Assembly (NCBI RefSeq): GCF_000224005.2
Contig: NZ_CP007031.1
Coordinates: forward strand, 2,261,001-2,325,000
Direction: 5' to 3'
Source of the DNA: Marichromatium purpuratum 984
GTDB lineage: Bacteria; Pseudomonadota; Gammaproteobacteria; Chromatiales; Chromatiaceae
DNA length: 64,000 bases
A model generated the notes under the pieces. That model did not search any database. It saw only the letters and a list, made by a program, of their open reading frames with translations, and was not told the DNA's origin. Shown here one piece after another: positions 1 to 64,000 of this stretch (position 1 is its first letter; each line of letters opens with the position of its first letter). A program made the translations under genes and the position numbers.

Positions 1-1
1 A

Positions 2-979
2 GAACCGGACGCCGAACTGGTCGAGGCGGTGCTGGTCGAGCCACTCGCGCCCTCGGCACTGTACGACACCGTCGCGCGAACGCGTGCGCGGCGCCTCGGC
101 ACGCCCGACGCCTCGCGTGACACGCCGACCCGAGCGCGCCGACTCGCCGGGCTAAGGCTGCTGGTCGTCGACGACAGCCAGACCAACCGTGAGGTCGCCC
201 AACGCATCCTCGCCGACGAGGGCGCGCAGATCAGTCTCGCCGACGAGGGCCAGCAGGCGCTCGATCGGCTCGCCGCCCACCCCGAGGCGGTCGATCTGGT
301 GCTGATGGACGTACAGATGCCACACATGGACGGGCACGAGGCCACCCGACGTATCCGCCGCAACCCGACCCTGTCGCAACTACCCGTGGTCGCGATCACC
401 GCAGGTACCATGCATACGCAGCAGCACGCGGCCCGAACGGCAGGGATGGACGGTTTCATCGGCAAGCCATTCGATGTCGAAGAGGTGGTAGCCGTCATCC
501 TGCGCCTGGCGCCCCCGGATGCGGTACGCCGGGCCGACGACGATACGGCGCACGAGATCGATATGGAACCGAACCCGGCCGACCACGGCCCGAGCCTACC
601 GGGCTTGACGGTCGACTCCAGCCTGGCCGTCTGGAAGGACTCCGACACCTATCGGCGCTATCTGCGCGCCTTCGCCCGCGAGCACGGCGACACCGCCCAA
701 CGCATCGCCGAGGCCGAGCCGGAGGTAGCGCGGCAGACGGCGCACAAGCTCCGCGGCATCGCCGCGAACCTCGGACTCGCCGAGGTCGCCGCGCGCGCCG
801 CCGAGGTCGAGGAGCAGGACGCGGACGACCATGCGCACACAGCGGCGACGGCAGCGCTGCAGAGCGCCCTCGCCACCGCGCTCGACTCCATCGCTCGCTA
901 CGCCCCCGACCCTAGCGCCACGCCGGAACAGCCGAACACCATCCCCGCCACGACACCATCGTCGACGGGCATGTCTTGA
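2..979 (+). CDS. Hybrid sensor histidine kinase, C-terminal part (REC-HPt), cut by the window edge
   Basis: The reading frame is open from the first bases, so the N-terminus lies outside the window. The first ~25 residues (VEPLAPSALYDTV) look like the last helix of a preceding receiver domain. A full receiver domain follows, with acidic pocket VVDD, phospho-acceptor Asp in LVLMDVQMPHMDG and the conserved Lys in GKPF. After a linker comes an HPt domain with its phospho-His in TAHKLRGIAANLG. This order is that of an unorthodox hybrid kinase relaying His-Asp-His. The input and kinase domains cannot be seen. The tail after the HPt is Ala/Thr/Pro-rich and low in complexity. Confidence 0.85.
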   Translation, partial: EPDAELVEAVLVEPLAPSALYDTVARTRARRLGTPDASRDTPTRARRLAGLRLLVVDDSQTNREVAQRILADEGAQISLADEGQQALDRLAAHPEAVDLVLMDVQMPHMDGHEATRRIRRNPTLSQLPVVAITAGTMHTQQHAARTAGMDGFIGKPFDVEEVVAVILRLAPPDAVRRADDDTAHEIDMEPNPADHGPSLPGLTVDSSLAVWKDSDTYRRYLRAFAREHGDTAQRIAEAEPEVARQTAHKLRGIAANLGLAEVAARAAEVEEQDADDHAHTAATAALQSALATALDSIARYAPDPSATPEQPNTIPATTPSSTGMS

Positions 980-1115
980 GCGAGCACCTGCCGCGCCCGG
1001 TGCGCCGACACCGGCAGCACACACGGTGACGCGGTCAGCACGCCGAGGTTCGCCTCGCGCCAGCGCATGTTCAGCAAGCGATCGTCCGAACGCGGCCAGA
1101 GCATCTCCTGGGCGC

Positions 1116-1155
1116 AAAATATACCGCTTTACAAATATAACGAATAACGTATATT
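1116..1155 (+). promoter_or_regulatory. AT-rich arsR promoter region with inverted repeat
   Basis: About 45 bp of strikingly AT-rich sequence in GC-rich surroundings directly precede arsR. Half-sites AATATAC (1118-1124) and GTATATT (1149-1155) form a perfect inverted repeat, 24 bp apart. This is where the arsR promoter and an autoregulatory ArsR operator are expected; binding is inference. Confidence 0.5.
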
Positions 1156-1162
1156 AAAGCCC

Positions 1163-1516
1163 ATGGAAACAAAACCCACGGCCTTCTTCGCCGCTCTGGC
1201 CAACGACACCCGACTGCGTTGCCTGGTGCTGTTGCGCGAACAGGGCGAGCTGTGCGTCTGCGAGCTGACCCACGCCACCGGCTCGGCGCAACCACACGTC
1301 TCGCGCCATCTCGCCCAGTTGCGCGAGCTGGGGCTGGTCGCCGACCGGCGCGCCGGACTCTGGGTCTACTACCGCGTCCACCCGGCGCTGCCCGACTGGG
1401 CGTGCCGAGTGCTCGACGAGACCGCCGCGGCGGTGCGCGGACAGGCCCCCTTCAGCAGTGACGCCGCCAACCTGGCGAGCATGCCGGGACGCCCCTCGGC
1501 GCCGCGCTGCGCCTGA
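1163..1516 (+). CDS. arsR: ArsR-family arsenite-responsive transcriptional repressor
   Basis: 117 aa winged-helix repressor of the ArsR/SmtB family. It carries the As(III)-sensing motif ELCVCEL (Cys31, Cys33) in the recognition-helix region, followed by the DNA-reading segment QPHVSRHLAQLRELGLV and the wing GLWVYYRV. This matches the E. coli-type ArsR; the third Cys of that site is replaced (Thr). It heads an arsenic cluster with arsC and ACR3 downstream, though 195 bp with a second AT-rich dyad separate it from arsC. It most likely represses its own promoter and the arsC promoter until As(III) binds. The C-terminal ~15 residues are Ala/Pro-rich and not conserved-looking. Confidence 0.92.
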   Translation: METKPTAFFAALANDTRLRCLVLLREQGELCVCELTHATGSAQPHVSRHLAQLRELGLVADRRAGLWVYYRVHPALPDWACRVLDETAAAVRGQAPFSSDAANLASMPGRPSAPRCA

Positions 1517-1605
1517 CTGGCACCGACAGGCATCGCATCGTCACCGATAGCCGCCCCGCTGTCGCCGTCGGGGACGGCCAGGATCCGCACAGCGACATGC
1601 ACAAA

Positions 1606-1624
1606 ACCAAATATATGATTTGGT
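1606..1624 (+). promoter_or_regulatory. Candidate ArsR operator upstream of arsC
   Basis: Perfect 7-bp inverted repeat ACCAAAT / ATTTGGT around a 5-bp ATATG spacer, inside a short AT-rich island between arsR and arsC. Its position suggests a second repressor site controlling arsC and the transport genes independently of arsR. The half-sites differ from those in front of arsR (AATATAC), so one regulator binding both is uncertain. Confidence 0.45.
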
Positions 1625-1711
1625 AGATATTACGAAACCGCGATCGCACGCCCCAACCGCCATGACACCCGCCCGACACCGGGCACCAAGGATCAGATCG
1701 AGGATCCCTGC

Positions 1712-2149
1712 ATGAACGCCACCGCCAAGACCGTGCTCGTGCTCTGTACCGGCAACGCCTGCCGCTCGCAGATGGCCGAGGTGCTGCTCAATCACGATCT
1801 CGCCGGTCGGGTGCGCGCCCTCTCCGCCGGCACCCGGCCACAGCCCCGGGTCGCCGAGGGGGCCATCGCCGCGCTCGCCGAGGCCGGGCTGCCGACCGCG
1901 GGGCTCCATCCCAAGGCGGTCGAGACCCTGCTCGACCAGCCCTTCGATCTGGTAGTCAGCGTCTGCGACAACGCCCGCGAGCAGTGCCCGATCTTCCCGC
2001 GCCCGCTCCCCCGGCTCCACCTCCCCTTCCACGACCCCCACGGCGAGCCGCTGGACGCCTTCATCGCCGTCCGCGACCAGATCCGCGCGCGCCTGGTGCC
2101 GGCGGTGGCCAAGGCGCTGGGGCTCACCATCACGCCACCATCGGAGTAA
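1712..2149 (+). CDS. arsC: Arsenate reductase, thioredoxin-coupled (low-MW phosphatase fold)
   Basis: 145 aa cytoplasmic enzyme reducing As(V) to As(III) for export. The P-loop CTGNACRS (Cys12-X5-Arg18) is the nucleophile motif of the low-molecular-weight phosphatase fold. Cys85 and Cys92 in SVCDNAREQC reproduce the Cys-X6-Cys pair of the pI258-type, thioredoxin-dependent reductases, in which three cysteines relay the electrons. The DP-H-type loop (FHDPHGEP) supplies the general acid. The gene lies 3 bp upstream of the ACR3 pump gene, so the two are surely co-transcribed. Confidence 0.93.
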   Translation: MNATAKTVLVLCTGNACRSQMAEVLLNHDLAGRVRALSAGTRPQPRVAEGAIAALAEAGLPTAGLHPKAVETLLDQPFDLVVSVCDNAREQCPIFPRPLPRLHLPFHDPHGEPLDAFIAVRDQIRARLVPAVAKALGLTITPPSE

Positions 2150-2152
2150 GTC

Positions 2153-3235
2153 ATGTCGGTACCGTGCGAGGTCTCCGCCACACAGGCGAGCGGCGCGCCG
2201 ATGAGCCTCTTCGAGCGCGGTCTGACCCTCTGGGTCGGGCTCTGCATCCTCATCGGCATCGGGCTCGGGCAATGGGCGCCGGCGCCCTTCCAGTTGCTCG
2301 GCGGACTGGAGGTCGCCCAGGTCAACATCCCGGTGGGTCTGCTGATCTGGGTGATGATCATCCCGATGCTGATGAAGATCGACTTCGGCGCCCTCCATCA
2401 GGTGCGCACGCACTGGCGCGGCATCGGCGTCACCCTGTTCGTCAACTGGGCGGTCAAGCCCTTCTCCATGGCGCTGCTCGCCTGGCTGTTCATCCGCGGG
2501 CTGTTCGCGCCCTGGCTGCCGGCCGAGCAGCTCGACGCCTATGTCGCCGGGCTCATCCTGCTCGCCGCCGCGCCCTGTACCGCGATGGTCTTCGTGTGGA
2601 GCCGGCTGACCGGGGGCGATCCCTACTTCACCCTCTCGCAGGTAGCGCTCAACGACGCCATCATGGTGTTCGCCTTCGCCCCCATCGTCGGGCTGTTGCT
2701 GGGGCTGTCGTCGATCCTGGTGCCCTGGGAGACGCTGCTGACCTCGGTGGCGCTCTATATCGTGGTGCCGGTGATCATCGCCCAGTGGTGGCGGCGCCGA
2801 CTGCTGCGCCACGGCAGCGCGCGCTTCGAGGCCACCCTCGAGACCCTCGGCCACGCCTCGATCCTCGCGCTGCTCGCCACCCTGGTGCTGCTGTTCGCCT
2901 TCCAGGGACAGGCGATCATCGACGCGCCGCTGATCATCCTGCTGCTGGCGGTACCGATCCTCATCCAGGTCTTCTTCAACTCGGCGCTGGCCTACTGGCT
3001 CAATCGCGTCGTCGGCGAGCGTCACAGCGTCGCCTGTCCCTCGGCGCTGATCGGCGCCTCCAACTTCTTCGAGCTGGCCGTCGCCGCGGCCATCGCGCTG
3101 TTCGGCTTCGAGTCCGGCGCCGCGCTCGCGACCGTGGTCGGGGTGCTGATCGAGGTGCCGGTGATGCTGCTGGTGGTACGGGTGGTCAACCGCACCCGGG
3201 GCTGGTACGAGCGCGGGCCACGGGTGCGGTCGTGA
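2153..3235 (+). CDS. acr3: ACR3-family arsenite efflux transporter
   Basis: 360 aa inner-membrane protein with about ten hydrophobic segments, of the ACR3 (bile/arsenite/riboflavin transporter) family that extrudes As(OH)3. It shows the family region AAAPCTAMVFVWSRLT with its essential membrane cysteine, and LNDAIMVFAF just after. The length is normal for the family. The start at 2153 follows a GGAG at a suitable distance; a second Met (2201) begins the conserved part MSLFERGLTLWVG and is an alternative start. The gene sits directly behind arsC. It is followed by an array of heptanucleotide repeats before the next permease gene. Confidence 0.93.
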   Translation: MSVPCEVSATQASGAPMSLFERGLTLWVGLCILIGIGLGQWAPAPFQLLGGLEVAQVNIPVGLLIWVMIIPMLMKIDFGALHQVRTHWRGIGVTLFVNWAVKPFSMALLAWLFIRGLFAPWLPAEQLDAYVAGLILLAAAPCTAMVFVWSRLTGGDPYFTLSQVALNDAIMVFAFAPIVGLLLGLSSILVPWETLLTSVALYIVVPVIIAQWWRRRLLRHGSARFEATLETLGHASILALLATLVLLFAFQGQAIIDAPLIILLLAVPILIQVFFNSALAYWLNRVVGERHSVACPSALIGASNFFELAVAAAIALFGFESGAALATVVGVLIEVPVMLLVVRVVNRTRGWYERGPRVRS

Positions 3236-3253
3236 AGCCAGCCGCCAGCCGCG

Positions 3254-3337
3254 CCAGCAACCAGCAACCAGCAACCAGCGACCAGCAACCAGCAACCAGC
3301 GACCAGCAACCAGCGACCAGCGACCAGCGACCAGCTT
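3254..3337 (+). repeat. Heptanucleotide tandem repeat CCAGCRA, about 12 copies
   Basis: Twelve consecutive 7-bp units CCAGCAA or CCAGCGA (the last degenerate) fill the space between acr3 and the DUF318 permease gene. The same motif or its reverse complement recurs near 11575, 43585, 49805 and 49964, always between genes. Confidence 0.95.
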
Positions 3338-3478
3338 ATAGCCTGCAGTGGCGAGGCTAGCCGCATGACCGACGACGACGGACAAGCGGGTCCTGGTGGT
3401 TCCTTTCTTCACATGCAGAGACAGGCATGAACATTCCTCTCCATATCCATCCCCACCGCTCACCGGGAGCAGGCCCCC

Positions 3479-4432
3479 ATGTTTGAGCAACTCGGCAACC
3501 TGGTCGCCTTCACCCTGCTCGGGCTGGAGCCGGCCTCGCGCAGCGGCGCGGCGGTGCAGTTCTTCGTCATGGACGTGGCCAAGATCTTCGTCCTGCTGGT
3601 GTTGGTGATCTATGTCATGGGGCTGTTACGCGCCATGCTCTCACCGGAGCGGGTGCGCGCCTTCGTGCGTGGCCGCCCGGACTGGCAGGCGCGCGGCATG
3701 GCCGTCACCCTGGGCGCGGTGACGCCCTTCTGCTCGTGCTCGTCGGTGCCGCTGTTCATCGGTTTCGTCGAGGCCGGCATCCCGCTCGGGGTGACCTTCT
3801 CCTTTCTCATCGCCAGCCCGATGATCAACGAGGTCGCCGCCGTCGTCCTGGTCGGTGTCCTGGGCTGGAAGCTCGCGGCGCTCTATGTGCTCGCCGGGCT
3901 GCTCGTGGCCTGGTTCGGCGGTCTCGCCATGCAGGCCTTCCGGCCCGAACGCTGGGTCGAGGACTATGTGTGGAAGATCCGCATGGGCGAGACGGCCAGG
4001 GCCGAGCCCGACACCAGCCTGCGTGGGCGCCACCGCTACGCGCTCGGCGAGGTACGCGAGATCGTCGGGCGGATCTGGCGCTGGGTGCTGCTCGGCATCG
4101 GCGTCGGCGCCCTCTTCCACGGCTTCGTCCCCGCCGCCTGGGTGACCGAGCACCTGGGCGGGGAGGACTGGTTTAGCGTGCCGGCGGCGGTGCTGCTGGG
4201 CATCCCGCTCTATGCCAACGCCACCGGCGTCATCCCGGTGGCCGAGGCGATGCTGACCAAGGGCGTGGCGATCGGCACCACCCTGGCGCTGATGATGAGT
4301 GTTGCGGCGCTCTCGCTGCCGGAGCTGCTGATCCTGCGCAAGGTCATCCGCTGGCCAGCCCTGGCGCTGTTCGCCACGGTGCTGGCCGTCGCCTTCACCC
4401 TGGTCGGGTGGGGCTTCAATCTGATCGTTTGA
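3479..4432 (+). CDS. DUF318-family permease (ArsP-like) in the arsenic cluster
   Basis: 317 aa polytopic membrane protein with about eight hydrophobic segments. The motif TPFCSCSSVPLFIGF is the hallmark of the DUF318/SO0444-type permeases; the paired cysteines are thought to bind soft metals or metalloids. Some relatives (ArsP) export trivalent organoarsenicals, and others are linked to Cu/Zn efflux. The arsenic neighbours favour a metalloid substrate here, which is inference. The next gene, encoding a CxxC mini-thioredoxin, starts 11 bp after this stop, a pairing common for this permease family, suggesting thiol chemistry on permease or substrate. Confidence 0.82.
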   Translation: MFEQLGNLVAFTLLGLEPASRSGAAVQFFVMDVAKIFVLLVLVIYVMGLLRAMLSPERVRAFVRGRPDWQARGMAVTLGAVTPFCSCSSVPLFIGFVEAGIPLGVTFSFLIASPMINEVAAVVLVGVLGWKLAALYVLAGLLVAWFGGLAMQAFRPERWVEDYVWKIRMGETARAEPDTSLRGRHRYALGEVREIVGRIWRWVLLGIGVGALFHGFVPAAWVTEHLGGEDWFSVPAAVLLGIPLYANATGVIPVAEAMLTKGVAIGTTLALMMSVAALSLPELLILRKVIRWPALALFATVLAVAFTLVGWGFNLIV

Positions 4433-4443
4433 GGAGTCGAGAC

Positions 4444-4689
4444 ATGAAGACATTCAAGGTGCTGGGCGGCGGCTGCCGCAACTGTGAGGTCACCGCCAAG
4501 ATCATCGCGCAGGCTGCGGCGGAGGCCGGCGTGGACATCCAGCTCGAGAAGATCACGGACATGGCCGAGATCCTGGGCCATGGCGTCATGTCAACGCCTG
4601 CGGTCGTCATCGACGACACGGTGGTCCACAGCGGCGGGGTACCGAGTTCGGATGCGGTGCGGGCCTGGGTCAAAGACGCCGATCAGTAG
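4444..4689 (+). CDS. Small thioredoxin-fold redox protein (CxxC)
   Basis: 81 aa protein of the small 'redox-active disulfide protein 2' / thioredoxin-3 family. It has one redox motif, GGGCRNCEVT, near the N-terminus and the cis-Pro region STPAVVIDD typical of the thioredoxin fold, ending GGVPSSDAVRAWV. The ATG at 4444 follows a GAGGAG Shine-Dalgarno; longer in-frame starts overlap the permease gene and are less likely. It is co-transcribed with the DUF318 permease and may keep metalloid-binding thiols reduced. Confidence 0.85.
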   Translation: MKTFKVLGGGCRNCEVTAKIIAQAAAEAGVDIQLEKITDMAEILGHGVMSTPAVVIDDTVVHSGGVPSSDAVRAWVKDADQ

Positions 4690-4715
4690 GCGTCCAACCC
4701 TGCCCTTGCCGATCG

Positions 4716-4907
4716 TCATGGGTTGACGACAGCAGCCGCCCGCGGATGATCGAAGCGCCCGGGCAGGGCGCCGACGAGCGAGGGTCCGGGCCCGGCAATG
4801 AGCGCGCGGGCGCTCTTGCCGTCACCCCGCCCCGACAGCGGGTCCTCGAACACGAGCCCCTTGATAAGAGGATCATCCGGGCGCGCGTGCCATCGACCAG
4901 GCGGCAC
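4716..4907 (-). pseudogene. Minus-strand ORF fragment, possible gene remnant
   Basis: A 63-codon frame contains plausible protein-like sequence (DDPLIKGLVFEDPLSG, then a Gly/Pro-rich tail). It has no recognisable family, no clear ribosome-binding site, and lies just downstream of another remnant on the same strand. It is either the tail of a decayed gene or chance. Confidence 0.2.
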
Positions 4908-4955
4908 CGCGTGTCAGCGCCCCGTCGTCGTCGGACGCGCCGCGTCTCATGCGCC

Positions 4956-5177
4956 TCATTGCTTCGGCAAGGCATCGTCGATATCGACGATGCGCCGATC
5001 GTAGAAGTCATGCGCGCTGGATCGGAGTGCTGTCGGCAGCTGGTTGCCGTTGCACTTGTGGATCAGCAGCTGCGAGACCAGTCGCCACCCCATGGCATCG
5101 GCGACGAAAGCCCCACCCGGCTCAGGCGGGCGCACCCGATTGCGGCTCGCCTCCCGGCCAGGCCGAGGCGCGGCGCT
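4956..5177 (-). pseudogene. Interrupted minus-strand ORF, unrecognised family
   Basis: A 73-codon open stretch has the look of a true protein end: FVADAMGWRLVSQLLIHKC, then ALRSSAHDFYDRRIVDIDDA before a stop. It has no good ATG near its beginning, and upstream the frame is closed by TGA at 5178-5180, while a neighbouring frame stays open. A frameshifted or truncated gene fits best. A short intact gene using GTG is possible. No function is suggested. Confidence 0.3.
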
Positions 5178-5271
5178 TCACATCGAGGGTCGGCGTCGGG
5201 GCGCGGCGCACCGGGACCCGAAGGCCTCGGTTGCGTCTGGGGCAGATCGCGATCAGCGCGTTCTCGATCGC

Positions 5272-7206
5272 TCAGGACGAGTGATCCGTGCCCAGGTCTT
5301 TGGTATATCCCTTCGGCGGCGGCGTCCACCCGCGTTCCGTGCGGTCGTGTAGCTGGAGCCGATCCACCTCCATCATCTCTGCCAATGTCTCGCGATGCGC
5401 CTTCGCCTGCGCGAGCAAGGCGCGATTGCGGGCCATGTCCGGATTCTCGCCCCAGAGGTCGTAGAGCTGGTCGAGCCCGACCACATCATGCTCGCGAAAG
5501 CTGCGCACCATCTTCTCGACCTTGAACGGGTGTGTCCCGAGCACCTTGAGTGTCTCGCCGCCCAGTTTCAACGAGGCTTCAAACAGTTCGCGCTCGGCCA
5601 GGTGGACGCCGGCCCTGCGCAGCAGATAGAGATGATTGACGTCGAAGGCACGGGCGAGGACGGGCACATGCGGAAAGTGCCGGCGCACATGCTCGACCAT
5701 CCGTATCGCGCGGTCATGGTCGTCGATGGCGATGACGAAGGCCGACGCCTCGGCGATGCCGGCGGCCTCGAGCAGATCGGGACGCGAGGCATCGCCGTAG
5801 TAGCTCTTGATCCCGAACTTGCGCAGCATGTCGACCACTGCCGCCTCATGGTCAAGGACCACGGTGCGCACGCCGGCGGCCACCAACAGACGATTGACGA
5901 TCTGCCCGAAGCGACCATTGCCGGCGATGACCACGGCGCCCTGCTCATCAATGGCATCGGCCTGCCCGGTACCGTCGCTACGCAGTCGCGGCAGGACCAG
6001 CTGATCGTAGAGGATGAACAGTGCCGGGGTCAGCAGCATCGACAAGGCGATCACCAGCGACAGCGTTTTGGCCAGCTCCGACGGAATCACGGCAGTCTGT
6101 ACCGTGAAGCTCAACAGCACGAACCCGAACTCGCCCGCCTGCGCGAGCGCCAGCGTGAACAGCCAACCATCGCGGGAATCGAGCTTGAACGCACGGGCCA
6201 GCGCAAGCAGCACGCCGCCCTTGACCAGCATCACGCCGAGAGTAAGGCCGAGCACCGTCGCGAGATCGCCGAACAGGATGCCGAAATCGATCCCGGCGCC
6301 CACGGTGATGAAGAACAACCCGAGCAACAACCCCTTGAACGGCTCGATATCGGACTCGAGTTCGTGACGGAACTCGCTGTTGGCCAGCACCACGCCGGCG
6401 AGAAAGGTCCCCAGCGCCGGCGACAGCTCCACCAGCGTCATCAACAGGGCGATGCCGATCACCAGCAGCAGTGCCGCCGCGGTGAAGATCTCGCGAAGAC
6501 GCGACGCGGCAATGAAGCGAAACAGCGGCCGGGACAGGAAGTGCCCGCCGAACAGGACCAGCGCCACCGCCCCGAGCACCACACCGGCATGGGCCCAGCC
6601 GGGGAGATCGGCGACCAGACTCATGGACGCCGCATGGTCGCCTGCGTCATGTCCATGGGTGGCGACCGCATCGATCCCGTGCCCGGCCAGTTCCGGCAGC
6701 GCAAGCAGCGGAATCAGCGCGAGCATGGGGATCACCGCGATGTCCTGGAACAGCAACACCGAGAAACTCGCCCGCCCGCCGTCGATGGCAGTCAACCCCT
6801 TCTCGCTCAATGTCTGCAGAACGATGGCCGTGGACGACAGCGAGAAGATCAGCCCGATGGCGACGGCAAGGCGCCAATCGGCGCCCAACCCAAGGGCGAT
6901 GAGCGCGATCAGGACGGCGGTGAGCATGACCTGCAAGCCGCCGAGACCGAGCAATCGTGAGCGCATCTCCCAGAGGAGTCGAGGCTCCAGCTCCAACCCG
7001 ACCAGAAACAGCATCATGACGACGCCGAATTCAGCGAAATGCTGGATCTCCTCGGTCTCCGAGCCCACCAGCCCGATGACCGGGCCGATGACGATACCGG
7101 CAATCAGGTAGCCGAGCACCGAGCCCAGGCCAAGCCGCTTGGCGATCGGAACGGCGACGACCGCCGCGCAGAGATACACGAAGGCCTGGAACAGAAGCCC
7201 CTCCAT
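5272..7206 (-). CDS. kefC: KefC-type glutathione-gated K+/H+ antiporter
   Basis: 644 aa CPA2-family antiporter. The first ~385 residues hold about 12 membrane helices, including the regulatory loop HELESDIEPFKGLLLGLFF, nearly identical in character to E. coli KefC. From ~400 a TrkA-N/RCK nucleotide-binding domain follows (VVIAGNGRFGQIVNRLL; YYGDASRPDLLEAAG; ERELFEASLK). In E. coli such proteins are held closed by glutathione and opened by glutathione adducts of electrophiles, acidifying the cytoplasm. The ancillary oxidoreductase gene lies 3 bp upstream in the same operon. KefB versus KefC cannot be decided by reading. Confidence 0.9.
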   Translation of the reverse strand: MEGLLFQAFVYLCAAVVAVPIAKRLGLGSVLGYLIAGIVIGPVIGLVGSETEEIQHFAEFGVVMMLFLVGLELEPRLLWEMRSRLLGLGGLQVMLTAVLIALIALGLGADWRLAVAIGLIFSLSSTAIVLQTLSEKGLTAIDGGRASFSVLLFQDIAVIPMLALIPLLALPELAGHGIDAVATHGHDAGDHAASMSLVADLPGWAHAGVVLGAVALVLFGGHFLSRPLFRFIAASRLREIFTAAALLLVIGIALLMTLVELSPALGTFLAGVVLANSEFRHELESDIEPFKGLLLGLFFITVGAGIDFGILFGDLATVLGLTLGVMLVKGGVLLALARAFKLDSRDGWLFTLALAQAGEFGFVLLSFTVQTAVIPSELAKTLSLVIALSMLLTPALFILYDQLVLPRLRSDGTGQADAIDEQGAVVIAGNGRFGQIVNRLLVAAGVRTVVLDHEAAVVDMLRKFGIKSYYGDASRPDLLEAAGIAEASAFVIAIDDHDRAIRMVEHVRRHFPHVPVLARAFDVNHLYLLRRAGVHLAERELFEASLKLGGETLKVLGTHPFKVEKMVRSFREHDVVGLDQLYDLWGENPDMARNRALLAQAKAHRETLAEMMEVDRLQLHDRTERGWTPPPKGYTKDLGTDHSS

Positions 7207-7209
7207 GAC

Positions 7210-7818
7210 TCAGCCCTCCGCGAGGATGGCGTCGAGATCGACGTTGAGCCTCGGCAGATCACTGGCGGCATCGAGATCGATGCGCGCGTCGCGCAAGGCT
7301 CTCAACAGGCGTACCCAGTCGGCCACGTGGGCATCGACAAGCCGCTCCTCTACCGCCGTGCGCGCGCCGAACAGCGCAAAGGGAGGCAGATAGCGCATGC
7401 CGCACAAGCGCGCGGTCTGCTCCAGCGGGTGCAACAGCTCGCGAATGGTGAAGTGGTTGAAGCCCTCGGCCCGATAGGCCGCCTCGGGTCCGCCCGCGGT
7501 CAGGGCGTCGAAGAAGAGCTTGCCATGCAGCGCCGTCCCCTGTGAGCCGTAGGCGAAGCCGTACTCCAGCACCAGATCCTGCCATTCCTTCAGGATCGAT
7601 GGCGTCGAGTACCAGTAGAGCGGATGCATGAAGACGATGACGTCATGGTCCAGCAGGCGCTGCTGCTCGTGATCGACGTCGATCTGGAAATCAGGATATT
7701 CGGCATACAGATCGACCAGGGTCACGCCCTCGACCCCGGACGTGGCCAGCATCAATGGGCGATTGACCTCGGAGCGTTCGAGAGACGGATGAGCGAACAG
7801 GACGAGGATGCGTCGCAT
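7210..7818 (-). CDS. NAD(P)H oxidoreductase, KefF/KefG-like antiporter subunit
   Basis: 202 aa flavodoxin-2-fold quinone reductase of the KefF/KefG/MdaB group. Visible features are the FMN-binding start ILVLFAHPSLERSEVNRPL, HDVIVFMHPLYWYSTPSILKEW and the segment FDALTAGGPEAAY. In E. coli KefF and KefG bind their antiporter and are needed for full activity. Here the stop codon is 3 bp before the antiporter start, which supports the same partnership. It acts on the cytoplasmic face of the membrane. Confidence 0.9.
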   Translation of the reverse strand: MRRILVLFAHPSLERSEVNRPLMLATSGVEGVTLVDLYAEYPDFQIDVDHEQQRLLDHDVIVFMHPLYWYSTPSILKEWQDLVLEYGFAYGSQGTALHGKLFFDALTAGGPEAAYRAEGFNHFTIRELLHPLEQTARLCGMRYLPPFALFGARTAVEERLVDAHVADWVRLLRALRDARIDLDAASDLPRLNVDLDAILAEG

Positions 7819-8257
7819 GGGGGAAGTGCCTTTGGCGGGTTTGGATATGATGCACCGTCAGCCTCGAGGCGAGCGCCGGGGACGATCAACGCCATCGACG
7901 ATCCGGACAGGTGCGCCCCGTCTTCTCTCGCGTGGCGTGGCACGTATCGACGGCGGCGGATCCGGGCAAATCGAGCCACATGAAGTGGCTTGCAAGCGAT
8001 TCGGCAAGCCCCGCCGCCGGTTTGACAGGCATTGAGATGGTGTGTGGACGAGCCACATGCAACCAGCCCCGAGCGGGCGGACTCACTCCTCGTGGAGCAT
8101 GGAGTCGGCGGCCAGCACCACCCGCTCCTTGTCCGCCGACTTGCTCCGAGAGATGACTCCGGCCGACAGGCGTCATCGGCGCACGAGACGAACAGCGCAG
8201 CGCGTGTCGGGCCCGCCAAGGTCTGATCGCCGGTCGACCGGAATCCTGAGGAGCGCC
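7819..8257. other. Intergenic region upstream of the kef operon
   Basis: 439 bp between the kef operon start and the 3' end of metR hold no convincing gene. There is a short inverted repeat AGCCAC-N5-GTGGCT (7974-7990) and an 11-bp direct repeat CGAGCCACATG (7972-7982 and 8049-8059). The kef promoter must lie here, but no clear -35/-10 pair was found. Confidence 0.5.
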
Positions 8258-9166
8258 TCAGCGTCGCTCTTCTTGATCGCGATGTTTGCGCGCAAGCTCG
8301 ACGAAGGCGCTCAGATAGCGGGTGTCGGCATCGGCCGCGCGAATGCCGAGAAAGATCTGCTTGGCGATCCCCTTCATGCCGAGCCGTACCGCGGTCAGTT
8401 CGAGCTTGGGCGCGTACTCATCGACCAGCCAGCGCGGCAGGGCCGCGACACCACGTCCACTGGCCACCATCTGCAGCATGATGTCGGTGGTCTCGATCGG
8501 CTTGTGGCGCTTGGGCCGGATGCCGACCGGCAACAGGAACCGGGTGTAGATGTCGAGCCGGTCGATGGCGATGGGATAGGTGATCAGGGTCTCGCGGGCG
8601 AGCTGCTCGGGCTGCACGAAGGGGGCCGTGCGCAAGGCGTGCTGCGGCCCCACCACCAGCACCTGCTCGTAGTCGAGCACCGGCTCGAAGTGCAATCCCG
8701 TCTCATAGAGCGGGTCGGGCGTCACCAGCAGATCGATCTCATGCGCGAAGAGCGCGCCGATGCCGCCGAACTGGAACTCCTGCTTCACGTCCACGTCCAC
8801 GTCCGGCCAGGCGGCCAGGTAGGGCGAGACCACCTTGAGCAGCCACTGGTAGCAGGGGTGGCACTCGATGCCGATGCGAAGCGTCCCGCGCTCACCCAGG
8901 GCGAACTGACGCAGGCGTGCCTCCGCGTGGGTGAGCTGCGGCAGCAGGCGATCGGCCACCGAGAGCAGATACTCCCCGGCCTGCGTCGGGCGCAAGCGGC
9001 GTCCCTCCCGGGTCCAGAGCGCCACGCCGAGCTGGTTCTCCAGCTTGCGCACCGCATGGCTCAGGGCCGACTGGGTCAGGTTGAGCTGCTCGGCGGCGGC
9101 GGTCAGCGAGCCCTGCTGGTCGACGGCGCGAACGATGGCCAGATGGGAGCGCTCGAGTTGTGTCAT
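8258..9166 (-). CDS. metR: LysR-family regulator of methionine biosynthesis, MetR
   Basis: 302 aa LysR-type regulator. An N-terminal helix-turn-helix ([30 protein letters not shown], residues ~15-45) precedes a periplasmic-binding-protein-like effector domain. The motif [11 protein letters not shown] in the effector domain is characteristic of MetR, which responds to homocysteine. It is divergent from metE, its classical target. The start at 9166 (MTQLERSH) gives the usual LysR N-terminus; in-frame Mets upstream would add residues running through the shared promoter region. Confidence 0.93.
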
Positions 9167-9178
9167 CAGGGCAATCCA

Positions 9179-9197
9179 TGAGCAATATGCATGCTTA
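9179..9197. promoter_or_regulatory. Candidate MetR operator in the metR-metE intergenic region
   Basis: Imperfect dyad TGAGCA-N7-TGCTTA with the T-N11-A geometry of LysR-family sites, within the 112 bp between the divergent genes. It differs from the enteric MetR consensus TGAA-N5-TTCA. An AT-rich segment at 9206-9231 next to it probably contains promoter elements. Confidence 0.4.
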
Positions 9198-9278
9198 GAT
9201 GAGAAAATACCATTATATTTCATGTGTCGAGCTGGTGAGAATGGCCGCATTCCTTCTCCATCGATCAGGACACTCGAC

Positions 9279-11573
9279 ATGGCCATCACCCACAACCTCG
9301 GTTTTCCCCGCATCGGCGCCAAGCGTCAGCTGAAGTTCGCGCTCGAGTCCTATTGGAAGGGCCAGTCCTCGATCGAGGACCTCAAGGCCGTCGGCAGCCA
9401 GCTCCGCGCACAGCACTGGGAGGACCAGACCGGACTGGACCTGGTCCCGGTCGGCGACTTCGCCTTCTACGACCAGATGCTCGACATGAGCTTCACGCTG
9501 GGCAACCTGCCCGAGCGTGTGCGCGGTCTCGCCGGCGATGCACTCGACACCTATTTCCGCGTCGCGCGCGGTCGCTCGGCCCCGGCGGCCGAGGAGCAGG
9601 CCGGCTGCACCGGCGGCGTCGCCGCCGGTGAGATGACCAAGTGGTTCGACACCAACTATCACTACATCGTCCCCGAGCTGACCGCCGACACCCGGTTCGA
9701 GCTCGACGCCTCGCGTCTGCTCGAACAGTTGGCCGAGGCCAAGGCACAGGGCGTGCGGGCCAAGCCGGTGGTGATCGGCCCGGTGACCTATCTCGCACTC
9801 GGCAAGACCAAGGACGGCTCGGATCCGTTGGCGCTGCTCGAGCGCCTGCTGCCGGTCTACGCCGAGCTGCTGAACACGCTGGCCGAGCACGGCGCCGACT
9901 GGGTGCAGATCGATGAGCCCATCCTGGTCACCGAGCTTGAGGAGCCCTGGCGTCATGCCTTCGAGATCGCCTATCACGAACTCAAGAGCGCGCCGGTCAA
10001 GCTGTTGCTGGCGACCTATTTCGGCGAACTCCAGGAACAGCGCTATCTGGCCGCCAACCTGCCGGTGGCGGGCCTGCACATCGATGTCGTGCGCGGACGC
10101 GAGGACCTGGTGCCGCTGCTGAACCTGCTGCCCTCGAGCAAGATTCTCTCGCTCGGGGTGATCGACGGACGCAACATCTGGAAGACCGATCTGAACGGGG
10201 TGCTCGAGTGGCTGGAGCCGATCCAGGCGCAGCTCGGTGAGCGTCTGTGGATCGCACCCTCCTGCTCGCTGCTGCACGTGCCGGTGGATCTCGACAGCGA
10301 ACAGAAGCTCGATGCCGAGATCCAGTCCTGGCTCGCCTTCGCCCGGCAGAAGCTCGACGAGCTGCGCGTCCTGGCCGGCGCACTGAACCAGGGACGTCAT
10401 ACGGTCCAGGCCGAGCTGGCCGCCAACCGCGCCGCCATCGCGGCACGCCGCAGCTCACCGCGCGTCAACAACCCCGCGGTCAAGGCCGCGCTCGCCAAGA
10501 TCGACGCCCGGCTCGGAGAGCGCAACAGCCCCTATGCCGAGCGCGCCGCCAAGCAGGCCGAGCGGCTCCAGCTGCCCAAGTTCCCCACCACCACCATCGG
10601 CTCCTTCCCGCAGACCGCCGAGATCCGTCAGACCCGCCGTCAGTTCAAGGCCGGCGACATCGAGGAGGCGGCCTATGTCGAGGCGATGCGCGGCGAGATC
10701 GCCCGCTGCGTGCGCGAGCAGGAGGCGCTGGGACTGGACGTCTTCGTCCACGGCGAGCCCGAGCGCAACGACATGGTCGAGTACTTCGGCGAGCAGCTCG
10801 ACGGCTACGCCTTCAGCCAATTCGGCTGGGTGCAGTCCTACGGCTCGCGCTGCGTCAAGCCGCCGATCCTCTTCGGCGACATCAGTCGTCCCAAGGCGAT
10901 GACGGTCGACTGGATCACCTACGCCCAGTCGCTGACCGACAAACCCATGAAGGGCATGCTCACCGGTCCGGTGACCATCCTCAACTGGTCCTTCGTGCGC
11001 GACGACCAGCCGCGCTCGGTCACCTGCCGCCAGCTGGCCCTGGCCATCCGCGAGGAGGTACTGGACCTGGAGCGGGCCGGGGTGCGCGTGATCCAGATCG
11101 ACGAGGCGGCGCTGCGCGAGGGCCTGCCGCTGCGCAAGTCGCAATGGGATGACTATCTCGGCTGGGCGATCGAGTCCTTCCGCATCACCGCCAACGGCGT
11201 CGCGGACGAGACCCAGATCCACACCCACATGTGCTACTCGGAGTTCAACGACATCATCGCCGCGATCGCCGACATGGACGCCGATGCCATCACCATCGAG
11301 ACCTCGCGCTCGGACATGGAGCTGCTCGACGTCTTCGACGACTTCAAGTACCCGAACGAGATCGGTCCCGGCGTCTATGACATCCACTCGCCCAACATCC
11401 CGGCCGAAGAACAGATGGTCGCGCTGATGCGCAAGGCCGCCGAGCGCATCCCGGCCGAGCGTCTCTGGGTGAACCCCGACTGCGGCCTCAAGACCCGCCA
11501 GTGGAACGAGGTCATCCCGGCCCTGACCAACATGGTCTCAGCGGCCAAGACCCTGCGGGCGAGCCTGGGCTGA
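9279..11573 (+). CDS. metE: Cobalamin-independent methionine synthase
   Basis: 764 aa enzyme (5-methyltetrahydropteroyltriglutamate-homocysteine methyltransferase), the usual length. It begins [20 protein letters not shown] as in E. coli MetE. It comprises two barrel domains; the C-terminal one has [12 protein letters not shown], the zinc ligands in THMCYSEF (His, Cys) and the ligand Cys in NPDCGLKTR, plus [13 protein letters not shown]. The cytoplasmic reaction transfers methyl from methyl-THF-polyglutamate to homocysteine. It is transcribed divergently from metR. The ATG at 9279 is preceded by AGGA. glyA follows, joining one-carbon supply to its use. Confidence 0.97.
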
Positions 11574-11574
11574 T

Positions 11575-11760
11575 TCGAGTCGCCAGCCGCCAGCCAGAGT
11601 TTGCCGCCCAGTTCGGCCGATGGCTCCCGGCGGGAGGCTGGAAGCTGGTGGCTCCCATGACGCTGTCAGCCACCAGCGGCCAGAAGTCGCCGCCCGATTC
11701 GGCCACTGGCTCCCGGCTGGCCGCTGGAGGCTGGAGGTTGGAGGCTGGAGGCTCTCACAA
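11575..11760 (+). repeat. Intergenic repeats between metE and glyA
   Basis: This spacer holds GGCTGGA-type heptamers (about 11731-11752), shorter CAGCC/GGCTGG stretches, and a ~35-bp segment (CGCCC-TTCGGCC-TGGCTCCCGGC) repeated imperfectly about 86 bp apart (from ~11603 and ~11689). It belongs to the same family as the other heptamer arrays in the window. Confidence 0.75.
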
Positions 11761-11771
11761 AGAGAACAAAC

Positions 11772-13019
<1,248 letters not shown>

Positions 13020-13130
13020 CGAGCCATCGAGCCGGCGGAGACTGGGGATCCGCCGGCCTTGAACCCGCCTCGATGCGCTCGACCCTCCACTGGATCGACC
13101 GTCCCTGCCCCTCCTTCAAGGCTGTTCATC

Positions 13131-13673
13131 ATGGCAACCGTCTATCTGAGTCTCGGCACCAATCTGGGCGACCGACTCGGCAACCTCGAGCGTGCGGTCG
13201 CGCACCTCGCCGAGGTGCTGGATACGCGGGTCCTCTCGCCGGTCTATGAAACCGAACCCTGGGGGCTCACCGATCAGCGCGATTTCTACAACCTCTGCGT
13301 GCGCGGCGAAACCAGACTCGACGCGCCGACGCTGCTGCTCCGGCTCAAGGCCCTGGAACGCGCGCTCGGTCGGGTCGAGGGCACCCCGTGGGGGCCGCGG
13401 TTGATCGACATCGACCTGCTCTTCTACGACGATCTGCTCCTCGACGAACCCGCGCTCAAGGTGCCCCATCCGCGCATCCGCGGTCGCGCCTTCGTGCTGA
13501 TCCCGCTGCTCGACCTGGTCGACGACCTGCACCATCCGGCGCTCGATTGCTCGATTCGCGCGCTCGCAGCCGAGGTCGATGCCACGACGGTGCGCCGTTT
13601 GGATCCAACCCTTGCGGATGAGATGATCGAGGCGGATGCGGGATATCCGCATCACGCGTGTCCTCAGTCGTGA
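13131..13673 (+). CDS. folK: 6-hydroxymethyl-7,8-dihydropterin pyrophosphokinase
   Basis: 180 aa HPPK of folate biosynthesis, transferring pyrophosphate from ATP to hydroxymethyl-dihydropterin. Family motifs are YLSLGTNLGDRLGNLERAV, VYETEPWG, the substrate loop FYNLCVRGETRL and the signature WGPRLIDIDLLFYDD, then PHPRIRGRAFVLIPL. The start ATG at 13131 gives the standard N-terminus. The final ~20 residues run past the domain. The folate context with glyA is logical. Confidence 0.95.
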   Translation: MATVYLSLGTNLGDRLGNLERAVAHLAEVLDTRVLSPVYETEPWGLTDQRDFYNLCVRGETRLDAPTLLLRLKALERALGRVEGTPWGPRLIDIDLLFYDDLLLDEPALKVPHPRIRGRAFVLIPLLDLVDDLHHPALDCSIRALAAEVDATTVRRLDPTLADEMIEADAGYPHHACPQS

Positions 13674-13716
13674 GACCCTCGAACGTCGCCTCCAAAGGCT
13701 AGACATGGACTGACGA

Positions 13717-13932
13717 TCAACTCCTGGCCCGAGATGCGTCGGTATGTCGTTGAGGGCATCCACCAGGCTCTTGATCTCGCCCGGCACGCCAACCTCGGGC
13801 AGACACGCCTCGCAACGGCTCGTGTCGAGGGCGACGAGGTGCGAGACCACGCGCCGCGTCGATCGTCAGGCGCAACCGGTGCACAGCCTCGTCGACAACG
13901 CCGGTATCGCTGTCGAGATTCATGTCCCACAC
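13717..13932 (-). pseudogene. Possible frameshifted small gene
   Basis: From about 13923 the minus strand reads MNLDSDTGVVDEAVHRLRLT. A one-base frame change near 13852 would continue it as VSHLVALDTSRCEACLPEVG and then GEIKSLVDALNDIPTHLG. Both halves look protein-like, but neither is open alone for long. A decayed gene is likely; the family is not recognised. Confidence 0.3.
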
Positions 13933-14341
13933 CTTTTATCCAGACCATCCCCTGTCCGCGCATCCTATCTGCCTCGCCTTGAGAGAGGCCTTCTTGCCTG
14001 ATTCCGGGCACATGATGCGGTGACGGGAAAGCCCCTTCACCGACTCGGAGCCCTCCCCGAAAGCGGTCCGGGCACCGGAGCCCAAGCACCGACCGAAAGG
14101 CGTCGAACGGATCTTGTATCGCCCGGGCGTCAATGTAGAAGAGGATTCAGGCGGGCCGACCACACCCTGAGATCGCCCTCTCGAACGACACCTGCAGACG
14201 CAGCCGAACGCGATTGGAATCACCCCCAATCACCAGCGCCGCCGCAAGGCTCACCGCACACCGCCGGATCGACACGAGTCGGCAGGGTCTTTTACGCATC
14301 GCGCCGATGCGCTGCTCTTGCACTGCTCCGTCAAGCCACCA

Positions 14342-14360
14342 AATCAATCATGGATTGATT
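14342..14360. promoter_or_regulatory. Perfect inverted repeat upstream of the EPS locus
   Basis: AATCAATC-ATG-GATTGATT is a perfect 8-bp inverted repeat with a 3-bp centre, 125 bp before the first EPS gene. A further ATCAAT occurs near 14471. It resembles an operator; the cognate regulator is unknown. Confidence 0.4.
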
Positions 14361-14485
14361 CAACCGGGTGCCGAGCGCGCCCTTCAGGTCTCTCCTTCCG
14401 GGATTACAGCTATTTGTGGGTTTCACAATAGAGACAGGACGCATCACGTTGTTCAATCGTTACCGATAGAATCAATAGGGATACG

Positions 14486-15487
14486 ATGCAAACTCAAGAT
14501 GGCGACCAGAGCAATGGATTTCCGATCTCAACCGGCGACGGCATCTGCAGAGTCCTCGTTTCGAAGGAGCTGTCGGTCGTCGAAGCCGTACCCTTTAGAA
14601 ATGCCGTCCACTCGCTCTGCGAGGCATCCGAGCGCCCCATGAAGGTGGTGCTCGACTTTTCCAAGACCAGCTTCCTCGACAGCAGCGGGATCGGCGCGCT
14701 GGCCAACTGCATGAAGATGACCCAGGCCAACGGCATCGCGCTCGTCATCACCGAGCTACGCCCGGAGGTCAGGTCAGTGCTGGCCATGACCGGGCTGGAC
14801 AAGGTGCTGACGATCGAATCGGACGGCGCGAACCAGGAGAAAACGCGCACGATCGATGCCGCTCTCCTGCCCGTCACCCACCCATCGGTCCGCTCCAAGG
14901 CAAAGCGCGTCATCGACGTCCTCGGCTCGCTCGTCGGCCTGGGCATCACCGCCCTGCTCTTCATCCCCATCGCGATCGCCATCAAGCGCGACAGCCCCGG
15001 CCCCGTCCTGTTCAACCAGACCCGCTGCGGCTGGATGGGCAGACGTTTCAAGCTGTGGAAGTTCCGCTCGATGGTCCCGGATGCCGAGGCGCGCAGGGGC
15101 GAGATCCGGAACGAGGCCGAGGGGGCCATCTTCAAGGCGGAGAACGACCCGCGCATCACCAAGGTGGGTCGCTTTCTGCGCCGCACCAGTCTGGACGAGC
15201 TGCCACAGTTCTGGAACGTGCTGCAGGGCTCCATGAGCCTGGTCGGCACACGCCCGCCGACCCCGGACGAGATCGACCAGTACGACGTCCCCGAGTGGCG
15301 CCGGCTCGACGTCAAGCCGGGCATCACCGGCGAGTGGCAGGTCAACGGTCGCTCGTCGATCAAGAGCTTCGAGGACATCATCCGGCTCGACCTGCGCTAT
15401 CAGCGCAACTGGAGCCTCTGGTATGACATCAAGCTGATGCTCAAGACCATCCTCGTCGTCTTCAACAAGGACAGCGGCGCCATGTAG
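14486..15487 (+). CDS. STAS domain fused to initiating sugar-phosphate transferase
   Basis: 333 aa fusion. Residues ~18-118 form a STAS (SpoIIAA/RsbV-like) domain with the phosphorylation-site motif TSFLDSSGIGAL (Asp65, Ser66/Ser67) and the second half LAMTGLDKVLTI. Residues ~136-333 are a short bacterial sugar transferase that moves a sugar-1-phosphate onto undecaprenyl phosphate: one membrane segment (~145-165), KLWKFRSMVPDA, LDELPQFWNVLQGSMSLVG, TRPP, and KPGITGEWQVNGRS. This enzyme starts EPS repeat-unit synthesis at the inner membrane. It lacks the long multi-helix N-terminus of WbaP/WcaJ types. The STAS module, with its phospho-acceptor intact, suggests control by the RsbU/RsbW-type genes 15 kb downstream. 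Confidence 0.9.
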   Translation: MQTQDGDQSNGFPISTGDGICRVLVSKELSVVEAVPFRNAVHSLCEASERPMKVVLDFSKTSFLDSSGIGALANCMKMTQANGIALVITELRPEVRSVLAMTGLDKVLTIESDGANQEKTRTIDAALLPVTHPSVRSKAKRVIDVLGSLVGLGITALLFIPIAIAIKRDSPGPVLFNQTRCGWMGRRFKLWKFRSMVPDAEARRGEIRNEAEGAIFKAENDPRITKVGRFLRRTSLDELPQFWNVLQGSMSLVGTRPPTPDEIDQYDVPEWRRLDVKPGITGEWQVNGRSSIKSFEDIIRLDLRYQRNWSLWYDIKLMLKTILVVFNKDSGAM

Positions 15488-15562
15488 CAGTCCTGTCGCG
15501 ACAGGAGCCCCACCTGTACACGGCGACCGGCACAGAGGCGGCCCAGCCAGGGAGACCGTTCC

Positions 15563-16765
15563 ATGCCCTCGATCCTCTTCCTCACCCCGGAACTGCCCTA
15601 CCCGCCGCACAGCGGTGGCCGCATCAAGAGCTGGAAGCTGGTCGAACACCTGGGCGCGCACGCCGACCTCGGGCTGGCCTGCGCGCTCAAGGGCGACGAC
15701 GAGGTCCATGTGGCGGACTTCCGACGCCAGGCGCGGCTCGTCGAGCTGGTCAGCGAGCCGGTCAAGGTCCCGCGCACCGCGCGCACGCTCATCGCCAGCT
15801 ACCTCCGGCGCATCCCGCTCAATGTGCTGCGCACGCGCTCCGAACAGCTCGCGCGCGCGATCAGCGCCATGGCCCCGCGCTACGACCTCATCTTCTGCGA
15901 CCACTACGAGGTCTTCCAATACGTCCCCAGGGACTATGCCGGGCCGGTCGTCCTGCACGAGCACAACGCCTATTTCCTGATGTGGAAGCGCTATGCCGAG
16001 AGCGGCGCCAACCCGGCGATGCGCCTGGCGAGCCATCTGGAATCCCTGCGGGTACGCCGTTACGAGCTGGCGGCCTGCCGCCGCGCCGATCTGGTCTTCG
16101 CCTCGCCCAACGACATCGACAGCCTGGTCGAGGCCGGCGCGGATCGCGCGAAGTGCCGCGTGACCTATCACCTCGGCGACGAAACGACCCTGGGCCGACC
16201 GCCGCTCGACTACGCCAGCACCCAGCCCATCCTGCTCTATGTCGGCACCCTGACCTGGGAGGCGAATGTCGACGGACTGCTCTGGTTCCTCGAGACGGTC
16301 TGGCCGAAGGTCGGACGAAGGCACCCGGACGCACGCATCCAGATCGCCGGCAGAAATCCCGACCCCAGACTGCAGCACGCCGCGGCGGCGGACCCCAGGG
16401 TCGAGCTGCTCGGGTTCGTCGCGGACCTGGAACCCCTGTTCCAGCGCAGCCGCGTCTTCATCGCCCCGCTGCGCTTCGGCGCCGGCATCAAGGTCAAGGT
16501 CCTGAGCGGCATGGGACGCGGGCTGCCGACGGTGACGACCTCGGTCGGCAGCGAGGGGCTGGAGATCGAGCACATGCGTCATGCCGCCATCGCCGACACC
16601 GCCCCGGAGACGATCGCCGCGATCGACACCCTGCTCACCGACCGCGCGCGCTGGGAGGCGATGGCCGGCGCCTCCCGCGCGCTGATCGAGGAGAGCTACA
16701 GTTGGGGGCCGCTGCTGCGCGACATGCAGCGCGAACTCGACACCCTGCTCGGAGGACGCCGGTGA
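15563..16765 (+). CDS. Glycosyltransferase family 4
   Basis: 400 aa GT-B-fold glycosyltransferase. The start SILFLTPELPYPPHSGGRIK is the typical nucleotide-sugar glycosyltransferase N-terminus with the Gly-rich loop. In the C-terminal half LLYVGTLTWEANVDGLLWF, IQIAGRNPD and FIAPLRFGAGIKVKVL, then GLPTVTTSVGSEGLEI give the GT4/GT1 donor-binding E-X7-E-like region. It probably adds one sugar to the lipid-linked EPS unit on the cytoplasmic face. The stop overlaps the next ATG by one base, so the two are translationally coupled. Confidence 0.88.
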   Translation: MPSILFLTPELPYPPHSGGRIKSWKLVEHLGAHADLGLACALKGDDEVHVADFRRQARLVELVSEPVKVPRTARTLIASYLRRIPLNVLRTRSEQLARAISAMAPRYDLIFCDHYEVFQYVPRDYAGPVVLHEHNAYFLMWKRYAESGANPAMRLASHLESLRVRRYELAACRRADLVFASPNDIDSLVEAGADRAKCRVTYHLGDETTLGRPPLDYASTQPILLYVGTLTWEANVDGLLWFLETVWPKVGRRHPDARIQIAGRNPDPRLQHAAAADPRVELLGFVADLEPLFQRSRVFIAPLRFGAGIKVKVLSGMGRGLPTVTTSVGSEGLEIEHMRHAAIADTAPETIAAIDTLLTDRARWEAMAGASRALIEESYSWGPLLRDMQRELDTLLGGRR

Positions 16766-17802
16766 TGAGCGCCAAGGTCTATATCGTCCTGGTCAACTGG
16801 AACGGCTGGGCCGACAGCATCGAGTGTCTGGAGTCCGTCTTCCGCCAGCATTACGACGACTACCGCGTGGTGCTCTGCGACAACGCCTCGGCGGACGGCT
16901 CGCTCGAACGGCTGGCGGACTGGGCATCGGGCCGCGTGCCCTTCAGCCTACCGGCGGACTCGCCGCTGCGCCGTCTGAGCGATCCGCCGCTGCCGAAGCC
17001 GATCGACTTCGCCCGCCTCGACCGGGCGAGCGCCGAGCGCGCCGAGCTGGCGACCGACCCGCCCCTGCTGCTGGTCGACACCGGCGACAACCTGGGCTTT
17101 GCCGGCGGCAACAACGTCGGTCTGCGCCACGCCCGGGCACGCGGTGACGCCGACTATGTCTGGCTGCTGAACAACGACACCGTGGTGGAGCCGGACTGTC
17201 TTGCCAACATGGTGCGCCGCCTGGAGCGCGAGCCGCGCCCCGCCAGCTGCGGCTCGCGCGTGCTCTTCTACGACGACCCCGGGGTCGTGCAGGCGCTCGG
17301 CGGCAGCCGCTTCAACCGCTGGACGGCGATCGCCTCGCAGTCCCTCGGCCGCTTCCTGCCCGACGAGACGCCGATCGATCCCGCCGCCTACGAGCGGCGC
17401 TTGGACTACATCGTCGGCTGCTCCTGGCTACTGCCCGGACGCTATCTCGACGAGGTCGGACTCATGGACGAGCGCTATTTCCTCTATTACGAGGAGATCG
17501 ACTGGGTGCTGGAGGCCAGGGGTCGATACGCGCTCTGCTACGCCGACGACGCCCGTCTCTATCACAAGGAGGGCCGGAGCGTCGGGACGCCGACGGGGGA
17601 GCGCACCTCGACGCTCCGATCGGACTTCTACATCTTTCGCAACAAGCTCCGGATCACCCGGAAGCACTTTCCGCTCGGCCTGCCGAGCGTCTATCTCTCG
17701 TCGATCGTCCAGGCCCTGCGCCGCGCCCGGCGCGGTCAGTGGGACAAGTGCTGGCTGATCCTCGCAATCCTGCTCGGCAAGCGCCGACTCAAGACGCTAT
17801 GA
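16765..17802 (+). CDS. Glycosyltransferase family 2
   Basis: 345 aa GT-A-fold rhamnosyltransferase-like GT2. Features: VYIVLVNWNGWADSIECLES, VVLCDNASADGSLE, LGFAGGNNVGLRHA, the metal-binding WLLNNDTVVEPD, and FYDDPGVVQALGG. MDERYFLYYEEIDW is the region typical of dTDP-rhamnose-type transferases. The ATG at 16765 follows GGAGGA by 8 bp and overlaps the upstream stop (TGATG). An insertion of ~45 residues lies between the Rossmann DNAS motif and the NNVG motif. Its 3' end overlaps by 6 bp the convergent polymerase gene. Confidence 0.88.
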   Translation: MSAKVYIVLVNWNGWADSIECLESVFRQHYDDYRVVLCDNASADGSLERLADWASGRVPFSLPADSPLRRLSDPPLPKPIDFARLDRASAERAELATDPPLLLVDTGDNLGFAGGNNVGLRHARARGDADYVWLLNNDTVVEPDCLANMVRRLEREPRPASCGSRVLFYDDPGVVQALGGSRFNRWTAIASQSLGRFLPDETPIDPAAYERRLDYIVGCSWLLPGRYLDEVGLMDERYFLYYEEIDWVLEARGRYALCYADDARLYHKEGRSVGTPTGERTSTLRSDFYIFRNKLRITRKHFPLGLPSVYLSSIVQALRRARRGQWDKCWLILAILLGKRRLKTL

Positions 17803-19068
17803 GGTGGTCGCGACCACACGCCGCGCGCGCGACACCAGCCCCATGTCCTCGTACAGACAGGCGGTGATCCCGACCGCGAAGGCCGCCGTGGTCAGCCCCT
17901 GCATATAGGCCAGCCCCGGATTGAGGATCAGATTCAGCGTCAGCGCCGTCATCATCATCAACAACGACCAGATCAGGGGGTGATGGACACCGTGCCGCTT
18001 TCGGTAATACCAGTTGGTCTTGATCAGGCGAGACAGCACATAGAAATTGGCGAACAGATAGAGAAACACCCCGAGGAAACCATACTTGAACGCCGTCCCG
18101 ACGATTCCGAGGTCGTCCGGAAAGAACTTGGGGCCGAAGACATCCTGATAGGTCTTGCTGTAGCCGCTCGATTGGCCGAATCCGATGACTGGATGCTCCA
18201 GCGCCGTCTGCCAGGCGATGACATAGGCCTTGGCGCGGACATCGGCGCCCTCGGCGTTCATGAAGGCATCGACCAGCGTCGAACCGGCGGCCAGAAGCAG
18301 CATGAGTCCGACCGGCACCACCAGCACCAGCAGATTGGCGCGGTTCGGACGACTGAGGAAGATCGGATAGAGCAGCATCGCCATGGCGACCGTGGCCATC
18401 TGCGAGCGGGCCATGATCAGCGACCAGACATAGCCGACGAGCAGGAGCGGCACGACCCACAGCAGCTTGCGCAGCGCACTCCCATCCTGGAAGAGACGGA
18501 TCGATGCATAACAGGTCAGGATGATGAGGGCGAAGGTCGGCGGCTTGAGCCGATAGCCGCGCCATTCATCATAGGTGACCAGATAGGACATGTACCCCGT
18601 GGAGAAATAGGCGGCCTCCAGATCGACCCTGTGATAACTGAGGATATAGTTGAGGATGATGATGACGAGGCTGGTGACGAACAGCCTGTGCATATCCTCG
18701 ACCGCAAAGCCGAGCCTGTAGAGGAAATAGAGGGTCGGCGCCAGGAACAGGATCAGGAACTCACGCGAGGCGAACAGGCTCGGCATGATGGGGACCCCCG
18801 CATTGAGGGCGAATGCGGCCGATGAACTCAGCATCACATAACCGACGATCAGGGGTGCCGACCAGAACCACCACGACCAGCGAATGGTCCGATCGGTCAG
18901 CGCGGTGAAGACCGCGCCGTAGAAGAAGAGCAGGAAGGTCAGAGCCAGCCCGACCTCCTGAAAGCGGTTGTTCGCGAAATACTTTCCGCCCTGATAGCCA
19001 GCGAAGAAGATCAGGATGAACAGGAAACCGACGATGCTCTTGACCGAGAGTCGCACTGTGGTTGGCAC
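17797..19068 (-). CDS. O-antigen ligase/polymerase-like membrane protein (Wzy-like)
   Basis: 423 aa protein with about ten or eleven membrane helices and one larger hydrophilic loop (~165-185 and ~265-310), the profile of Wzy/WaaL-type O-antigen polymerases. GFGQSSGYSKTYQDV in the late loop is reminiscent of the family's conserved Gly-containing periplasmic region. It is the only EPS gene on the minus strand and is convergent with the GT2 gene, overlapping it by 6 bp at the 3' ends. Expected role: joining repeat units in the periplasm. Sequence similarity among Wzy proteins is low, so the call rests on topology and context. Confidence 0.75.
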   Translation of the reverse strand: MPTTVRLSVKSIVGFLFILIFFAGYQGGKYFANNRFQEVGLALTFLLFFYGAVFTALTDRTIRWSWWFWSAPLIVGYVMLSSSAAFALNAGVPIMPSLFASREFLILFLAPTLYFLYRLGFAVEDMHRLFVTSLVIIILNYILSYHRVDLEAAYFSTGYMSYLVTYDEWRGYRLKPPTFALIILTCYASIRLFQDGSALRKLLWVVPLLLVGYVWSLIMARSQMATVAMAMLLYPIFLSRPNRANLLVLVVPVGLMLLLAAGSTLVDAFMNAEGADVRAKAYVIAWQTALEHPVIGFGQSSGYSKTYQDVFGPKFFPDDLGIVGTAFKYGFLGVFLYLFANFYVLSRLIKTNWYYRKRHGVHHPLIWSLLMMMTALTLNLILNPGLAYMQGLTTAAFAVGITACLYEDMGLVSRARRVVATTS

Positions 19069-19381
19069 TGTGATTTACACGGCATTGTGTACGAAAATCA
19101 AGGGTGAGGCGGGGACAGGTCCGTGGCATCCCGACGAGTCGCTTGCGAATGACGCTCGACTCGCCATTCGGGATCGCGGGGATCCTGGTACCGAGTCTAA
19201 TCCTGACGGTCGAAATCCGCAGGGCGATCGCATCAAGACATCAGCAAGTGCCGTTGGATGACCGCCTCGTCGTTCAGCGACACGCCGGCCGTCCGATCCC
19301 TGCGGCTGGCCGGGGAGGCCCGTCACCACGGCCCGAGACGTCGATCGATCGAGCCCTGACCGGCCATTGATCGATCCTCGA

Positions 19382-19406
19382 GGATCCACGCTTCACAGGT
19401 GGATCC
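19382..19406. promoter_or_regulatory. Inverted repeat GGATCCAC-N9-GTGGATCC
   Basis: Perfect 8-bp arms around a 9-bp spacer in the divergent EPS intergenic region. It could be an operator or an RNA hairpin; there is no T-run after either arm, so a terminator is unlikely. Confidence 0.4.
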
Positions 19407-19420
19407 GCACATTGAGCACA

Positions 19421-19432
19421 TCAATGCATTGA
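19421..19432. promoter_or_regulatory. 12-bp palindrome TCAATGCATTGA
   Basis: Perfect palindrome 15 bp after the previous dyad. It shares the TCAAT half-element with the dyad in front of the first EPS gene (14342-14360). Confidence 0.35.
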
Positions 19433-19594
19433 ATCAACGAACCAGGAAATCTTGATGCGATAGCCTCGCCGACATCCGAGACCCGACACATCGAATCGAG
19501 GCCGTTCCGGGAATCGATTTTTTCTATGGTCAATCCGTTCGATCGAGCCACCTTTTCGGCCCGGCCGCGCATCGATCGAGCCATGAGGAGAGAC

Positions 19595-20458
19595 ATGTCC
19601 AGGATCGCCTTGATCACACCCAGCTATGCCCCGGATTTCGACCGTTGTCGCATTCTCTGCGACAGCGTCGAGCGTTTCCTCTGCGGTCATGACGAACACC
19701 TCATCATCGTCGACCGTCAGGACCAGGCACTCTTCTCCAGGCTCGTCACAGCGCGCACACGGCTGTTGCTGAAGGAGGAGATCCTGCCCGGCTGGCTGCA
19801 CAAGATCCCGTTCAGCCGCAAGTGGTGGCTGAATCTGCACGGACTGCCGGTGCGCGGCTGGATCCTGCAACAGATCGTCAAGCTCTCGGTCGCCGAGGCC
19901 ATCGATGCCGATCTCTTCGTCTTCGCCGACTCGGACGTCGTCTTCATCCGTCCCTTCGACTGCGCCGACGTCCTCGATGCACAGGGCCGAGCCAGGCTCT
20001 ATGCCGGCCCGCGCAAGCCTGAGGACATCGCCGATCCCAGGCACCGCGCCTGGTATCGCTTCGCCGGCAAGCTCTTCGGGCTATCCGGGGAGGGATTCCA
20101 ACAGCACGACTACATCAGCCAGCTCGTCGTCTGGCGCCGCGATACCCTCGAACAGCTCACCTCGCGGATCGCCGCGCAGGCCGGACGCTCCTGGCAGAGG
20201 GTATTGGCCAATACCCTTGATTTTTCTGAGTATGAACTCTATGGCATTTTCGCCGAACATGTGCTTGGAGCGCACTCGGGGCATTTCCTCACCGACACCG
20301 AACTCAGCTACTGTTCCTGGCATCATCCAATCTCGAGCCGAGAGGATCTGCTGGGATTCTTGCGGGATATCCCGGATCGCTACCCGGCCGTACTGATCCA
20401 GTCCAATCTCGGGATAGAGCCGGCGGATTATGCGAGAATTCTGGGCCAGCTCGAATGA
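19595..20458 (+). CDS. DUF6492-type putative glycosyltransferase
   Basis: 287 aa protein. The N-terminus SRIALITPSYAPDFDRCRIL and the acidic motif DLFVFADSDVVFIRPF (a DxD-like SDV in a GT-A context) fit the DUF6492 family, found in capsule and EPS loci and thought to be glycosyltransferases. LGAHSGHFLTDTELSYCSWH near the C-terminus may be the acceptor region. The start at 19595 is chosen for its strong GAGGAGAG Shine-Dalgarno. It begins the long plus-strand run of EPS genes; the specific sugar cannot be told. Confidence 0.7.
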   Translation: MSRIALITPSYAPDFDRCRILCDSVERFLCGHDEHLIIVDRQDQALFSRLVTARTRLLLKEEILPGWLHKIPFSRKWWLNLHGLPVRGWILQQIVKLSVAEAIDADLFVFADSDVVFIRPFDCADVLDAQGRARLYAGPRKPEDIADPRHRAWYRFAGKLFGLSGEGFQQHDYISQLVVWRRDTLEQLTSRIAAQAGRSWQRVLANTLDFSEYELYGIFAEHVLGAHSGHFLTDTELSYCSWHHPISSREDLLGFLRDIPDRYPAVLIQSNLGIEPADYARILGQLE

Positions 20459-20485
20459 GCGAAAGGACTCGCCCAGGGATCTTCG

Positions 20486-21367
20486 ATGTCTGTCCGCTCC
20501 ATCATCTATGCAGCGCTCGCCGCCATGATCCTGACGACCGGTTGCTCGTCCTCCGGCCCGATCCGCGCGAAGCAGGTCGTCACCGAAGACGCCTATGCGA
20601 ACGCCGAGACACGCGTGCGCCCGCTCCTCGAGGATGAGTCCACCATCTCGGCCAGGGCGCTCGCGGCGCGCAAGGAGCGTCCGGTCCGCGTCCACTCCGC
20701 CGTCGTGCTCATCGACGATGGCGGAACCATGCGCGAAGAGGCGCCGCCTCCCTTCGAGACCCGCGCCGGCCTCGCGCGCGCGCTCGCGAACCGGCTGAAG
20801 GCGACACTCTCCCACCCCGGGTTCGACGGTCGGTTGACCACCCGTCCGATCCAGCTCCACGTCGAGCGACTCAGCGATCGGGATGGCTGGCGTCCCAAGC
20901 TGACCGATGCACTGACCGACGTCGAGTCCCAACTGACCGGCACGGGCGGCGAAACGGCCCTGATCCTCTTGAGCCGCGCCGACCGCCTCGACGAGGACAC
21001 GGTACGTCTGATCGAGCGCATGCAGGCGCGCAGGGGCCATCGACTCTGCGTGCATCTCGTCACCGTCGGCGACGCCTCCGCCTGCTTCAAGCTGCGCCGC
21101 TTCGACAGCTGTGGGAGCGCCGTGCGCGACGTCGATATCGCAACCTCCGAGACCATGGCCGCCCATGCCCTGAGACTCTTCTACGGCGACCCACCGGATA
21201 CCGACGGAGACGGTATCCAGGACTACAGGGACAGGTGCCCGGGCACTCGTCCAGGCACCCGGATCAATTGGGAGGGCTGTCCCTTCGACCAGAAGGCGCT
21301 GATGCACCTGCTCCCCGACGAGATCGTCCGCGAAGGCCGGGCATTGCCCCCGCCCTCGCGCCTCTAG
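20486..21367 (+). CDS. Lipoprotein with vWA-like domain and thrombospondin type-3 repeat
   Basis: 293 aa. A lipoprotein signal ends at LTTGC (Cys20), so the protein should be membrane-anchored, probably in the outer membrane. Residues ~70-235 look like a von Willebrand A-like fold (VHSAVVLIDDGGTMREE with a degenerate metal site; ETALILLSRADRLDEDTV; RLCVHLVTVGD). Then one calcium-type TSP3 repeat follows, DTDGDGIQDYRDRCPGT. In related proteins this repeat leads into an OmpA peptidoglycan-binding domain, but here the protein ends about 45 residues later without one. It is 14 bp before the SLBB export gene, so it may help anchor or assemble the export channel. Confidence 0.7.
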   Translation: MSVRSIIYAALAAMILTTGCSSSGPIRAKQVVTEDAYANAETRVRPLLEDESTISARALAARKERPVRVHSAVVLIDDGGTMREEAPPPFETRAGLARALANRLKATLSHPGFDGRLTTRPIQLHVERLSDRDGWRPKLTDALTDVESQLTGTGGETALILLSRADRLDEDTVRLIERMQARRGHRLCVHLVTVGDASACFKLRRFDSCGSAVRDVDIATSETMAAHALRLFYGDPPDTDGDGIQDYRDRCPGTRPGTRINWEGCPFDQKALMHLLPDEIVREGRALPPPSRL

Positions 21368-21381
21368 ACCCGGGAGACCCG

Positions 21382-24237
21382 ATGGAACCGCTCATGTCGA
21401 CCCGACTCGCGCGACTGCTCCGCCTCGGCCCGATGCTCCTCCTCCTGGGGGGGCTGTCGGGTCTCGCACAGGGTCAGCAGCTACCGATCCTCGAGGCGCT
21501 CGACGAGCAGCAGGTCGTCGAGCGGATGCAGGCGGCACCCGATGGCGACGACGAGCCCCTGGAGCAGCCACTCACCCCCACGACGATCCCCGAGGCGTCA
21601 CCGCTCCTGCAACCGGAGGAGCCGGTCTCGGCCATCGAAGAACGCGCCGCCGAGAAGCTCGACGAGGTCAGTCTGGAGGAAAAGATCCAGAAGCAGATCC
21701 TGCAACCCGAGCTGAAACAGTTCGGCTACGACCTCTTCGACCAGACACCCACCACCTTCGCCCCGGTCACCGACCTGCCGGTCCCGAGCGATTATGTCAT
21801 CGGTCCGGGCGACACCCTGGTGGTCCAGGTCTACGGCAAGCTCAACGTGGAGTACAGCCTGGTCGTCACCCGTGACGGCCGACTGCTGGTCCCCGAACTC
21901 GGCCCCATCCAGGTCGGTGGACTGCGCTTCGACGAGGTCCGCGACCTGCTGCGCGTCCGTTTCGAGCAGCAGATCGTCGGCGCCAAGGCCGTGACCACCA
22001 TGGGGGCGTTGCGCACCATCCAGGTCCTGGTCGTCGGCGAGGTGGTCAAACCCGGCAATTACAGCGTCAGCGGACTGACGACCCTGCTGAACACGCTGAT
22101 CACCTCGGGCGGCGTCAAGCGCACCGGAACCCTGCGCAGGATCGAACTCAAGCGCGCCGGCCAGGTGAGCGCCACGCTCGATCTCTACGACGTCCTGCTC
22201 GGCGGAGACACCTCGGGCGACGTTCAGCTTCAGCATCGCGACGTCATCTTCGTGCCGCCGATCGGACCCACCGTCGGCGTCGCCGGTGAGGTCCAGCGTC
22301 CGGCGATCTACGAGCTGCGCCGCCCACGCCGCGTCGAAGAGCTGCTCGAGCTGGCCGGCGGACTGCTCCCGACCGCCTCGCTGGCCGATGCCCAGATCGA
22401 GCGCATCCAGGACGGCGACCGCTACACCCTGGTCGATACCCCGCTGGACGAGACGAGCGGCCGGGCCACCCTGACCCGACCGGGCGACATCCTGCGCATC
22501 TTCCCGGTGACCCCCTCGATGGACGGCGTGGTGCTGCTCAGCGGCCACGTATTGCGCCCCGGCGGCTTCCAGCACCGACCCGGCATGCGCGTCTCCAGCC
22601 TGCTGACCTCGCCGCGCATCCTCAGACCGAACGCCGACGTCTCCTATGGCCTGCTGCGGCGCGAGAGCCCGCAGACGCGGCGCATCCAGATCGGCTATCT
22701 CGACATCGCAAGCATCCTGCGCCGTCCGGGTGGTCGAGCCGATCTCGTGTTGCAACCACGCGACGAGGTGATCGTCTTCGATCTCGCGGTACCGCGCTCG
22801 CAGCGCGTCGCCAATCTGGTACGTGACCTGCGCACCCAGGCCGAGCCCGGCCGCTACCCGCCCATGGTGGTCGATGTCCGCGGTCAGGTCCGCGCCACCG
22901 GTACCTTCCCGCTCGCCGCCGAGGCCCGTCTGCTCGACGTCATCGGCTTCGCCGGCGGGGTCTCGGAGGAGGCGGACCGGCGCTACGGGCTGGTCGCCCG
23001 CAAGCACTACACCGGCGGCCGACTCCAGTTCCTGTCCTTCAGTCTGGATCGCGCCCACGCCGCGCCGCACGGCAGCGAGAACCTGCTGATCTACCCGGAA
23101 GACACCGTCTACGTCTTCGACCGACAAGGCGAGCGCACCGGGATCATCGCCGACGACATGGATCTGCTGGTGCAGCAGACGCCCTATGGCGAGGCCTCCC
23201 CGGTCATCTACGTGCGCGGCGAGGTCCGCCACCCCGGACGCTATCCGCTCGAGCCCGGCATGCGCGTCGCCGACCTGCTGCGCGCCGCGGGCGGGCTGAG
23301 CGAAGAGGCCTACGGGCTCTCTGCGGAGCTGACCAGTTTCGAGCTGCTGCAGGGCGAGTACCGGGCCGTCCAGCACCGCCAGATCGACCTCGCCGAGGTC
23401 GCGCTGGATGCCGAGAGCGGACGCATCCTCGAGCCGCACGACGAGCTGGTCCTGCACCGCAAGCCCAACTGGCTGGGACGCGCCAACGTCACCCTCGCCG
23501 GCGAAGTCCGCTTTCCCGGCGAATATCCCATCACCCGCGGCGAGACGCTCTGTCAGGTTATCAAGCGTGCCGGCGGACTCACCGAGGGCGCCTATCCATT
23601 CGGTGCCGTCTTCATTCGCGAGCGGGTGCGCAAGCAGCAGCAGGAGGCGCTGGACCGGATCCAGAACAATCTCGACGACCTGCTGGTCAATCTCTCGCTC
23701 TCCTTCGGCGTCAAAAACGACGAAAAGACCCCGGCCGGCGAGCGCAAGCAGGAACTCATCAAGGTGATCAAGCAATTGAAGAAGCAGGAGGCCATCGGGC
23801 GCATGGTGATCGATCTCGACCGGGCCATGCGCTGCTCGGGCGAGGCCAACATCCAGCTCCAGGACGGCGACAAGCTGACCGTGACCGGGATGCAGGAAGA
23901 GGTCACGGTGGTCGGCGAGGTCTACCACCCGACCTCGCACCTCTATCGCAAGGGGCTGAGCAGCGCCGACTACGTCGATCTCAGCGGCGGCACCACGGTG
24001 CTCGCCCGGCGCGATCACGTCTTCGTGATGCAGGCCAACGGCGAGATCGTCTCGGTTCGCGGCGGGGACTGGACGCATCGCACCGGGCGCGTCAGCGTCA
24101 CCCCGGGCGCCACCATCTACGTCCCGCTCAACGTCGATCGCATGAACAAGCTGGAGGTCGCGCAATCCTGGACCCAGATCCTCTACCATCTCGGTATTAC
24201 GGCCGCCAGTCTCAACACCGTCGGACTCTTCGACTGA
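21382..24237 (+). CDS. Very long SLBB-domain polysaccharide export protein (Wza-like)
   Basis: 951 aa, far longer than a standard Wza (~380 aa). A signal peptide (LLRLGPMLLLLGGLSGLAQG) is followed by a Pro/Glu-rich stretch. The poly_export/PES domain is at ~135-215 (DYVIGPGDTLVVQVYGK, VTRDGRLLVPELGPIQV). Then there are at least six SLBB-type beta-grasp repeats, recognisable by recurring V-GEV--PG-Y and AGG motifs (VVGEVVKPGNYSVSG; VAGEVQRPAIYEL; VRGEVRHPGRYPLEPGMRVA; LAGEVRFPGEYPITRGETL; VVGEVYHPTSHLY). It should form the periplasm-spanning/outer-membrane export conduit. The start at 21382 follows GGGAGA; Met at 21394 is the alternative. The Wzz-like gene starts 7 bp after it. Confidence 0.87.
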   Translation: MEPLMSTRLARLLRLGPMLLLLGGLSGLAQGQQLPILEALDEQQVVERMQAAPDGDDEPLEQPLTPTTIPEASPLLQPEEPVSAIEERAAEKLDEVSLEEKIQKQILQPELKQFGYDLFDQTPTTFAPVTDLPVPSDYVIGPGDTLVVQVYGKLNVEYSLVVTRDGRLLVPELGPIQVGGLRFDEVRDLLRVRFEQQIVGAKAVTTMGALRTIQVLVVGEVVKPGNYSVSGLTTLLNTLITSGGVKRTGTLRRIELKRAGQVSATLDLYDVLLGGDTSGDVQLQHRDVIFVPPIGPTVGVAGEVQRPAIYELRRPRRVEELLELAGGLLPTASLADAQIERIQDGDRYTLVDTPLDETSGRATLTRPGDILRIFPVTPSMDGVVLLSGHVLRPGGFQHRPGMRVSSLLTSPRILRPNADVSYGLLRRESPQTRRIQIGYLDIASILRRPGGRADLVLQPRDEVIVFDLAVPRSQRVANLVRDLRTQAEPGRYPPMVVDVRGQVRATGTFPLAAEARLLDVIGFAGGVSEEADRRYGLVARKHYTGGRLQFLSFSLDRAHAAPHGSENLLIYPEDTVYVFDRQGERTGIIADDMDLLVQQTPYGEASPVIYVRGEVRHPGRYPLEPGMRVADLLRAAGGLSEEAYGLSAELTSFELLQGEYRAVQHRQIDLAEVALDAESGRILEPHDELVLHRKPNWLGRANVTLAGEVRFPGEYPITRGETLCQVIKRAGGLTEGAYPFGAVFIRERVRKQQQEALDRIQNNLDDLLVNLSLSFGVKNDEKTPAGERKQELIKVIKQLKKQEAIGRMVIDLDRAMRCSGEANIQLQDGDKLTVTGMQEEVTVVGEVYHPTSHLYRKGLSSADYVDLSGGTTVLARRDHVFVMQANGEIVSVRGGDWTHRTGRVSVTPGATIYVPLNVDRMNKLEVAQSWTQILYHLGITAASLNTVGLFD

Positions 24238-24244
24238 TCCAGCC

Positions 24245-25231
24245 ATGGCCGCGTCGAACGCGCACAAGAAACCGGACATCCAGCCCGCGCCGAAACCGGA
24301 CATCCAGCCTGCGCCGGCGCCCCAACCGCTGCCGTTCGGACTCGAGGACGAGATCGACCTGATCGAGTACCTGGTCACGGTCTTTCGCAACAAGCACTGG
24401 ATCATGCTCTTCGCCCTCCTCTGCGCCATCGCCGCCTACGGCATGGCCAAGACGATGCCGGACCGCTACGAGGCATCGGTCCAGCTCGCCCTGCGCCAGC
24501 CGGACGACCCCGGCGGCATCTCGCCGGACAACAGGCGCGCCCCGGAGGCGCTGACCCTGATGGAGCACAGCTTCGTGCTGCGCACCGCCAACGAGAACTA
24601 CCGCCACATCGTGATGGCGAAGATGCGCAGCCGCTCCTTCGGCATCGACTTCATCCAGCGTCACGACCTCCTGCCACACCTGTTCGCCGAGCACTGGGAC
24701 CGCGAGCAGCAGCAATGGATCGAAGGTTTCACGCCCGATATCGACCTGGCCTTCAAGATCTTCAGCGAGCAGGTCCGCAGCCTGGTCCACAACCCCGAGA
24801 ACGATCTCCTGCGACTCTACATCCGCTGGCAAGACCCCAGGATCGCCGCCGAGTGGGCGAACGACTATGTGCAGGCCTTCAACGATTACATGCGCGAACA
24901 GACCATCACCGAGAGCCGGCGCAAGCGGGCTTTTCTGCTGGAACAGCTGAAGGACACCCGGGTCGTCGAGGTCGAGAAATCCCTCTATCGCATGATCGAG
25001 GCGGAGACCGCCCTCGAGGTGCTCGCCCGAGCACGCGACAACTATGTCCTGCAGGTGCTGGACGCCGCGGTGCCGCCCGAACACAAATTCAGCCCATCGG
25101 TCAAGCGCTTGACCTTGCTCGGGCTGTTCGGAGGGTTCGGTCTGGGGATCGCCGTCGCGATCGGCAGCGTGCTGGTACGCAAGATTCGCAAGGCGATGGC
25201 GGCATACCGGGCGAAATCCACGAATGGTTGA
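24245..25231 (+). CDS. Wzz-like polysaccharide co-polymerase / chain-length protein
   Basis: 328 aa inner-membrane protein with the Wzz plan: an N-terminal cytoplasmic segment, a first membrane helix (~50-70, HWIMLFALLCAIAAYGMA), a large periplasmic helical region and a second helix near the C-terminus (~283-305, LTLLGLFGGFGLGIAVAIG). The region before TM2 contains the Pro motif VPPEHKFSPSV. There is no C-terminal tyrosine-kinase domain. The N-terminus carries an exact duplication of KPDIQPAP. It should set chain length together with the polymerase and the SLBB channel. Confidence 0.82.
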   Translation: MAASNAHKKPDIQPAPKPDIQPAPAPQPLPFGLEDEIDLIEYLVTVFRNKHWIMLFALLCAIAAYGMAKTMPDRYEASVQLALRQPDDPGGISPDNRRAPEALTLMEHSFVLRTANENYRHIVMAKMRSRSFGIDFIQRHDLLPHLFAEHWDREQQQWIEGFTPDIDLAFKIFSEQVRSLVHNPENDLLRLYIRWQDPRIAAEWANDYVQAFNDYMREQTITESRRKRAFLLEQLKDTRVVEVEKSLYRMIEAETALEVLARARDNYVLQVLDAAVPPEHKFSPSVKRLTLLGLFGGFGLGIAVAIGSVLVRKIRKAMAAYRAKSTNG

Positions 25232-25443
25232 TCGGAGCCCTCGCCATCCGGCGGGCTCGCGACCGAATCCAGCCACCTCCCGCCCGCTGCACACGCGCTC
25301 ATCGAGCACCCTGACCTTCCCGCCTTCAAAACTCCGCAGTGAGACCATACCTTGCGCATACACGCATGGTTTCAACAGCATGGAAGGCCTCGTCCAGCAA
25401 AGGGCGGCGGTTGCCCACAACCATTCGCCAGGGAATCGCGCTC

Positions 25444-26736
25444 ATGAGAATCCCGCCCCGCATCCTGCGCAAGACAGTCTCGGCCCTGACGGTGCGCGGC
25501 CTCGGACTGGGCCTGCAGATCGCCATGAGCGTGGTCATCGCCCGTCTGCTGGGCGCCGAGGGCATGGGGCTCTACACCCTCTACGTCACCTGGCTGGTGC
25601 TCTTCGCCGATGCCATCAGCATCGGCATGCCCGTCTACGCCATGCGCACGGTCGCAGCACTCGGGGCACGCGGACAGGGGGCCTCGGCCGATGCCTTTGT
25701 GCGCCGCGCCCTGGCACTCGTCATGCTCGGCGGCGCGGCGGTGATGTTGGTCCCGTGGTTCGGGGCGCGGCCCATGGCCCAGCTCGTCGCCGGGGACGTG
25801 GACCTGGCCCCGTCCCTGCGCATCGCCGCCGTGGGGGCGCTGGCCTTCGTCGGCCTGCGCATCCTCGCCGAAACGCTCAAGGCGGCCGGAGCGACGCAGC
25901 GCGGTCTCTTCGCCGAGGCGGCGACCATCCCGCTGATACTGCTGTCGGCCTTGCCGGCGCTGGTTTTCCTCGACAGACTGCAAGACCAGAGCCTGCTGTG
26001 GCTGCACGCGGCATCCGTCGGCTGCGCCTTTCTGGTGGCCGTCGCACTGTGGCGAGGCGTCAGCCGCCGACTCGGCGGCGAGGGCGGGAGAGCGCCGCCG
26101 GTCATCAGCCCGGCGCTGTGGCCACTGTGGGGGGGCACGCTACTCAATGTCGCCTATGTCAATCTACCCATCCTGGTGCTGCCGCATTTCGCCAGCGTCG
26201 AGGAGCTGGGACAGTTCGGCGTCGCCTTTCGGCTCATCAGCCTGACCACCGTCATCCTGGTCACGTTGGCAGCCATCCTCGGTCCGCAGTTCGCCGCGGC
26301 CTACGAGCTGAAGGACCCGGCTCGGCTGCGCCTGCTGCTGAAACGCAGCCAGCAGTTCTCGCTGCTGCTGTTCCTGCCGCCCCTGCTCGCCTTCACCCTG
26401 TTCGCCGATCCTCTCCTCGGCATCTTCGGAGCGGAGTTCCGCGACGCCAGGCCGCTGCTCTGGATCATGACCGCCGGTCAGCTGGTCAACGCGGCGACCG
26501 GGCTGGTGGGCTATCTGCTCAACATGATGCACCGGGAGCGCACGGAGCTTCGCATCCTGCTGGCGACCGGGCTGGCCATGTCCGTCGCCATGATCCTCGG
26601 CGGCACCATCGCCGGCGTACTGGGGGTGACCCTGGCCTACAGCGCCGGTCTCATGCTCAAGAATCTGCTCTCGCTCGGCTTTTCACTCCGCTCGCTGCGC
26701 CAGCTCGATGCAGCCGACTCAGATCAGGGACCATGA
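25444..26736 (+). CDS. Polysaccharide flippase (Wzx, MATE/MVF superfamily)
   Basis: 430 aa with about 12 predicted membrane helices. The start RILRKTVSALTVRGLGLGLQ then ARLLGAEGMGLYTLYVTW is typical of oligosaccharide flippases, as are the mid-protein VAFRLISLTTVILVTLAAIL and LLGIFGAEFRDARPLLWIM. It moves undecaprenyl-linked repeat units across the inner membrane. The ATG at 25444 is preferred because upstream in-frame starts add unlikely sequence; its Shine-Dalgarno is weak. Its stop overlaps the sulfotransferase start (ATGA). Confidence 0.87.
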   Translation: MRIPPRILRKTVSALTVRGLGLGLQIAMSVVIARLLGAEGMGLYTLYVTWLVLFADAISIGMPVYAMRTVAALGARGQGASADAFVRRALALVMLGGAAVMLVPWFGARPMAQLVAGDVDLAPSLRIAAVGALAFVGLRILAETLKAAGATQRGLFAEAATIPLILLSALPALVFLDRLQDQSLLWLHAASVGCAFLVAVALWRGVSRRLGGEGGRAPPVISPALWPLWGGTLLNVAYVNLPILVLPHFASVEELGQFGVAFRLISLTTVILVTLAAILGPQFAAAYELKDPARLRLLLKRSQQFSLLLFLPPLLAFTLFADPLLGIFGAEFRDARPLLWIMTAGQLVNAATGLVGYLLNMMHRERTELRILLATGLAMSVAMILGGTIAGVLGVTLAYSAGLMLKNLLSLGFSLRSLRQLDAADSDQGP

Positions 26737-27686
26737 CGATGACGACACCCAAGCCGCTCGATTTCTGCATCATCGGCGCCCAGAAATCGGGCACCACCTC
26801 GCTCTTCCGCTATCTGGAGAAACATCCGCGTCTCTATCTGCCCCCGGACAAGGAGCTGCCCTTCTTCAGCCGCGACGACCTCTACGCGGCGGGTTGGCCC
26901 GCGCTCGTGGAACACCATTTTCAGGAAGCGGACAGCGATCGGCTCTGGGGCACGGCCAGCCCGCAGTACATGACCGATCCGCGCGTCCCCGGACGCATTG
27001 CCGCGGCGAACCCGGACATTCGCCTCGTCGCCATCCTGCGCAACCCCATCGATCGCGCCTTTTCGCACTTCACCATGTCGCTGCGCCGCGGCATGGAATC
27101 GCGGGACTTCGCACAGGCGGCCGAGGCGCTGCTGCAACCCGACGCCCTGGCGCGCGACCGCGAGGCCATCCCGCCGGACTATGCCGAGGGCTACAGCCAG
27201 GCCAACGAGGAGGTCACCCGCTATTATTTCGTGTGGAGCGAATACGCGCGCGCGCTCGATCGCTTCCTGCAGCACTTCCCCAAGGACCAGCTCCTGGTGC
27301 TCTACATGGAAGACATGCAACAGGCGCCACAGAAGGCCGTGGACGCCGTCCTGACCTTCCTCGGCCTGCCCGCCGACTTCCAGCCGCCGAACCTCGGGAA
27401 GGTCTATCACAAGGGCGGCGGGCGACTGCTGATCCCCGCCGAGTGGCGCGAATGGCTCAAGCGCAACACCCTGTTCCGAGCGGTGTGGGACCGGGTTCCG
27501 CCGCGCACCCGGGGGATCATCGATTACTGGTACGACCAGCTCAACGTGCGTCCCGACAAACCCGCCGCGGCGGCCGGTCCCACGCCGCAGACGCGCCGCC
27601 GGCTGGCCGAGCACTTCACCGAGGACGTACGCCGCATCGAAACGCTCGTCGGCAAGCCCGCGCCCTGGAGGGATTTCGCACGATGA
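26733..27686 (+). CDS. PAPS-dependent sulfotransferase
   Basis: 317 aa enzyme of the bacterial/heparan-type sulfotransferase family. The 5'-phosphosulfate loop is DFCIIGAQKSGTTSLFRYLE, the 3'-phosphate motif is VAILRNPIDRAFSHF, and SPQYMTDPRVPGRIAA and LLVLYMEDMQQAPQKAVDAV are also family regions. It transfers sulfate from PAPS to a sugar hydroxyl in the cytoplasm, so the EPS is probably sulfated. The gene overlaps its neighbours on both sides by ATGA (26733-26736, 27683-27686), tying it to the flippase and to WecG-STAS. No PAPS synthesis genes lie in the window. Confidence 0.9.
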   Translation: MTMTTPKPLDFCIIGAQKSGTTSLFRYLEKHPRLYLPPDKELPFFSRDDLYAAGWPALVEHHFQEADSDRLWGTASPQYMTDPRVPGRIAAANPDIRLVAILRNPIDRAFSHFTMSLRRGMESRDFAQAAEALLQPDALARDREAIPPDYAEGYSQANEEVTRYYFVWSEYARALDRFLQHFPKDQLLVLYMEDMQQAPQKAVDAVLTFLGLPADFQPPNLGKVYHKGGGRLLIPAEWREWLKRNTLFRAVWDRVPPRTRGIIDYWYDQLNVRPDKPAAAAGPTPQTRRRLAEHFTEDVRRIETLVGKPAPWRDFAR

Positions 27687-29302
27687 GCGCCCCCCGGCAC
27701 GAGGACCCGGTCATGCCCCAGTCCCCATCCAATCGCGTGGCCCTGGTGCTCGGCATCCCCATCGATGACCTGACCCTCGAGCAGGCCGTGCGACGGACGC
27801 TGGAGCTGGCCGATGCCTACCGCACCGATGGCCGCCCGCGCCAGATCGTGACGGTGAACGTCGACTTCCTGACCAATGCGCTCGGCTGGACGCCCTGGTC
27901 GTCCCCACGACATCCGGAGCTGCTGGAGATCCTGCGCCGCGCCGACCTGGTCACCGCCGACGGCATGCCGGTGGTCTGGCTCGCCAGGCTGCTCGGCACG
28001 CCGATCGAGCGACGGGTGACCGGGGCCGACCTGGCCCCGGCGCTGGCGAGCGCCATGGCGCAAAGCGGCCATCGGCTGTATCTGCTCGGCGGTCGCGGGG
28101 ACATCGGTCAGCAGGCGGCCGACCGGCTGGTCGAGCTGAACCCGGGCCTGCGGATCGCCGGCGTCCACTCGCCCTTCGTCCACACCGAGGGCGAGGCCAT
28201 GCTGGAAGCCGAGGAGCAGGATGCGGACACGGTGGCCCGCATCAACGCGGCCGAGCCCGACGTGCTGCTCATCGCCTTCGGCAATCCCAAGCAGGAGGTC
28301 TGGTTCCAGCGCAACCGTCATCGGCTCAAGGTCGGGGTTGGCATCGGCATCGGCGGGACCTTCGAGTTCATCGTCGGGCGGGTCTCACGGGCGCCGGTCT
28401 GGATGCAGCGCACCGGTCTGGAATGGATCTACCGCATCGCCCAGGATCCGAAACGACTGTGGAGGCGCTATGCCGTCGGGTTCAGCAAGCTGGCGGTCAT
28501 GAGTCTCCCGCTGGTGTTGCACGACCGCTTCCAGCACTGGCGCTTCCGCCGCCGTCTCCAGCATCGACCAGGCGACATCGACCAGACCGCCTCGCCGGGT
28601 ACGAACACCAACCCACCGGAGGACGGGGCGCGGCGTCTGGTGCTCCCCGAGATCGTGGACGCCGACTGGGTCCGATCGCAGCAATCGATGCCGGACCAGG
28701 ACGCGACCGATGCCCTGATCGTCGACTTCAGCGCCACCCGCTTCCTCGACTCGACCGCACTCGGATACCTGGCGCGAATCTGGAAGACGCGGCAGAACAC
28801 CCGACGTCGCGTGCGCGCCGAGGGGCTGGAGCACACGCCGGTCGCGAGCCTGCTCAAGATGACACGCACCTGGGACCTCTTCACCGAGCGCCATGACCAG
28901 CCGCCGCCCGCCCCCCAAGGCACCACCGGCTCGCGGGGCACCGCGCTGCTCGAACCGGAGCGCCCGATCGACGGGATCGGCGTCGCCCGCCTGAGCGGCC
29001 GGCTGGACGCCGATCGCGCCGCCCGGCTCGACCTCGACGCCTTCGGCGCCGAGCTGGGCGGGACGGACCTGCTACTCGACCTGAGCGACCTGCAGTTCAT
29101 CGACAGCACCGGGCTTGGGCTGCTGTTCAAGCTGCAGCGTCGTTTCGCCAGCCAGGGCAGACGCCTGGCCCTCTGCGAGATGCAACCGCCCGTGCGCCAG
29201 CTGATGGAGATCACCCGGCTCACGACCCTGTTCCTGCACGCCCGGACCCGCCAGGAGGCGCTCGCGCTGCTCGCCCAACCCGAGACGGATGCGATGCGAT
29301 GA
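27683..29302 (+). CDS. WecG/TagA/CpsF glycosyltransferase fused to two STAS domains
   Basis: 539 aa three-part fusion. Residues ~18-275 are a GT26 (WecG/TagA/CpsF) glycosyltransferase: TVNVDFLTNAL, LVTADGMPVVWLARLLG, RVTGADLAPAL, RLYLLGGRGDIGQQAADRL, DVLLIAFGNPKQEVWFQRN and GVGIGIGGTFEFIVGRVSRA. After a linker come a first STAS domain (~325-415; IVDFSATRFLDSTALGYLA) and a second (~435-525; LLLDLSDLQFIDSTGLGLLF). Both keep the Asp-Ser-Thr phospho-site (around 357 and 474). The family adds HexNAc-type sugars to lipid-linked acceptors at the membrane. Starts and stops overlap the sulfotransferase and Nudix genes by ATGA. Tandem STAS on a glycosyltransferase is unusual and points to regulation by the nearby partner-switch genes. 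Confidence 0.9.
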   Translation: MSAPRHEDPVMPQSPSNRVALVLGIPIDDLTLEQAVRRTLELADAYRTDGRPRQIVTVNVDFLTNALGWTPWSSPRHPELLEILRRADLVTADGMPVVWLARLLGTPIERRVTGADLAPALASAMAQSGHRLYLLGGRGDIGQQAADRLVELNPGLRIAGVHSPFVHTEGEAMLEAEEQDADTVARINAAEPDVLLIAFGNPKQEVWFQRNRHRLKVGVGIGIGGTFEFIVGRVSRAPVWMQRTGLEWIYRIAQDPKRLWRRYAVGFSKLAVMSLPLVLHDRFQHWRFRRRLQHRPGDIDQTASPGTNTNPPEDGARRLVLPEIVDADWVRSQQSMPDQDATDALIVDFSATRFLDSTALGYLARIWKTRQNTRRRVRAEGLEHTPVASLLKMTRTWDLFTERHDQPPPAPQGTTGSRGTALLEPERPIDGIGVARLSGRLDADRAARLDLDAFGAELGGTDLLLDLSDLQFIDSTGLGLLFKLQRRFASQGRRLALCEMQPPVRQLMEITRLTTLFLHARTRQEALALLAQPETDAMR

Positions 29303-29808
29303 GCCGCCCGAACGACATCCATGCCGCCGACAGGCCGCTGGACCTCATGATCCGGGCGCTGTACCGGGTCGGCTACCGGCTCATGCTGGGGGTCGATTTC
29401 GTGCGCAGACCCCGCACCGAGGGGGCCTATGTCGCCGTTTGGCACGACGGGCAGCTGCTGCTGATCCGCAACAGCTACAAGGGTGTCCATACGCTGCCCG
29501 CAGGCGGCATCAAGCGCGGCGAGCACGCCGTCGAGGCGGCGAGACGCGAGCTGTGCGAAGAGGTCGGCATCGCTGTGTCGACTGACGCCCTGCACGAGTC
29601 GTTCCAGACGCTGAGCCTGACCGAGCACAAGCGAGACCATATCCGGGTCTTCGATCTGCGCCTGGACAGTCCTCCGCCCGTCTGCCTGGACGGACGCGAG
29701 GTGATCTGGGCCGGTTTTCGCACCCCCGAGGAGGCCCTCCGGCTACCGCTGCATGCCCCGGTCGCGGCCTATGTGCGGGCAACCCTGAGTCAGGACCGCG
29801 AGGACTGA
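29299..29808 (+). CDS. Nudix hydrolase
   Basis: 169 aa. A complete Nudix box is present: GGIKRGEHAVEAARRELCEE followed by VGI (pattern G-x5-E-x7-R-E-U-x-E-E-x-G-U), preceded by VHTLPAGG. The enzyme hydrolyses a nucleoside diphosphate linked to some group; the substrate cannot be read from sequence. It is locked into the EPS operon by a 4-bp overlap with WecG-STAS and a 4-bp gap to the phosphatase gene, so a nucleotide sugar or a signalling nucleotide is a reasonable guess. Confidence 0.88.
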   Translation: MSRPNDIHAADRPLDLMIRALYRVGYRLMLGVDFVRRPRTEGAYVAVWHDGQLLLIRNSYKGVHTLPAGGIKRGEHAVEAARRELCEEVGIAVSTDALHESFQTLSLTEHKRDHIRVFDLRLDSPPPVCLDGREVIWAGFRTPEEALRLPLHAPVAAYVRATLSQDRED

Positions 29809-29812
29809 GCCG

Positions 29813-31108
29813 ATGAAGATACTGGTCGTCGACGACGAGGCCTGGATGCGACGCACGCTGAGCGTCATGCTGCAGAAATGGGGACACGAGGTCCTCGAGG
29901 CCGCCGACGGAGAGGAGGCCTGGACACGGCTCCAGCACGAGCCCATCGGCATGGCGATCTGCGACTGGGTGATGCCGCGTCTGAACGGGCTGGAACTCTG
30001 TCACCGGCTCAGGGCGGCCGGCTTTTCCCACTATGTCTATCTCATCCTGCTCACGGGCAAGGATCAAACCGAGGACATCTATACCGCCTTCGACGCCGGG
30101 GCGGACGACTTCATCAACAAACCGGTCAATGCCAAGGAGCTGCAGGTCCGCATCAAGGCAGGCGAGCGCGTGCTGCAACTGGAGCAGGCGCTCAAGACCA
30201 AGAACGCCGAACTCAGTCGGGTCAACGAGGCGCTGCAGGCCAGCCAGGCCCATGTCCAGCGCGACCTGGATGCCGCGGCCGCCGTGCAGCGCAGCCTGCT
30301 GCCCGCCTCCAGCGAGACCGGCCTGCCGCTGCGCCTGGCCTGGGCCATGGCGCCGGCCGAGCAACTGGCCGGGGACATCTTCAATTTCTTCAGGCTCGAC
30401 GAGCGCCATCTCGCCCTCTATCTGATCGACGTCTCCGGTCACGGGGTACCGGCCGCGATGTTCTCGGTCCACCTGACGCAGCTGCTCTCCCCGCACCCGG
30501 GCACCAGCGGCAAGGCGCAGCTCCAGCCGCCGACCGATTCTCACCCCGCCATGACCGTCTCCTCGGGGTTCGCAACGGCCGAGGCCATCGCGCCCCAGGA
30601 GTCCCTCACCGATCCGGTCGCCGTCGTCACCCGACTCAACCAGGGTTTCCAGGTCCATGATCGGAATATGATCTACTGCACCATGGTCTATGCCGTCATC
30701 GACACCCACACCGGCAAGGGGTCGCTGTGCCAGGCCGGACATCCCTATCCCCTGCTCTACCGGCGCGAAGGCCGCGTCGAGACCCTGGGCGGAGGCGGAC
30801 TCCCCGTCGGGCTCATCGCCGACGCGGATTACGAGGCCGTCGATTTCCAGCTCCAGCCCGGCGACCGGCTCCTGCTCTACTCCGACGGCGTCACCGAGTG
30901 CTTCGCCCCGGACCGCTCGCCATTCGGACTCGAACGGCTGGCAGAGACGCTGCGGCTCGCCCGGGGCGCCAGCCTGGACGAGGCCATCCTCCAGATTCAG
31001 GAGGCACTCGAGCGCTGGAGACGACCGGCGAATGGCGAGAGCCCGACACTCGCCGACGACATCTCCATGCTGGCCGCCGAGCTGGACGCGCCCCAATCAT
31101 CGAGGTGA
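29813..31108 (+). CDS. Response regulator with PP2C-type phosphatase domain (RsbU-like)
   Basis: 431 aa. The receiver domain (1-118) has VVDDEAWMRRTLS, phospho-Asp51 in AICDWVMPRLNG and Lys103 in INKP. A coiled-coil linker (~120-160) ends in AVQRSLLP, the conserved entry to SpoIIE/RsbU phosphatases. The PP2C/SpoIIE domain (~165-425) has metal-binding Asp residues in LAGDIFNFF (Asp188), LYLIDVSGHG (Asp206), LLYSDGVTE and ADDISML. It should dephosphorylate Ser/Thr on STAS proteins when its receiver is phosphorylated. The next gene encodes a STAS protein whose Shine-Dalgarno lies inside this gene's end. Confidence 0.92.
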   Translation: MKILVVDDEAWMRRTLSVMLQKWGHEVLEAADGEEAWTRLQHEPIGMAICDWVMPRLNGLELCHRLRAAGFSHYVYLILLTGKDQTEDIYTAFDAGADDFINKPVNAKELQVRIKAGERVLQLEQALKTKNAELSRVNEALQASQAHVQRDLDAAAAVQRSLLPASSETGLPLRLAWAMAPAEQLAGDIFNFFRLDERHLALYLIDVSGHGVPAAMFSVHLTQLLSPHPGTSGKAQLQPPTDSHPAMTVSSGFATAEAIAPQESLTDPVAVVTRLNQGFQVHDRNMIYCTMVYAVIDTHTGKGSLCQAGHPYPLLYRREGRVETLGGGGLPVGLIADADYEAVDFQLQPGDRLLLYSDGVTECFAPDRSPFGLERLAETLRLARGASLDEAILQIQEALERWRRPANGESPTLADDISMLAAELDAPQSSR

Positions 31109-31113
31109 ACGAC

Positions 31114-31488
31114 GTGAGATATTGGCTCGAGCACGAGGACGACCGCGGTTACCTGCTTCAGCTGCAGATCAAGCAGCTGACCGCCGCATCGGCGCCCCAG
31201 GCCTTCGCGGAGGTCCGCCAGCGGATGCGCGTCGTCCACCCCCTGGTGATGGACATGCGTCAGCTCGACTTCATCGACAGCTCCGCGATCGGCGAACTCG
31301 TCTTGCTCGCGCGCCAGCTCAAGACGCAAGCGGCCGCATTCGTCATCAGCGGACTCAGCCCGCCGCTCATGGGGCTGATCGAGATGATGCGGCTGAATCA
31401 AGTCATGGACTTCAGCCCTGACGTCGACAGGGCCTTCGCCAAGATGGCGACAGACACATCCGGGGCGGACTCGCGTCATGACCGATAG
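31114..31488 (+). CDS. Stand-alone STAS-domain protein (anti-sigma factor antagonist-like, RsbV-like)
   Basis: 124 aa, essentially one STAS domain, with PLVMDMRQLDFIDSSAIGEL carrying the phospho-Ser near residue 55 and LMGLIEMMRLNQVMDF in the second half. The GTG at 31114 is preferred: GAGGTG (31102-31107) is a well-placed Shine-Dalgarno for it, whereas GTG at 31105 has none. It overlaps the following kinase gene by 11 bp. In partner-switching systems the unphosphorylated form binds the kinase and the phosphorylated form does not. Four STAS domains in this locus would thus compete for one kinase. Confidence 0.9.
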   Translation: MRYWLEHEDDRGYLLQLQIKQLTAASAPQAFAEVRQRMRVVHPLVMDMRQLDFIDSSAIGELVLLARQLKTQAAAFVISGLSPPLMGLIEMMRLNQVMDFSPDVDRAFAKMATDTSGADSRHDR

Positions 31489-31888
31489 CGCAAAGACACT
31501 GCTCGTGCAGATCGACAGTCGGCTGGAGATGGCCTCTCTCGTCGGCACCTGCATCCGCGCACTCTGTCTGGACGCCGGGCTCGACGAGATGGCCGCCTAT
31601 CAGGTCCAGACCTGCACCATCGAGGCGGTGAACAACGCCATCATCCATGCCTATGGACGCAAATCGGGCCACAGCGTCGAGATCCGCTGGATGCTCGGTG
31701 ACGCGGGCCTGAGCATCCAGGTCGGCGACCGCGGCAAGGCCATGGCCGAAATGCCCCCAGAGACCGAACCTGATCCGCTGGCCGAGAGCGGACGCGGCTG
31801 GTGGATCATGCGCCAATGGATGGACGGCGTCGACTACGAGACGGATGGCACCGGCAACAGGGTCATACTGAGAAAGCTCCTCGTCTGA
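31478..31888 (+). CDS. Anti-sigma-type serine/threonine kinase (RsbW/SpoIIAB-like HATPase)
   Basis: 136 aa GHKL ATPase of the HATPase_c_2 type. The N-box is CTIEAVNNAIIHAYG, with Asn near 53; the G1 region is QVGDRGKAM; the G2 region is ESGRGWWIMRQWMDGVDY. This is the short kinase that phosphorylates STAS proteins on Ser and normally holds a sigma factor. No sigma factor gene is nearby. It is the last gene of the tight run beginning at the flippase and overlaps the STAS gene, a normal arrangement for RsbV/RsbW pairs. Confidence 0.9.
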   Translation: MTDSAKTLLVQIDSRLEMASLVGTCIRALCLDAGLDEMAAYQVQTCTIEAVNNAIIHAYGRKSGHSVEIRWMLGDAGLSIQVGDRGKAMAEMPPETEPDPLAESGRGWWIMRQWMDGVDYETDGTGNRVILRKLLV

Positions 31889-32256
31889 ACCCGCCAGCAG
31901 CACGACGCCACTGTCGACAACCGGGACTCACGAACCTGCTCCGCGCGCCGAGATAAACAACTCCACTGATTCAAGAGACACAGCGATCAAACCGCCTGGG
32001 TCAGACGCCGAGACGCCCGTGCTCGATCTGTAGCGGTTTCAGCACCTCTCGGATCAGGACGAAACCATCATGCACTTGGTGGCCAGGACATTCCTTGGCG
32101 ATCTATCGGTGCGGATCGCAACCATCAGGCAACACGTCTCGGCAGGAGATGCGGAAAAGGCCACGGCCGTGGCACAGAAGATCAAAGGTGCCACCGCCCC
32201 TGACCCGACCGACCGCACCCCAGGGGTGCCCTGAATGTGCGTACCAGGAGATCAGC
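31889..32256. other. Gap after the partner-switch genes
   Basis: 368 bp without an intact gene. On the minus strand a ~33-codon tail (FVLIREVLKPLQIEHGRLGV, stop near 32003) looks like the end of a lost protein. No clear terminator for the EPS operon was found. Confidence 0.45.
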
Positions 32257-32502
32257 ATGCGATCGATCGGCACCCTCGCCTTCCTCTCGTCCAAGGCCTT
32301 CGCCGCGCATCCACGCCTCGCGGCGCACTGGGCCGCCGCAGTCGCCTCGGCCCGCGCGGACATGGATCAGGATAAGACGGTAAGGACCTTGCGCGCGACC
32401 GTCGACTGCAACGGCATCGCACCCGCGCGGGACACGCACCGGGACGATATCCGCGCCCTCGGCATCGAGCAGCTCGAGGAGCTGACGGGAGAACGACCTT
32501 GA
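32257..32502 (+). CDS. Small protein of unknown function, coupled to a hybrid kinase gene
   Basis: 81 aa (ATG 32257, Shine-Dalgarno AGGAG 7 bp upstream). It contains an Ala-rich helix-prone first half and an acidic second half ending DDIRALGIEQLEELTG. It matches no family I recognise. Its stop overlaps the TTG start of the following kinase gene (TTGA), which argues for real, coupled translation. It could be a small partner of the kinase or the remnant of a sensor subunit. Confidence 0.5.
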   Translation: MRSIGTLAFLSSKAFAAHPRLAAHWAAAVASARADMDQDKTVRTLRATVDCNGIAPARDTHRDDIRALGIEQLEELTGERP

Positions 32503-35500
32503 GCTTTCGCCTCAAGACCATCCTCGGCATCGCGCTCATCGAGAGCATTCTGCTGGTCATCCTCATCGTCAGTGGCCTGAGCTTCCTGCGCGCGTCCAAC
32601 GAGACCCAGCTCGCTCAACACGCGTTCACCCTGACGCACTTCTTTGCGGCGACCATCAAGGATGCCGTCATCACCACCGACCTGGCGACCATCGAGTCGG
32701 CACTGCAAGAGATCCTCGACACCCCGGAAGTGGTCTACGTACGGGTGTACGGCCAGGGCATGGTGCTTGCCGAAGGCGGGGCGCCGAGTGCATTGGAGCA
32801 CGCCGCCCCCGACCACCATCAACGGCGGGCCGACGACCCGGTGTTCGATGCCAGGGCGGAGATTCGGGTCGGCACGCAGCCGATCGGACAGGTCGAGATG
32901 GGCTTCTCGGCCGACCACATCCATACGGTCCTGGCGAGCGCGCAACGCTGGTCCAGCGCCATCGCCGCGATCGAGGTGGTCCTGGTCGCAATCTTCTCCT
33001 TCGTCCTGGGGACCATCCTGACGCGTCGACTCCAGCGGCTCCACGACGGCGCGGAGGAGGTGACCCGCCGCGGCCCCGGCCTCCAGATCCCGGTGCAAGG
33101 GCGCGATGAGGTCGCCCGCCTGACCCGATCCTTCAACCGCATGTCCGGGCGACTGGCGGAGACCTACGAACAACTCAGCGTCGCGCTCCAGGACTCGCGC
33201 GAACTGGCCCGTGCCACGACGCAGGGCGAGGCGAAGAATGCGGCGACGCTGGCGGCCTCGCTCGACGCCATCGTCACCGTCGATGCCGATGGGCGCATCA
33301 TCGAGTTCAACGGCAACGCCGAGCACATCTTCGGCTATGCCGCACACGAGGCGATCGGTGCCTCGATGTCGGAGCTGCTCATCCCGCCGGCCTACCGCGC
33401 GGCACACGAACAGGGCATGGAGCGCTATCTCGCCAGCGGCGTCGGCCGGGTGATCAACCGGCGGATCGAACTCAGCGCGCTGCACAAGGACGGCCACACC
33501 TTTCCGATCGAACTCAACATCGCCCCCATCGCGACCGAGGACGACCTGATCTTCACCTCCTTCATCCGCGACATCACCGACCGACAGCGCGTCGAGCAGG
33601 AACTCAAGCTCGCCGCCCAGGCGCTGGAGGCCGACGAGGCGATCTTCATCACCAACCGGGACGGCGAGATCCTGCGCATCAACGAGGCCTTCACCCGCAT
33701 CACCGGCTACTCGGAGGCCGAGGTCCTGGGGCGCAACCCGCGCATCCTCTCCTCCGGGCGGCATGACCGCGCCTTCTATCAGGCGATGTGGGGAAACATC
33801 GCGCGGCGAGGCGGCTGGCGCGGCGAACTCTACAACAGGCGCAAGGACGGCACCATCTACCCGGAATCGCTCAGCATCACCGCGGTCAAGGACGCTACGG
33901 GCGCAACGACCAACTATGTCGCGCACTTCGTCGACATCACCGAGCGCAAGCGCAACGAGGAGTCGCTCAAGAATGCACGGCGCCAGGCCGAGGCCGCCAG
34001 CGAGGCGAAGAGCCGTTTCCTGGCCACCATGAGCCATGAGATCCGTACCCCGCTGAACTCCATCATCAACATGAACAACCTGCTGCTGGAGTCTGACCTG
34101 GACGCCGAGCAACGCCAGTTCGCAACCGCGGCGGTCAACGGCGGACAGCTCCTGCTCGCGCTGCTGAACAACGTCCTGGACTTCTCCAAGATCGAGGCGG
34201 GCAAGCTGACCCTCGAGCGCCAATGGTTCCGTGCCATCGATATCGTCAACACCGTTGCCTCACTGTTCAGCGCCGAGGCCCAGAGCAAAGGGGTCGAGGT
34301 CGTCGTGGTCGCCGCGTCCGGGATACCGTCCGAATACCACGGGGACATCCTGAGGACCAAGCAGGTTCTCACCAACCTGGTCGGCAATGCCGTCAAGTTC
34401 ACGGACTCGGGCGGCATCAGGATCGGGCTGGATTACCGCCGCTCGACCGACGCGTCTCGGGGGACGCTGCTGCTGGAGGTCGAGGACACCGGCATCGGTA
34501 TCTCCGAGGCGCAGCAGCGCACCCTGTTCGAAGAGTTCGTGCAGGCTGACAACAGCCCGACCCGACGCTATCAGGGAAGCGGCCTGGGCCTGACGATCAG
34601 CCTGCGTCTGATCGAACTGATGGGCGGCCACCTCGAGTGCCGAAGCCGCGAGGGCGAGGGCGCACGCTTCACCGCCGAACTCCCCGTCTCCGGACGGGGC
34701 GCTCACGACGCCGACCTCGCCGAGATCCTCGGACATCTGCGCCACCGTACGGTTGACGTGTTCTCGGCAAATCCCGTGCTGCTCAAGGGGATCGTCGAGC
34801 AGCTCGAGCGCTACGGCATCGCCAGCCAAGCCTTCGACCGGGCGCCGGACCTCGAGGCGGCGCTACAGCGGCTCGATCCCGAAGACGCGCCCCTGGTGCT
34901 CCTGGACACGCCCTCTGGAGCCGCCCAGGCCGCCGACGTCGACTACGTGAAACGACTCCCGAACAGATACCCGCTGCTGCGCTTCGTCCGCCTCGCCCCC
35001 ATGGGCGAGGTCGGGGCCATCGATGTCTCGAAGCGTCTGGGCTTCCGCTCCGTCGTCCGCAAGCCCGCCCGTCTCTACAGCCTCCTCGCCTATCTGGCCG
35101 AGGCCCTGGGAAGCGTGGCGTCCGCAGCCGCGCCCACCACAGAGGCGGCACAGCAGCCCAGAGCCCCAGATCCGCGGGGGACGCGACCGGCGCGCATCCT
35201 CCTGGTCGAAGACAGCCCGAGCAACGTCGCGGTCGCAACAGCGATCCTGCAGAAGTCGAAACACGAGGTCGTGGTCGCCTGGAGCGGAGAGGAGGCGATC
35301 GAGTGTGCCGAGGAGTCGAGGTTCGACCTCATCCTCATGGACATCTCGATGCCACTGATGGACGGACTCGAGGCGACGCGCCGGATTCGCGCAGGGGACT
35401 CGCCGAACCGCGAGACCACGATCATTGCCATGACCGCCAACGCCTTCGCCGAGGACAGGGAACGCTGTTTCAGTGCCGGGATGAACGACTTCCTCTCCAA

Positions 35501-36008
35501 GCCGATCGACATCGGCAATCTGCGTCGCATGATCGCCAAATGGTTGTCCCTGCAGCCCGCCAGGCGCCCCCCCTCGCCGCCCGAGGATCCCGGCGCTTCG
35601 CCCACCGCACTGGGCGTGGAGCCCCCTCTCCCCCATCTCGATCCACGCGTCCTCGATCAGCTCGCCGACAACACCGCCCCGGAGCTGGTGCCCGAACTCA
35701 TCGGCATGTTCCTGAAAGAGAGCACCGAGCGTGTTGCGACCCTGATCGACCAGCGGATCAGCGAAGATACGGGCCGAATACAAAACGAGGCACATAGCCT
35801 GAAGAGCGGCGCGGGCAGCTTTGGCGCACTGCGCCTCCAACGACTGGCACAAGAGATCGAAAAGGCCGCCAAGGAAAAGGATCGCGAGGCGCTCGCAACC
35901 AGCTTGCTCGAGCTGCCGAACGTCGCCGAGACAAGCATCGAGCTGCTGCGCCAGGCCTGCGTGCAATGGCGTGAAAAGTCCCCCACTGTTCAGGGCGGGG
36001 AGCCATAG
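32499..36008 (+). CDS. Unorthodox hybrid histidine kinase (TM-HAMP-PAS-PAS-HisKA-HATPase-REC-REC-HPt)
   Basis: 1169 aa. Membrane helices at ~8-30 and ~155-178 flank a ~125-residue periplasmic sensor; HAMP follows. Two PAS domains come next (SLDAIVTVDADGRIIEFNGN; EAIFITNRDGEILRINEAF), then HisKA (ATMSHEIRTPLNSIINMNN, His ~513), and HATPase with N-box QVLTNLVGNAVKFT and GSGLGLTISLRLIELMGG. A divergent receiver (~745-870) is followed by a canonical receiver (ILLVEDSPSN; LILMDISMPLMDG, Asp ~948; SKPI) and an HPt (NEAHSLKSGAGSFG, His ~1098). The start is TTG, overlapping the upstream small gene's stop. The phosphorelay output could be the receiver-phosphatase or the lone receiver nearby; this is conjecture. 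Confidence 0.93.
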   Translation: MSFRLKTILGIALIESILLVILIVSGLSFLRASNETQLAQHAFTLTHFFAATIKDAVITTDLATIESALQEILDTPEVVYVRVYGQGMVLAEGGAPSALEHAAPDHHQRRADDPVFDARAEIRVGTQPIGQVEMGFSADHIHTVLASAQRWSSAIAAIEVVLVAIFSFVLGTILTRRLQRLHDGAEEVTRRGPGLQIPVQGRDEVARLTRSFNRMSGRLAETYEQLSVALQDSRELARATTQGEAKNAATLAASLDAIVTVDADGRIIEFNGNAEHIFGYAAHEAIGASMSELLIPPAYRAAHEQGMERYLASGVGRVINRRIELSALHKDGHTFPIELNIAPIATEDDLIFTSFIRDITDRQRVEQELKLAAQALEADEAIFITNRDGEILRINEAFTRITGYSEAEVLGRNPRILSSGRHDRAFYQAMWGNIARRGGWRGELYNRRKDGTIYPESLSITAVKDATGATTNYVAHFVDITERKRNEESLKNARRQAEAASEAKSRFLATMSHEIRTPLNSIINMNNLLLESDLDAEQRQFATAAVNGGQLLLALLNNVLDFSKIEAGKLTLERQWFRAIDIVNTVASLFSAEAQSKGVEVVVVAASGIPSEYHGDILRTKQVLTNLVGNAVKFTDSGGIRIGLDYRRSTDASRGTLLLEVEDTGIGISEAQQRTLFEEFVQADNSPTRRYQGSGLGLTISLRLIELMGGHLECRSREGEGARFTAELPVSGRGAHDADLAEILGHLRHRTVDVFSANPVLLKGIVEQLERYGIASQAFDRAPDLEAALQRLDPEDAPLVLLDTPSGAAQAADVDYVKRLPNRYPLLRFVRLAPMGEVGAIDVSKRLGFRSVVRKPARLYSLLAYLAEALGSVASAAAPTTEAAQQPRAPDPRGTRPARILLVEDSPSNVAVATAILQKSKHEVVVAWSGEEAIECAEESRFDLILMDISMPLMDGLEATRRIRAGDSPNRETTIIAMTANAFAEDRERCFSAGMNDFLSKPIDIGNLRRMIAKWLSLQPARRPPSPPEDPGASPTALGVEPPLPHLDPRVLDQLADNTAPELVPELIGMFLKESTERVATLIDQRISEDTGRIQNEAHSLKSGAGSFGALRLQRLAQEIEKAAKEKDREALATSLLELPNVAETSIELLRQACVQWREKSPTVQGGEP

Positions 36009-36308
36009 CGCCCGTCTCGACACTGTGTTGCGATGAGCGTTTCATCGCCTCACCGACGATCATGGCAACAAGCCGCAGCCCCCTCGAGACACAACCTGTC
36101 GCGTCTTGCGATCGGCGCCCGCCATCCGCATTCCGTGCTGATGGAGGGCAGCACGCGCCGCTATCCCCGCACCGACCGGAAGGTGGCTGACGCCGGGTGG
36201 AGCGACTGGACAGCGGCCTGGTGCAGGGTTGGTTCTGCACGCCATATGCCCGGAGACAACAAAGCCCTGTTCGTCTGGAACGGACCATCGCAACGTGCGG
36301 ACACCAGG

Positions 36309-38930
36309 ATGCAAGACAGAACCCGCCCCACCCCGAAGCACCCCACCCGCCCCGCGCGGACCAAGGGCACGAACAGCCGCCGCTATCTCGCCTGGATCGT
36401 GCTGCTGGCGGCGCTGCTGCCGGTCCTGCTGGCCTGGCAGGGGCTGATCGAACAGCGCCAACTGATCGCCGATCGGCAGTTTCATCTCCTTAGCCAAGAG
36501 ATCCGCGAGGCGATCGACGAGCGTCTGCACGACCACGAGCAGATCCTGCTCGGCGGCGCCGGACTCTTCGACGCCAGCGAGGCGGTATCCCGCCAGGAGT
36601 GGCGCACCTATGTGGAGCGCCTGCGGCTGACGGAGAATTATCCCGGCATCCTCGGCGTCGGCTACAGTCAGGTCGTCCGTCCCGACCAGTTGGCCGCCCA
36701 TGTCGCCGCCGTGCGCGCCGAGGGCTTCCCGGACTATCGGCTCAAGCCACCCGGCGAGCGCGCACTCTATACCGCCATCGTCTATCTGGAGCCCTTCTCC
36801 GGGCGCAACCTGGCGGCCTTCGGCTACGACATGTTCTCGCAGCAGACCCGGCGCGCGGCCATGCAGTCGGCCGTGGACACCGACGCCACCACCATCTCGG
36901 GCAAGGTCCGGCTGGTGCAGGAGACCCACGGCAAGGAGCAGGCCGGCTTCCTCATGTACGTCCCTCTCTACCGGCCCGGTCTGCCCCTGGACACGGCGGC
37001 GGAGCGCTGGGCGGCGCTGCGGGGTTTCGTCTACAGCCCCTATCGGGTCGACGACCTCATGGCCGGGATCCTCGGCAAGCGTAGCCTGACGATCGACTTC
37101 AGGATCTACGATGGCGATGGCACCGATCCGGACGCTCTCATGTACGACTCCGCCGAGCAGCGCGCCCCGGAACCGAACCCGAGCCACACGGGCCTGCAGC
37201 GGATTCAGGCCTACGGCCGCACCTGGACCCTGAGCCTCTACAGTCGATCGGGCTTCGCGGCCGAGACCGACCTGGCGACCATCTGGCTGGTGCTGGGACT
37301 GGGTATCGGTATCAGTCTGGCCCTGTTCGCCGTGACCCGGCTGCTGCTGGACCGACGCGCTCAGGCGCTGGCGCTGGCCGAAGAGATGACGGCGCGGCGC
37401 CAAGAGTCCGAGGAGCGCTTCCGCTCGGTCTTCCTGCACCTGGGCCAGGGGGTGGTCATCCATGGCGCCGAGGGCCGCATCCTGGATGCCAATCCGGCCG
37501 CCCAACGCATCCTCGGCGCCCCCCTGGAGCAGATGCGGGAACTCACCTCGATCGACTCGCTCTGGCAGGTCGTTCGCGAGGACGGACGCGCCTTTTCCAG
37601 CACCGATCACCCGGTCATCCAGACCCTGCGTCTCGGCGCACCCGTCACCGGCGTGGTGATGGGGGTCCGTCACGCCCGCGCCACCCCCTGGCGCTGGATC
37701 CAGGTCGACGCCTACCCCAGACAGGACGCCTCCGGCGCCGAGGTGTACCAGGTCTATGCGGTTTTTACCGACATCACCGCACGCAGGCGGGCGGAGTTCG
37801 CGCTCAGGGACCAATCGCAGCACACCCAGGCCATTCTCGACAATGTGATCGACGGCATCGTCACCGCCGGTCCAGAGGGTACGGTGACCTCCTTCAACCC
37901 GGCCGCCGAACGCATCTTCGGCTATACCGCCGCCGAGGTGGTGGGCGGCAACCTCAGCATGCTGATGCCAGAGCCCTATCACAGCGCCCACGACGGCTAC
38001 ATGAACCACTATCTGCGCACCGGGGACGAACGGGTCATCGGCGTCACCCGCGAACTCAAGGGACGACGCAAGGACGGCACCGTCTTCCCCATGGAACTGG
38101 CGGTCTCGCGCATCGAGCGCGGCGACCGGCCCTTCTTCATCGGCATGATCCGCGACATCACCGAGCGCAAGCAGCTCGAACGCATGAAGAGCGAGCTGAT
38201 CTCGACCGTCAGTCACGAGCTGCGCACGCCCGTCACCTCCATCCGCGGCGCGCTCGGACTGGTGGTCGGTCGCTACGCCGAGGCCCTGCCCGAGAAGGTT
38301 CGCGCCATGCTCGAGATGGCCGAGCGCAACAGCGCGCGCCTGACCCTGCTCATCGACGACATCCTCGACCTCGAGAAGATCGCCTCCGGGCGCATGCACT
38401 TCGATCTCCACCCCACCGACCTCGCCGCCCTCGCCCGCCAGGCAGTGGAGGCCAACGAGGGCTATGCCCGCCAGCTCCAGGTGAAGCTCTCGGGTCGCCT
38501 GGAACTCGAGCGCGCGCCTGTGGTGGCCGACGACAATCGCATGCTACAGGTCTTCGCCAACCTCATCTCCAACGCGGTCAAATACTCGCCTCGAGGCGGG
38601 GAGGTCCAGATCGGACTGCGGCGTCACGGACAAGGATTCCGCGCCCTGGTCGAGGATCAGGGTCCAGGCATTCCCGACTCCTTCAAGGACCACATCTTCC
38701 AGCGCTTCGCCCAGGCCGACAGCTCCGATACCCGCGAAAAGGGCGGAACGGGTCTGGGGCTCTCGATCACCAAGGCGATCCTGGAGCGACACCATGGACA
38801 CATCGGCTATACCTCAAGGGAAGGCGGGGGCACGACCTTCTACTTCGACCTGCCCGAGTGGAGCGGAGGCCGCGCCGATGTCCCCCCACCGACAAACGAG
38901 GATGATCCGAGCCTCAGGAGCACGTCATGA
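36309..38930 (+). CDS. CHASE-domain sensor histidine kinase with two PAS domains
   Basis: About 873 aa. TM1 (~22-42) is followed by a CHASE extracellular sensor (~60-270; RQFHLLSQEIREAIDERLHD, the EYPGILGVGYSQVV-like segment NYPGILGVGYSQVV, GRNLAAFGYDMFSQ). TM2 is at ~320-345. Then come PAS1, PAS2 (DNVIDGIVTAGPEGTVTSFN), HisKA (STVSHELRTPVTSIRGALGL, His ~636) and HATPase (QVFANLISNAVKYSPRGG; GTGLGLSITKAILERHHG). There is no receiver of its own; the 124-aa receiver overlaps its stop (ATGA). The start is uncertain: the frame is open to 36033, but upstream residues are low-complexity; 36246 is an alternative. Confidence 0.9.
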   Translation: MQDRTRPTPKHPTRPARTKGTNSRRYLAWIVLLAALLPVLLAWQGLIEQRQLIADRQFHLLSQEIREAIDERLHDHEQILLGGAGLFDASEAVSRQEWRTYVERLRLTENYPGILGVGYSQVVRPDQLAAHVAAVRAEGFPDYRLKPPGERALYTAIVYLEPFSGRNLAAFGYDMFSQQTRRAAMQSAVDTDATTISGKVRLVQETHGKEQAGFLMYVPLYRPGLPLDTAAERWAALRGFVYSPYRVDDLMAGILGKRSLTIDFRIYDGDGTDPDALMYDSAEQRAPEPNPSHTGLQRIQAYGRTWTLSLYSRSGFAAETDLATIWLVLGLGIGISLALFAVTRLLLDRRAQALALAEEMTARRQESEERFRSVFLHLGQGVVIHGAEGRILDANPAAQRILGAPLEQMRELTSIDSLWQVVREDGRAFSSTDHPVIQTLRLGAPVTGVVMGVRHARATPWRWIQVDAYPRQDASGAEVYQVYAVFTDITARRRAEFALRDQSQHTQAILDNVIDGIVTAGPEGTVTSFNPAAERIFGYTAAEVVGGNLSMLMPEPYHSAHDGYMNHYLRTGDERVIGVTRELKGRRKDGTVFPMELAVSRIERGDRPFFIGMIRDITERKQLERMKSELISTVSHELRTPVTSIRGALGLVVGRYAEALPEKVRAMLEMAERNSARLTLLIDDILDLEKIASGRMHFDLHPTDLAALARQAVEANEGYARQLQVKLSGRLELERAPVVADDNRMLQVFANLISNAVKYSPRGGEVQIGLRRHGQGFRALVEDQGPGIPDSFKDHIFQRFAQADSSDTREKGGTGLGLSITKAILERHHGHIGYTSREGGGTTFYFDLPEWSGGRADVPPPTNEDDPSLRSTS

Positions 38931-39301
38931 CACTGCATATCCTGCACATCGAGGACGAGCCCGACATCCGGCAGATCGTCGAATTCGCGCTGGAGGAGGA
39001 TTTTCGGCTGACCCAGTGCGCATCCGGGGACGAGGCGCTGGGGGGCGCGCCCGGACTCGCACCGGACCTCATCCTGCTCGACGTCATGATGCCGGGCATG
39101 GACGGTCCGAGCACGCTCCAACGGCTGCGGCGGCTACCCCATCTGGCCCAAACCCCGGTCATCTTCATGACCGCCAAGGTCCAGCAGAAAGAGCGCGAGC
39201 AGCTCGAGGCACTGGGGGCGCTGGGGGTGATCTCCAAGCCATTCGACCCGATGTGCCTGGGCGATGAGATTCGTGCCCTCCTGGGGCATTCGGCAGCCTG
39301 A
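38927..39301 (+). CDS. Single-domain response regulator
   Basis: 124 aa receiver-only protein. The acidic pocket is HIEDEPDIRQIV, the phospho-Asp lies in LILLDVMMPGMDGPS, Thr in FMTAK and Lys in SKPF. It overlaps the CHASE kinase gene by 4 bp and is surely its partner. Without an output domain it must act by protein contact or pass phosphate on; the HPt-REC-REC-GGDEF protein encoded 34 bp downstream is the obvious candidate. Confidence 0.93.
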   Translation: MTLHILHIEDEPDIRQIVEFALEEDFRLTQCASGDEALGGAPGLAPDLILLDVMMPGMDGPSTLQRLRRLPHLAQTPVIFMTAKVQQKEREQLEALGALGVISKPFDPMCLGDEIRALLGHSAA

Positions 39302-39335
39302 CCTCATCTCTTGTCAAACCATCGTGGAGCCGCTC

Positions 39336-41048
39336 ATGTCGACATCTCAGACGAGCCGAGGCGAGAGACTGCGCCGAATGCGGGAGCGCTTCATCGGGGC
39401 ACTCCCCGAACGTCTCGAGGAGCTGGAGCGTGTCTGGTCGCATGTGCTCGAGACAGCAGGTCGACCGACCGCCCTGGAGGCATTCCACCGGTCGGTGCAC
39501 AGCCTGGCAGGGACTGCGGGGACATTCGGGCAACCCGGGCTTGGCGATCAGGCCAGAAAGATCGAGGACGTGCTCGATCGCCTCGGCCGGAGCGAAGAGA
39601 AATCCGTCCGGCTGGAGCTGTTCGAGCGCATCAGCGCTCACCTCAAGGCCTTGAGACAGTCCGCCTTGCAGATCAAGCCGGGGGTTCTCGAGACCGCCGC
39701 AACGGTCGAGCCGACACGCCTCGAACCGGCTCCGCCGGAGACCGTGGTCGAGGCCCCCTCCTGCCTACTGCTGATCGAAGAGGATCGGGCGAGCGCCGAA
39801 GACCTGGTGGAGCAGCTTGGCTACTACGGCTGGAATGTCATCTGGTGCGCGTCATCATCGCGCGCTCGGGAGGTGTTGGAGACGCAGCGGATTCGGGCGG
39901 TCGTCTCCGAGTCTTCGACCCTTCCCGAAGGGGGGATATTCGGTCCCCCATCAAGCGCGTCGCCAAGCCGCGCCGGCGCCGGGCTTCCCCTCATCATGGT
40001 GTCCAGCCACTGGGGCTGGGACAGCCGTCTGGCCGCGGTACGCAGCGGCGCCGATGCCTGTCTGTCCAAACCGATCGACGTCCATGGACTGGCCGACCTG
40101 CTCGACAAGCTGACCTGCACGCGCCCCTCCGATCCCTATCGCGTGCTGATCCTCGACGATTCGGTGCCCCTGGGAGACTACTACGTGGCGGTGCTCAGAG
40201 ACGCGGGCATGCTCGCACACGCGATCAGCGAGCCGAGCGCATTGCTCGACAGCATCGCCACACTCGAGCCCGAGCTGATCCTGCTGGATCTCTACATGCC
40301 CGGCTGCAATGGCATCGAGGCCGCGCGTGTCGTACGGCAGGAAGAACGCTATGCAGGCATCCCCATCGTCTTTCTGTCCGGCGAATCCGATCGCCAGCAG
40401 CAACTGTCCGCGATGGGAACGGGCGCCGACGACTTCCTCACCAAGCCCATCCCGGACATCGACCTGGTGAGAGCCGTCCAGCTGCGTGTCTCACGCTTCC
40501 GCTCGCTCACCGCACTCATCCGTCAGGACAGCCTGACGGGACTGCTGAACCGTATCGCTTTCGATCTGCATCTCGAGACCGAGGTCGCCCGCTCGAGCAG
40601 GAGCAACGCTCCACTTGTACTCGCCATACTCGACATCGATCATTTCAAACGGGTCAACGACACCTATGGCCATCCCGTTGGCGACCGGGTCATCAGAAGT
40701 CTGGCGCAGATGCTGCGCAAGCGTCTGCGACGCTACGACGTCACCGGACGCTATGGCGGCGAGGAATTCTCGGTGCTGATGCCCGACACCACGATCGCCG
40801 CAGCCGAGAAGGTCATGAACGCCCTGCGCGAGCAATTCGCCCTGTTGCGTCTACCCAACGCAAGCGGCCATTTCCAGTGCACCTTCAGTGCCGGACTCGC
40901 CGAACTCGAGGACGATCACTCCAGCATCGTATTGACCTCAACCGCCGATGCGGCGCTCTACCAGGCCAAGCGACTCGGGCGCAATCGCCTCGTGTGCGCC
41001 AGCGCGGGCAGCGAGTCAACGACACCGCCTTGGATGCACGAGGCCTGA
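39336..41048 (+). CDS. HPt-REC-REC-GGDEF diguanylate cyclase
   Basis: 570 aa. HPt at ~15-110 (FHRSVHSLAGTAGTFG, His ~55). The first receiver (~145-260) is degenerate: the position of the phospho-Asp reads AVVSESSTLP. The second (~270-390) is canonical (VLILDDSVPL; LILLDLYMPGCNG; LTKPI). The GGDEF domain (~400-560) has active site GRYGGEEFSVLMPDT and an RxxD inhibitory site (RRYD) exactly five residues before GGEEF, so product feedback is expected. It should make c-di-GMP in response to phosphorelay from the adjacent CHASE kinase. The start at 39336 follows GTGGAG. Confidence 0.92.
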   Translation: MSTSQTSRGERLRRMRERFIGALPERLEELERVWSHVLETAGRPTALEAFHRSVHSLAGTAGTFGQPGLGDQARKIEDVLDRLGRSEEKSVRLELFERISAHLKALRQSALQIKPGVLETAATVEPTRLEPAPPETVVEAPSCLLLIEEDRASAEDLVEQLGYYGWNVIWCASSSRAREVLETQRIRAVVSESSTLPEGGIFGPPSSASPSRAGAGLPLIMVSSHWGWDSRLAAVRSGADACLSKPIDVHGLADLLDKLTCTRPSDPYRVLILDDSVPLGDYYVAVLRDAGMLAHAISEPSALLDSIATLEPELILLDLYMPGCNGIEAARVVRQEERYAGIPIVFLSGESDRQQQLSAMGTGADDFLTKPIPDIDLVRAVQLRVSRFRSLTALIRQDSLTGLLNRIAFDLHLETEVARSSRSNAPLVLAILDIDHFKRVNDTYGHPVGDRVIRSLAQMLRKRLRRYDVTGRYGGEEFSVLMPDTTIAAAEKVMNALREQFALLRLPNASGHFQCTFSAGLAELEDDHSSIVLTSTADAALYQAKRLGRNRLVCASAGSESTTPPWMHEA

Positions 41049-41501
41049 AACCGATTGTCCTGAGTAGCCGCAGCGTCGCTGTTCATCACCACGCCCACCG
41101 AGCAGCACGAATCGGTGTCATTGGACATCGGTCGCGGGCGCTCACATCCCGTCTCCGACATGGAGATTCCTTGGCGCGCGCCAGGGGGCTGTCTGTCCAG
41201 GATCTCCGCCAACTCGCCCATTCCGGGGATGCGTCATTGCTCAATGGCTGGCCACCAGGGATCGGAGTCCGAGGGACCTGTGCTCCGGTTGGCCTCGATC
41301 CGAGCGATGCATCCCTGTCCGTGTCGACAGACACACCGCTGCACCTCCAGCCGTCACGCCGACCAAATGGATGCTCGGCGCCTGGAGAGAGGGCGAGCAT
41401 GCGGCAGGCTCATCTCGACAGAGATCGAGCGCAATGGCCGCTGTCATGACCGGAAAGGAATGACCGCTGAAACAGCAAGCAGATCGCAAAAGGGATCACG
41501 C
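41049..41501. other. Gap without recognisable gene
   Basis: 453 bp after the diguanylate cyclase gene. Short frames exist on both strands, but none has a good start signal or family motif. Nothing further can be supported. Confidence 0.4.
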
Positions 41502-41921
41502 ATGAATCAAACAGCATCCGACCAGCAGCGACGCGAGGAGCTGTGTCAAGACGCAGCATTGCAACACCTCATGGCAAGAATGCCGCCGAAGATACAGACG
41601 AGCTTCTCCGAGGAACAACTCTCCTATCTCAAATTGGCGCTTGTCGGGCGCAAATGGGGCAATCACTCGATCGATTGGCGCGGCACCCTGAAGTTCATCC
41701 ACTACCGCTATTACTTCGTCATCCTATTGGGCCGCAACCGTCGCGAGCTATCGCGAGGCGAACGTCAGATCGGGCTGTTGTTCCAGGCGGCTTTTCTCGG
41801 CATCTTTCTGATCTTCAGCGTCCTAATGGGACTGCTGATGCTCTATCTCGCCAAGTCGGCGGCGGGGGTCGATCTCATTCCCGGGTTTTCCCTTGGGATT
41901 TGGGACTGGTTCAAGTCATAG
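41502..41921 (+). CDS. Small membrane protein, hypothetical
   Basis: 139 aa. The first ~85 residues are soluble and basic/aromatic (FSEEQLSYLKLALVGRKWGN; HYRYYFVILLGRNRRELSRG). One or two membrane helices follow (~95-120, FLGIFLIFSVLMGLLMLYLA). The arrangement, a short cytoplasmic domain followed by a membrane anchor, resembles uncharacterised proteins of other gammaproteobacteria; no function is known to me. The ATG at 41502 has an AAGGGA upstream. It stands alone. Confidence 0.7.
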   Translation: MNQTASDQQRREELCQDAALQHLMARMPPKIQTSFSEEQLSYLKLALVGRKWGNHSIDWRGTLKFIHYRYYFVILLGRNRRELSRGERQIGLLFQAAFLGIFLIFSVLMGLLMLYLAKSAAGVDLIPGFSLGIWDWFKS

Positions 41922-42206
41922 CCTGCCCCGAAGATCCCCTGAGCCTTGTCTCCTCAGAGAAACCGCTGGACCGACGATCAACGCATGGAACGCGATGCGA
42001 AAGAGCCCGACACGCCGGTGCTCAGGGAACAAGCGGTCAAGCGGTCAAGTGGATGCGGTCTGGACGTACAGGAGAGGCGCTATCGGGAACGACGCACGCG
42101 ATTTCACGACCTATGATCGAGGCCGGGATTCGCCGATTGCTTGGGGAGTGAGAACAGGTGCGCCGCCCCACAGACGGGGGCGGCTCGTTGCACGCTGTAC
42201 AGAAGA

Positions 42207-42283
42207 TGGTGGCTACGCCCTGACTCGAACAGGGGACCCTCGCATTATGAGTGCGATGCTCTAACCAACTGAGCTACGTAGCC
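42207..42283 (-). tRNA. tRNA-Met (anticodon CAT), elongator type
   Basis: The complementary strand folds as a full cloverleaf: acceptor GGCTACG/CGTAGCC, D arm GCTC-AGTTGGTTA-GAGC, anticodon loop CTCATAA, T arm CCCTG-TTCGAGT-CAGGG, with CCA encoded. The acceptor and D arm match the enteric elongator tRNA-Met; lack of initiator features excludes tRNA-fMet. Confidence 0.97.
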
Positions 42284-42297
42284 TCAAGAGACCGAGA

Positions 42298-42326
42298 ATG
42301 TTACAGACCTCGATCCCGAGTGTCAA
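42298..42326 (-). promoter_or_regulatory. Sigma-70 promoter for tRNA-Met
   Basis: On the minus strand, TTGACA (42326-42321) and TAACAT (42303-42298) are separated by 17 bp and lie about 15 bp before the tRNA. The -35 is a perfect consensus and the spacing is ideal. Confidence 0.85.
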
Positions 42327-42333
42327 CACTTTT

Positions 42334-43425
42334 TCAGACGTTGAAACGGAAGTGGATGATGTCACCGTCCTTGACCACGTATTCCTTGCCCTCGGAACGC
42401 AGCTTGCCCGCTTCCTTGGCGCCCTGCTCGCCCTTGCAGGCGACGAAGTCCTCGTAGGCGATCACCTCGGCGCGGATGAAGCCGCGCTCGAAGTCGGTGT
42501 GGATCACCCCGGCGGCCTGCGGCGCCTTGGCACCGGCGGGAATGGTCCAGGCGCGGGTTTCCTTGGGGCCAGAGGTGAAATAGGTCTCGAGCCCCAGCAG
42601 CTGGTAGCCGGCGCGCACCACGCGGTTGAGACCTGGCTCGGCGAGACCCAGCTCGGCGAGGAACTCGTCGCGCTCGTCGTCCTCCAGCTCGACCACCTCG
42701 GCCTCGATCGCGGCACACACCGCCACCACCTCGGCCCCCTCGGCGGTGGCGTGAGCACGCACCGCCTCGAGCATGGCGTTGGCCTCGAAGCCGTCCTCGG
42801 CGACATTGGCGATGTACATGGTGGGCTTGGCGGTGAGCAGGAAGAGGTCGCGCAGCTCCTGCTGCTCGTCCTCATCGAGTCCCATCGCACGCACCGGCGC
42901 GCCGCTGTCGAGCTGTTCGCGCACGCGCTCGAGCAGCGCCTTGCGCGCCAGCACCTGCTTGTCGCCGGTCTTGGCCATGCGCTGGGCGCGGTCGAGGGCG
43001 CGATCGACCGACTCGAGGTCGGCGAGCGCCAGTTCGGTGTCGATGACCTCGATATCGCGCAGCGGGTCGACGCCGCCGGCGACGTGCACCACGTCGTCGT
43101 CGACGAAGCAGCGCACCACATGGGCGATGGCATCGGTCTCGCGGATGTTGGCGAGGAACTTGTTGCCCAGACCCTCGCCCTTGGAGGCACCGGCCACCAG
43201 ACCGGCGATGTCGACGAACTGCATGGTGGTCGGCAGGACGCGCTCGGGCTTGGTGATGCCGGCGATCACGTCGAGCCGGGGATCGGGCAGAGGCACCACG
43301 CCGACGTTGGGGTCGATGGTGCAGAAGGGATAGTTCTCCGCCGCGATCGAGGCCTTGGTCAGGGCCTTGAAGAGGGTCGACTTACCGACGTTGGGCAGGC
43401 CGACGATACCGCATTTGAATCCCAT
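42334..43425 (-). CDS. ychF: Redox-regulated ATPase/GTPase YchF (OLA1 family)
   Basis: 363 aa Obg-like ATPase, the family's exact length. Walker A is [17 protein letters not shown], followed by [16 protein letters not shown], the Walker B/G3 [19 protein letters not shown] and the C-terminal TGS-like domain ([20 protein letters not shown], then [13 protein letters not shown]). It binds ribosomes and ATP and acts in stress responses. The tRNA-Met gene lies downstream on the same strand but with its own promoter. Confidence 0.97.
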
Positions 43426-43472
43426 GGCGAGGTCTCGCTGGAAAACCGTTCATTTTACACCAGCGATCAAGG

Positions 43473-43612
43473 GGATTGAACCGCGATCAGCCGCCAGCCG
43501 GGAGGATTGAACCGCGAGGACGCGAAGTGCGCAAAGGAATGGGATATTCAAGACTCCGGCGCCGGCGTTGCGCTCCACTGGAAGCCGGCGGCTGGCGACG
43601 GCTGGCGGCCCG
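43473..43612 (+). repeat. Composite intergenic repeat (GAACCGCGA motif plus GGCTGGCG heptamers)
   Basis: Two copies of GGATTGAACCGCGA (43473-43486 and 43504-43517) lie 31 bp apart. The second continues into GGACGCGAAGTGCGCAAAG, the element also seen at 49751-49778 and, inverted, at 49928-49957. GGCTGGCG-type units follow at ~43590-43607. Confidence 0.75.
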
Positions 43613-43614
43613 GC

Positions 43615-45096
43615 TCAGCAATCGCTGGCGTCGCGGTTGTAGCGGTCCTCGTAGCGGACGATGTCGTCCTCGCCGAGATAGCTGCCGGACTGCACCTCGA
43701 TGAGTTCCAGCGGGATGGTGCCGGGGTTCTCGAGACGGTGACGGGTGCCGACGGGGATGTAGGTCGACTGGTTCTCGGTGAGCAGGAAGGTCTCCTCGCC
43801 GCATGTCACCCGCGCGGTGCCGGAGACGACGATCCAGTGCTCGGCGCGGTGGTGGTGCATCTGCAGCGAGAGCGACTCGCCCGGCTTCACCGTCAGCCGC
43901 TTGACCTGATAGCGTGCGCCCTGGTCGATCGATTCGTAGGCCCCCCAGGGGCGATGCACCCGCTGGTGATGGCGGTACTCGTTGCGCTGGGCGCGGCGCA
44001 GCGACTCGGTCACCGCCTTCACATCCTGGGCGTGCGCCTTGTCGGCGACCAACACCGCGTCCGGGGTCTCGACCACGATCAGGTCGTTGACGCCGATGGC
44101 CGCGAGCATGCGGTGCTGAGCGATCAGCAAGTTGTCGGCGGCCTCGTGCACGAAAGTGTCGCCGTCGCACACATTGCCCTCGGCATCGCGCGCGCGCACC
44201 TCCCACAGCGCCGACCAGGCGCCGACGTCCGACCAACCGACGTCGAGCGGCAGCACCACCGCCGGCACCGATTCGCCCTCGGCGGTGAGACGCTCCATCA
44301 CCGCATAGTCGATCGAATCGCTCGGACAGGCGGCGAACAGCGCCGGGTCGACGCGCTGGAAGTCGCCGTCATCGCTCACCGCCGCGCAGGCGCGGGTCAC
44401 CGCCTCGGCGATGTCGGGGCGGAAGCGCTCGATCAGCGCCAGCCAGCGCGAGGCGCGGAGCACGAAGATGCCGCTGTTCCAGAGATAGTCGCCGCTGGCC
44501 AGATAGGACTCGGCGGTGGCCGCGTCGGGCTTCTCGACGAAGGCCTCGAGCCGGTAGGCCGCCCCCTCGAGCCCGTCACCGTGATAGGGTTGACCACGAC
44601 GGATATAGCCATACCCGGTCTCGGGCTTGCCGGGGACGATACCGAAGGTGACCACGGCCCCGTCGCTGGCCAGCGCGAAGGCATCGGAGACTGCGGCGCG
44701 GAACCCCGGCTCGTCGGCGATGGTGTGATCGGCCGGCATCACCAACAGCACCGGATCGGCGCCCTCGGCGGTGGCGATGCGCGCGGCCAGGGTCAGCGCC
44801 GGGGCAGTGTTGCGGCCCTCGGGTTCGAGCACGATCGCTGCGGCGCGGCGCTCCATGGCGCGGAACTGCTCGGCGACGAGGAAACGATGCGCCTCGTTGC
44901 AGACGACGATGGGATCGACCAATCCCGCTCCGTGGCGCGGATGCTCACGCTCGAGTCCGTCGAGACGGCGCACCGTCTCCTGGAGCATGGTGTGCTCGCC
45001 GGTGAGCGGCAGGAACTGCTTGGGGTAGGCCTCGCGCGAGAGCGGCCAGAGCCGTGTCCCCGAGCCTCCAGACAGGATGACGGGTTGCAGAAGCAT
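43615..45096 (-). CDS. manC: Mannose-1-phosphate guanylyltransferase / mannose-6-phosphate isomerase
   Basis: 493 aa bifunctional GMP-PMI. The nucleotidyltransferase domain begins LQPVILSGGSGTRLWPLSRE, then YPKQFLPLTGEHTMLQET, and contains FVEKPDAATAESYL. The C-terminal cupin isomerase domain has RPWGAYESIDQGARYQVKRL, LQMHHHRAEHW and TYIPVGTRHRLENPG. It makes GDP-mannose for EPS/LPS sugars; alone in the map, it may feed the EPS locus 12 kb away. The ATG at 45096 gives the usual N-terminus. It is divergent from the IMPase-family gene. Confidence 0.96.
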   Translation of the reverse strand: MLLQPVILSGGSGTRLWPLSREAYPKQFLPLTGEHTMLQETVRRLDGLEREHPRHGAGLVDPIVVCNEAHRFLVAEQFRAMERRAAAIVLEPEGRNTAPALTLAARIATAEGADPVLLVMPADHTIADEPGFRAAVSDAFALASDGAVVTFGIVPGKPETGYGYIRRGQPYHGDGLEGAAYRLEAFVEKPDAATAESYLASGDYLWNSGIFVLRASRWLALIERFRPDIAEAVTRACAAVSDDGDFQRVDPALFAACPSDSIDYAVMERLTAEGESVPAVVLPLDVGWSDVGAWSALWEVRARDAEGNVCDGDTFVHEAADNLLIAQHRMLAAIGVNDLIVVETPDAVLVADKAHAQDVKAVTESLRRAQRNEYRHHQRVHRPWGAYESIDQGARYQVKRLTVKPGESLSLQMHHHRAEHWIVVSGTARVTCGEETFLLTENQSTYIPVGTRHRLENPGTIPLELIEVQSGSYLGEDDIVRYEDRYNRDASDC

Positions 45097-45194
45097 CGAC
45101 GGGTACCTGTTGCTGAAGTTGAAGGACTTGGCCCGTAGATTACACCAATCCGGGCCAGACCGGGCCAAACCGACGGACGGAGGAAGGAGGTCGC

Positions 45195-46007
45195 ATGAGT
45201 CCCGATCCGACACGACTGGGCGCGCTGCTGCGCGAGGTCGCCGCCACCGAGATCCTGCCCCGCTGGGGACGGATCGAGACCGACACCAAGGGCGACGGCA
45301 GCCTGGTGACCAGCGCCGACCTGGCGGTGCAGCAACGCCTGACCGAAGCGCTGGCAGCGGAGTATCCAGGCATCCCGCTGCTCGGCGAGGAGATGTCGGA
45401 GGCGGCGCAGCAAGCACGCCTGACCGAGTCCCCCGAGGGCGTTTGGGTGCTCGATCCGATCGACGGCACTGGCAACTACGCCTGCGGCTTCCCCGGCTTC
45501 GCCATCTCCCTGGCGCTCGTCCGTCACGCCCGGGTGGAACTCGGCGTGGTCCTCGACCCGGTGCGCGACGAGTGCTTCAGCGCGGTGCGCGGCGCCGGAG
45601 CGACGCTCGACGGCACCCCGATCGCCCCCTTCGCCCCCGGTCCGGCATTGGGCGACTGCATCGCCATGGTCGACTTCAAGCGCCTGCCGCCGAAGCGCAT
45701 CCCGGCGCTGCTGCGCCCGGGCGGCTTCCGCTCGCAGCGCAACCTCGGCGCGGTGGCGCTGGAGTGGTGCTGGCTCGCCTGCGGGCGCTACCAGCTCTAT
45801 CTGCACGGTGGGCAGAAGCTGTGGGACTACGCCGCCGGGCGACTGATCGCACACGAGGCCGGCGTGGCCGCGCGGCTCTACCGTCTCGGCGGCGTCACCC
45901 CGGTCGAGACGCTCGATCTCGAACCACGCGTTGCCCTCGCAGCCGCCGATCGGCCACTGCTCGCACTCTGGCACGACTTCGTCGCCCTCCCCTTGATCGA
46001 GACCTGA
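45195..46007 (+). CDS. Inositol-monophosphatase-family phosphatase
   Basis: 270 aa Mg-dependent phosphatase. Metal-binding motifs are GEEMSEA, the signature WVLDPIDGTGNYACGFPGFA and the second-half LWDYAAGRLIAHEAGG-like segment LWDYAAGRLIAHEAGV. The family includes SuhB, CysQ and histidinol phosphatase; the substrate cannot be fixed by reading. AGGAGG-like sequence precedes the ATG at 45195. Confidence 0.88.
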   Translation: MSPDPTRLGALLREVAATEILPRWGRIETDTKGDGSLVTSADLAVQQRLTEALAAEYPGIPLLGEEMSEAAQQARLTESPEGVWVLDPIDGTGNYACGFPGFAISLALVRHARVELGVVLDPVRDECFSAVRGAGATLDGTPIAPFAPGPALGDCIAMVDFKRLPPKRIPALLRPGGFRSQRNLGAVALEWCWLACGRYQLYLHGGQKLWDYAAGRLIAHEAGVAARLYRLGGVTPVETLDLEPRVALAAADRPLLALWHDFVALPLIET

Positions 46008-46141
46008 ATCCTCAGTAACCGAGGCGTCTCCAGGGCTGGCATCACGCCTCGGCTTGCGTCAGCATTGCCCCTTGGGGACGCGCCCAACCAGCACAGGGCG
46101 CGTCCCGGCCCCGAGCTCGGACAGTCACGGAGTCTTTCAGC

Positions 46142-46594
46142 ATGAGCGATCGAGACGACACGCAAGGGCTGGACATGGATCTGGCCAGCGGTATCGCCGC
46201 CTTCGAGGCGCGTCAGTTCACCAGCGCAACCAGCCTGCTCGCCCCGCTGGCCGAGGGCGGCAACCCCGAGGCCCAGTACCGGATGGCGATCATGGCGCAA
46301 AACGGGCTTGGCATGGCCGCCAACAGCGCACTCGCCTATCGTTATATGCGCGCTGCGGCCGAGAGCGGCCTGGGATTGGCCCAGCACGGGCTGGGGTTCA
46401 TGTACATGCAGGGCGAATGCGCCGAGCAGAACCACGGCGAGGCGGCGCGCTGGTTCCGCAAGGCCGCCGACCAGGGCCTGGTCGGTTCGATGACCACACT
46501 GGCGATGCTCCACGAGGAGGGGCTCGGCGTCGACAAGGACCCGGAGGAGGCCAAGCGGCTCTATCGGCTGGCGGGGTTCGAGGAGCGCGGCTAA
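46142..46594 (+). CDS. Sel1-repeat (tetratricopeptide-like) protein
   Basis: 150 aa with three or more Sel1-like repeats of ~36 residues, recognisable by the recurring A-Y--G--Y--G pattern: EAQYRMAIMAQNGLGMAANS, AQHGLGFMYMQGECAEQNHG and MTTLAMLHEEGLGVDKDPEE. No signal peptide is seen. Such repeats mediate protein-protein contact; the partner is unknown. It is followed by tRNA-Leu. Confidence 0.88.
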   Translation: MSDRDDTQGLDMDLASGIAAFEARQFTSATSLLAPLAEGGNPEAQYRMAIMAQNGLGMAANSALAYRYMRAAAESGLGLAQHGLGFMYMQGECAEQNHGEAARWFRKAADQGLVGSMTTLAMLHEEGLGVDKDPEEAKRLYRLAGFEERG

Positions 46595-46624
46595 CAGGGA
46601 CTGGCGCCCGCGGGCATTGCGCCT

Positions 46625-46630
46625 TATAAT
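46625..46630 (+). promoter_or_regulatory. Pribnow box of the tRNA-Leu promoter
   Basis: Perfect TATAAT 13 bp before the tRNA. The matching -35 around 46601 (CTGGCG) is poor. Confidence 0.6.
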
Positions 46631-46643
46631 TGTCCGCTGCGTT

Positions 46644-46730
46644 GCCGGGGTGGCGAAATTGGTAGACGCATCAGACTCAAAATCTGACGGTGGCAACACC
46701 GTGCCGGTTCGAGTCCGGCTCCCGGTACCA
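46644..46730 (+). tRNA. tRNA-Leu (anticodon CAA)
   Basis: 87-nt class II tRNA with anticodon stem TCAGA/TCTGA around CTCAAAA, a variable arm GGTGGCAACACC, T arm CCGG-TTCGAGT-CCGG and encoded CCA. It decodes UUG. Confidence 0.97.
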
Positions 46731-46741
46731 GACCGATTCCG

Positions 46742-46772
46742 AAAAAGGCCAGACAGTCGTCTGGCCTTTTTT
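46742..46772 (+). terminator. Rho-independent terminator after tRNA-Leu
   Basis: Stem AAAAAGGCCAGAC / GTCTGGCCTTTTT with loop AGTC, continuing into TTTTTT. A strong intrinsic terminator 11 bp after the tRNA. Confidence 0.95.
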
Positions 46773-46823
46773 GCGTGAGCGCCCCGCCGGCGCCTCATCC
46801 GTGGACAGCGCGCGAGGGACCCC

Positions 46824-48263
46824 GTGAGCACCACCGCCACCATCGTCACCGTCCTGCTCTATCTCCTGCACCTGTCGCTGCAGATCGCGGTGCTCGGCCG
46901 CGTGCTGCTGCGCCCGCACCGCCAGCCGGCCTCGCGCGTGGCTTGGGTGGTGGTGGTGCTGGTCTTCCCGGTGGTCGGCATGCTCGCCTATCTGTTCTTC
47001 GGCGAGGTCGGGATCGGCCGCAGCCGTGTCGCCCGGCTGCGCGCGGTGCTCGCGCGCCTGCCCAGCCCACCGCCCGGCGCGCCAGCGCTGGTACCGGAGC
47101 AGCATGCCCACCTGTTCCGGCTCGGCGAGTCGATCTGCAACTACCGCGCCGTCGGCGGCAACCGCGGCCAGCTGATGGCCGACTCCGACAGCACCGTCGA
47201 GACCCTGGTGGCGGACATCGACGCCGCACGCGCGCACGTCCATGTGCTCTTCTACATCTGGTTGCCCGACCACAACGGAACCCGGGTGGCCGCCGCCCTG
47301 GCCCGCGCCGCGACGCGCGGCGTCACCTGCCGGGCGATGGCCGATGATCTCGGGTCTCGTGCGATGATCCGCTCGCGCCACTGGCGCGCGATGCGCGAGG
47401 CCGGGGTACGGCTGGCCACGGCACTGCCCATCGGCAACCCGCTGATGCGTCCGATCAAGGGCCGCATCGATCTGCGCAACCACCGCAAGATCGTCGTCAT
47501 CGACGACCGCATCACCTACTGCGGCAGCCAGAACTGCGCCGACCCCGAGTTCCGCGTCAAACCGCGCTACGCCCCCTGGGTCGACGCCATGATCCGCTTC
47601 GAGGGACCGATCGCCCGCTACAACCTGCACCTCTTCGCCAGCGACTGGATGAGCCATGTCGACGACCCGCTCGACGAGCTGCTCGCCCGACCGCTGCCGC
47701 CGGCCCACCCCGACGGCTTCGCCGCGCAGGTGATCGGCACCGGACCGACGGTGCGCTACTCGGCCATGCCCGAGGTGTTCGAGACGCTGATGCACAGCGC
47801 GCGGCACGAGCTGGTCATCACCACCCCCTACTACGTCCCCGACGAATCGATGCAGGACGCGCTCTGCGCCGCCGCCCATCGGGGCGTGGCCACCACCCTG
47901 ATCCTGCCGGCGCGCAACGACTCGCGGATCGTCGGCGCGGCCAGTCGCAGCTACTACGCCGGGCTGCTCGAGGCCGGGGTGCGGATCTTCGAGTTCGTCC
48001 CCGGGCTGCTGCACACCAAGTCGCTCACCCTCGATGGCGCGGTGGCGCTGATCGGCTCGGCCAACCTCGACCGCCGCAGCTTCGAACTCAACTACGAGAA
48101 CAACATCCTCTTCCACGACCCCACGCTCACCGCCGCGCTGCGCGCGCGCCAGCAGGACTATCTCGCCCAGTCGCGCGAGATCACCCGCGCGGCGGTCGCC
48201 GACTGGTCGCTGCCGCGCCATCTGGTCAACAACGCCGTGGCGATGTTCGGCCCGGTGCTCTGA
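46824..48263 (+). CDS. cls: Cardiolipin synthase
   Basis: 479 aa. Two N-terminal membrane helices (~1-22 and ~35-55, VVVVLVFPVVGMLAYLFFGE) precede two phospholipase-D active-site motifs: NHRKIVVIDDRITYCGSQN and LHTKSLTLDGAVALIGSANL. That is the ClsA plan and length. It condenses phosphatidylglycerol into cardiolipin at the inner membrane. The start is GTG at 46824 with GAGGGA 8 bp upstream. Confidence 0.95.
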   Translation: MSTTATIVTVLLYLLHLSLQIAVLGRVLLRPHRQPASRVAWVVVVLVFPVVGMLAYLFFGEVGIGRSRVARLRAVLARLPSPPPGAPALVPEQHAHLFRLGESICNYRAVGGNRGQLMADSDSTVETLVADIDAARAHVHVLFYIWLPDHNGTRVAAALARAATRGVTCRAMADDLGSRAMIRSRHWRAMREAGVRLATALPIGNPLMRPIKGRIDLRNHRKIVVIDDRITYCGSQNCADPEFRVKPRYAPWVDAMIRFEGPIARYNLHLFASDWMSHVDDPLDELLARPLPPAHPDGFAAQVIGTGPTVRYSAMPEVFETLMHSARHELVITTPYYVPDESMQDALCAAAHRGVATTLILPARNDSRIVGAASRSYYAGLLEAGVRIFEFVPGLLHTKSLTLDGAVALIGSANLDRRSFELNYENNILFHDPTLTAALRARQQDYLAQSREITRAAVADWSLPRHLVNNAVAMFGPVL

Positions 48264-48271
48264 GGGCCGAC

Positions 48272-48985
48272 TCAGCGCCCGGTATCGAGTTCAAACATCG
48301 GCCGACTGGCCGGGCCGGGCTCGTGGAGTCGGGGGCTGAGCGAGGGCAGGTCGAGCGTCGGCTTGACCTTGAGCGAGAGCAGCGAGGGGTCGAGATAGCG
48401 CTTCATCAGCCGTCGCGCGCCCCCGGCGCTGCGCATCCCGCGCAGCGCGCGCACCTGACGCAGCGCCGCCTGGGTCGGCGCCTGGCCGCCGTTGCGGACG
48501 TACTGCAACAACACCGCCTCGGTGTAGTTGAGGGTCTCGAGATAGGTCACCCGGCTGTTGGTGCGGTCGACCACGCCCTCGCCGGCGTTATAGGCCATCA
48601 CTGCACGCCCGTAGTCGTTGTCGTACTTGCTGAGCAAGCGCTTGAGGTGGCGGGTACCGACACGCAGGTTGGTGCGCGCGTCGAACAGCGCCTCGACCGA
48701 GCCGATGCCGTAGTCGGCGGCGGTCGCCGGCATCAGCTGCATCAGCCCGACGGCGCCGGCGTGGGAGACGGCATGGGCGTTGAAGTTCGACTCGGCGGCG
48801 ATCACCGCCAGCACCAGCGCCTCCTCGACCCCGCGGGCCTCGGCGATCTCGGGGACCATCGCCTCGACCTCGGCGCGGCTCGGACGCGGCGCGTCTGGCG
48901 CCACCGGCAGCAGACGCTGACCATCGGACACCGAACACCAGCCGGCGAACGGCAGCATCAGCAACAGCACCAACAGCAGCGGCAT
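48272..48985 (-). CDS. Lytic transglycosylase, SLT domain
   Basis: 237 aa exported protein. A signal peptide (LLLVLLLMLPFAGWCSV) is followed by an SLT/MltC-like domain with catalytic Glu in LAVIAAESNFNAHAVSHAGA, then GLMQLMPATAADYGIG, LRVGTRHLKRLL and VMAYNAGEGVV. It cleaves peptidoglycan glycan strands. The Cys of the signal region (WCSV) is not in a good lipobox, so soluble periplasmic location is more likely than lipid anchoring. It converges with cls. Confidence 0.92.
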   Translation of the reverse strand: MPLLLVLLLMLPFAGWCSVSDGQRLLPVAPDAPRPSRAEVEAMVPEIAEARGVEEALVLAVIAAESNFNAHAVSHAGAVGLMQLMPATAADYGIGSVEALFDARTNLRVGTRHLKRLLSKYDNDYGRAVMAYNAGEGVVDRTNSRVTYLETLNYTEAVLLQYVRNGGQAPTQAALRQVRALRGMRSAGGARRLMKRYLDPSLLSLKVKPTLDLPSLSPRLHEPGPASRPMFELDTGR

Positions 48986-49115
48986 GGGTGGAACTCCCCC
49001 GAGCGGATGATCTCGGCCAAATGGATGCGGCTAGGTTAACAGAGCCCGGACACGCGGGCAGCGTCACGCATCCGGTTACAATGGCCGCCTTTTGCGTCCC
49101 GACCCGACACGCCCG

Positions 49116-49787
49116 ATGAACCTCAGCACCCGTCGCGAACTCTTCGAGCGGCTGCGCGCCGCCAACCCCCACCCCACCACCGAGCTGAACTACGCCAGCC
49201 CCTTCGAGCTGCTGATCGCCGTACTGCTCTCCGCCCAGGCCACCGACAAGAGCGTCAACCGCGCCACCGCCGGACTCTTCGCCGCTGCCAACACCCCGGC
49301 GGCGATGCTCGCCCTCGGCGAGCAGGCGGTGCGCGAGCACATCCGCAGCATCGGCCTGTTCAACACCAAGGCGCGCAACATCATCGCCACCTGCCAACGG
49401 CTGATCGAGCACCACGACGGCGAGGTGCCACGCACCCGCCCCGCCCTCGAAGCCCTGCCCGGGGTCGGGCGCAAGACCGCCAACGTCGTCCTCAACACCG
49501 CCTTCGGCGAGCCGACCATGGCCGTCGACACCCACATCTTCCGCGTCGCCAACCGCACCGGTCTCGCCCCCGGGCGCACCCCGCTCGCCGTCGAGCACGG
49601 CCTGCTCGAACAGGTGCCCGAGCCCTATCTGCACGCCGCCCACCACTGGCTGATCCTCCACGGCCGCTACACCTGCACCGCCCGCGCCCCCCGCTGCCCG
49701 ACCTGCCCCATCGCCGACCTCTGCGAGTATCCGGAGAAATCGGGAGGGGTGAACCACGAAGGCACGAAGGACGCAAAGGGGGGGTGA
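49116..49787 (+). CDS. nth: Endonuclease III with a repeat-derived C-terminal tail
   Basis: 223 aa DNA glycosylase/AP lyase. It has the helix-hairpin-helix ALPGVGRKTANVVLNTAFGE with catalytic Lys, catalytic Asp in AVDTHIFRVANRTGL and the iron-sulfur loop Cys-X6-Cys-X2-Cys-X5-Cys (CTARAPRCPTCPIADLC). E. coli Nth ends soon after the fourth Cys. Here the frame runs on as GGVNHEGTKDAKGG, encoded by the dispersed GAACCACGAAGG-type repeat, which has evidently replaced the original stop. The start at 49116 gives MNLSTRRELFERL; 49092 would add eight unlikely residues. Confidence 0.95.
   Translation: MNLSTRRELFERLRAANPHPTTELNYASPFELLIAVLLSAQATDKSVNRATAGLFAAANTPAAMLALGEQAVREHIRSIGLFNTKARNIIATCQRLIEHHDGEVPRTRPALEALPGVGRKTANVVLNTAFGEPTMAVDTHIFRVANRTGLAPGRTPLAVEHGLLEQVPEPYLHAAHHWLILHGRYTCTARAPRCPTCPIADLCEYPEKSGGVNHEGTKDAKGG
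49751..49778 (+). repeat. Dispersed GAACCACGAAGG-type repeat, forward copy
   Basis: GAACCACGAAGG-CACGAAGGACGCAAAG, forming the last codons of nth. Related copies are at 43507-43535 and, inverted, 49928-49957. Confidence 0.8.
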
Positions 49788-49804
49788 GCGGTCAGGCGAC
49801 AGCG

Positions 49805-49846
49805 ACCAGCGACCAGCCACCAGCGATCAGCCTCCAGCCACCAGTG
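49805..49846 (+). repeat. Degenerate ACCAGCS heptamer array, about 6 copies
   Basis: ACCAGCG, ACCAGCC, ACCAGCG, ATCAGCC, TCCAGCC, ACCAGTG follow each other without spacers. They are the reverse complement of the GGCTGRC type at 49964-50075. Confidence 0.85.
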
Positions 49847-49927
49847 GGCGCGATCATCCGACGGCAGCGCGGACCCGCACCGGACCCGCACCGTCCACGA
49901 CCGCACGCCGTCATCACGCATCGGTGT

Positions 49928-49957
49928 CTTTGCGCACTTCGCGGCTTTGCGGTTCAA
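49928..49957 (-). repeat. Dispersed GAACCGC-type repeat, inverted copy
   Basis: On the minus strand this reads TTGAACCGCAAAGCCGCGAAG followed by TGCGCAAAG, the counterpart of 49751-49778 and 43507-43535. Confidence 0.8.
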
Positions 49958-49963
49958 TTTTCC

Positions 49964-50075
49964 GGCTGACGGCTGACGGCTGACGGCTGACGGCTGACGG
50001 CTGACGGCTGACGGCTGACGGCTGGCGGCTGGCGGCTGGCGGCTGGCGGCTGGCGGCTGGCGGCTGGCGGCTGGC
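49964..50075 (+). repeat. Heptanucleotide array: 8 x GGCTGAC then 8 x GGCTGGC
   Basis: Sixteen perfect head-to-tail 7-bp units. The first eight are GGCTGAC (49964-50019) and the last eight GGCTGGC (50020-50075). Such an array is prone to slippage and length variation. Confidence 0.97.
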
Positions 50076-50149
50076 CGACCGCTTCCCTTCACCCTCGTCC
50101 TTATGTGAAAGTTATTGGTTGGACCATAAGAGCCAGGACAGACCCCGCC

Positions 50150-50614
50150 ATGTTCTCCGACGATCGACAGAGCTATCGCAGTGCCTTCGTGACCGCCTGG
50201 CGCAAGGCCGCCGAGGAGCAGCCGCTCGACCCCACCGAGACGCAGATCGTTGCCGTCGCACGCGCCCACCCCGAGTACCACGCCCTGCTCGAGGCCGGCG
50301 ACGACGCGCTCGATCGCGACTTCCTCCCCGAACACGGGGAGACCAACCCCTTCCTCCACATGGGGCTGCACATGGCGGTGCTCGACCAGTTGGGCACCGA
50401 CCAGCCGCGCGGCATTCGCGCGCGCTACCAGACGCTGGTCGCCAGACTCGGCGACACCCACGCCGCCGAGCACCGCGTCATGGAGTGTCTCGCGCAGACG
50501 ATGTGGCGATTGCAGCGCGAGCCCGGCGCCACTTTCGACGAGACGACCTATCTCGACTGCATCGGCAGGTCGTCCAAGCCCGGCAAGTCGCGAAAATCCC
50601 GCAAGTCACGCTGA
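50150..50614 (+). CDS. DUF1841 family protein
   Basis: 154 aa. FSDDRQSYRSAFVTAWRKA, HPEYHALLEAGDDALDRDF, and NPFLHMGLHMAVLDQLGTDQ with AAEHRVMECLAQTMW are characteristic of the uncharacterised DUF1841 family of beta/gammaproteobacteria. Several conserved His/Glu suggest a metal-binding or helical-bundle protein; the role is unknown. The C-terminus is a basic tail (KPGKSRKSRKSR). The ATG at 50150 is preferred over 50105, which would add residues next to the repeats. Confidence 0.85.
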   Translation: MFSDDRQSYRSAFVTAWRKAAEEQPLDPTETQIVAVARAHPEYHALLEAGDDALDRDFLPEHGETNPFLHMGLHMAVLDQLGTDQPRGIRARYQTLVARLGDTHAAEHRVMECLAQTMWRLQREPGATFDETTYLDCIGRSSKPGKSRKSRKSR

Positions 50615-50645
50615 GCCTTCGCGCGGAGACGCGCCGCTCACCCTC

Positions 50646-50718
50646 GATTTCCTCGAAATCCATGCGTTGAATTCGCGTTCAACGCAGCCACTCTCTTAAT
50701 CCCGACCTCAAAGGTCGG
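50646..50718. promoter_or_regulatory. Three consecutive perfect dyads upstream of hvfA
   Basis: GATTTC-CTC-GAAATC (50646-50660), GCGTTGAA-TTCGCG-TTCAACGC (50664-50685) and CCGACCT-CAA-AGGTCGG (50702-50718) follow one another in 73 bp, ending 80 bp before the precursor gene. The region is the likely control region of the cluster; the first two may instead be hairpins ending the DUF1841 transcript. Confidence 0.5.
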
Positions 50719-50798
50719 ATATGACGGTCGTCCCCGGTGCGACAGGCGCCCGACCACCAGCACACGCGACGCTTCACTCACTATCGAGGATCGAGACC

Positions 50799-51080
50799 AT
50801 GTCCGACATCAAGACCAAGACCACCCTGACCACCGCCTCCGGCCTGCTCGGCGCCGCCCTGGTTGGCAGCCTCGCCGCCGTCGCCCCGGCCAGCGCCGAG
50901 CAGAACCCCTTCGCCGCCACGGTGATGGATAGCGGCTACATGCAGCTCGCCTCGGCCGACGCCGAGGGTAAGTGTGGCGAAGGCAAATGCGGTGGCGACA
51001 AGGACAGCGAGGGCAACTGCGGCGGCGACAAGGGCATGGAAGGCAAGTGCGGCGAAGGCAAGTGTGGCGGCGCGAGCTAG
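50799..51080 (+). CDS. hvfA: HvfA-type RiPP metallophore precursor with EGKC motifs
   Basis: 93 aa. A signal peptide (TASGLLGAALVGSLAAVAPA, cleavage near ASA33) is followed by a low-complexity C-terminal part with five Cys: EGKC at 56-59, 61-64, 81-84 and 86-89, and EGNC at 71-74. EGKC cysteines of HvfA-type precursors are converted to oxazolone-thioamide copper ligands by a DUF692 (MNIO) enzyme with a DUF2063 partner. Both partner genes follow immediately (3-bp gap, then overlap). The exported product should bind Cu(I) in the periplasm. The single EGNC variant may escape modification. Confidence 0.9.
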   Translation: MSDIKTKTTLTTASGLLGAALVGSLAAVAPASAEQNPFAATVMDSGYMQLASADAEGKCGEGKCGGDKDSEGNCGGDKGMEGKCGEGKCGGAS

Positions 51081-51083
51081 CCG

Positions 51084-51929
51084 ATGACCACCGGACCCGC
51101 GGGCATCCACGGCGCCGGTCTGGGGCTACGGCGCGAGTTCGTGCGCGCCGTGCTCGACACGCCTCCGGCGGCGGTCGATTTCTATGAAATCGCTCCGGAG
51201 AATTGGGTCGGCATGGGCGGGGCCAACGCCCGACGGCTGCGCGCCCTGACCGAGCGTCACCCTTTCGTCTGTCACGGGCTGTCGCTCTCGCTCGGCGGAC
51301 CGGCGCCGCTCGACCTGGAGCTGGTGCGTGCGATCGGCGACTTCCTCGATGTCCACGACATCGAGATCTACTCCGAGCACCTGAGTTATTGCAGCGACGA
51401 CGGCCAGCTCTACGACCTGCTGCCGATCCCCTTCACCGAGGCAGCCATCGCTCACGTCGTCGCCCGCATCAGTCGGGTGCAGGACATCCTCGGGCGCCGC
51501 ATCGCCGTCGAGAACGTCTCCTACTACGCAGCGCCCGGCCAGGAAATGACCGAGATCGACTTCATCGGCGCGGTGCTCGAACGCGCCGATTGCGAGCTGC
51601 TGCTCGACGTCAACAACATCCACGTCAATGCCGTCAATCACGGCTACGACGCCCTCGATTTCCTCCGCGCCCTGCCCGGCGAGCGCATCCGCTACGGTCA
51701 TGTCGCCGGACACTATGTCGCCTCCCCGGAGCTGTGCATCGACACCCACGGCAGCGCGGTGATCGACCCGGTCTGGTCGCTGCTGGCGGCAGCCTACGAC
51801 CACTTCGGCGTCTTCCCCACCCTGCTCGAGCGCGACTTCAACATCCCACCCCTGGCGCAACTCATCGACGAGGTCGCACAGATCACCACGATCCAGCGCC
51901 GCGCCCTGCCGGAGCGCGCCCATGGTTGA
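51084..51929 (+). CDS. hvfB: DUF692 multinuclear iron oxidase (MNIO), peptide-modifying
   Basis: 281 aa TIM-barrel enzyme of the DUF692/MNIO family. Metal-site and core motifs: [111 protein letters not shown] and [11 protein letters not shown]. It oxidises cysteine residues of the precursor encoded directly upstream, needing the DUF2063 protein encoded directly downstream. Start and stop lie within 10 bp of both neighbours. Confidence 0.93.
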
Positions 51930-52698
51930 GTTCGCCGCCCACCAACAGGCCTTCTGCGCCCACCTGCGCGACCCCGAACGGGCCGACGCGCCGACTGACG
52001 TCGCACCCGAGCGGATGCGCGTCTATCGCGAGCTGATCTTCAACAACCTCGACTCACTGCTCGCCGGCAGCTTCCCGGTGCTCCACCGCATCCTCAAGTC
52101 GGCGCACTGGCACGCGCTGGTACGCGCCTTTCTCGTCGAACACCGCGCTCGCACGCCATTGTTCCACCGTCTCCCCGGCGAATTCGTCGACTTCCTCGGG
52201 CAGCGCCCCACCACCGCCGACGACCCGCCCTTCCTGCTCGAACTGGCGCACTACGAATGGGTCGAGATCGCGCTGCACAACAGCGAAGCCGAGGCCGACC
52301 TCGAGGGCATCGACCCCAACGGCGACCTGCTCGCCGCCACGCCGGTACGCAGCCCCCTGGCCTGGTCACTGAGCTATCGCTTTCCCGTCCATCGCATCGC
52401 CCCGGATCACCAGCCCGAGACCCCAGCCGCCGAGCCGGTACAACTGGTGGTGCTGCGCGACCGCACCCAGCAAGTGCGCTTCATCGAGATCAACGCCGTC
52501 ACCCAGCGCCTGCTGCAACGCATCGAGACCACCCCATCGTCGAGCGGACGCGAAGCGCTGCTGGGCATCGCCGCCGAACTGCGCCACCCCGAGCCCGAGC
52601 GAGTGATCGAATTCGGCGCCACGACCCTCGCGCGTCTCCGTGCCGAGGGCGTGCTGCTCGGCACCCGTCCCGCCATCACGCCAGTGATCGCGGCCTGA
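51922..52698 (+). CDS. hvfC: DUF2063 partner protein of the MNIO enzyme
   Basis: 258 aa. The N-terminal DUF2063 helical domain ([60 protein letters not shown]) is followed by a C-terminal domain with the pattern [13 protein letters not shown] and [20 protein letters not shown]. In HvfC/BufC-type systems this protein recognises the leader/precursor and binds the MNIO. It overlaps hvfB by 8 bp. A short GC hairpin CCGGCG-N6-CGCCGG (52701-52718) follows the stop without a T-run. Confidence 0.92.
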
Positions 52699-52900
52699 GT
52701 CCGGCGAGAAAACGCCGGGCACCGCCCGCCCCCTTCCCCTGCCCGCCCCATCCATGACCAAGCTGTTACACTCAGCCTGGACGGGAGGGCGTGTCTGGCA
52801 AGCGCAGCGCCCGGCGCGATTCGGCAGCCAACGCATTCGCGCACGCCTCCGTCATCATCCATGGCCGATGCCGGGCAACAACCTGGAGGAAGGTGACACC

Positions 52901-53332
52901 ATGCCAACTTGGGTTCTGGTCGCTGATACGAGCCGTGCTCGAATCTTCCACGCCGAGAAGGCCGCAAGCCCGATCGAAGAAGTCCACACCCTGGCCTTTC
53001 CCGAGGCCCGATTACGCCAGGGGGACCTGAACACCGACCGCGGCGGCCGCGGACACGACCCCAGCACCGGAGGACATGGCATCAACGGTGAAGGCGGACT
53101 CAAGCAGGAACACGCCGAGCGCTTCGCCAACCTCATCTGCAACGCCCTCGAGACCGCGCGACTCGAAGGCGCCTTCAAGAAACTCTACGTGATCGCCGCG
53201 CCCAGTTTCCTCGGCGTGCTGCGCAAGCAACTGTCGACCTCGCTGCGCCAGCTGGTCGCCGGCGAGGTCGACAAGAACCTCACCACCCAGAGTCCCACCA
53301 ACATCCGCAAGAACCTGCCCGACTTCCTCTGA
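52901..53332 (+). CDS. Host-attachment family protein (PF10116-type)
   Basis: 143 aa. The N-terminus TWVLVADTSRARIFHAEK and the C-terminal VIAAPSFLGVLRKQLSTSL, VDKNLT mark the 'protein required for attachment to host cells' family, which has an eRF1-domain-like fold. The real role is unclear; the name comes from one plant-associated member. A Gly-rich low-complexity loop (GHDPSTGGHGINGEGG) separates the halves. The strong GGAGGAAGG Shine-Dalgarno fixes the ATG at 52901. Confidence 0.88.
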   Translation: MPTWVLVADTSRARIFHAEKAASPIEEVHTLAFPEARLRQGDLNTDRGGRGHDPSTGGHGINGEGGLKQEHAERFANLICNALETARLEGAFKKLYVIAAPSFLGVLRKQLSTSLRQLVAGEVDKNLTTQSPTNIRKNLPDFL

Positions 53333-53413
53333 ACGCGGGTATCCGTCGTTAATCGATAGGGACACTTGAACAGGGCGCACAAGGAGGTGCGCCGCGCCCT
53401 CCGGCAGTCGGCT

Positions 53414-53430
53414 GTGCTACCCTGTAGCAC
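53414..53430. promoter_or_regulatory. Perfect dyad GTGCTAC-CCT-GTAGCAC before sthA
   Basis: 7-bp arms with a 3-bp centre, 30 bp upstream of the sthA start. It lies where a promoter-proximal operator would sit. A second hairpin GGCGCAC-N6-GTGCGCC is at 53374-53393. Confidence 0.45.
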
Positions 53431-53460
53431 TCTGCAAGACGACACAGCCGGAGCCTGCAT

Positions 53461-54858
53461 ATGACCACGCGCGAGTTCGACACCATCGTCATCGGGGCCG
53501 GCCCCGGCGGCGAGGGGGCGGCCATGAAGCTGGCCAAGACCGGTCAGCGCATCGCCGTGGTCGAAGCCCATGAGCGCGTCGGCGGCGGCTGCACCCACTG
53601 GGGCACCATCCCCAGCAAGGCGCTGCGCCACGCCATCCAGCTGCTCGCCGACTATCGCCGCAACCCGCTGTTCCAGCACACCCAGCACCAGATTGAGGTC
53701 GAGTTCCCCGACCTGCTGCGCGCCGCCGATGGCGCCATCGATGATCAGGTCCGCACCCGCTTCCGTTACTACCGGCGCAACCGGGTCGAGGTGGTGTTCG
53801 GGCGCGCGGTGTTCCTCGAGCCCGACCTGATCGAGGTGCGCCGCGCGCGCGGCCCGAGCGAGCGGCTGCGCGCCAAGCACTTCGTCATCGCCACCGGCTC
53901 GCGCCCCTATCATCCGCCCGACATCGACTTCTCGCACCCCCGGGTGCTCGACAGCGACTCGGTGCTCGGACTGCAGCAGACACCGCGCTCGCTGACGATC
54001 TACGGGGCCGGTGTCATCGGTTGCGAGTATGCCTCGATCATGGGCGCACTCGACGTCAAGGTGAACCTGGTCAACACCCGTGACCGCCTGCTCTCCTTCC
54101 TCGACGACGAGATCACCGACGCGCTGAGCTATCACCTGCGCCAGCAGGGCGTGGTGATCCGACACGACGAGGTCTACGAGCACGTCGAACCGGAAGCCGA
54201 CGGCGTGGTACTGCACTGCCGCTCGGGCAAGAAGTTCAAGACCGACTATCTGCTGTGGGCCAACGGGCGCGCCGGCAACACCCAGGACATGGGCCTGGAG
54301 GAGATCGGCCTCGCGCCCAACAGTCGCGGCCAGCTCGAGGTCAACGCCAGCTACCAGACCGCACTGGAGCATATCTATGCCGTCGGTGACGTCGCCGGAC
54401 CACCGGCGTTGGCCAGCGCCAGCTACGACCAGGGTCGTTTCGTCGGCGCCCACATCGCCGACGGCGAGTGCGGCTGGTCGCTGATCGACGAGTTCCCCAC
54501 CGGCATCTACACCGTCCCCGAGATCAGCTCGGTGGGTCGCACCGAGCGCGAGCTGACCGCCGCGCAGATCCCCTACGAGGTCGCCCAGGCCGACTTCAAG
54601 AGCATCGCCCGCGCCCAGATCACCGGCCACACCGTGGGCATGCTCAAGCTGCTATTCCACCGCGAGACGCTGGAGATCCTCGGCATCCACTGTTTCGGCG
54701 AGCAGGCCGCGGAGATCGTCCATATCGGACAGGCGATCATGTCGCAGCAAGGCTCGGCCAACAACATCCGCTACTTCACCGAGACCACCTTCAACTACCC
54801 GACCATGGCCGAGGCCTATCGCGTCGCCGCCCTCAACGGCCTCAACCGGCTGTTCTGA
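53461..54858 (+). CDS. sthA: Soluble pyridine nucleotide transhydrogenase
   Basis: 465 aa FAD flavoprotein interconverting NADPH and NADH. The FAD-binding [19 protein letters not shown] is followed by the SthA signature [19 protein letters not shown], in which the second redox Cys of lipoamide-dehydrogenase relatives is replaced. The NAD(P) fold [19 protein letters not shown] and the dimer domain [38 protein letters not shown] are present. The length equals that of E. coli SthA. Confidence 0.96.
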
Positions 54859-54923
54859 GCGCCGATCGAGGACGCCGTGACGGACCACGCGCGAGGTGTC
54901 GTGTCACGGCCGATCGGGGATGC

Positions 54924-54951
54924 TTGATAGTTTAGCAAACGCTTATATAAT
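54924..54951 (+). promoter_or_regulatory. Strong sigma-70 promoter with long leader
   Basis: TTGATA (54924-54929) and a perfect TATAAT (54946-54951) with a 16-bp spacer in an AT-rich island. Transcription should begin near 54958, leaving ~318 nt before the next start codon at 55276. Confidence 0.75.
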
Positions 54952-54957
54952 CAAGAC

Positions 54958-55275
54958 CTGATCCGGAACTCGCCGCCCCGTCCACCAGGCGCGGTGCGCA
55001 GACGGCAAGAGACGACCGAGGGCGCGTGTCACCGTGCCCTACGAGCGCAGGCGTCAAGCCGCTGACCCGGATCCGGCGCGACGCACGCACAAGAAGATCG
55101 ACACGACAGGGATGTCCGAGCCAGTCCCGAGGATGCGCACCGAGCGGCGTGCCCACGACGATTGCGCTGACCGAGCCTGTGGTGTCCGGGGGACGCCGCG
55201 CGTCGGCCATCTGGCCGAGGGCACGGCCTCCCCGCGATCGACTCGACTCAATCTTCGCAACCAAAGGTGTGTTCA
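54958..55275 (+). other. Long untranslated leader or small RNA region
   Basis: About 318 bp between the promoter and the exported-protein gene. No coding sequence with a credible start was found. It may be a regulatory leader or contain a small RNA; no known RNA family was recognised and no internal T-run terminator is seen. Confidence 0.4.
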
Positions 55276-55899
55276 ATGTCCAGACTCCTTACAGCAGCCT
55301 CCATCCTCGTCCTCGGGGCCACCGCTACCGCCGCCAACGCCTGGTACGGCGCGCCCTACTACCCGGCGCCCATCACCCCGCAACAGCAGCAGGCGCTGGC
55401 CGAGCAGCAGCAGGCCTTCGCCGAGCGCCAGGCCCGGGCGATCGAGCAGGCGATGGAGGCACAGCGCCGCTTCATGGAGCAACAGGCAGGCGCCTTCGCC
55501 ATGCCGCAGCAGCCCCCGGGCTTCGCCGACATGCCCGCACCGCCGGCGATGCCCGCCTTCGGCGAATACCCGGAGATGCCCGAAATGCCTGGCATGCCGG
55601 AGATGCCTGGCATGCCCGAGATCCCCGGCATGGCTGACCTGCCCGAGCCGCCGGCCTTCGATCAGTACCCGACCCCGCCGGCCTACGGCCAGCGCCCCGA
55701 GATGCCCGCGCGCGACGCCGACATCGAGGCCCGTCGTCAGGCGATCGAGACCTACCGCACCAAGGTGCGCGAGGCGATGGAGGCACGCCGCGCCGCGATC
55801 CAGGCGATGATGCCCGCCTATCCCCAGCGCGCATCGATGTATCCGGCCGCCCCCGCAGCGAACGCCCAGGCGGCACAGGGCGCTCCGTCCGAGGACTGA
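55276..55899 (+). CDS. Exported Gln/Pro/Met-rich protein, function unknown
   Basis: 207 aa. The signal peptide is cleaved near ANA22, and the mature protein starts WYGAPYYPAP. A Gln/Ala/Glu coiled-coil-like region (~30-75, QQQQALAEQQQAFAERQARA) is followed by a Pro/Met/Phe-rich segment with MPEMPGM tandem repeats (~100-125), a second helical region and a low-complexity tail. There is no Cys in the mature part. The aromatic Gly/Tyr/Pro start and low complexity recall envelope proteins of sulfur globules, but this is a guess. ATG 55276 is preferred to GTG 55267 because AAAGG is well spaced. Confidence 0.65.
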   Translation: MSRLLTAASILVLGATATAANAWYGAPYYPAPITPQQQQALAEQQQAFAERQARAIEQAMEAQRRFMEQQAGAFAMPQQPPGFADMPAPPAMPAFGEYPEMPEMPGMPEMPGMPEIPGMADLPEPPAFDQYPTPPAYGQRPEMPARDADIEARRQAIETYRTKVREAMEARRAAIQAMMPAYPQRASMYPAAPAANAQAAQGAPSED

Positions 55900-55909
55900 C
55901 CGCCGCTCG

Positions 55910-55937
55910 CCCCGGCCGCGCCCCGGCGCGGCCGGGG
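55910..55937. terminator. GC-rich hairpin between convergent genes
   Basis: Perfect 11-bp stem CCCCGGCCGCG / CGCGGCCGGGG with a 6-nt loop, 10 bp after the stop of the exported-protein gene and 50 bp from the gshA end. There is no long T-run, but the position suggests a bidirectional transcription stop. Confidence 0.55.
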
Positions 55938-55986
55938 TTCGGCGCCCACGGATTGCCCGGCTGGAACTAAAGCCCGAGCGCCTGCC

Positions 55987-57570
55987 CTACTCCCCCCCCT
56001 GGGCGAAATAGCGCGCCAGGAAGTCGTCGAAGCTCTCCTCCTCACTCTCCTCGAGCGCGCGCTGCTGCTGGTGCGAGTCGTGCGCCAAGCGCTCGAACAG
56101 CGCCTGGTGCGCAGCACTCGGACGCCGCTGCTGAAAATACGCGCGATGCGCGTTCGACATCCGCTGGGCGAAGGCGAAGAAACCCTCGCCGTGGGCGCGC
56201 ATCTCGGCGAGCACCCGCGCCGAGGGTGTGACATCAGCATCAGCCACCTTGTCGCGCTGAGCCCGCAGACTCGCTGCGCGCGGCCCGTCCTCGCCGCCGT
56301 CGAGCAACACCGCGAGTGCGGCGAAGCGATCGAGCAGCTCCTCGGCCCAGTCGCGCAGTCGTGTCTCGCGCCCGGCGCGCACCAGCGTCAGTCCCGGCTC
56401 ACGCCCGCGGTGCGCGGTGAGCACCAGGTTGGTGTCGATCGCGCGGCGCTCGGCGGCATCGATCAGCGGGCTCTCGGCGAGCACGCAGTGGAGCATCAGC
56501 AACTCCATGAAATGGAGCTGGGCGACGCTCGCCCCGGTCGGCTCGAACACATCGATGTCGGGCGAACGCAGCTCGACATAGCGGATGCCGCGACGGGCGA
56601 GCGCCAGGGTCGGGCGTTCCATCCACTCGGTGAGCTGCTTGGGACGCACCGTGCTGTAGTACTCGTTCTCGATCTGCAGCACGTTGGCGTTGAGCTGCTC
56701 GTAGCGATCGCCGACCTTGACGCCGATGCGCTGATACTCGGGACAGGGGGTCTCGATCGCCCAGGTGAGGGTGCGCACATAGTCGGCGAGGCTGTCGTAG
56801 CTCGCCTTGATACCGGTGCCCTCTTCCTGCTGGTTCTGATAGCCGATATCGCCCATGCGCAGCGAGGTGGCATGGGGGTAGTAGAGGGTGGTGTCGTCGA
56901 AGTACTCGAGGTCGGTCTCCTGCCCCTGCACGAAGCTCGCGCAGATCGCCGGCGAGGCCCCGAACAGATAGGGCACCAGCCAACCGATGCGCTGCAGGTT
57001 GCGCAGCATCCCCATCTGCATGCGATCGCGAAAGGCGCGTGGATCGCCGCGCTCGCCCTCGATCGCCTGGAGCCGGTCCCAGAACGCCTCGCCGAAGGAG
57101 AAGTTGTAGTGGATCCCGGCGATCACCTGCATGGTACGCCCGTAGCGGTTGCCCAGGCCGCGCCGATAGACGGTCTTCATCCGCGCGGCGTTGGAGCAGC
57201 CGTAACGCGCCAGCGGGATGCGGCGGCCGCCCTCGAGCACACAGGGCATGCTGGTCGCCCACAGCAGTTCGTCGTCGAGATGACGATGGACATGGGCATG
57301 GAGGTCGGCGAGGAAGTCGAGCGCCTCCTCGGCGCTGGCCAGCGCCGGGGTGATCAGCTCGAGCAACGCCTCGGAAAAATCGGTGGTGATGTAGGGATGG
57401 GTGAGCGCGGCGCCGAGCGCGTCAGGATGCGCGGTAGCGGCGAGCTGGCCGCCGGCGGAGACGCGCAGCCCCTCCTTCTCCAGTCCGACGCGGTTGCCGG
57501 CGAACAGCGGGACGGTGGCACCGGCGAGTCGCTCGACACGGCGCGCGTAGATCGATCGGGGGTCGTTCAA
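55987..57570 (-). CDS. gshA: Glutamate-cysteine ligase
   Basis: 527 aa, close to the E. coli GshA length and type. Motifs: VGLEKEGLRVSAGGQLAA, TTDFSEALLELITPALAS, ELLWATSMPCVLEGG, GIHYNFSF, LVPYLFGASPAICASFV and ATSLRMGDIGYQNQ. First step of glutathione synthesis, which also suits the glutathione-gated Kef system in this window. The start is TTG at 57570, preceded by AAGGA at 7 bp; the in-frame extension upstream would overlap prc and is low-complexity Arg/Gly sequence. Confidence 0.94.
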   Translation of the reverse strand: MNDPRSIYARRVERLAGATVPLFAGNRVGLEKEGLRVSAGGQLAATAHPDALGAALTHPYITTDFSEALLELITPALASAEEALDFLADLHAHVHRHLDDELLWATSMPCVLEGGRRIPLARYGCSNAARMKTVYRRGLGNRYGRTMQVIAGIHYNFSFGEAFWDRLQAIEGERGDPRAFRDRMQMGMLRNLQRIGWLVPYLFGASPAICASFVQGQETDLEYFDDTTLYYPHATSLRMGDIGYQNQQEEGTGIKASYDSLADYVRTLTWAIETPCPEYQRIGVKVGDRYEQLNANVLQIENEYYSTVRPKQLTEWMERPTLALARRGIRYVELRSPDIDVFEPTGASVAQLHFMELLMLHCVLAESPLIDAAERRAIDTNLVLTAHRGREPGLTLVRAGRETRLRDWAEELLDRFAALAVLLDGGEDGPRAASLRAQRDKVADADVTPSARVLAEMRAHGEGFFAFAQRMSNAHRAYFQQRRPSAAHQALFERLAHDSHQQQRALEESEEESFDDFLARYFAQGGE

Positions 57571-57638
57571 AGGGGTGTCCTTGAGTCTTGCGGGGGAATC
57601 GGCCGGACGCCGCCGGCGTCCGGCCAGGAGGCGCGACG

Positions 57639-59741
57639 TCAGTTGGTCATCGCCGCGCGCGGCTGGGCATGACGACCGAGCAGGATGCCATCGGCGAGGA
57701 TGCGCGCGGCCTCCTCGACCTGGATGCGCGAGATCGCCTCGCGCTGGGTCTCGAGCGCGTCCTCGTCGATCGGGTCGGCGTCCTCGTCGACCGGGGTGAT
57801 GCCCTGGGCGCGCAGGAAACGGTCCTGATGAGCCTTGAAGGCCGACTCCAGCCGTTCGTCCTCGGCGCGCCGTTGGGCCTCGTTGAGCGAGACCTGGGTG
57901 CGCTCCTCCATCTCGCGCAGCAGCTTGCCGCGTTCGGTGAGCATGCGGAAGCCGAGGTCGTCGGCGATGCGCGCCTGCGACTGGCGCACCAGGGTCTCGA
58001 CCCCGTCGGCCATGTCGAGATAGCGATAGTCGGCCGGTGAGATCCGCGTCCACGGCAGCGGGTTGTCGAGCGCGCGCTCGCCGTGGTCGATGACGGTATC
58101 GGCGGTGGGGAAGCGGATGTCGGGCTCGACCCCGCGCAGCTGGGTACTGCCACCGCTGATGCGGAAGAATTCGGCCATGGTCAGGCGCAGTCGACCGAGA
58201 TCGGTCTGCTCGCCGGGGACATAACGGTTGAGATCGATCAGGGTCTGCACCGTACCCTTGCCGAAGGTCGGCTCGCCGATCACCCAGCCACGCCCGTAGT
58301 CCTGGATGGCCGCGGCGAAGATCTCCGAGGCCGAGGCGCTGTCGCGATCGACCAGCACCGCCAGGGGACCGGTATAGAGCACCCCGGACTCGGGGTCGGA
58401 CTCGACCTCGACGCGACCGAAGGCGTCCTTGACCTGCACCACCGGCCCGGTGTCGATGAACAGTCCGGTGAGTGCGGTGGCCTCGGCCAGCGAGCCGCCG
58501 CCGTTGGTGCGCAGATCGATTAGCAAGCCGCTGACGCCCTGCATCACCAGATCGTCGATCAGTGCGCGCACATCGCGAGTGGTGCTGCGGAAATCGCGCC
58601 GCCCCTCGCCCTCGGCCTGGAAGTCGCGATAGAAGGCGGGGATCTCGATCACCCCGACGCGCACCCCAGGGGTGGCCTCGAGATCGTCGATGACATAGCT
58701 CTTGGCCGCCTGGTCCTCGAGCTTGATCTCGTTGCGCACCAGCGCGACCTCGCGCGCCCGCGCGCTCACCCCGGCGCCCTTGGAGAGCAGCTGCAGCCGC
58801 ACCACCGAGCCCTTGGGACCGCGGATCTTCTCCACCACGTCCTCGAGACGCCAGCCGACGACGTCCTCGAAGGGACCGTCGAGTCCCTGGCCGACACCGA
58901 CGATCTGATCGCCGGTGTGCACCTGCCCCGACTCGCGCGCCGGGCCGCCGGGCACCGTGCTCTGCACCACGGTGTACTCGTTGTCGGCGCGCAGCACCGC
59001 GCCGATGCCCTCGAGCGAGAGCTTCATGCTGATGTCGAAGTTCTCCGAGGTGCTCGGCGACATGTAGCTGGTGTGCGGCTCCAGCGCCAGGGTGTAGGCG
59101 TTCATGAAGGCCTGGAAGACGTCGTCGCGGTCGAACTGCTCGATGCGTCGCGCCAGCCCCTCGTAGCGCTTGCGCAGGCGTTCGCGGATATCGGCGTCGT
59201 CGCGATCGGCCAGGCGCAGCACCAGGAAGTCGTTCTTCACCCGCTTGCGCCAGCGCTCGTCGAGCGCGGCGCCGTCCTCGGCCCAGGCGTCCTCGGCCGG
59301 TTCGAGGTCGTAGTGTTCGTCGCGGGTGAAATCGAAGTCGCCCTGCAGCAGTCGCAGCGCGTAGTCGACACGATCGTCGACACGCATGCGATAGAGGCGG
59401 AAGACGTCGAAGGCGGTGTCGAGTTCACCCCGGCGCAGCCGCTCGTCGAGTCGACGGCCGCCGTCCTCGAAGCGACGCACATCGCGGGCGAGGAAGAACG
59501 ACTTGCTCGGATCGAGCGCGTCGAGATAGTTCGCCAGCACCGCCTGGGCGAAGGCCGGATCGAGCGAGAGCTTGCGGTAGTGGTAACGCTCGAGCACCTT
59601 GTTGATGACCACCGCCGACTTGGTCTGCTCGGGGACCGGATAGAGGTCGGCGAGCGCCACCGGTCGCGGCGAGGCGACGGCCAGCCCCGCGGTCAGCAGC
59701 AAGGCGATGAGGAAGGGATACCGGAGGGGACGCGGTCTCAT
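57639..59741 (-). CDS. prc: Tail-specific carboxy-terminal processing protease Prc
   Basis: 700 aa periplasmic protease (E. coli Prc, 682 aa). The signal peptide YPFLIALLLTAGLAVASP is followed by an N-terminal helical domain (SAVVINKVLERYHYRKLSLD; YLDALDPSKSFFLARDVRRF), a PDZ domain (SLEGIGAVLRADNEYTVVQS; HTGDQIVGVGQG) and the S41 core with LLIDLRTNGGGSLAEATALT. The catalytic Ser is in VDRDSASASEIFAAAIQDYG and the catalytic Lys in GEPTFGKGTVQTLIDL. It trims C-termini of envelope proteins such as FtsI and degrades MepS in E. coli. The ATG at 59741 gives the normal signal peptide. Confidence 0.95.
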   Translation of the reverse strand: MRPRPLRYPFLIALLLTAGLAVASPRPVALADLYPVPEQTKSAVVINKVLERYHYRKLSLDPAFAQAVLANYLDALDPSKSFFLARDVRRFEDGGRRLDERLRRGELDTAFDVFRLYRMRVDDRVDYALRLLQGDFDFTRDEHYDLEPAEDAWAEDGAALDERWRKRVKNDFLVLRLADRDDADIRERLRKRYEGLARRIEQFDRDDVFQAFMNAYTLALEPHTSYMSPSTSENFDISMKLSLEGIGAVLRADNEYTVVQSTVPGGPARESGQVHTGDQIVGVGQGLDGPFEDVVGWRLEDVVEKIRGPKGSVVRLQLLSKGAGVSARAREVALVRNEIKLEDQAAKSYVIDDLEATPGVRVGVIEIPAFYRDFQAEGEGRRDFRSTTRDVRALIDDLVMQGVSGLLIDLRTNGGGSLAEATALTGLFIDTGPVVQVKDAFGRVEVESDPESGVLYTGPLAVLVDRDSASASEIFAAAIQDYGRGWVIGEPTFGKGTVQTLIDLNRYVPGEQTDLGRLRLTMAEFFRISGGSTQLRGVEPDIRFPTADTVIDHGERALDNPLPWTRISPADYRYLDMADGVETLVRQSQARIADDLGFRMLTERGKLLREMEERTQVSLNEAQRRAEDERLESAFKAHQDRFLRAQGITPVDEDADPIDEDALETQREAISRIQVEEAARILADGILLGRHAQPRAAMTN

Positions 59742-59940
59742 GAGCGGTACTCGTGTTCGGACCCCCGCGTGGCGGGGGCTGACGGTTGGCGGAGGGGTGG
59801 CGCGAGCGCGACGACGAGAGCCGCGCGGACAGCTCTCGACACCCCGTCCCATGGGGTCGAATTAAGGCCGATTATCGAGGGCTTCAACGCGCCGGCGCAA
59901 CGCCGCCGCCAGCGCGCCCCCGTGATCGTCACCGACGCGC

Positions 59941-60468
59941 TCAGGCCGCCGGCTTGGATTTCTTCTTCTTGGCGTAGGTCTTGCGCTGGTACAGATCGGT
60001 GCGTCGGCTCACCACCCGGTCGACGAACAGCATGCCGTCGAGATGGTCGATCTCGTGCTGCACCGCGCGCGCCTCGTAGCCCTCCATCTCGTACTCGTGG
60101 ACCGCGCCCTCGGGGTCCTGGGCACGCAGCCGGATCTGGGTGGCGCGGATCACGTTGCCGGTGTAGTCGGGTACCGACAGACAGCCCTCGCGGCCCATCT
60201 CGTAGCCTTCCCAGTGGACGATCTCGGGGTTGATCAGCACCAGGTTGCCGTGATTCGGGGTCTTGGGTCGCGACGAGCAGTCGACAATCACGATGCGTTC
60301 GAAGCGCCCCACCTGGGGCGCGGCGATGCCGACGGCGGCGGGGCCGTCCTGGCGGGTCTCCTCGAGATCGGCGACGAAGTCGCGCAGCGCGGCGTCGAAG
60401 TGCTCGACCGGGGTCGAGGCCTGCTTGAGCCGCGGGTCCGGGAGTTTCAGTATGTCGAGTATCGCCAT
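59941..60468 (-). CDS. def: Peptide deformylase
   Basis: 175 aa metalloenzyme removing formyl groups from new proteins. The three motifs are VGIAAPQVG (motif 1, slightly variant), REGCLSVPDYTG (Cys ligand) and VQHEIDHLDGMLFVDRV (HExxH-type). A Lys-rich tail (TYAKKKKSKPAA) is unusual in length but harmless. It is the last gene of rluD-pgeF-gcvR-def; usually def pairs with fmt, which is absent here. Confidence 0.95.
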   Translation of the reverse strand: MAILDILKLPDPRLKQASTPVEHFDAALRDFVADLEETRQDGPAAVGIAAPQVGRFERIVIVDCSSRPKTPNHGNLVLINPEIVHWEGYEMGREGCLSVPDYTGNVIRATQIRLRAQDPEGAVHEYEMEGYEARAVQHEIDHLDGMLFVDRVVSRRTDLYQRKTYAKKKKSKPAA

Positions 60469-60471
60469 CGT

Positions 60472-60993
60472 TCAGCCGATCATCAGGTCGATGGCGGCGA
60501 CGTCGACCGAGACGCCGCGCGCATCCAGTCCGGCGAGCGCCTCGACCAGCACCTCCACGGGCCGCTCGCTGTGACCCTGGATGTTCATGATGTAGAGCGG
60601 GCTGGCGCTGTCGCCGGCGACGTCCGACTCCAGCTCGAGGATGTGGAAGCCCTCGGCGGCCAACGCCTCGGTGACGTCGGCGACGATGCCGGTGCGATCG
60701 GCCCCGCTCACCCGCACCTGGACGTTGGGCAGCAGGTGCTGGTGCAGCTCGCCGTTGACGGTATCGATGTGCAGGCGCAGCCCGAGTTCATCGGCCACCG
60801 GCGCGAGCGCCGCGCGCAGCGCTGACTCGGGCTGCTCGGTGGCGACCATCATCATGATGGTGAAGTTGCCGCCGAGACGCAGCATCGAGGCCTCGCCGAG
60901 GTTGCAACCGACACCGCAGAGCGCGCGGGTGACGCGCGAGACGATCCCGGGGCGGTCGGCACCGACCAGGGTCAGCATCATCCAATCAGACAT
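60472..60993 (-). CDS. Tandem ACT-domain protein, GcvR-like
   Basis: 173 aa with two ACT domains: MMLTLVGADRPGIVSRVTRA at the N-terminus and VQVRVSGADRTGIVADVTEA in the middle. This is the architecture of GcvR, the accessory repressor of the glycine cleavage system, but the whole group is poorly separated from other ACT regulators. It overlaps pgeF by 8 bp and is 3 bp from def, so it belongs to that operon. The link with glycine is plausible given glyA in the window but not shown. Confidence 0.8.
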   Translation of the reverse strand: MSDWMMLTLVGADRPGIVSRVTRALCGVGCNLGEASMLRLGGNFTIMMMVATEQPESALRAALAPVADELGLRLHIDTVNGELHQHLLPNVQVRVSGADRTGIVADVTEALAAEGFHILELESDVAGDSASPLYIMNIQGHSERPVEVLVEALAGLDARGVSVDVAAIDLMIG

Positions 60994-61750
60994 GTTCAGG
61001 GTCTCCAGTGGGCGCGGCGGCGGTCGGATCGAGCCAGATCAGGCTCGCCTGCCGACCGGTGACACCGTCGCGCCGGTAAGAAAAGAATCGTTGGGGATCG
61101 ATATGGGTGCACAGATCGCCGCCGTAAACCGCCGTGACTCCGGCGCCCACCAATCGTTGACGGGCAAGCACGAACAGGTCGGCCAACCAGCGGTCGTCGC
61201 GTCCCCGGCGGAAGGCCGTCGCGGCGGCCGGATCGAGGTCGACGAAGCGCTCGCGTACCTCGGGGCCGACCTCGAAGGCGTCCGGGCCGATCGCCGGTCC
61301 CAGCCAGGCGAGCAGCCGTGCCGGCGCAATCGCCAGCGTCGCGACCGCGCGCTCGATCACCCCGTCGGCCAGACCGCGCCAGCCGGCATGCACCGCCGCC
61401 ACCCGGGTGCCCTCACGATCGCACAGCAACAGCGGCAGACAGTCGGCGGTGAGCACCGCGCAGACTCGTCCCGGGCGCAGGCTCACCGCCGCATCGGCCC
61501 GGCAGCCGGGTGCGGCGGTGTCGTCGGCGACGACACAGCCGTGGACCTGTTCGAGCCACAGCGGCTCCTCGGGCAACCCGGCCTGGGCGCGCAACAGGGC
61601 GCGGTTGCGCGCCACCCGCGCCGGATCGTCACCGACATGGGTGGCGAGATTGAGTCCGGCGTAGGGGGCTTCGCTGAGGCCACCGGCGCGGGTGGTCGAG
61701 AGCGCGCGCACCCGCGCCGGGGCGGGCCAGTCAGGCCGGATCGGCGTCAT
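60986..61750 (-). CDS. pgeF: Purine nucleoside phosphorylase / peptidoglycan editing factor (YfiH family)
   Basis: 254 aa. The family's Cys-His zinc/copper-like centre shows in LEQVHGCVV, VLTADCLPLLLCD, AAVHAGWRGLADGVIERAV and GPAIGPDAFEVGPEVRERF. Members (PgeF/YlmD/'laccase domain') remove wrongly incorporated amino acids from peptidoglycan precursors or act as purine phosphorylases. It sits 20 bp overlapping with rluD, the classic gammaproteobacterial rluD-yfiH pair. The ATG is at 61750. Confidence 0.94.
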   Translation of the reverse strand: MTPIRPDWPAPARVRALSTTRAGGLSEAPYAGLNLATHVGDDPARVARNRALLRAQAGLPEEPLWLEQVHGCVVADDTAAPGCRADAAVSLRPGRVCAVLTADCLPLLLCDREGTRVAAVHAGWRGLADGVIERAVATLAIAPARLLAWLGPAIGPDAFEVGPEVRERFVDLDPAAATAFRRGRDDRWLADLFVLARQRLVGAGVTAVYGGDLCTHIDPQRFFSYRRDGVTGRQASLIWLDPTAAAPTGDPEHV

Positions 61751-62714
61751 CCCCGCCCTCCTCGCGCAGCTGCGCGAGCAGCGCCTCCAGATCAGCGGCC
61801 ATCGCCACCTCCCAGTGCAGCTCGCGCCCGTCCTCGGGGTGGCGCAACCCGAGCCGGATGGCGTGCAACGCCTGGCGCGGGAAGCGCTGCAGCGCCCCGC
61901 GCAGCGCCTCGCTGCAGCCGCGCGGCGGGCGTGGACGACCGCCATAGAGACGGTCGCCGACCAGGGGATAACGCAGATGCGACATGTGCACGCGGATCTG
62001 GTGGGTGCGCCCGGTCTCGAGTTCGACGGCGAGCAGGGTGTGGCCGGGGAAGCGTTCGAGCACCCGGTAGTGGCTCACCGCCGGGCGCCCGCCGGCGACC
62101 ACCGCCATGCGCGTACGCTGGGTGGGGTGGCGCCCCACCGGGGCCTCGACCCGAGCGCCGGCGACACACTCGCCGATCACCAGGGCGCGATATTCGCGAT
62201 GGACCTCGCGCAGCCGCAGCTGCTCGACCAGCGAGCGGTGGGCGGCGAGCGTCTTGGCCACCACCAACAGCCCCGAGGTGTCCTTGTCGAGACGGTGGAC
62301 GATCCCGGCGCGTGGCAACGCCGCCAGCCCCGGGTCGTGGTGGAGCAGCGCGTTCTGCAGGGTGCCGTCGGGGTTGCCGGCGGCCGGGTGCACCACCAGC
62401 CCGGCGGGCTTGTTGACCACCAGCAGGGCGTCGTCCTCGTGGACGATGTCGAGCGCGATCGGCTGCGCCACACAGCGCTCGTCGAGCGCCAGGGTGGCGG
62501 CGAGCCGGATGCGCTCGCCGCCCCAGACCTTGTCGCGCGGACGCCGGCGCTGGTCGTCGACCACGAGTTCGCCGGACTCGATCCATTGCTGCAGGCGGCT
62601 GCGCGAGAACTCCGGCAACAGCTCCGCGAGCACCTGGTCGAGACGGCGTCCGGCGTGGTCGGCCTCGAGCACCAGGTCACGCTCGATGCGTTGGTGTGCG
62701 ACTCCGCCGTTCAT
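61731..62714 (-). CDS. rluD: 23S rRNA pseudouridine synthase D
   Basis: 327 aa. An N-terminal S4 domain (GRRLDQVLAELLPEFSRSRL; GELVVDDQRRRPRDKV) precedes the RluA-family catalytic core with GIVHRLDKDTSGLLVVAKT (catalytic Asp) and TGRTHQIRVHMSHLRYPLVG. It makes pseudouridines in helix 69 of 23S rRNA. It is divergent from bamD, the usual neighbour in gammaproteobacteria. The start at 62714 (MNGGVAHQR) is preferred over 62744. Confidence 0.95.
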   Translation of the reverse strand: MNGGVAHQRIERDLVLEADHAGRRLDQVLAELLPEFSRSRLQQWIESGELVVDDQRRRPRDKVWGGERIRLAATLALDERCVAQPIALDIVHEDDALLVVNKPAGLVVHPAAGNPDGTLQNALLHHDPGLAALPRAGIVHRLDKDTSGLLVVAKTLAAHRSLVEQLRLREVHREYRALVIGECVAGARVEAPVGRHPTQRTRMAVVAGGRPAVSHYRVLERFPGHTLLAVELETGRTHQIRVHMSHLRYPLVGDRLYGGRPRPPRGCSEALRGALQRFPRQALHAIRLGLRHPEDGRELHWEVAMAADLEALLAQLREEGGDDADPA

Positions 62715-62773
62715 GTGCGCACCGCCCGAGATCGGGGACGGCAAAGGGGGGCGCTGGCGCGAACGCCTTCGCG

Positions 62774-62779
62774 TATACT
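62774..62779 (+). promoter_or_regulatory. Possible -10 element of the bamD promoter
   Basis: TATACT 31 bp before the bamD start, in the only AT-richer part of the rluD-bamD intergenic region. No good -35 partner is visible. Confidence 0.35.
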
Positions 62780-62810
62780 GGGATGATTTTCGAACAGGTA
62801 TTCCACGGAC

Positions 62811-63638
62811 ATGCCAAGAACGTTAACACGACTTCCCGCGCTGCTGCTCGTCGCGCTGCTCACCGGCTGCGGCGTGTTCGGCGAGGAGATCGACCAGACC
62901 GCGAACTGGGGTGCGTCCAAGCTCTACGCCGAGGCCGCCGCCGAACTCGACGCGGGCAACTATACACGGGCGATCGAATACTACGAAAAACTCGAGGCGC
63001 GCTACCCGTTCGGGCGCTACGCCATGCAGGCCCAGCTCGATGCGGCCTACGCCAACTATCGCGCCGACGAGCCGGAAGCGGCGCTGGCCGCGGCCGATCG
63101 CTTCATCAAGCTCTATCCGCAGAACCCTTTCGTCGACTATGCCTACTATCTCAAGGGCATCGTCAACTACAACCGCAGCGTCGGCTTCCTCGATCGCTAT
63201 ATCCCCACCGATCCGTCGCAGCGCGATCCCGGCTCGGCGCTCGACGCCTTCGAGGACTTCGCCATCCTCGTCGAGCGCTTCCCGCAGAGCCGCTACGCCG
63301 CCGATGCCCGTCAGCGCATGCTCTATCTGCGCAACAACCTCGCCAAGCACGAGGTCAATGTCGCGCGCTACTACATGAAGCGGGGGGCCTATCTGGCGGC
63401 GGCCAACCGCGCCGAATACGTCATCCAGCGCTTCCAGCGCACCAGCGCGGTGGAGGGCGCCCTGGAGGTGATGGTCGACGCCTACGAGGCGCTCGGCAAG
63501 GAGGCACTGGCCGCCGACGCGCGTCGGGTGCTCGAGATCAACCGCGAGGCCGGGCGCTTCATCGACGACACGCCCAAGCCCGATGAGATCAGTCTCGCGC
63601 GCAAGGTCTGGGACTATCTCAGTCTCGACGAGAACTGA
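62811..63638 (+). CDS. bamD: Outer-membrane assembly lipoprotein BamD
   Basis: 275 aa lipoprotein of the BAM complex. The signal ends at LLTGC (Cys20). Five TPR-like repeats follow, including NYTRAIEYYEKLEARYPFGR, YALQAQ-like YAMQAQLDAAYANYRADEPE and PFVDYAYYLKGIVNYNRSVG. FAILVERFPQSRYAADARQR and NLAKHEVNVARYYMKRGAYL are BamD signatures. It anchors in the inner leaflet of the outer membrane and helps fold beta-barrel proteins, which would include outer-membrane export proteins. Confidence 0.97.
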   Translation: MPRTLTRLPALLLVALLTGCGVFGEEIDQTANWGASKLYAEAAAELDAGNYTRAIEYYEKLEARYPFGRYAMQAQLDAAYANYRADEPEAALAAADRFIKLYPQNPFVDYAYYLKGIVNYNRSVGFLDRYIPTDPSQRDPGSALDAFEDFAILVERFPQSRYAADARQRMLYLRNNLAKHEVNVARYYMKRGAYLAAANRAEYVIQRFQRTSAVEGALEVMVDAYEALGKEALAADARRVLEINREAGRFIDDTPKPDEISLARKVWDYLSLDEN

Positions 63639-63737
63639 GCCCGCGCCCCTCGGAGCACCTGCTCCCCCACGCAGCGTCAGCGATCGGCCGTAATCCCCGA
63701 CGATGCGTGGGGCGACGGGCGCCCCTCGGCAAACCGG

Positions 63738-64000
<263 letters not shown>

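Follow-up and report, generated by a model that had tools for sequence, protein, structure and literature searches.

An HvfABC-type locus in Marichromatium purpuratum 984 and the placing of lysine in EGKCG precursors

A window of 64,000 nucleotides from the one-contig genome of Marichromatium purpuratum 984 (3,779,112 bases) contains three adjacent genes that are best explained, at a probability of roughly 85%, as an HvfABC-type locus of the EGKCG or 'Lys-Cys' captophorin kind, which would make a thiooxazole-bearing Cu(I) peptide. Judged from its genes, the locus belongs to the EGKCG (oxazolin/captophorin) family of copper RiPPs and is an ordinary representative of it. The part worth following is the pattern of lysine within this family: residues other than Lys before the cysteine gather at solitary sites, and the precursor in the window is an example of the rule, with Lys in both of its pairs and Asn at its single site.

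Genes and predicted product

The features discussed below all lie on the forward strand:

50663..50686, + strand, 24-nt inverted repeat with 9-bp arms upstream of hvfA, in a region conserved in 3/3 Marichromatium compared
50702..50718, + strand, 17-nt inverted repeat ahead of hvfA, CCGACCT-CAA-AGGTCGG, possible operator
50799..51080, + strand, hvfA, RiPP precursor of 93 aa (NCBIfam NF050137)
50799..50897, + strand, signal peptide-like start, HvfA residues 1-33, translation judged by eye, likely cleavage after APASA
50928..50951, + strand, DSGYMQLA, conserved GY motif ahead of the core, possible RRE contact
50964..50993, + strand, first pair EGKCGEGKCG, residues 56-65, in neither congener compared
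51009..51023, + strand, EGNCG variant at the solitary site, residues 71-75, with AAC as the Asn codon (51015-51017)
51039..51068, + strand, C-terminal pair EGKCGEGKCG, residues 81-90, common to 3/3 Marichromatium compared
51084..51929, + strand, hvfB, MNIO maturase (PF05114) of 281 aa
51922..52698, + strand, hvfC, DUF2063/RRE partner protein (PME-type 1) of 258 aa

These are three intact open reading frames, which confirms the first-pass annotation of a complete precursor, MNIO enzyme and DUF2063 partner. It had also called the genes overlapping; this holds for hvfB and hvfC, which share 8 nt (51922-51929), and fails for hvfA and hvfB, whose stop (51080) and start (51084) leave a gap of 3 nt. 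A longer hvfA start (50721, 119 aa) was rejected, as a 16-nt gap ahead of 50799 in M. gracile breaks that frame.

A chance match is excluded because each protein exceeds a curated NCBIfam cut-off: HvfA that of NF050137 for the KCGExKCG domain (36.7 against 19.5 bits, E 2.4e-9), HvfB that of the equivalog NF003818 (425.9 bits, cut-off 360, E 6.3e-128) and HvfC that of the equivalog NF050145 (302.4 bits, cut-off 142, E 2.7e-90). HvfA falls below the strict HvfA equivalog model NF050188 (33.5 bits, cut-off 95) and is therefore labelled HvfA-family rather than an HvfA equivalog; a Pfam scan of it gave zero matches, hence no DUF2282. HvfB lies under the cut-offs of the BufB model (271.7 bits, cut-off 310) and of the methanobactin MbnB model TIGR04159 (38.5 bits, cut-off 325). 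A search of the 3.78-Mb genome turned up no MNIO gene besides hvfB. HvfC carries the Pfam domains PF09836 and PF22106, with NGO1945_C at E 2.3e-29. By sequence, the nearest solved structures are PDB 3bww for HvfB (E 3.2e-67) and PDB 3dee for HvfC (E 9.3e-10).

The active site of HvfB was compared by aligning the protein of the window with those of 79 of 80 relative loci (the exception, L059, is truncated at a contig end). Eighteen positions, picked as likely iron or substrate contacts, are invariant in 80/80 aligned proteins: R16, R17, H64, E98, H99, E143, N144, D175, N177, N178, H206, H210, D220, H222, E249, R250, D251 and F252. H180, also checked, varies and is mostly Tyr in the relatives. 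Equivalents of FonB Arg15, Arg16, Asp249 and Phe250 are present in 80/80, as matched by the adjacent Arg-Arg and Asp-Phe motifs with FonB itself unaligned. HvfB is a standard enzyme, with no feature in its sequence that would mark adaptation to Asn before Cys. Family models and invariant active-site residues support the HvfABC-type copper-RiPP assignment proposed at first pass; gene identities, completeness, and the conservation of catalytic residues and motifs are direct observations.

The core of HvfA, EGKCGEGKCGGDKDSEGNCGGDKGMEGKCGEGKCGG, is laid out as EGKCGEGKCG-GDKDS-EGNCG-GDKGM-EGKCGEGKCG-GAS. Its five Cys, spaced by 5, 10, 10 and 5 residues, are exactly the four EGKC and one EGNC sites counted earlier, and the leader has none. 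A GY lies at most 40 residues ahead of the core in 57/61 surveyed precursors, read as stop-to-stop frames in which a few GY may belong to unrelated upstream sequence.

Several relatives have been characterised. FonBC installs 5-thiooxazoles on EGKCG repeats and the product binds Cu, in a class named captophorins (PMC12668002 / PMC13097082); FonA and NgoA alike are described as making 5-thiooxazoles and binding Cu (PMC12668002). HvfA of nontypeable Haemophilus influenzae has three AEGKCGEGKCG motifs, whose modifications have been reassigned to 5-thiooxazole (PMC13419390), and MmrA precursors, with 5-8 Cys, yield a product that binds Cu(I) (PMC12538549). Thiooxazole chemistry, export and copper binding would carry over from these relatives to the window. 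HvfA would be made with a Sec-type signal peptide and presented by the RRE of HvfC to HvfB, an iron oxidase that would turn core Cys into 5-thiooxazoles with four H lost at each. The exported peptide would, as in its relatives, bind Cu(I) and probably act as a periplasmic copper buffer. Its 5-spaced EGKCGEGKCG pairs may be the units under selection for Lys, and the solitary EGNC may belong to a relaxed class, probably still modified, perhaps more slowly. EGKCG arrays near HvfB in 71/113 loci of a first survey (duplicates included) and in 54/60 fresh loci support this explanation, as does the presence of an HvfX-family gene elsewhere in the genome.

The product might instead serve in something other than copper buffering, such as handling another metal, redox stress or copper uptake. 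Pfam scans of three neighbouring genes (DUF1841, Host_attach/baeRF and a pyridine nucleotide-disulphide oxidoreductase) revealed no copper gene, and in Microbulbifer the MmrA-C proteins were undetected with or without added copper, which left the authors hesitant about a protective role (PMC12538549). Against this stands the Cu(I) binding of the characterised EGKCG products, and we regard such a role as unlikely next to copper buffering.

Upstream region and genomic surroundings

The two inverted repeats ahead of hvfA (50663-50718), conserved across the three Marichromatium compared, are possibly an operator or an RNA hairpin. In the other two species the 24-nt repeat has single substitutions that would still allow G-U pairing in RNA, and 50655-50798 folds as RNA with z = -2.74. 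The 17-nt repeat has 8-bp arms in M. gracile and is partly broken in M. bheemlicum; GACCTTGAAGGTC is also found about 99 nt ahead of the chosen hvfA start in another locus, L091. Searched together with its flank ATATGA, the 17-nt dyad has a single genome match at up to three mismatches, the window itself, so no regulon can be drawn from it. A search for a sigma-70-type promoter gave zero matches within 50560-52900. Further upstream, before the DUF1841 gene, lie two 7-nt tandem arrays, CGGCTGA in 15.9 copies (49963-50073) and GCGACCA in 7.1 copies (49796-49844); a query of three head-to-tail GGCTGAC copies has 61 matching positions, spread over 11 places of the genome and both strands, and its backward control has none.

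No DoxX/HvfX gene lies in the cluster. The sole one found in the genome (G000:C1:725518-726036) is about 1.6 Mb off and scores 226 bits with the HvfX family model NF050144 (cut-off 80). It belongs to a closely spaced row (gene at 7462-8064 of L125, about 725.5-726.1 kb of G000:C1) in which PBP-like and GGDEF genes precede it and a sigma-54 response regulator comes next. Among 96 family genomes, HvfB (E <= 1e-100, a line hand-picked after viewing the search results) occurs in 33, HvfX over its cut-off in 22 and both in 20. HvfX is found in 2/63 genomes without HvfB by that line (Fisher p 4e-10, uncorrected for kinship), and 13/33 HvfB genomes have no HvfX over the cut-off. The two genes are at most 3 kb apart in 16/20 genomes with both, and one further genome (G066) has an HvfX about 4 kb away; in the three Marichromatium they lie about 1.6 Mb apart (the window) or on separate contigs (two drafts). 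The fon cluster is likewise described without DoxX/HvfX, so the gene is not strictly defining (PMC12668002 / PMC13097082). A tblastn search with HvfA for plasmid-borne copies gave zero matches at E 1e-5, a weak test with low-complexity filtering on.

Lysine at paired and solitary sites

The congeners give a first view of how the variant site changes. HvfB of the window is identical at 258/281 positions to that of M. gracile and at 256/281 to that of M. bheemlicum (91-92%), and these two are closer to each other (272/282) than to the window; HvfB was found in 3/4 Marichromatium genomes searched (own included), the fourth being 83% complete. The middle-site codon is AAC (Asn) in the window and M. 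bheemlicum and AAG (Lys) in M. gracile, with the Cys kept in all three. Because M. gracile and M. bheemlicum are closer to each other than to the window, either the ancestor of the genus had Asn and a reversion followed, or Asn arose twice; under either history the sequences suggest that Asn and Lys are exchangeable at this site. Of the three species, only that of the window has the first pair; both congeners have EGKCGGAGGDKD in its place. The picture of two pairs flanking a single EGNC is thus accurate for the window and does not extend to the genus, where the congeners are without the first pair. A Thiohalocapsa precursor (L020) has the pair-single-pair layout with Lys at the middle site. 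Repeat number and layout change fast, even among three Marichromatium.

A survey of related loci placed the variant in a wider frame. In the first set 113 loci were read (several fetched twice; L113 is the DoxX locus), of which 71 had a precursor with at least two KCG and at least two [EDQ][GA]xC, 61 of them distinct; the 42 loci without a precursor include contig-end cuts, Thiocapsa without an adjacent precursor, and KCG-poor precursors. The residue before Cys at the 317 [ED][GA]xCG sites is Lys in 269, Ser in 23, Ala in 16, Thr in 3, and Asn, His and Gln in 2 each, and in 24/61 precursors at least one site has a residue other than Lys or Arg. Solitary sites are common (159/317). The fresh set, drawn by the same rules after the pattern had been noticed, came from class- and phylum-wide draws of 60 loci (one being the window), 54 with a precursor and 51 of these new and distinct. 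Between the sets identical cores alone were removed, so they are not independent in kinship. Its 388 sites have Lys in 365, Asn in 8, Ser in 4, Arg, Gln, Thr and His in 2 each, and Ala, Met and Gly in 1 each, and 12/51 precursors carry something other than Lys or Arg at one or more sites; seven of the eight Asn sites are EGNCG (5/51 precursors, five genera) and one is EANCG. Since the demand for KCG undercounts non-Lys residues, the survey was rerun with a looser filter of at least three [EDQ][GA]xCG, giving 126 distinct precursors (19 gained, 5 lost) and 776 sites with Lys at 631; here 8/126 precursors contain EGNCG, and 54/126 depart from both Lys and Arg at some site.

The first-pass annotation had presented EGNC as a special test of how strictly the enzyme needs Lys. 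This idea is weak in view of the occurrence of EGNCG in five further genera of the fresh set and of the reported behaviour of FonBC, which tolerates Ala, Arg and Thr in the place of Lys and is severely impaired by Phe and Glu (PMC12668002). By these sequences EGNC is an uncommon but recurring natural variant. Its proposed novelty does not stand.

The survey also yielded some observations of their own. The last Cys interval is 5 in 31/61 precursors against 60/227 other intervals (p 3e-4), a difference with kinship uncontrolled on which no claim is based. By eye, EF-hand-like sequences lie inside or behind the EGKCG arrays of L052, L069, L149, L166, L168, L169, L174 and L176; EF-hand fusions of EGKCG precursors have already been described (PMC12452194). 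HvfB of the Thiocapsa loci L005-L008 and of L014 is 71-74% identical to that of the window, and no EGKC precursor was recognised in their fetched stretches; in L006 the place upstream of hvfB is taken by a DUF302 gene, and another Thiocapsa MAG (L009) has an EGKC precursor.

For the placing of Lys, a site was called paired if another site lies 5 residues away, and non-Lys labels were shuffled within each precursor. In the combined sets (112 precursors) 38/48 non-Lys residues are at solitary sites against 20.4 expected (p 5e-5, the lowest value that 20,000 shuffles allow), with 21/26 informative precursors following this direction and 5/26 the opposite one. The first set gives 23/29 against 13.1 expected (14 informative precursors), the fresh set 15/19 against 7.2 (12 informative precursors), and the looser filter 46/67 against 27.7, with 6/30 precursors opposite. 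The bias survives when similar cores are thinned, leaving 98, 91 or 61 precursors, and, in the combined sets, when Methylococcales-type and Lysobacteraceae precursors are dropped; the first set minus four Lysobacteraceae is weaker (10/16 against 6.1 expected, p 0.019).

A test by position used 743 sites with at least three of four consensus neighbours, 233 solitary and 510 paired. Lys is changed at 50/233 solitary against 15/510 paired sites (p 3e-15, pooled and ignoring kinship), whereas Glu1 (11/233 against 30/510) and Gly2 (15/233 against 35/510) show no contrast. Gly5, after the Cys, shows a weaker one in the same direction (7/233 against 3/510, p 0.013, likewise pooled and ignoring kinship). 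For EGNCG alone in the strict sets, 6/9 sites are solitary and the three paired ones all belong to one fresh precursor, L126, a counter-example to the rule.

Such a pattern could arise as a by-product of repeat homogenisation, the pairs being recent copies and hence uniform. The fast turnover of repeat number and layout among the congeners would fit, but the codons point the other way: identity among paired EGKCG is 0.60 (0.56 within a pair) against 0.65 between solitary and paired motifs (40 precursors, Wilcoxon p 0.014), and solitary motifs are more alike, at 0.72 against 0.59 (21 precursors, p 0.016). With these codon identities homogenisation is disfavoured and a very improbable cause.

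The non-Lys pattern supports, at the level of sequence, the pairs as functional units. Our tentative proposal, held at less than even odds, is that the 5-spaced pair rather than the single motif is the functional unit, with Lys selected for the role of the pair and the solitary sites forming a relaxed second class; this role might be, for example, charge balance at a Cu(I) site formed by two thiooxazoles, or to let the enzyme step from site to site. The pattern itself seems to be new. A paired/solitary difference is not found in the passages covered of the related papers, and the words "solitary" and "paired" are missing from the main text of PMC12452194, as are "solitary" and "spacing" from that of PMC13097082.

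A narrower version of this proposal takes the pairs as defined Cu(I) sites, in which selection keeps Lys before Cys for the sake of metal binding rather than recognition by the enzyme. Both the confinement of the contrast to Lys over Glu1 and Gly2 and the permutation results, repeated in the fresh set, are in its favour. The weaker contrast at Gly5 fits an enzyme preference equally well, L126 carries its EGNCG in pairs, the first pair of the window is not conserved across the genus, and the authors of PMC12668002 suspect that EGKCG products bind Cu stochastically. We consider it conceivable but short of probable, and between enzyme preference and metal-site function sequence alone cannot choose.

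The pattern does not mean that EGNC stays unmodified. It may be that the solitary Cys remains a free thiol, untouched by HvfB, and that the product has four thiooxazoles, since a FonA peptide with two repeats was reported modified and one with a single EGKCG repeat unmodified (PMC12668002 / PMC13097082); the concentration of non-Lys on solitary sites is also what would be expected of poor, drifting substrates. Several points speak against this, among them the tolerance of FonBC before Cys and a single modification reported for an NVCGG substrate. In MmrA, mutants of either pair Cys of cassette 1 still lost 4 H (PMC12538549), so that one Cys alone can be modified there. The middle Cys is moreover retained in all three Marichromatium, and solitary sites make up about half of the first set. 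We hold the free thiol to be somewhat doubtful; modification of all five Cys, an outcome counted at first pass as refuting, is likely.

The precursor of the window is a natural test piece for these ideas, uniting two pairs with Lys and a single site with Asn in one small peptide. The survey predicts that replacing Lys by Asn within a pair is costlier than at the single site, which would help to separate enzyme preference from metal-site function.

Comparison with known systems

The bufferins (BufA1/DUF2282 and BufA2) resemble the window in their MNIO and DUF2063 partner and their signal peptide, and they bind copper (PMC12452194); in contrast to them, HvfA has no DUF2282 and HvfB scores under the BufB cut-off. 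The same source describes about 2,000 Buf_EGKCG/oxazolin precursors, one type of which has 17-residue repeats with two EGKCG each (PMC12452194). MmrABC of Microbulbifer, the source of bulbicupramide, shares two-EGKCG cassettes and a range of 5 to 8 Cys per precursor with the window; MmrA of the studied strain has three two-Cys cassettes, and no EGNC is mentioned in the sections of PMC12538549 covered.

FonABC of Fontimonas thermophila, which makes fontiphorin, is like the window a minimal precursor-MNIO-PME1 cluster with EGKCG repeats and, by motif, the Arg-Arg and Asp-Phe residues. FonA has seven modification sites, and its 5-thiooxazoles and Cu binding have been demonstrated, whereas those of the window are predicted. 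HvfABC of nontypeable H. influenzae, which makes oxazolin, shares a signal-peptide precursor with EGKCG pairs, the MNIO HvfB and the RRE partner HvfC. Its HvfA has three pairs and six Cys where the window has pair-single-pair and five, and HvfX lies inside the operon in H. influenzae and is unlinked in the genome of the window. The hvfABC loci of M. gracile and M. bheemlicum differ from the window in the missing first pair and in their middle sites, EGKC and EGNC respectively, and have in common with it the upstream region and the C-terminal pair.
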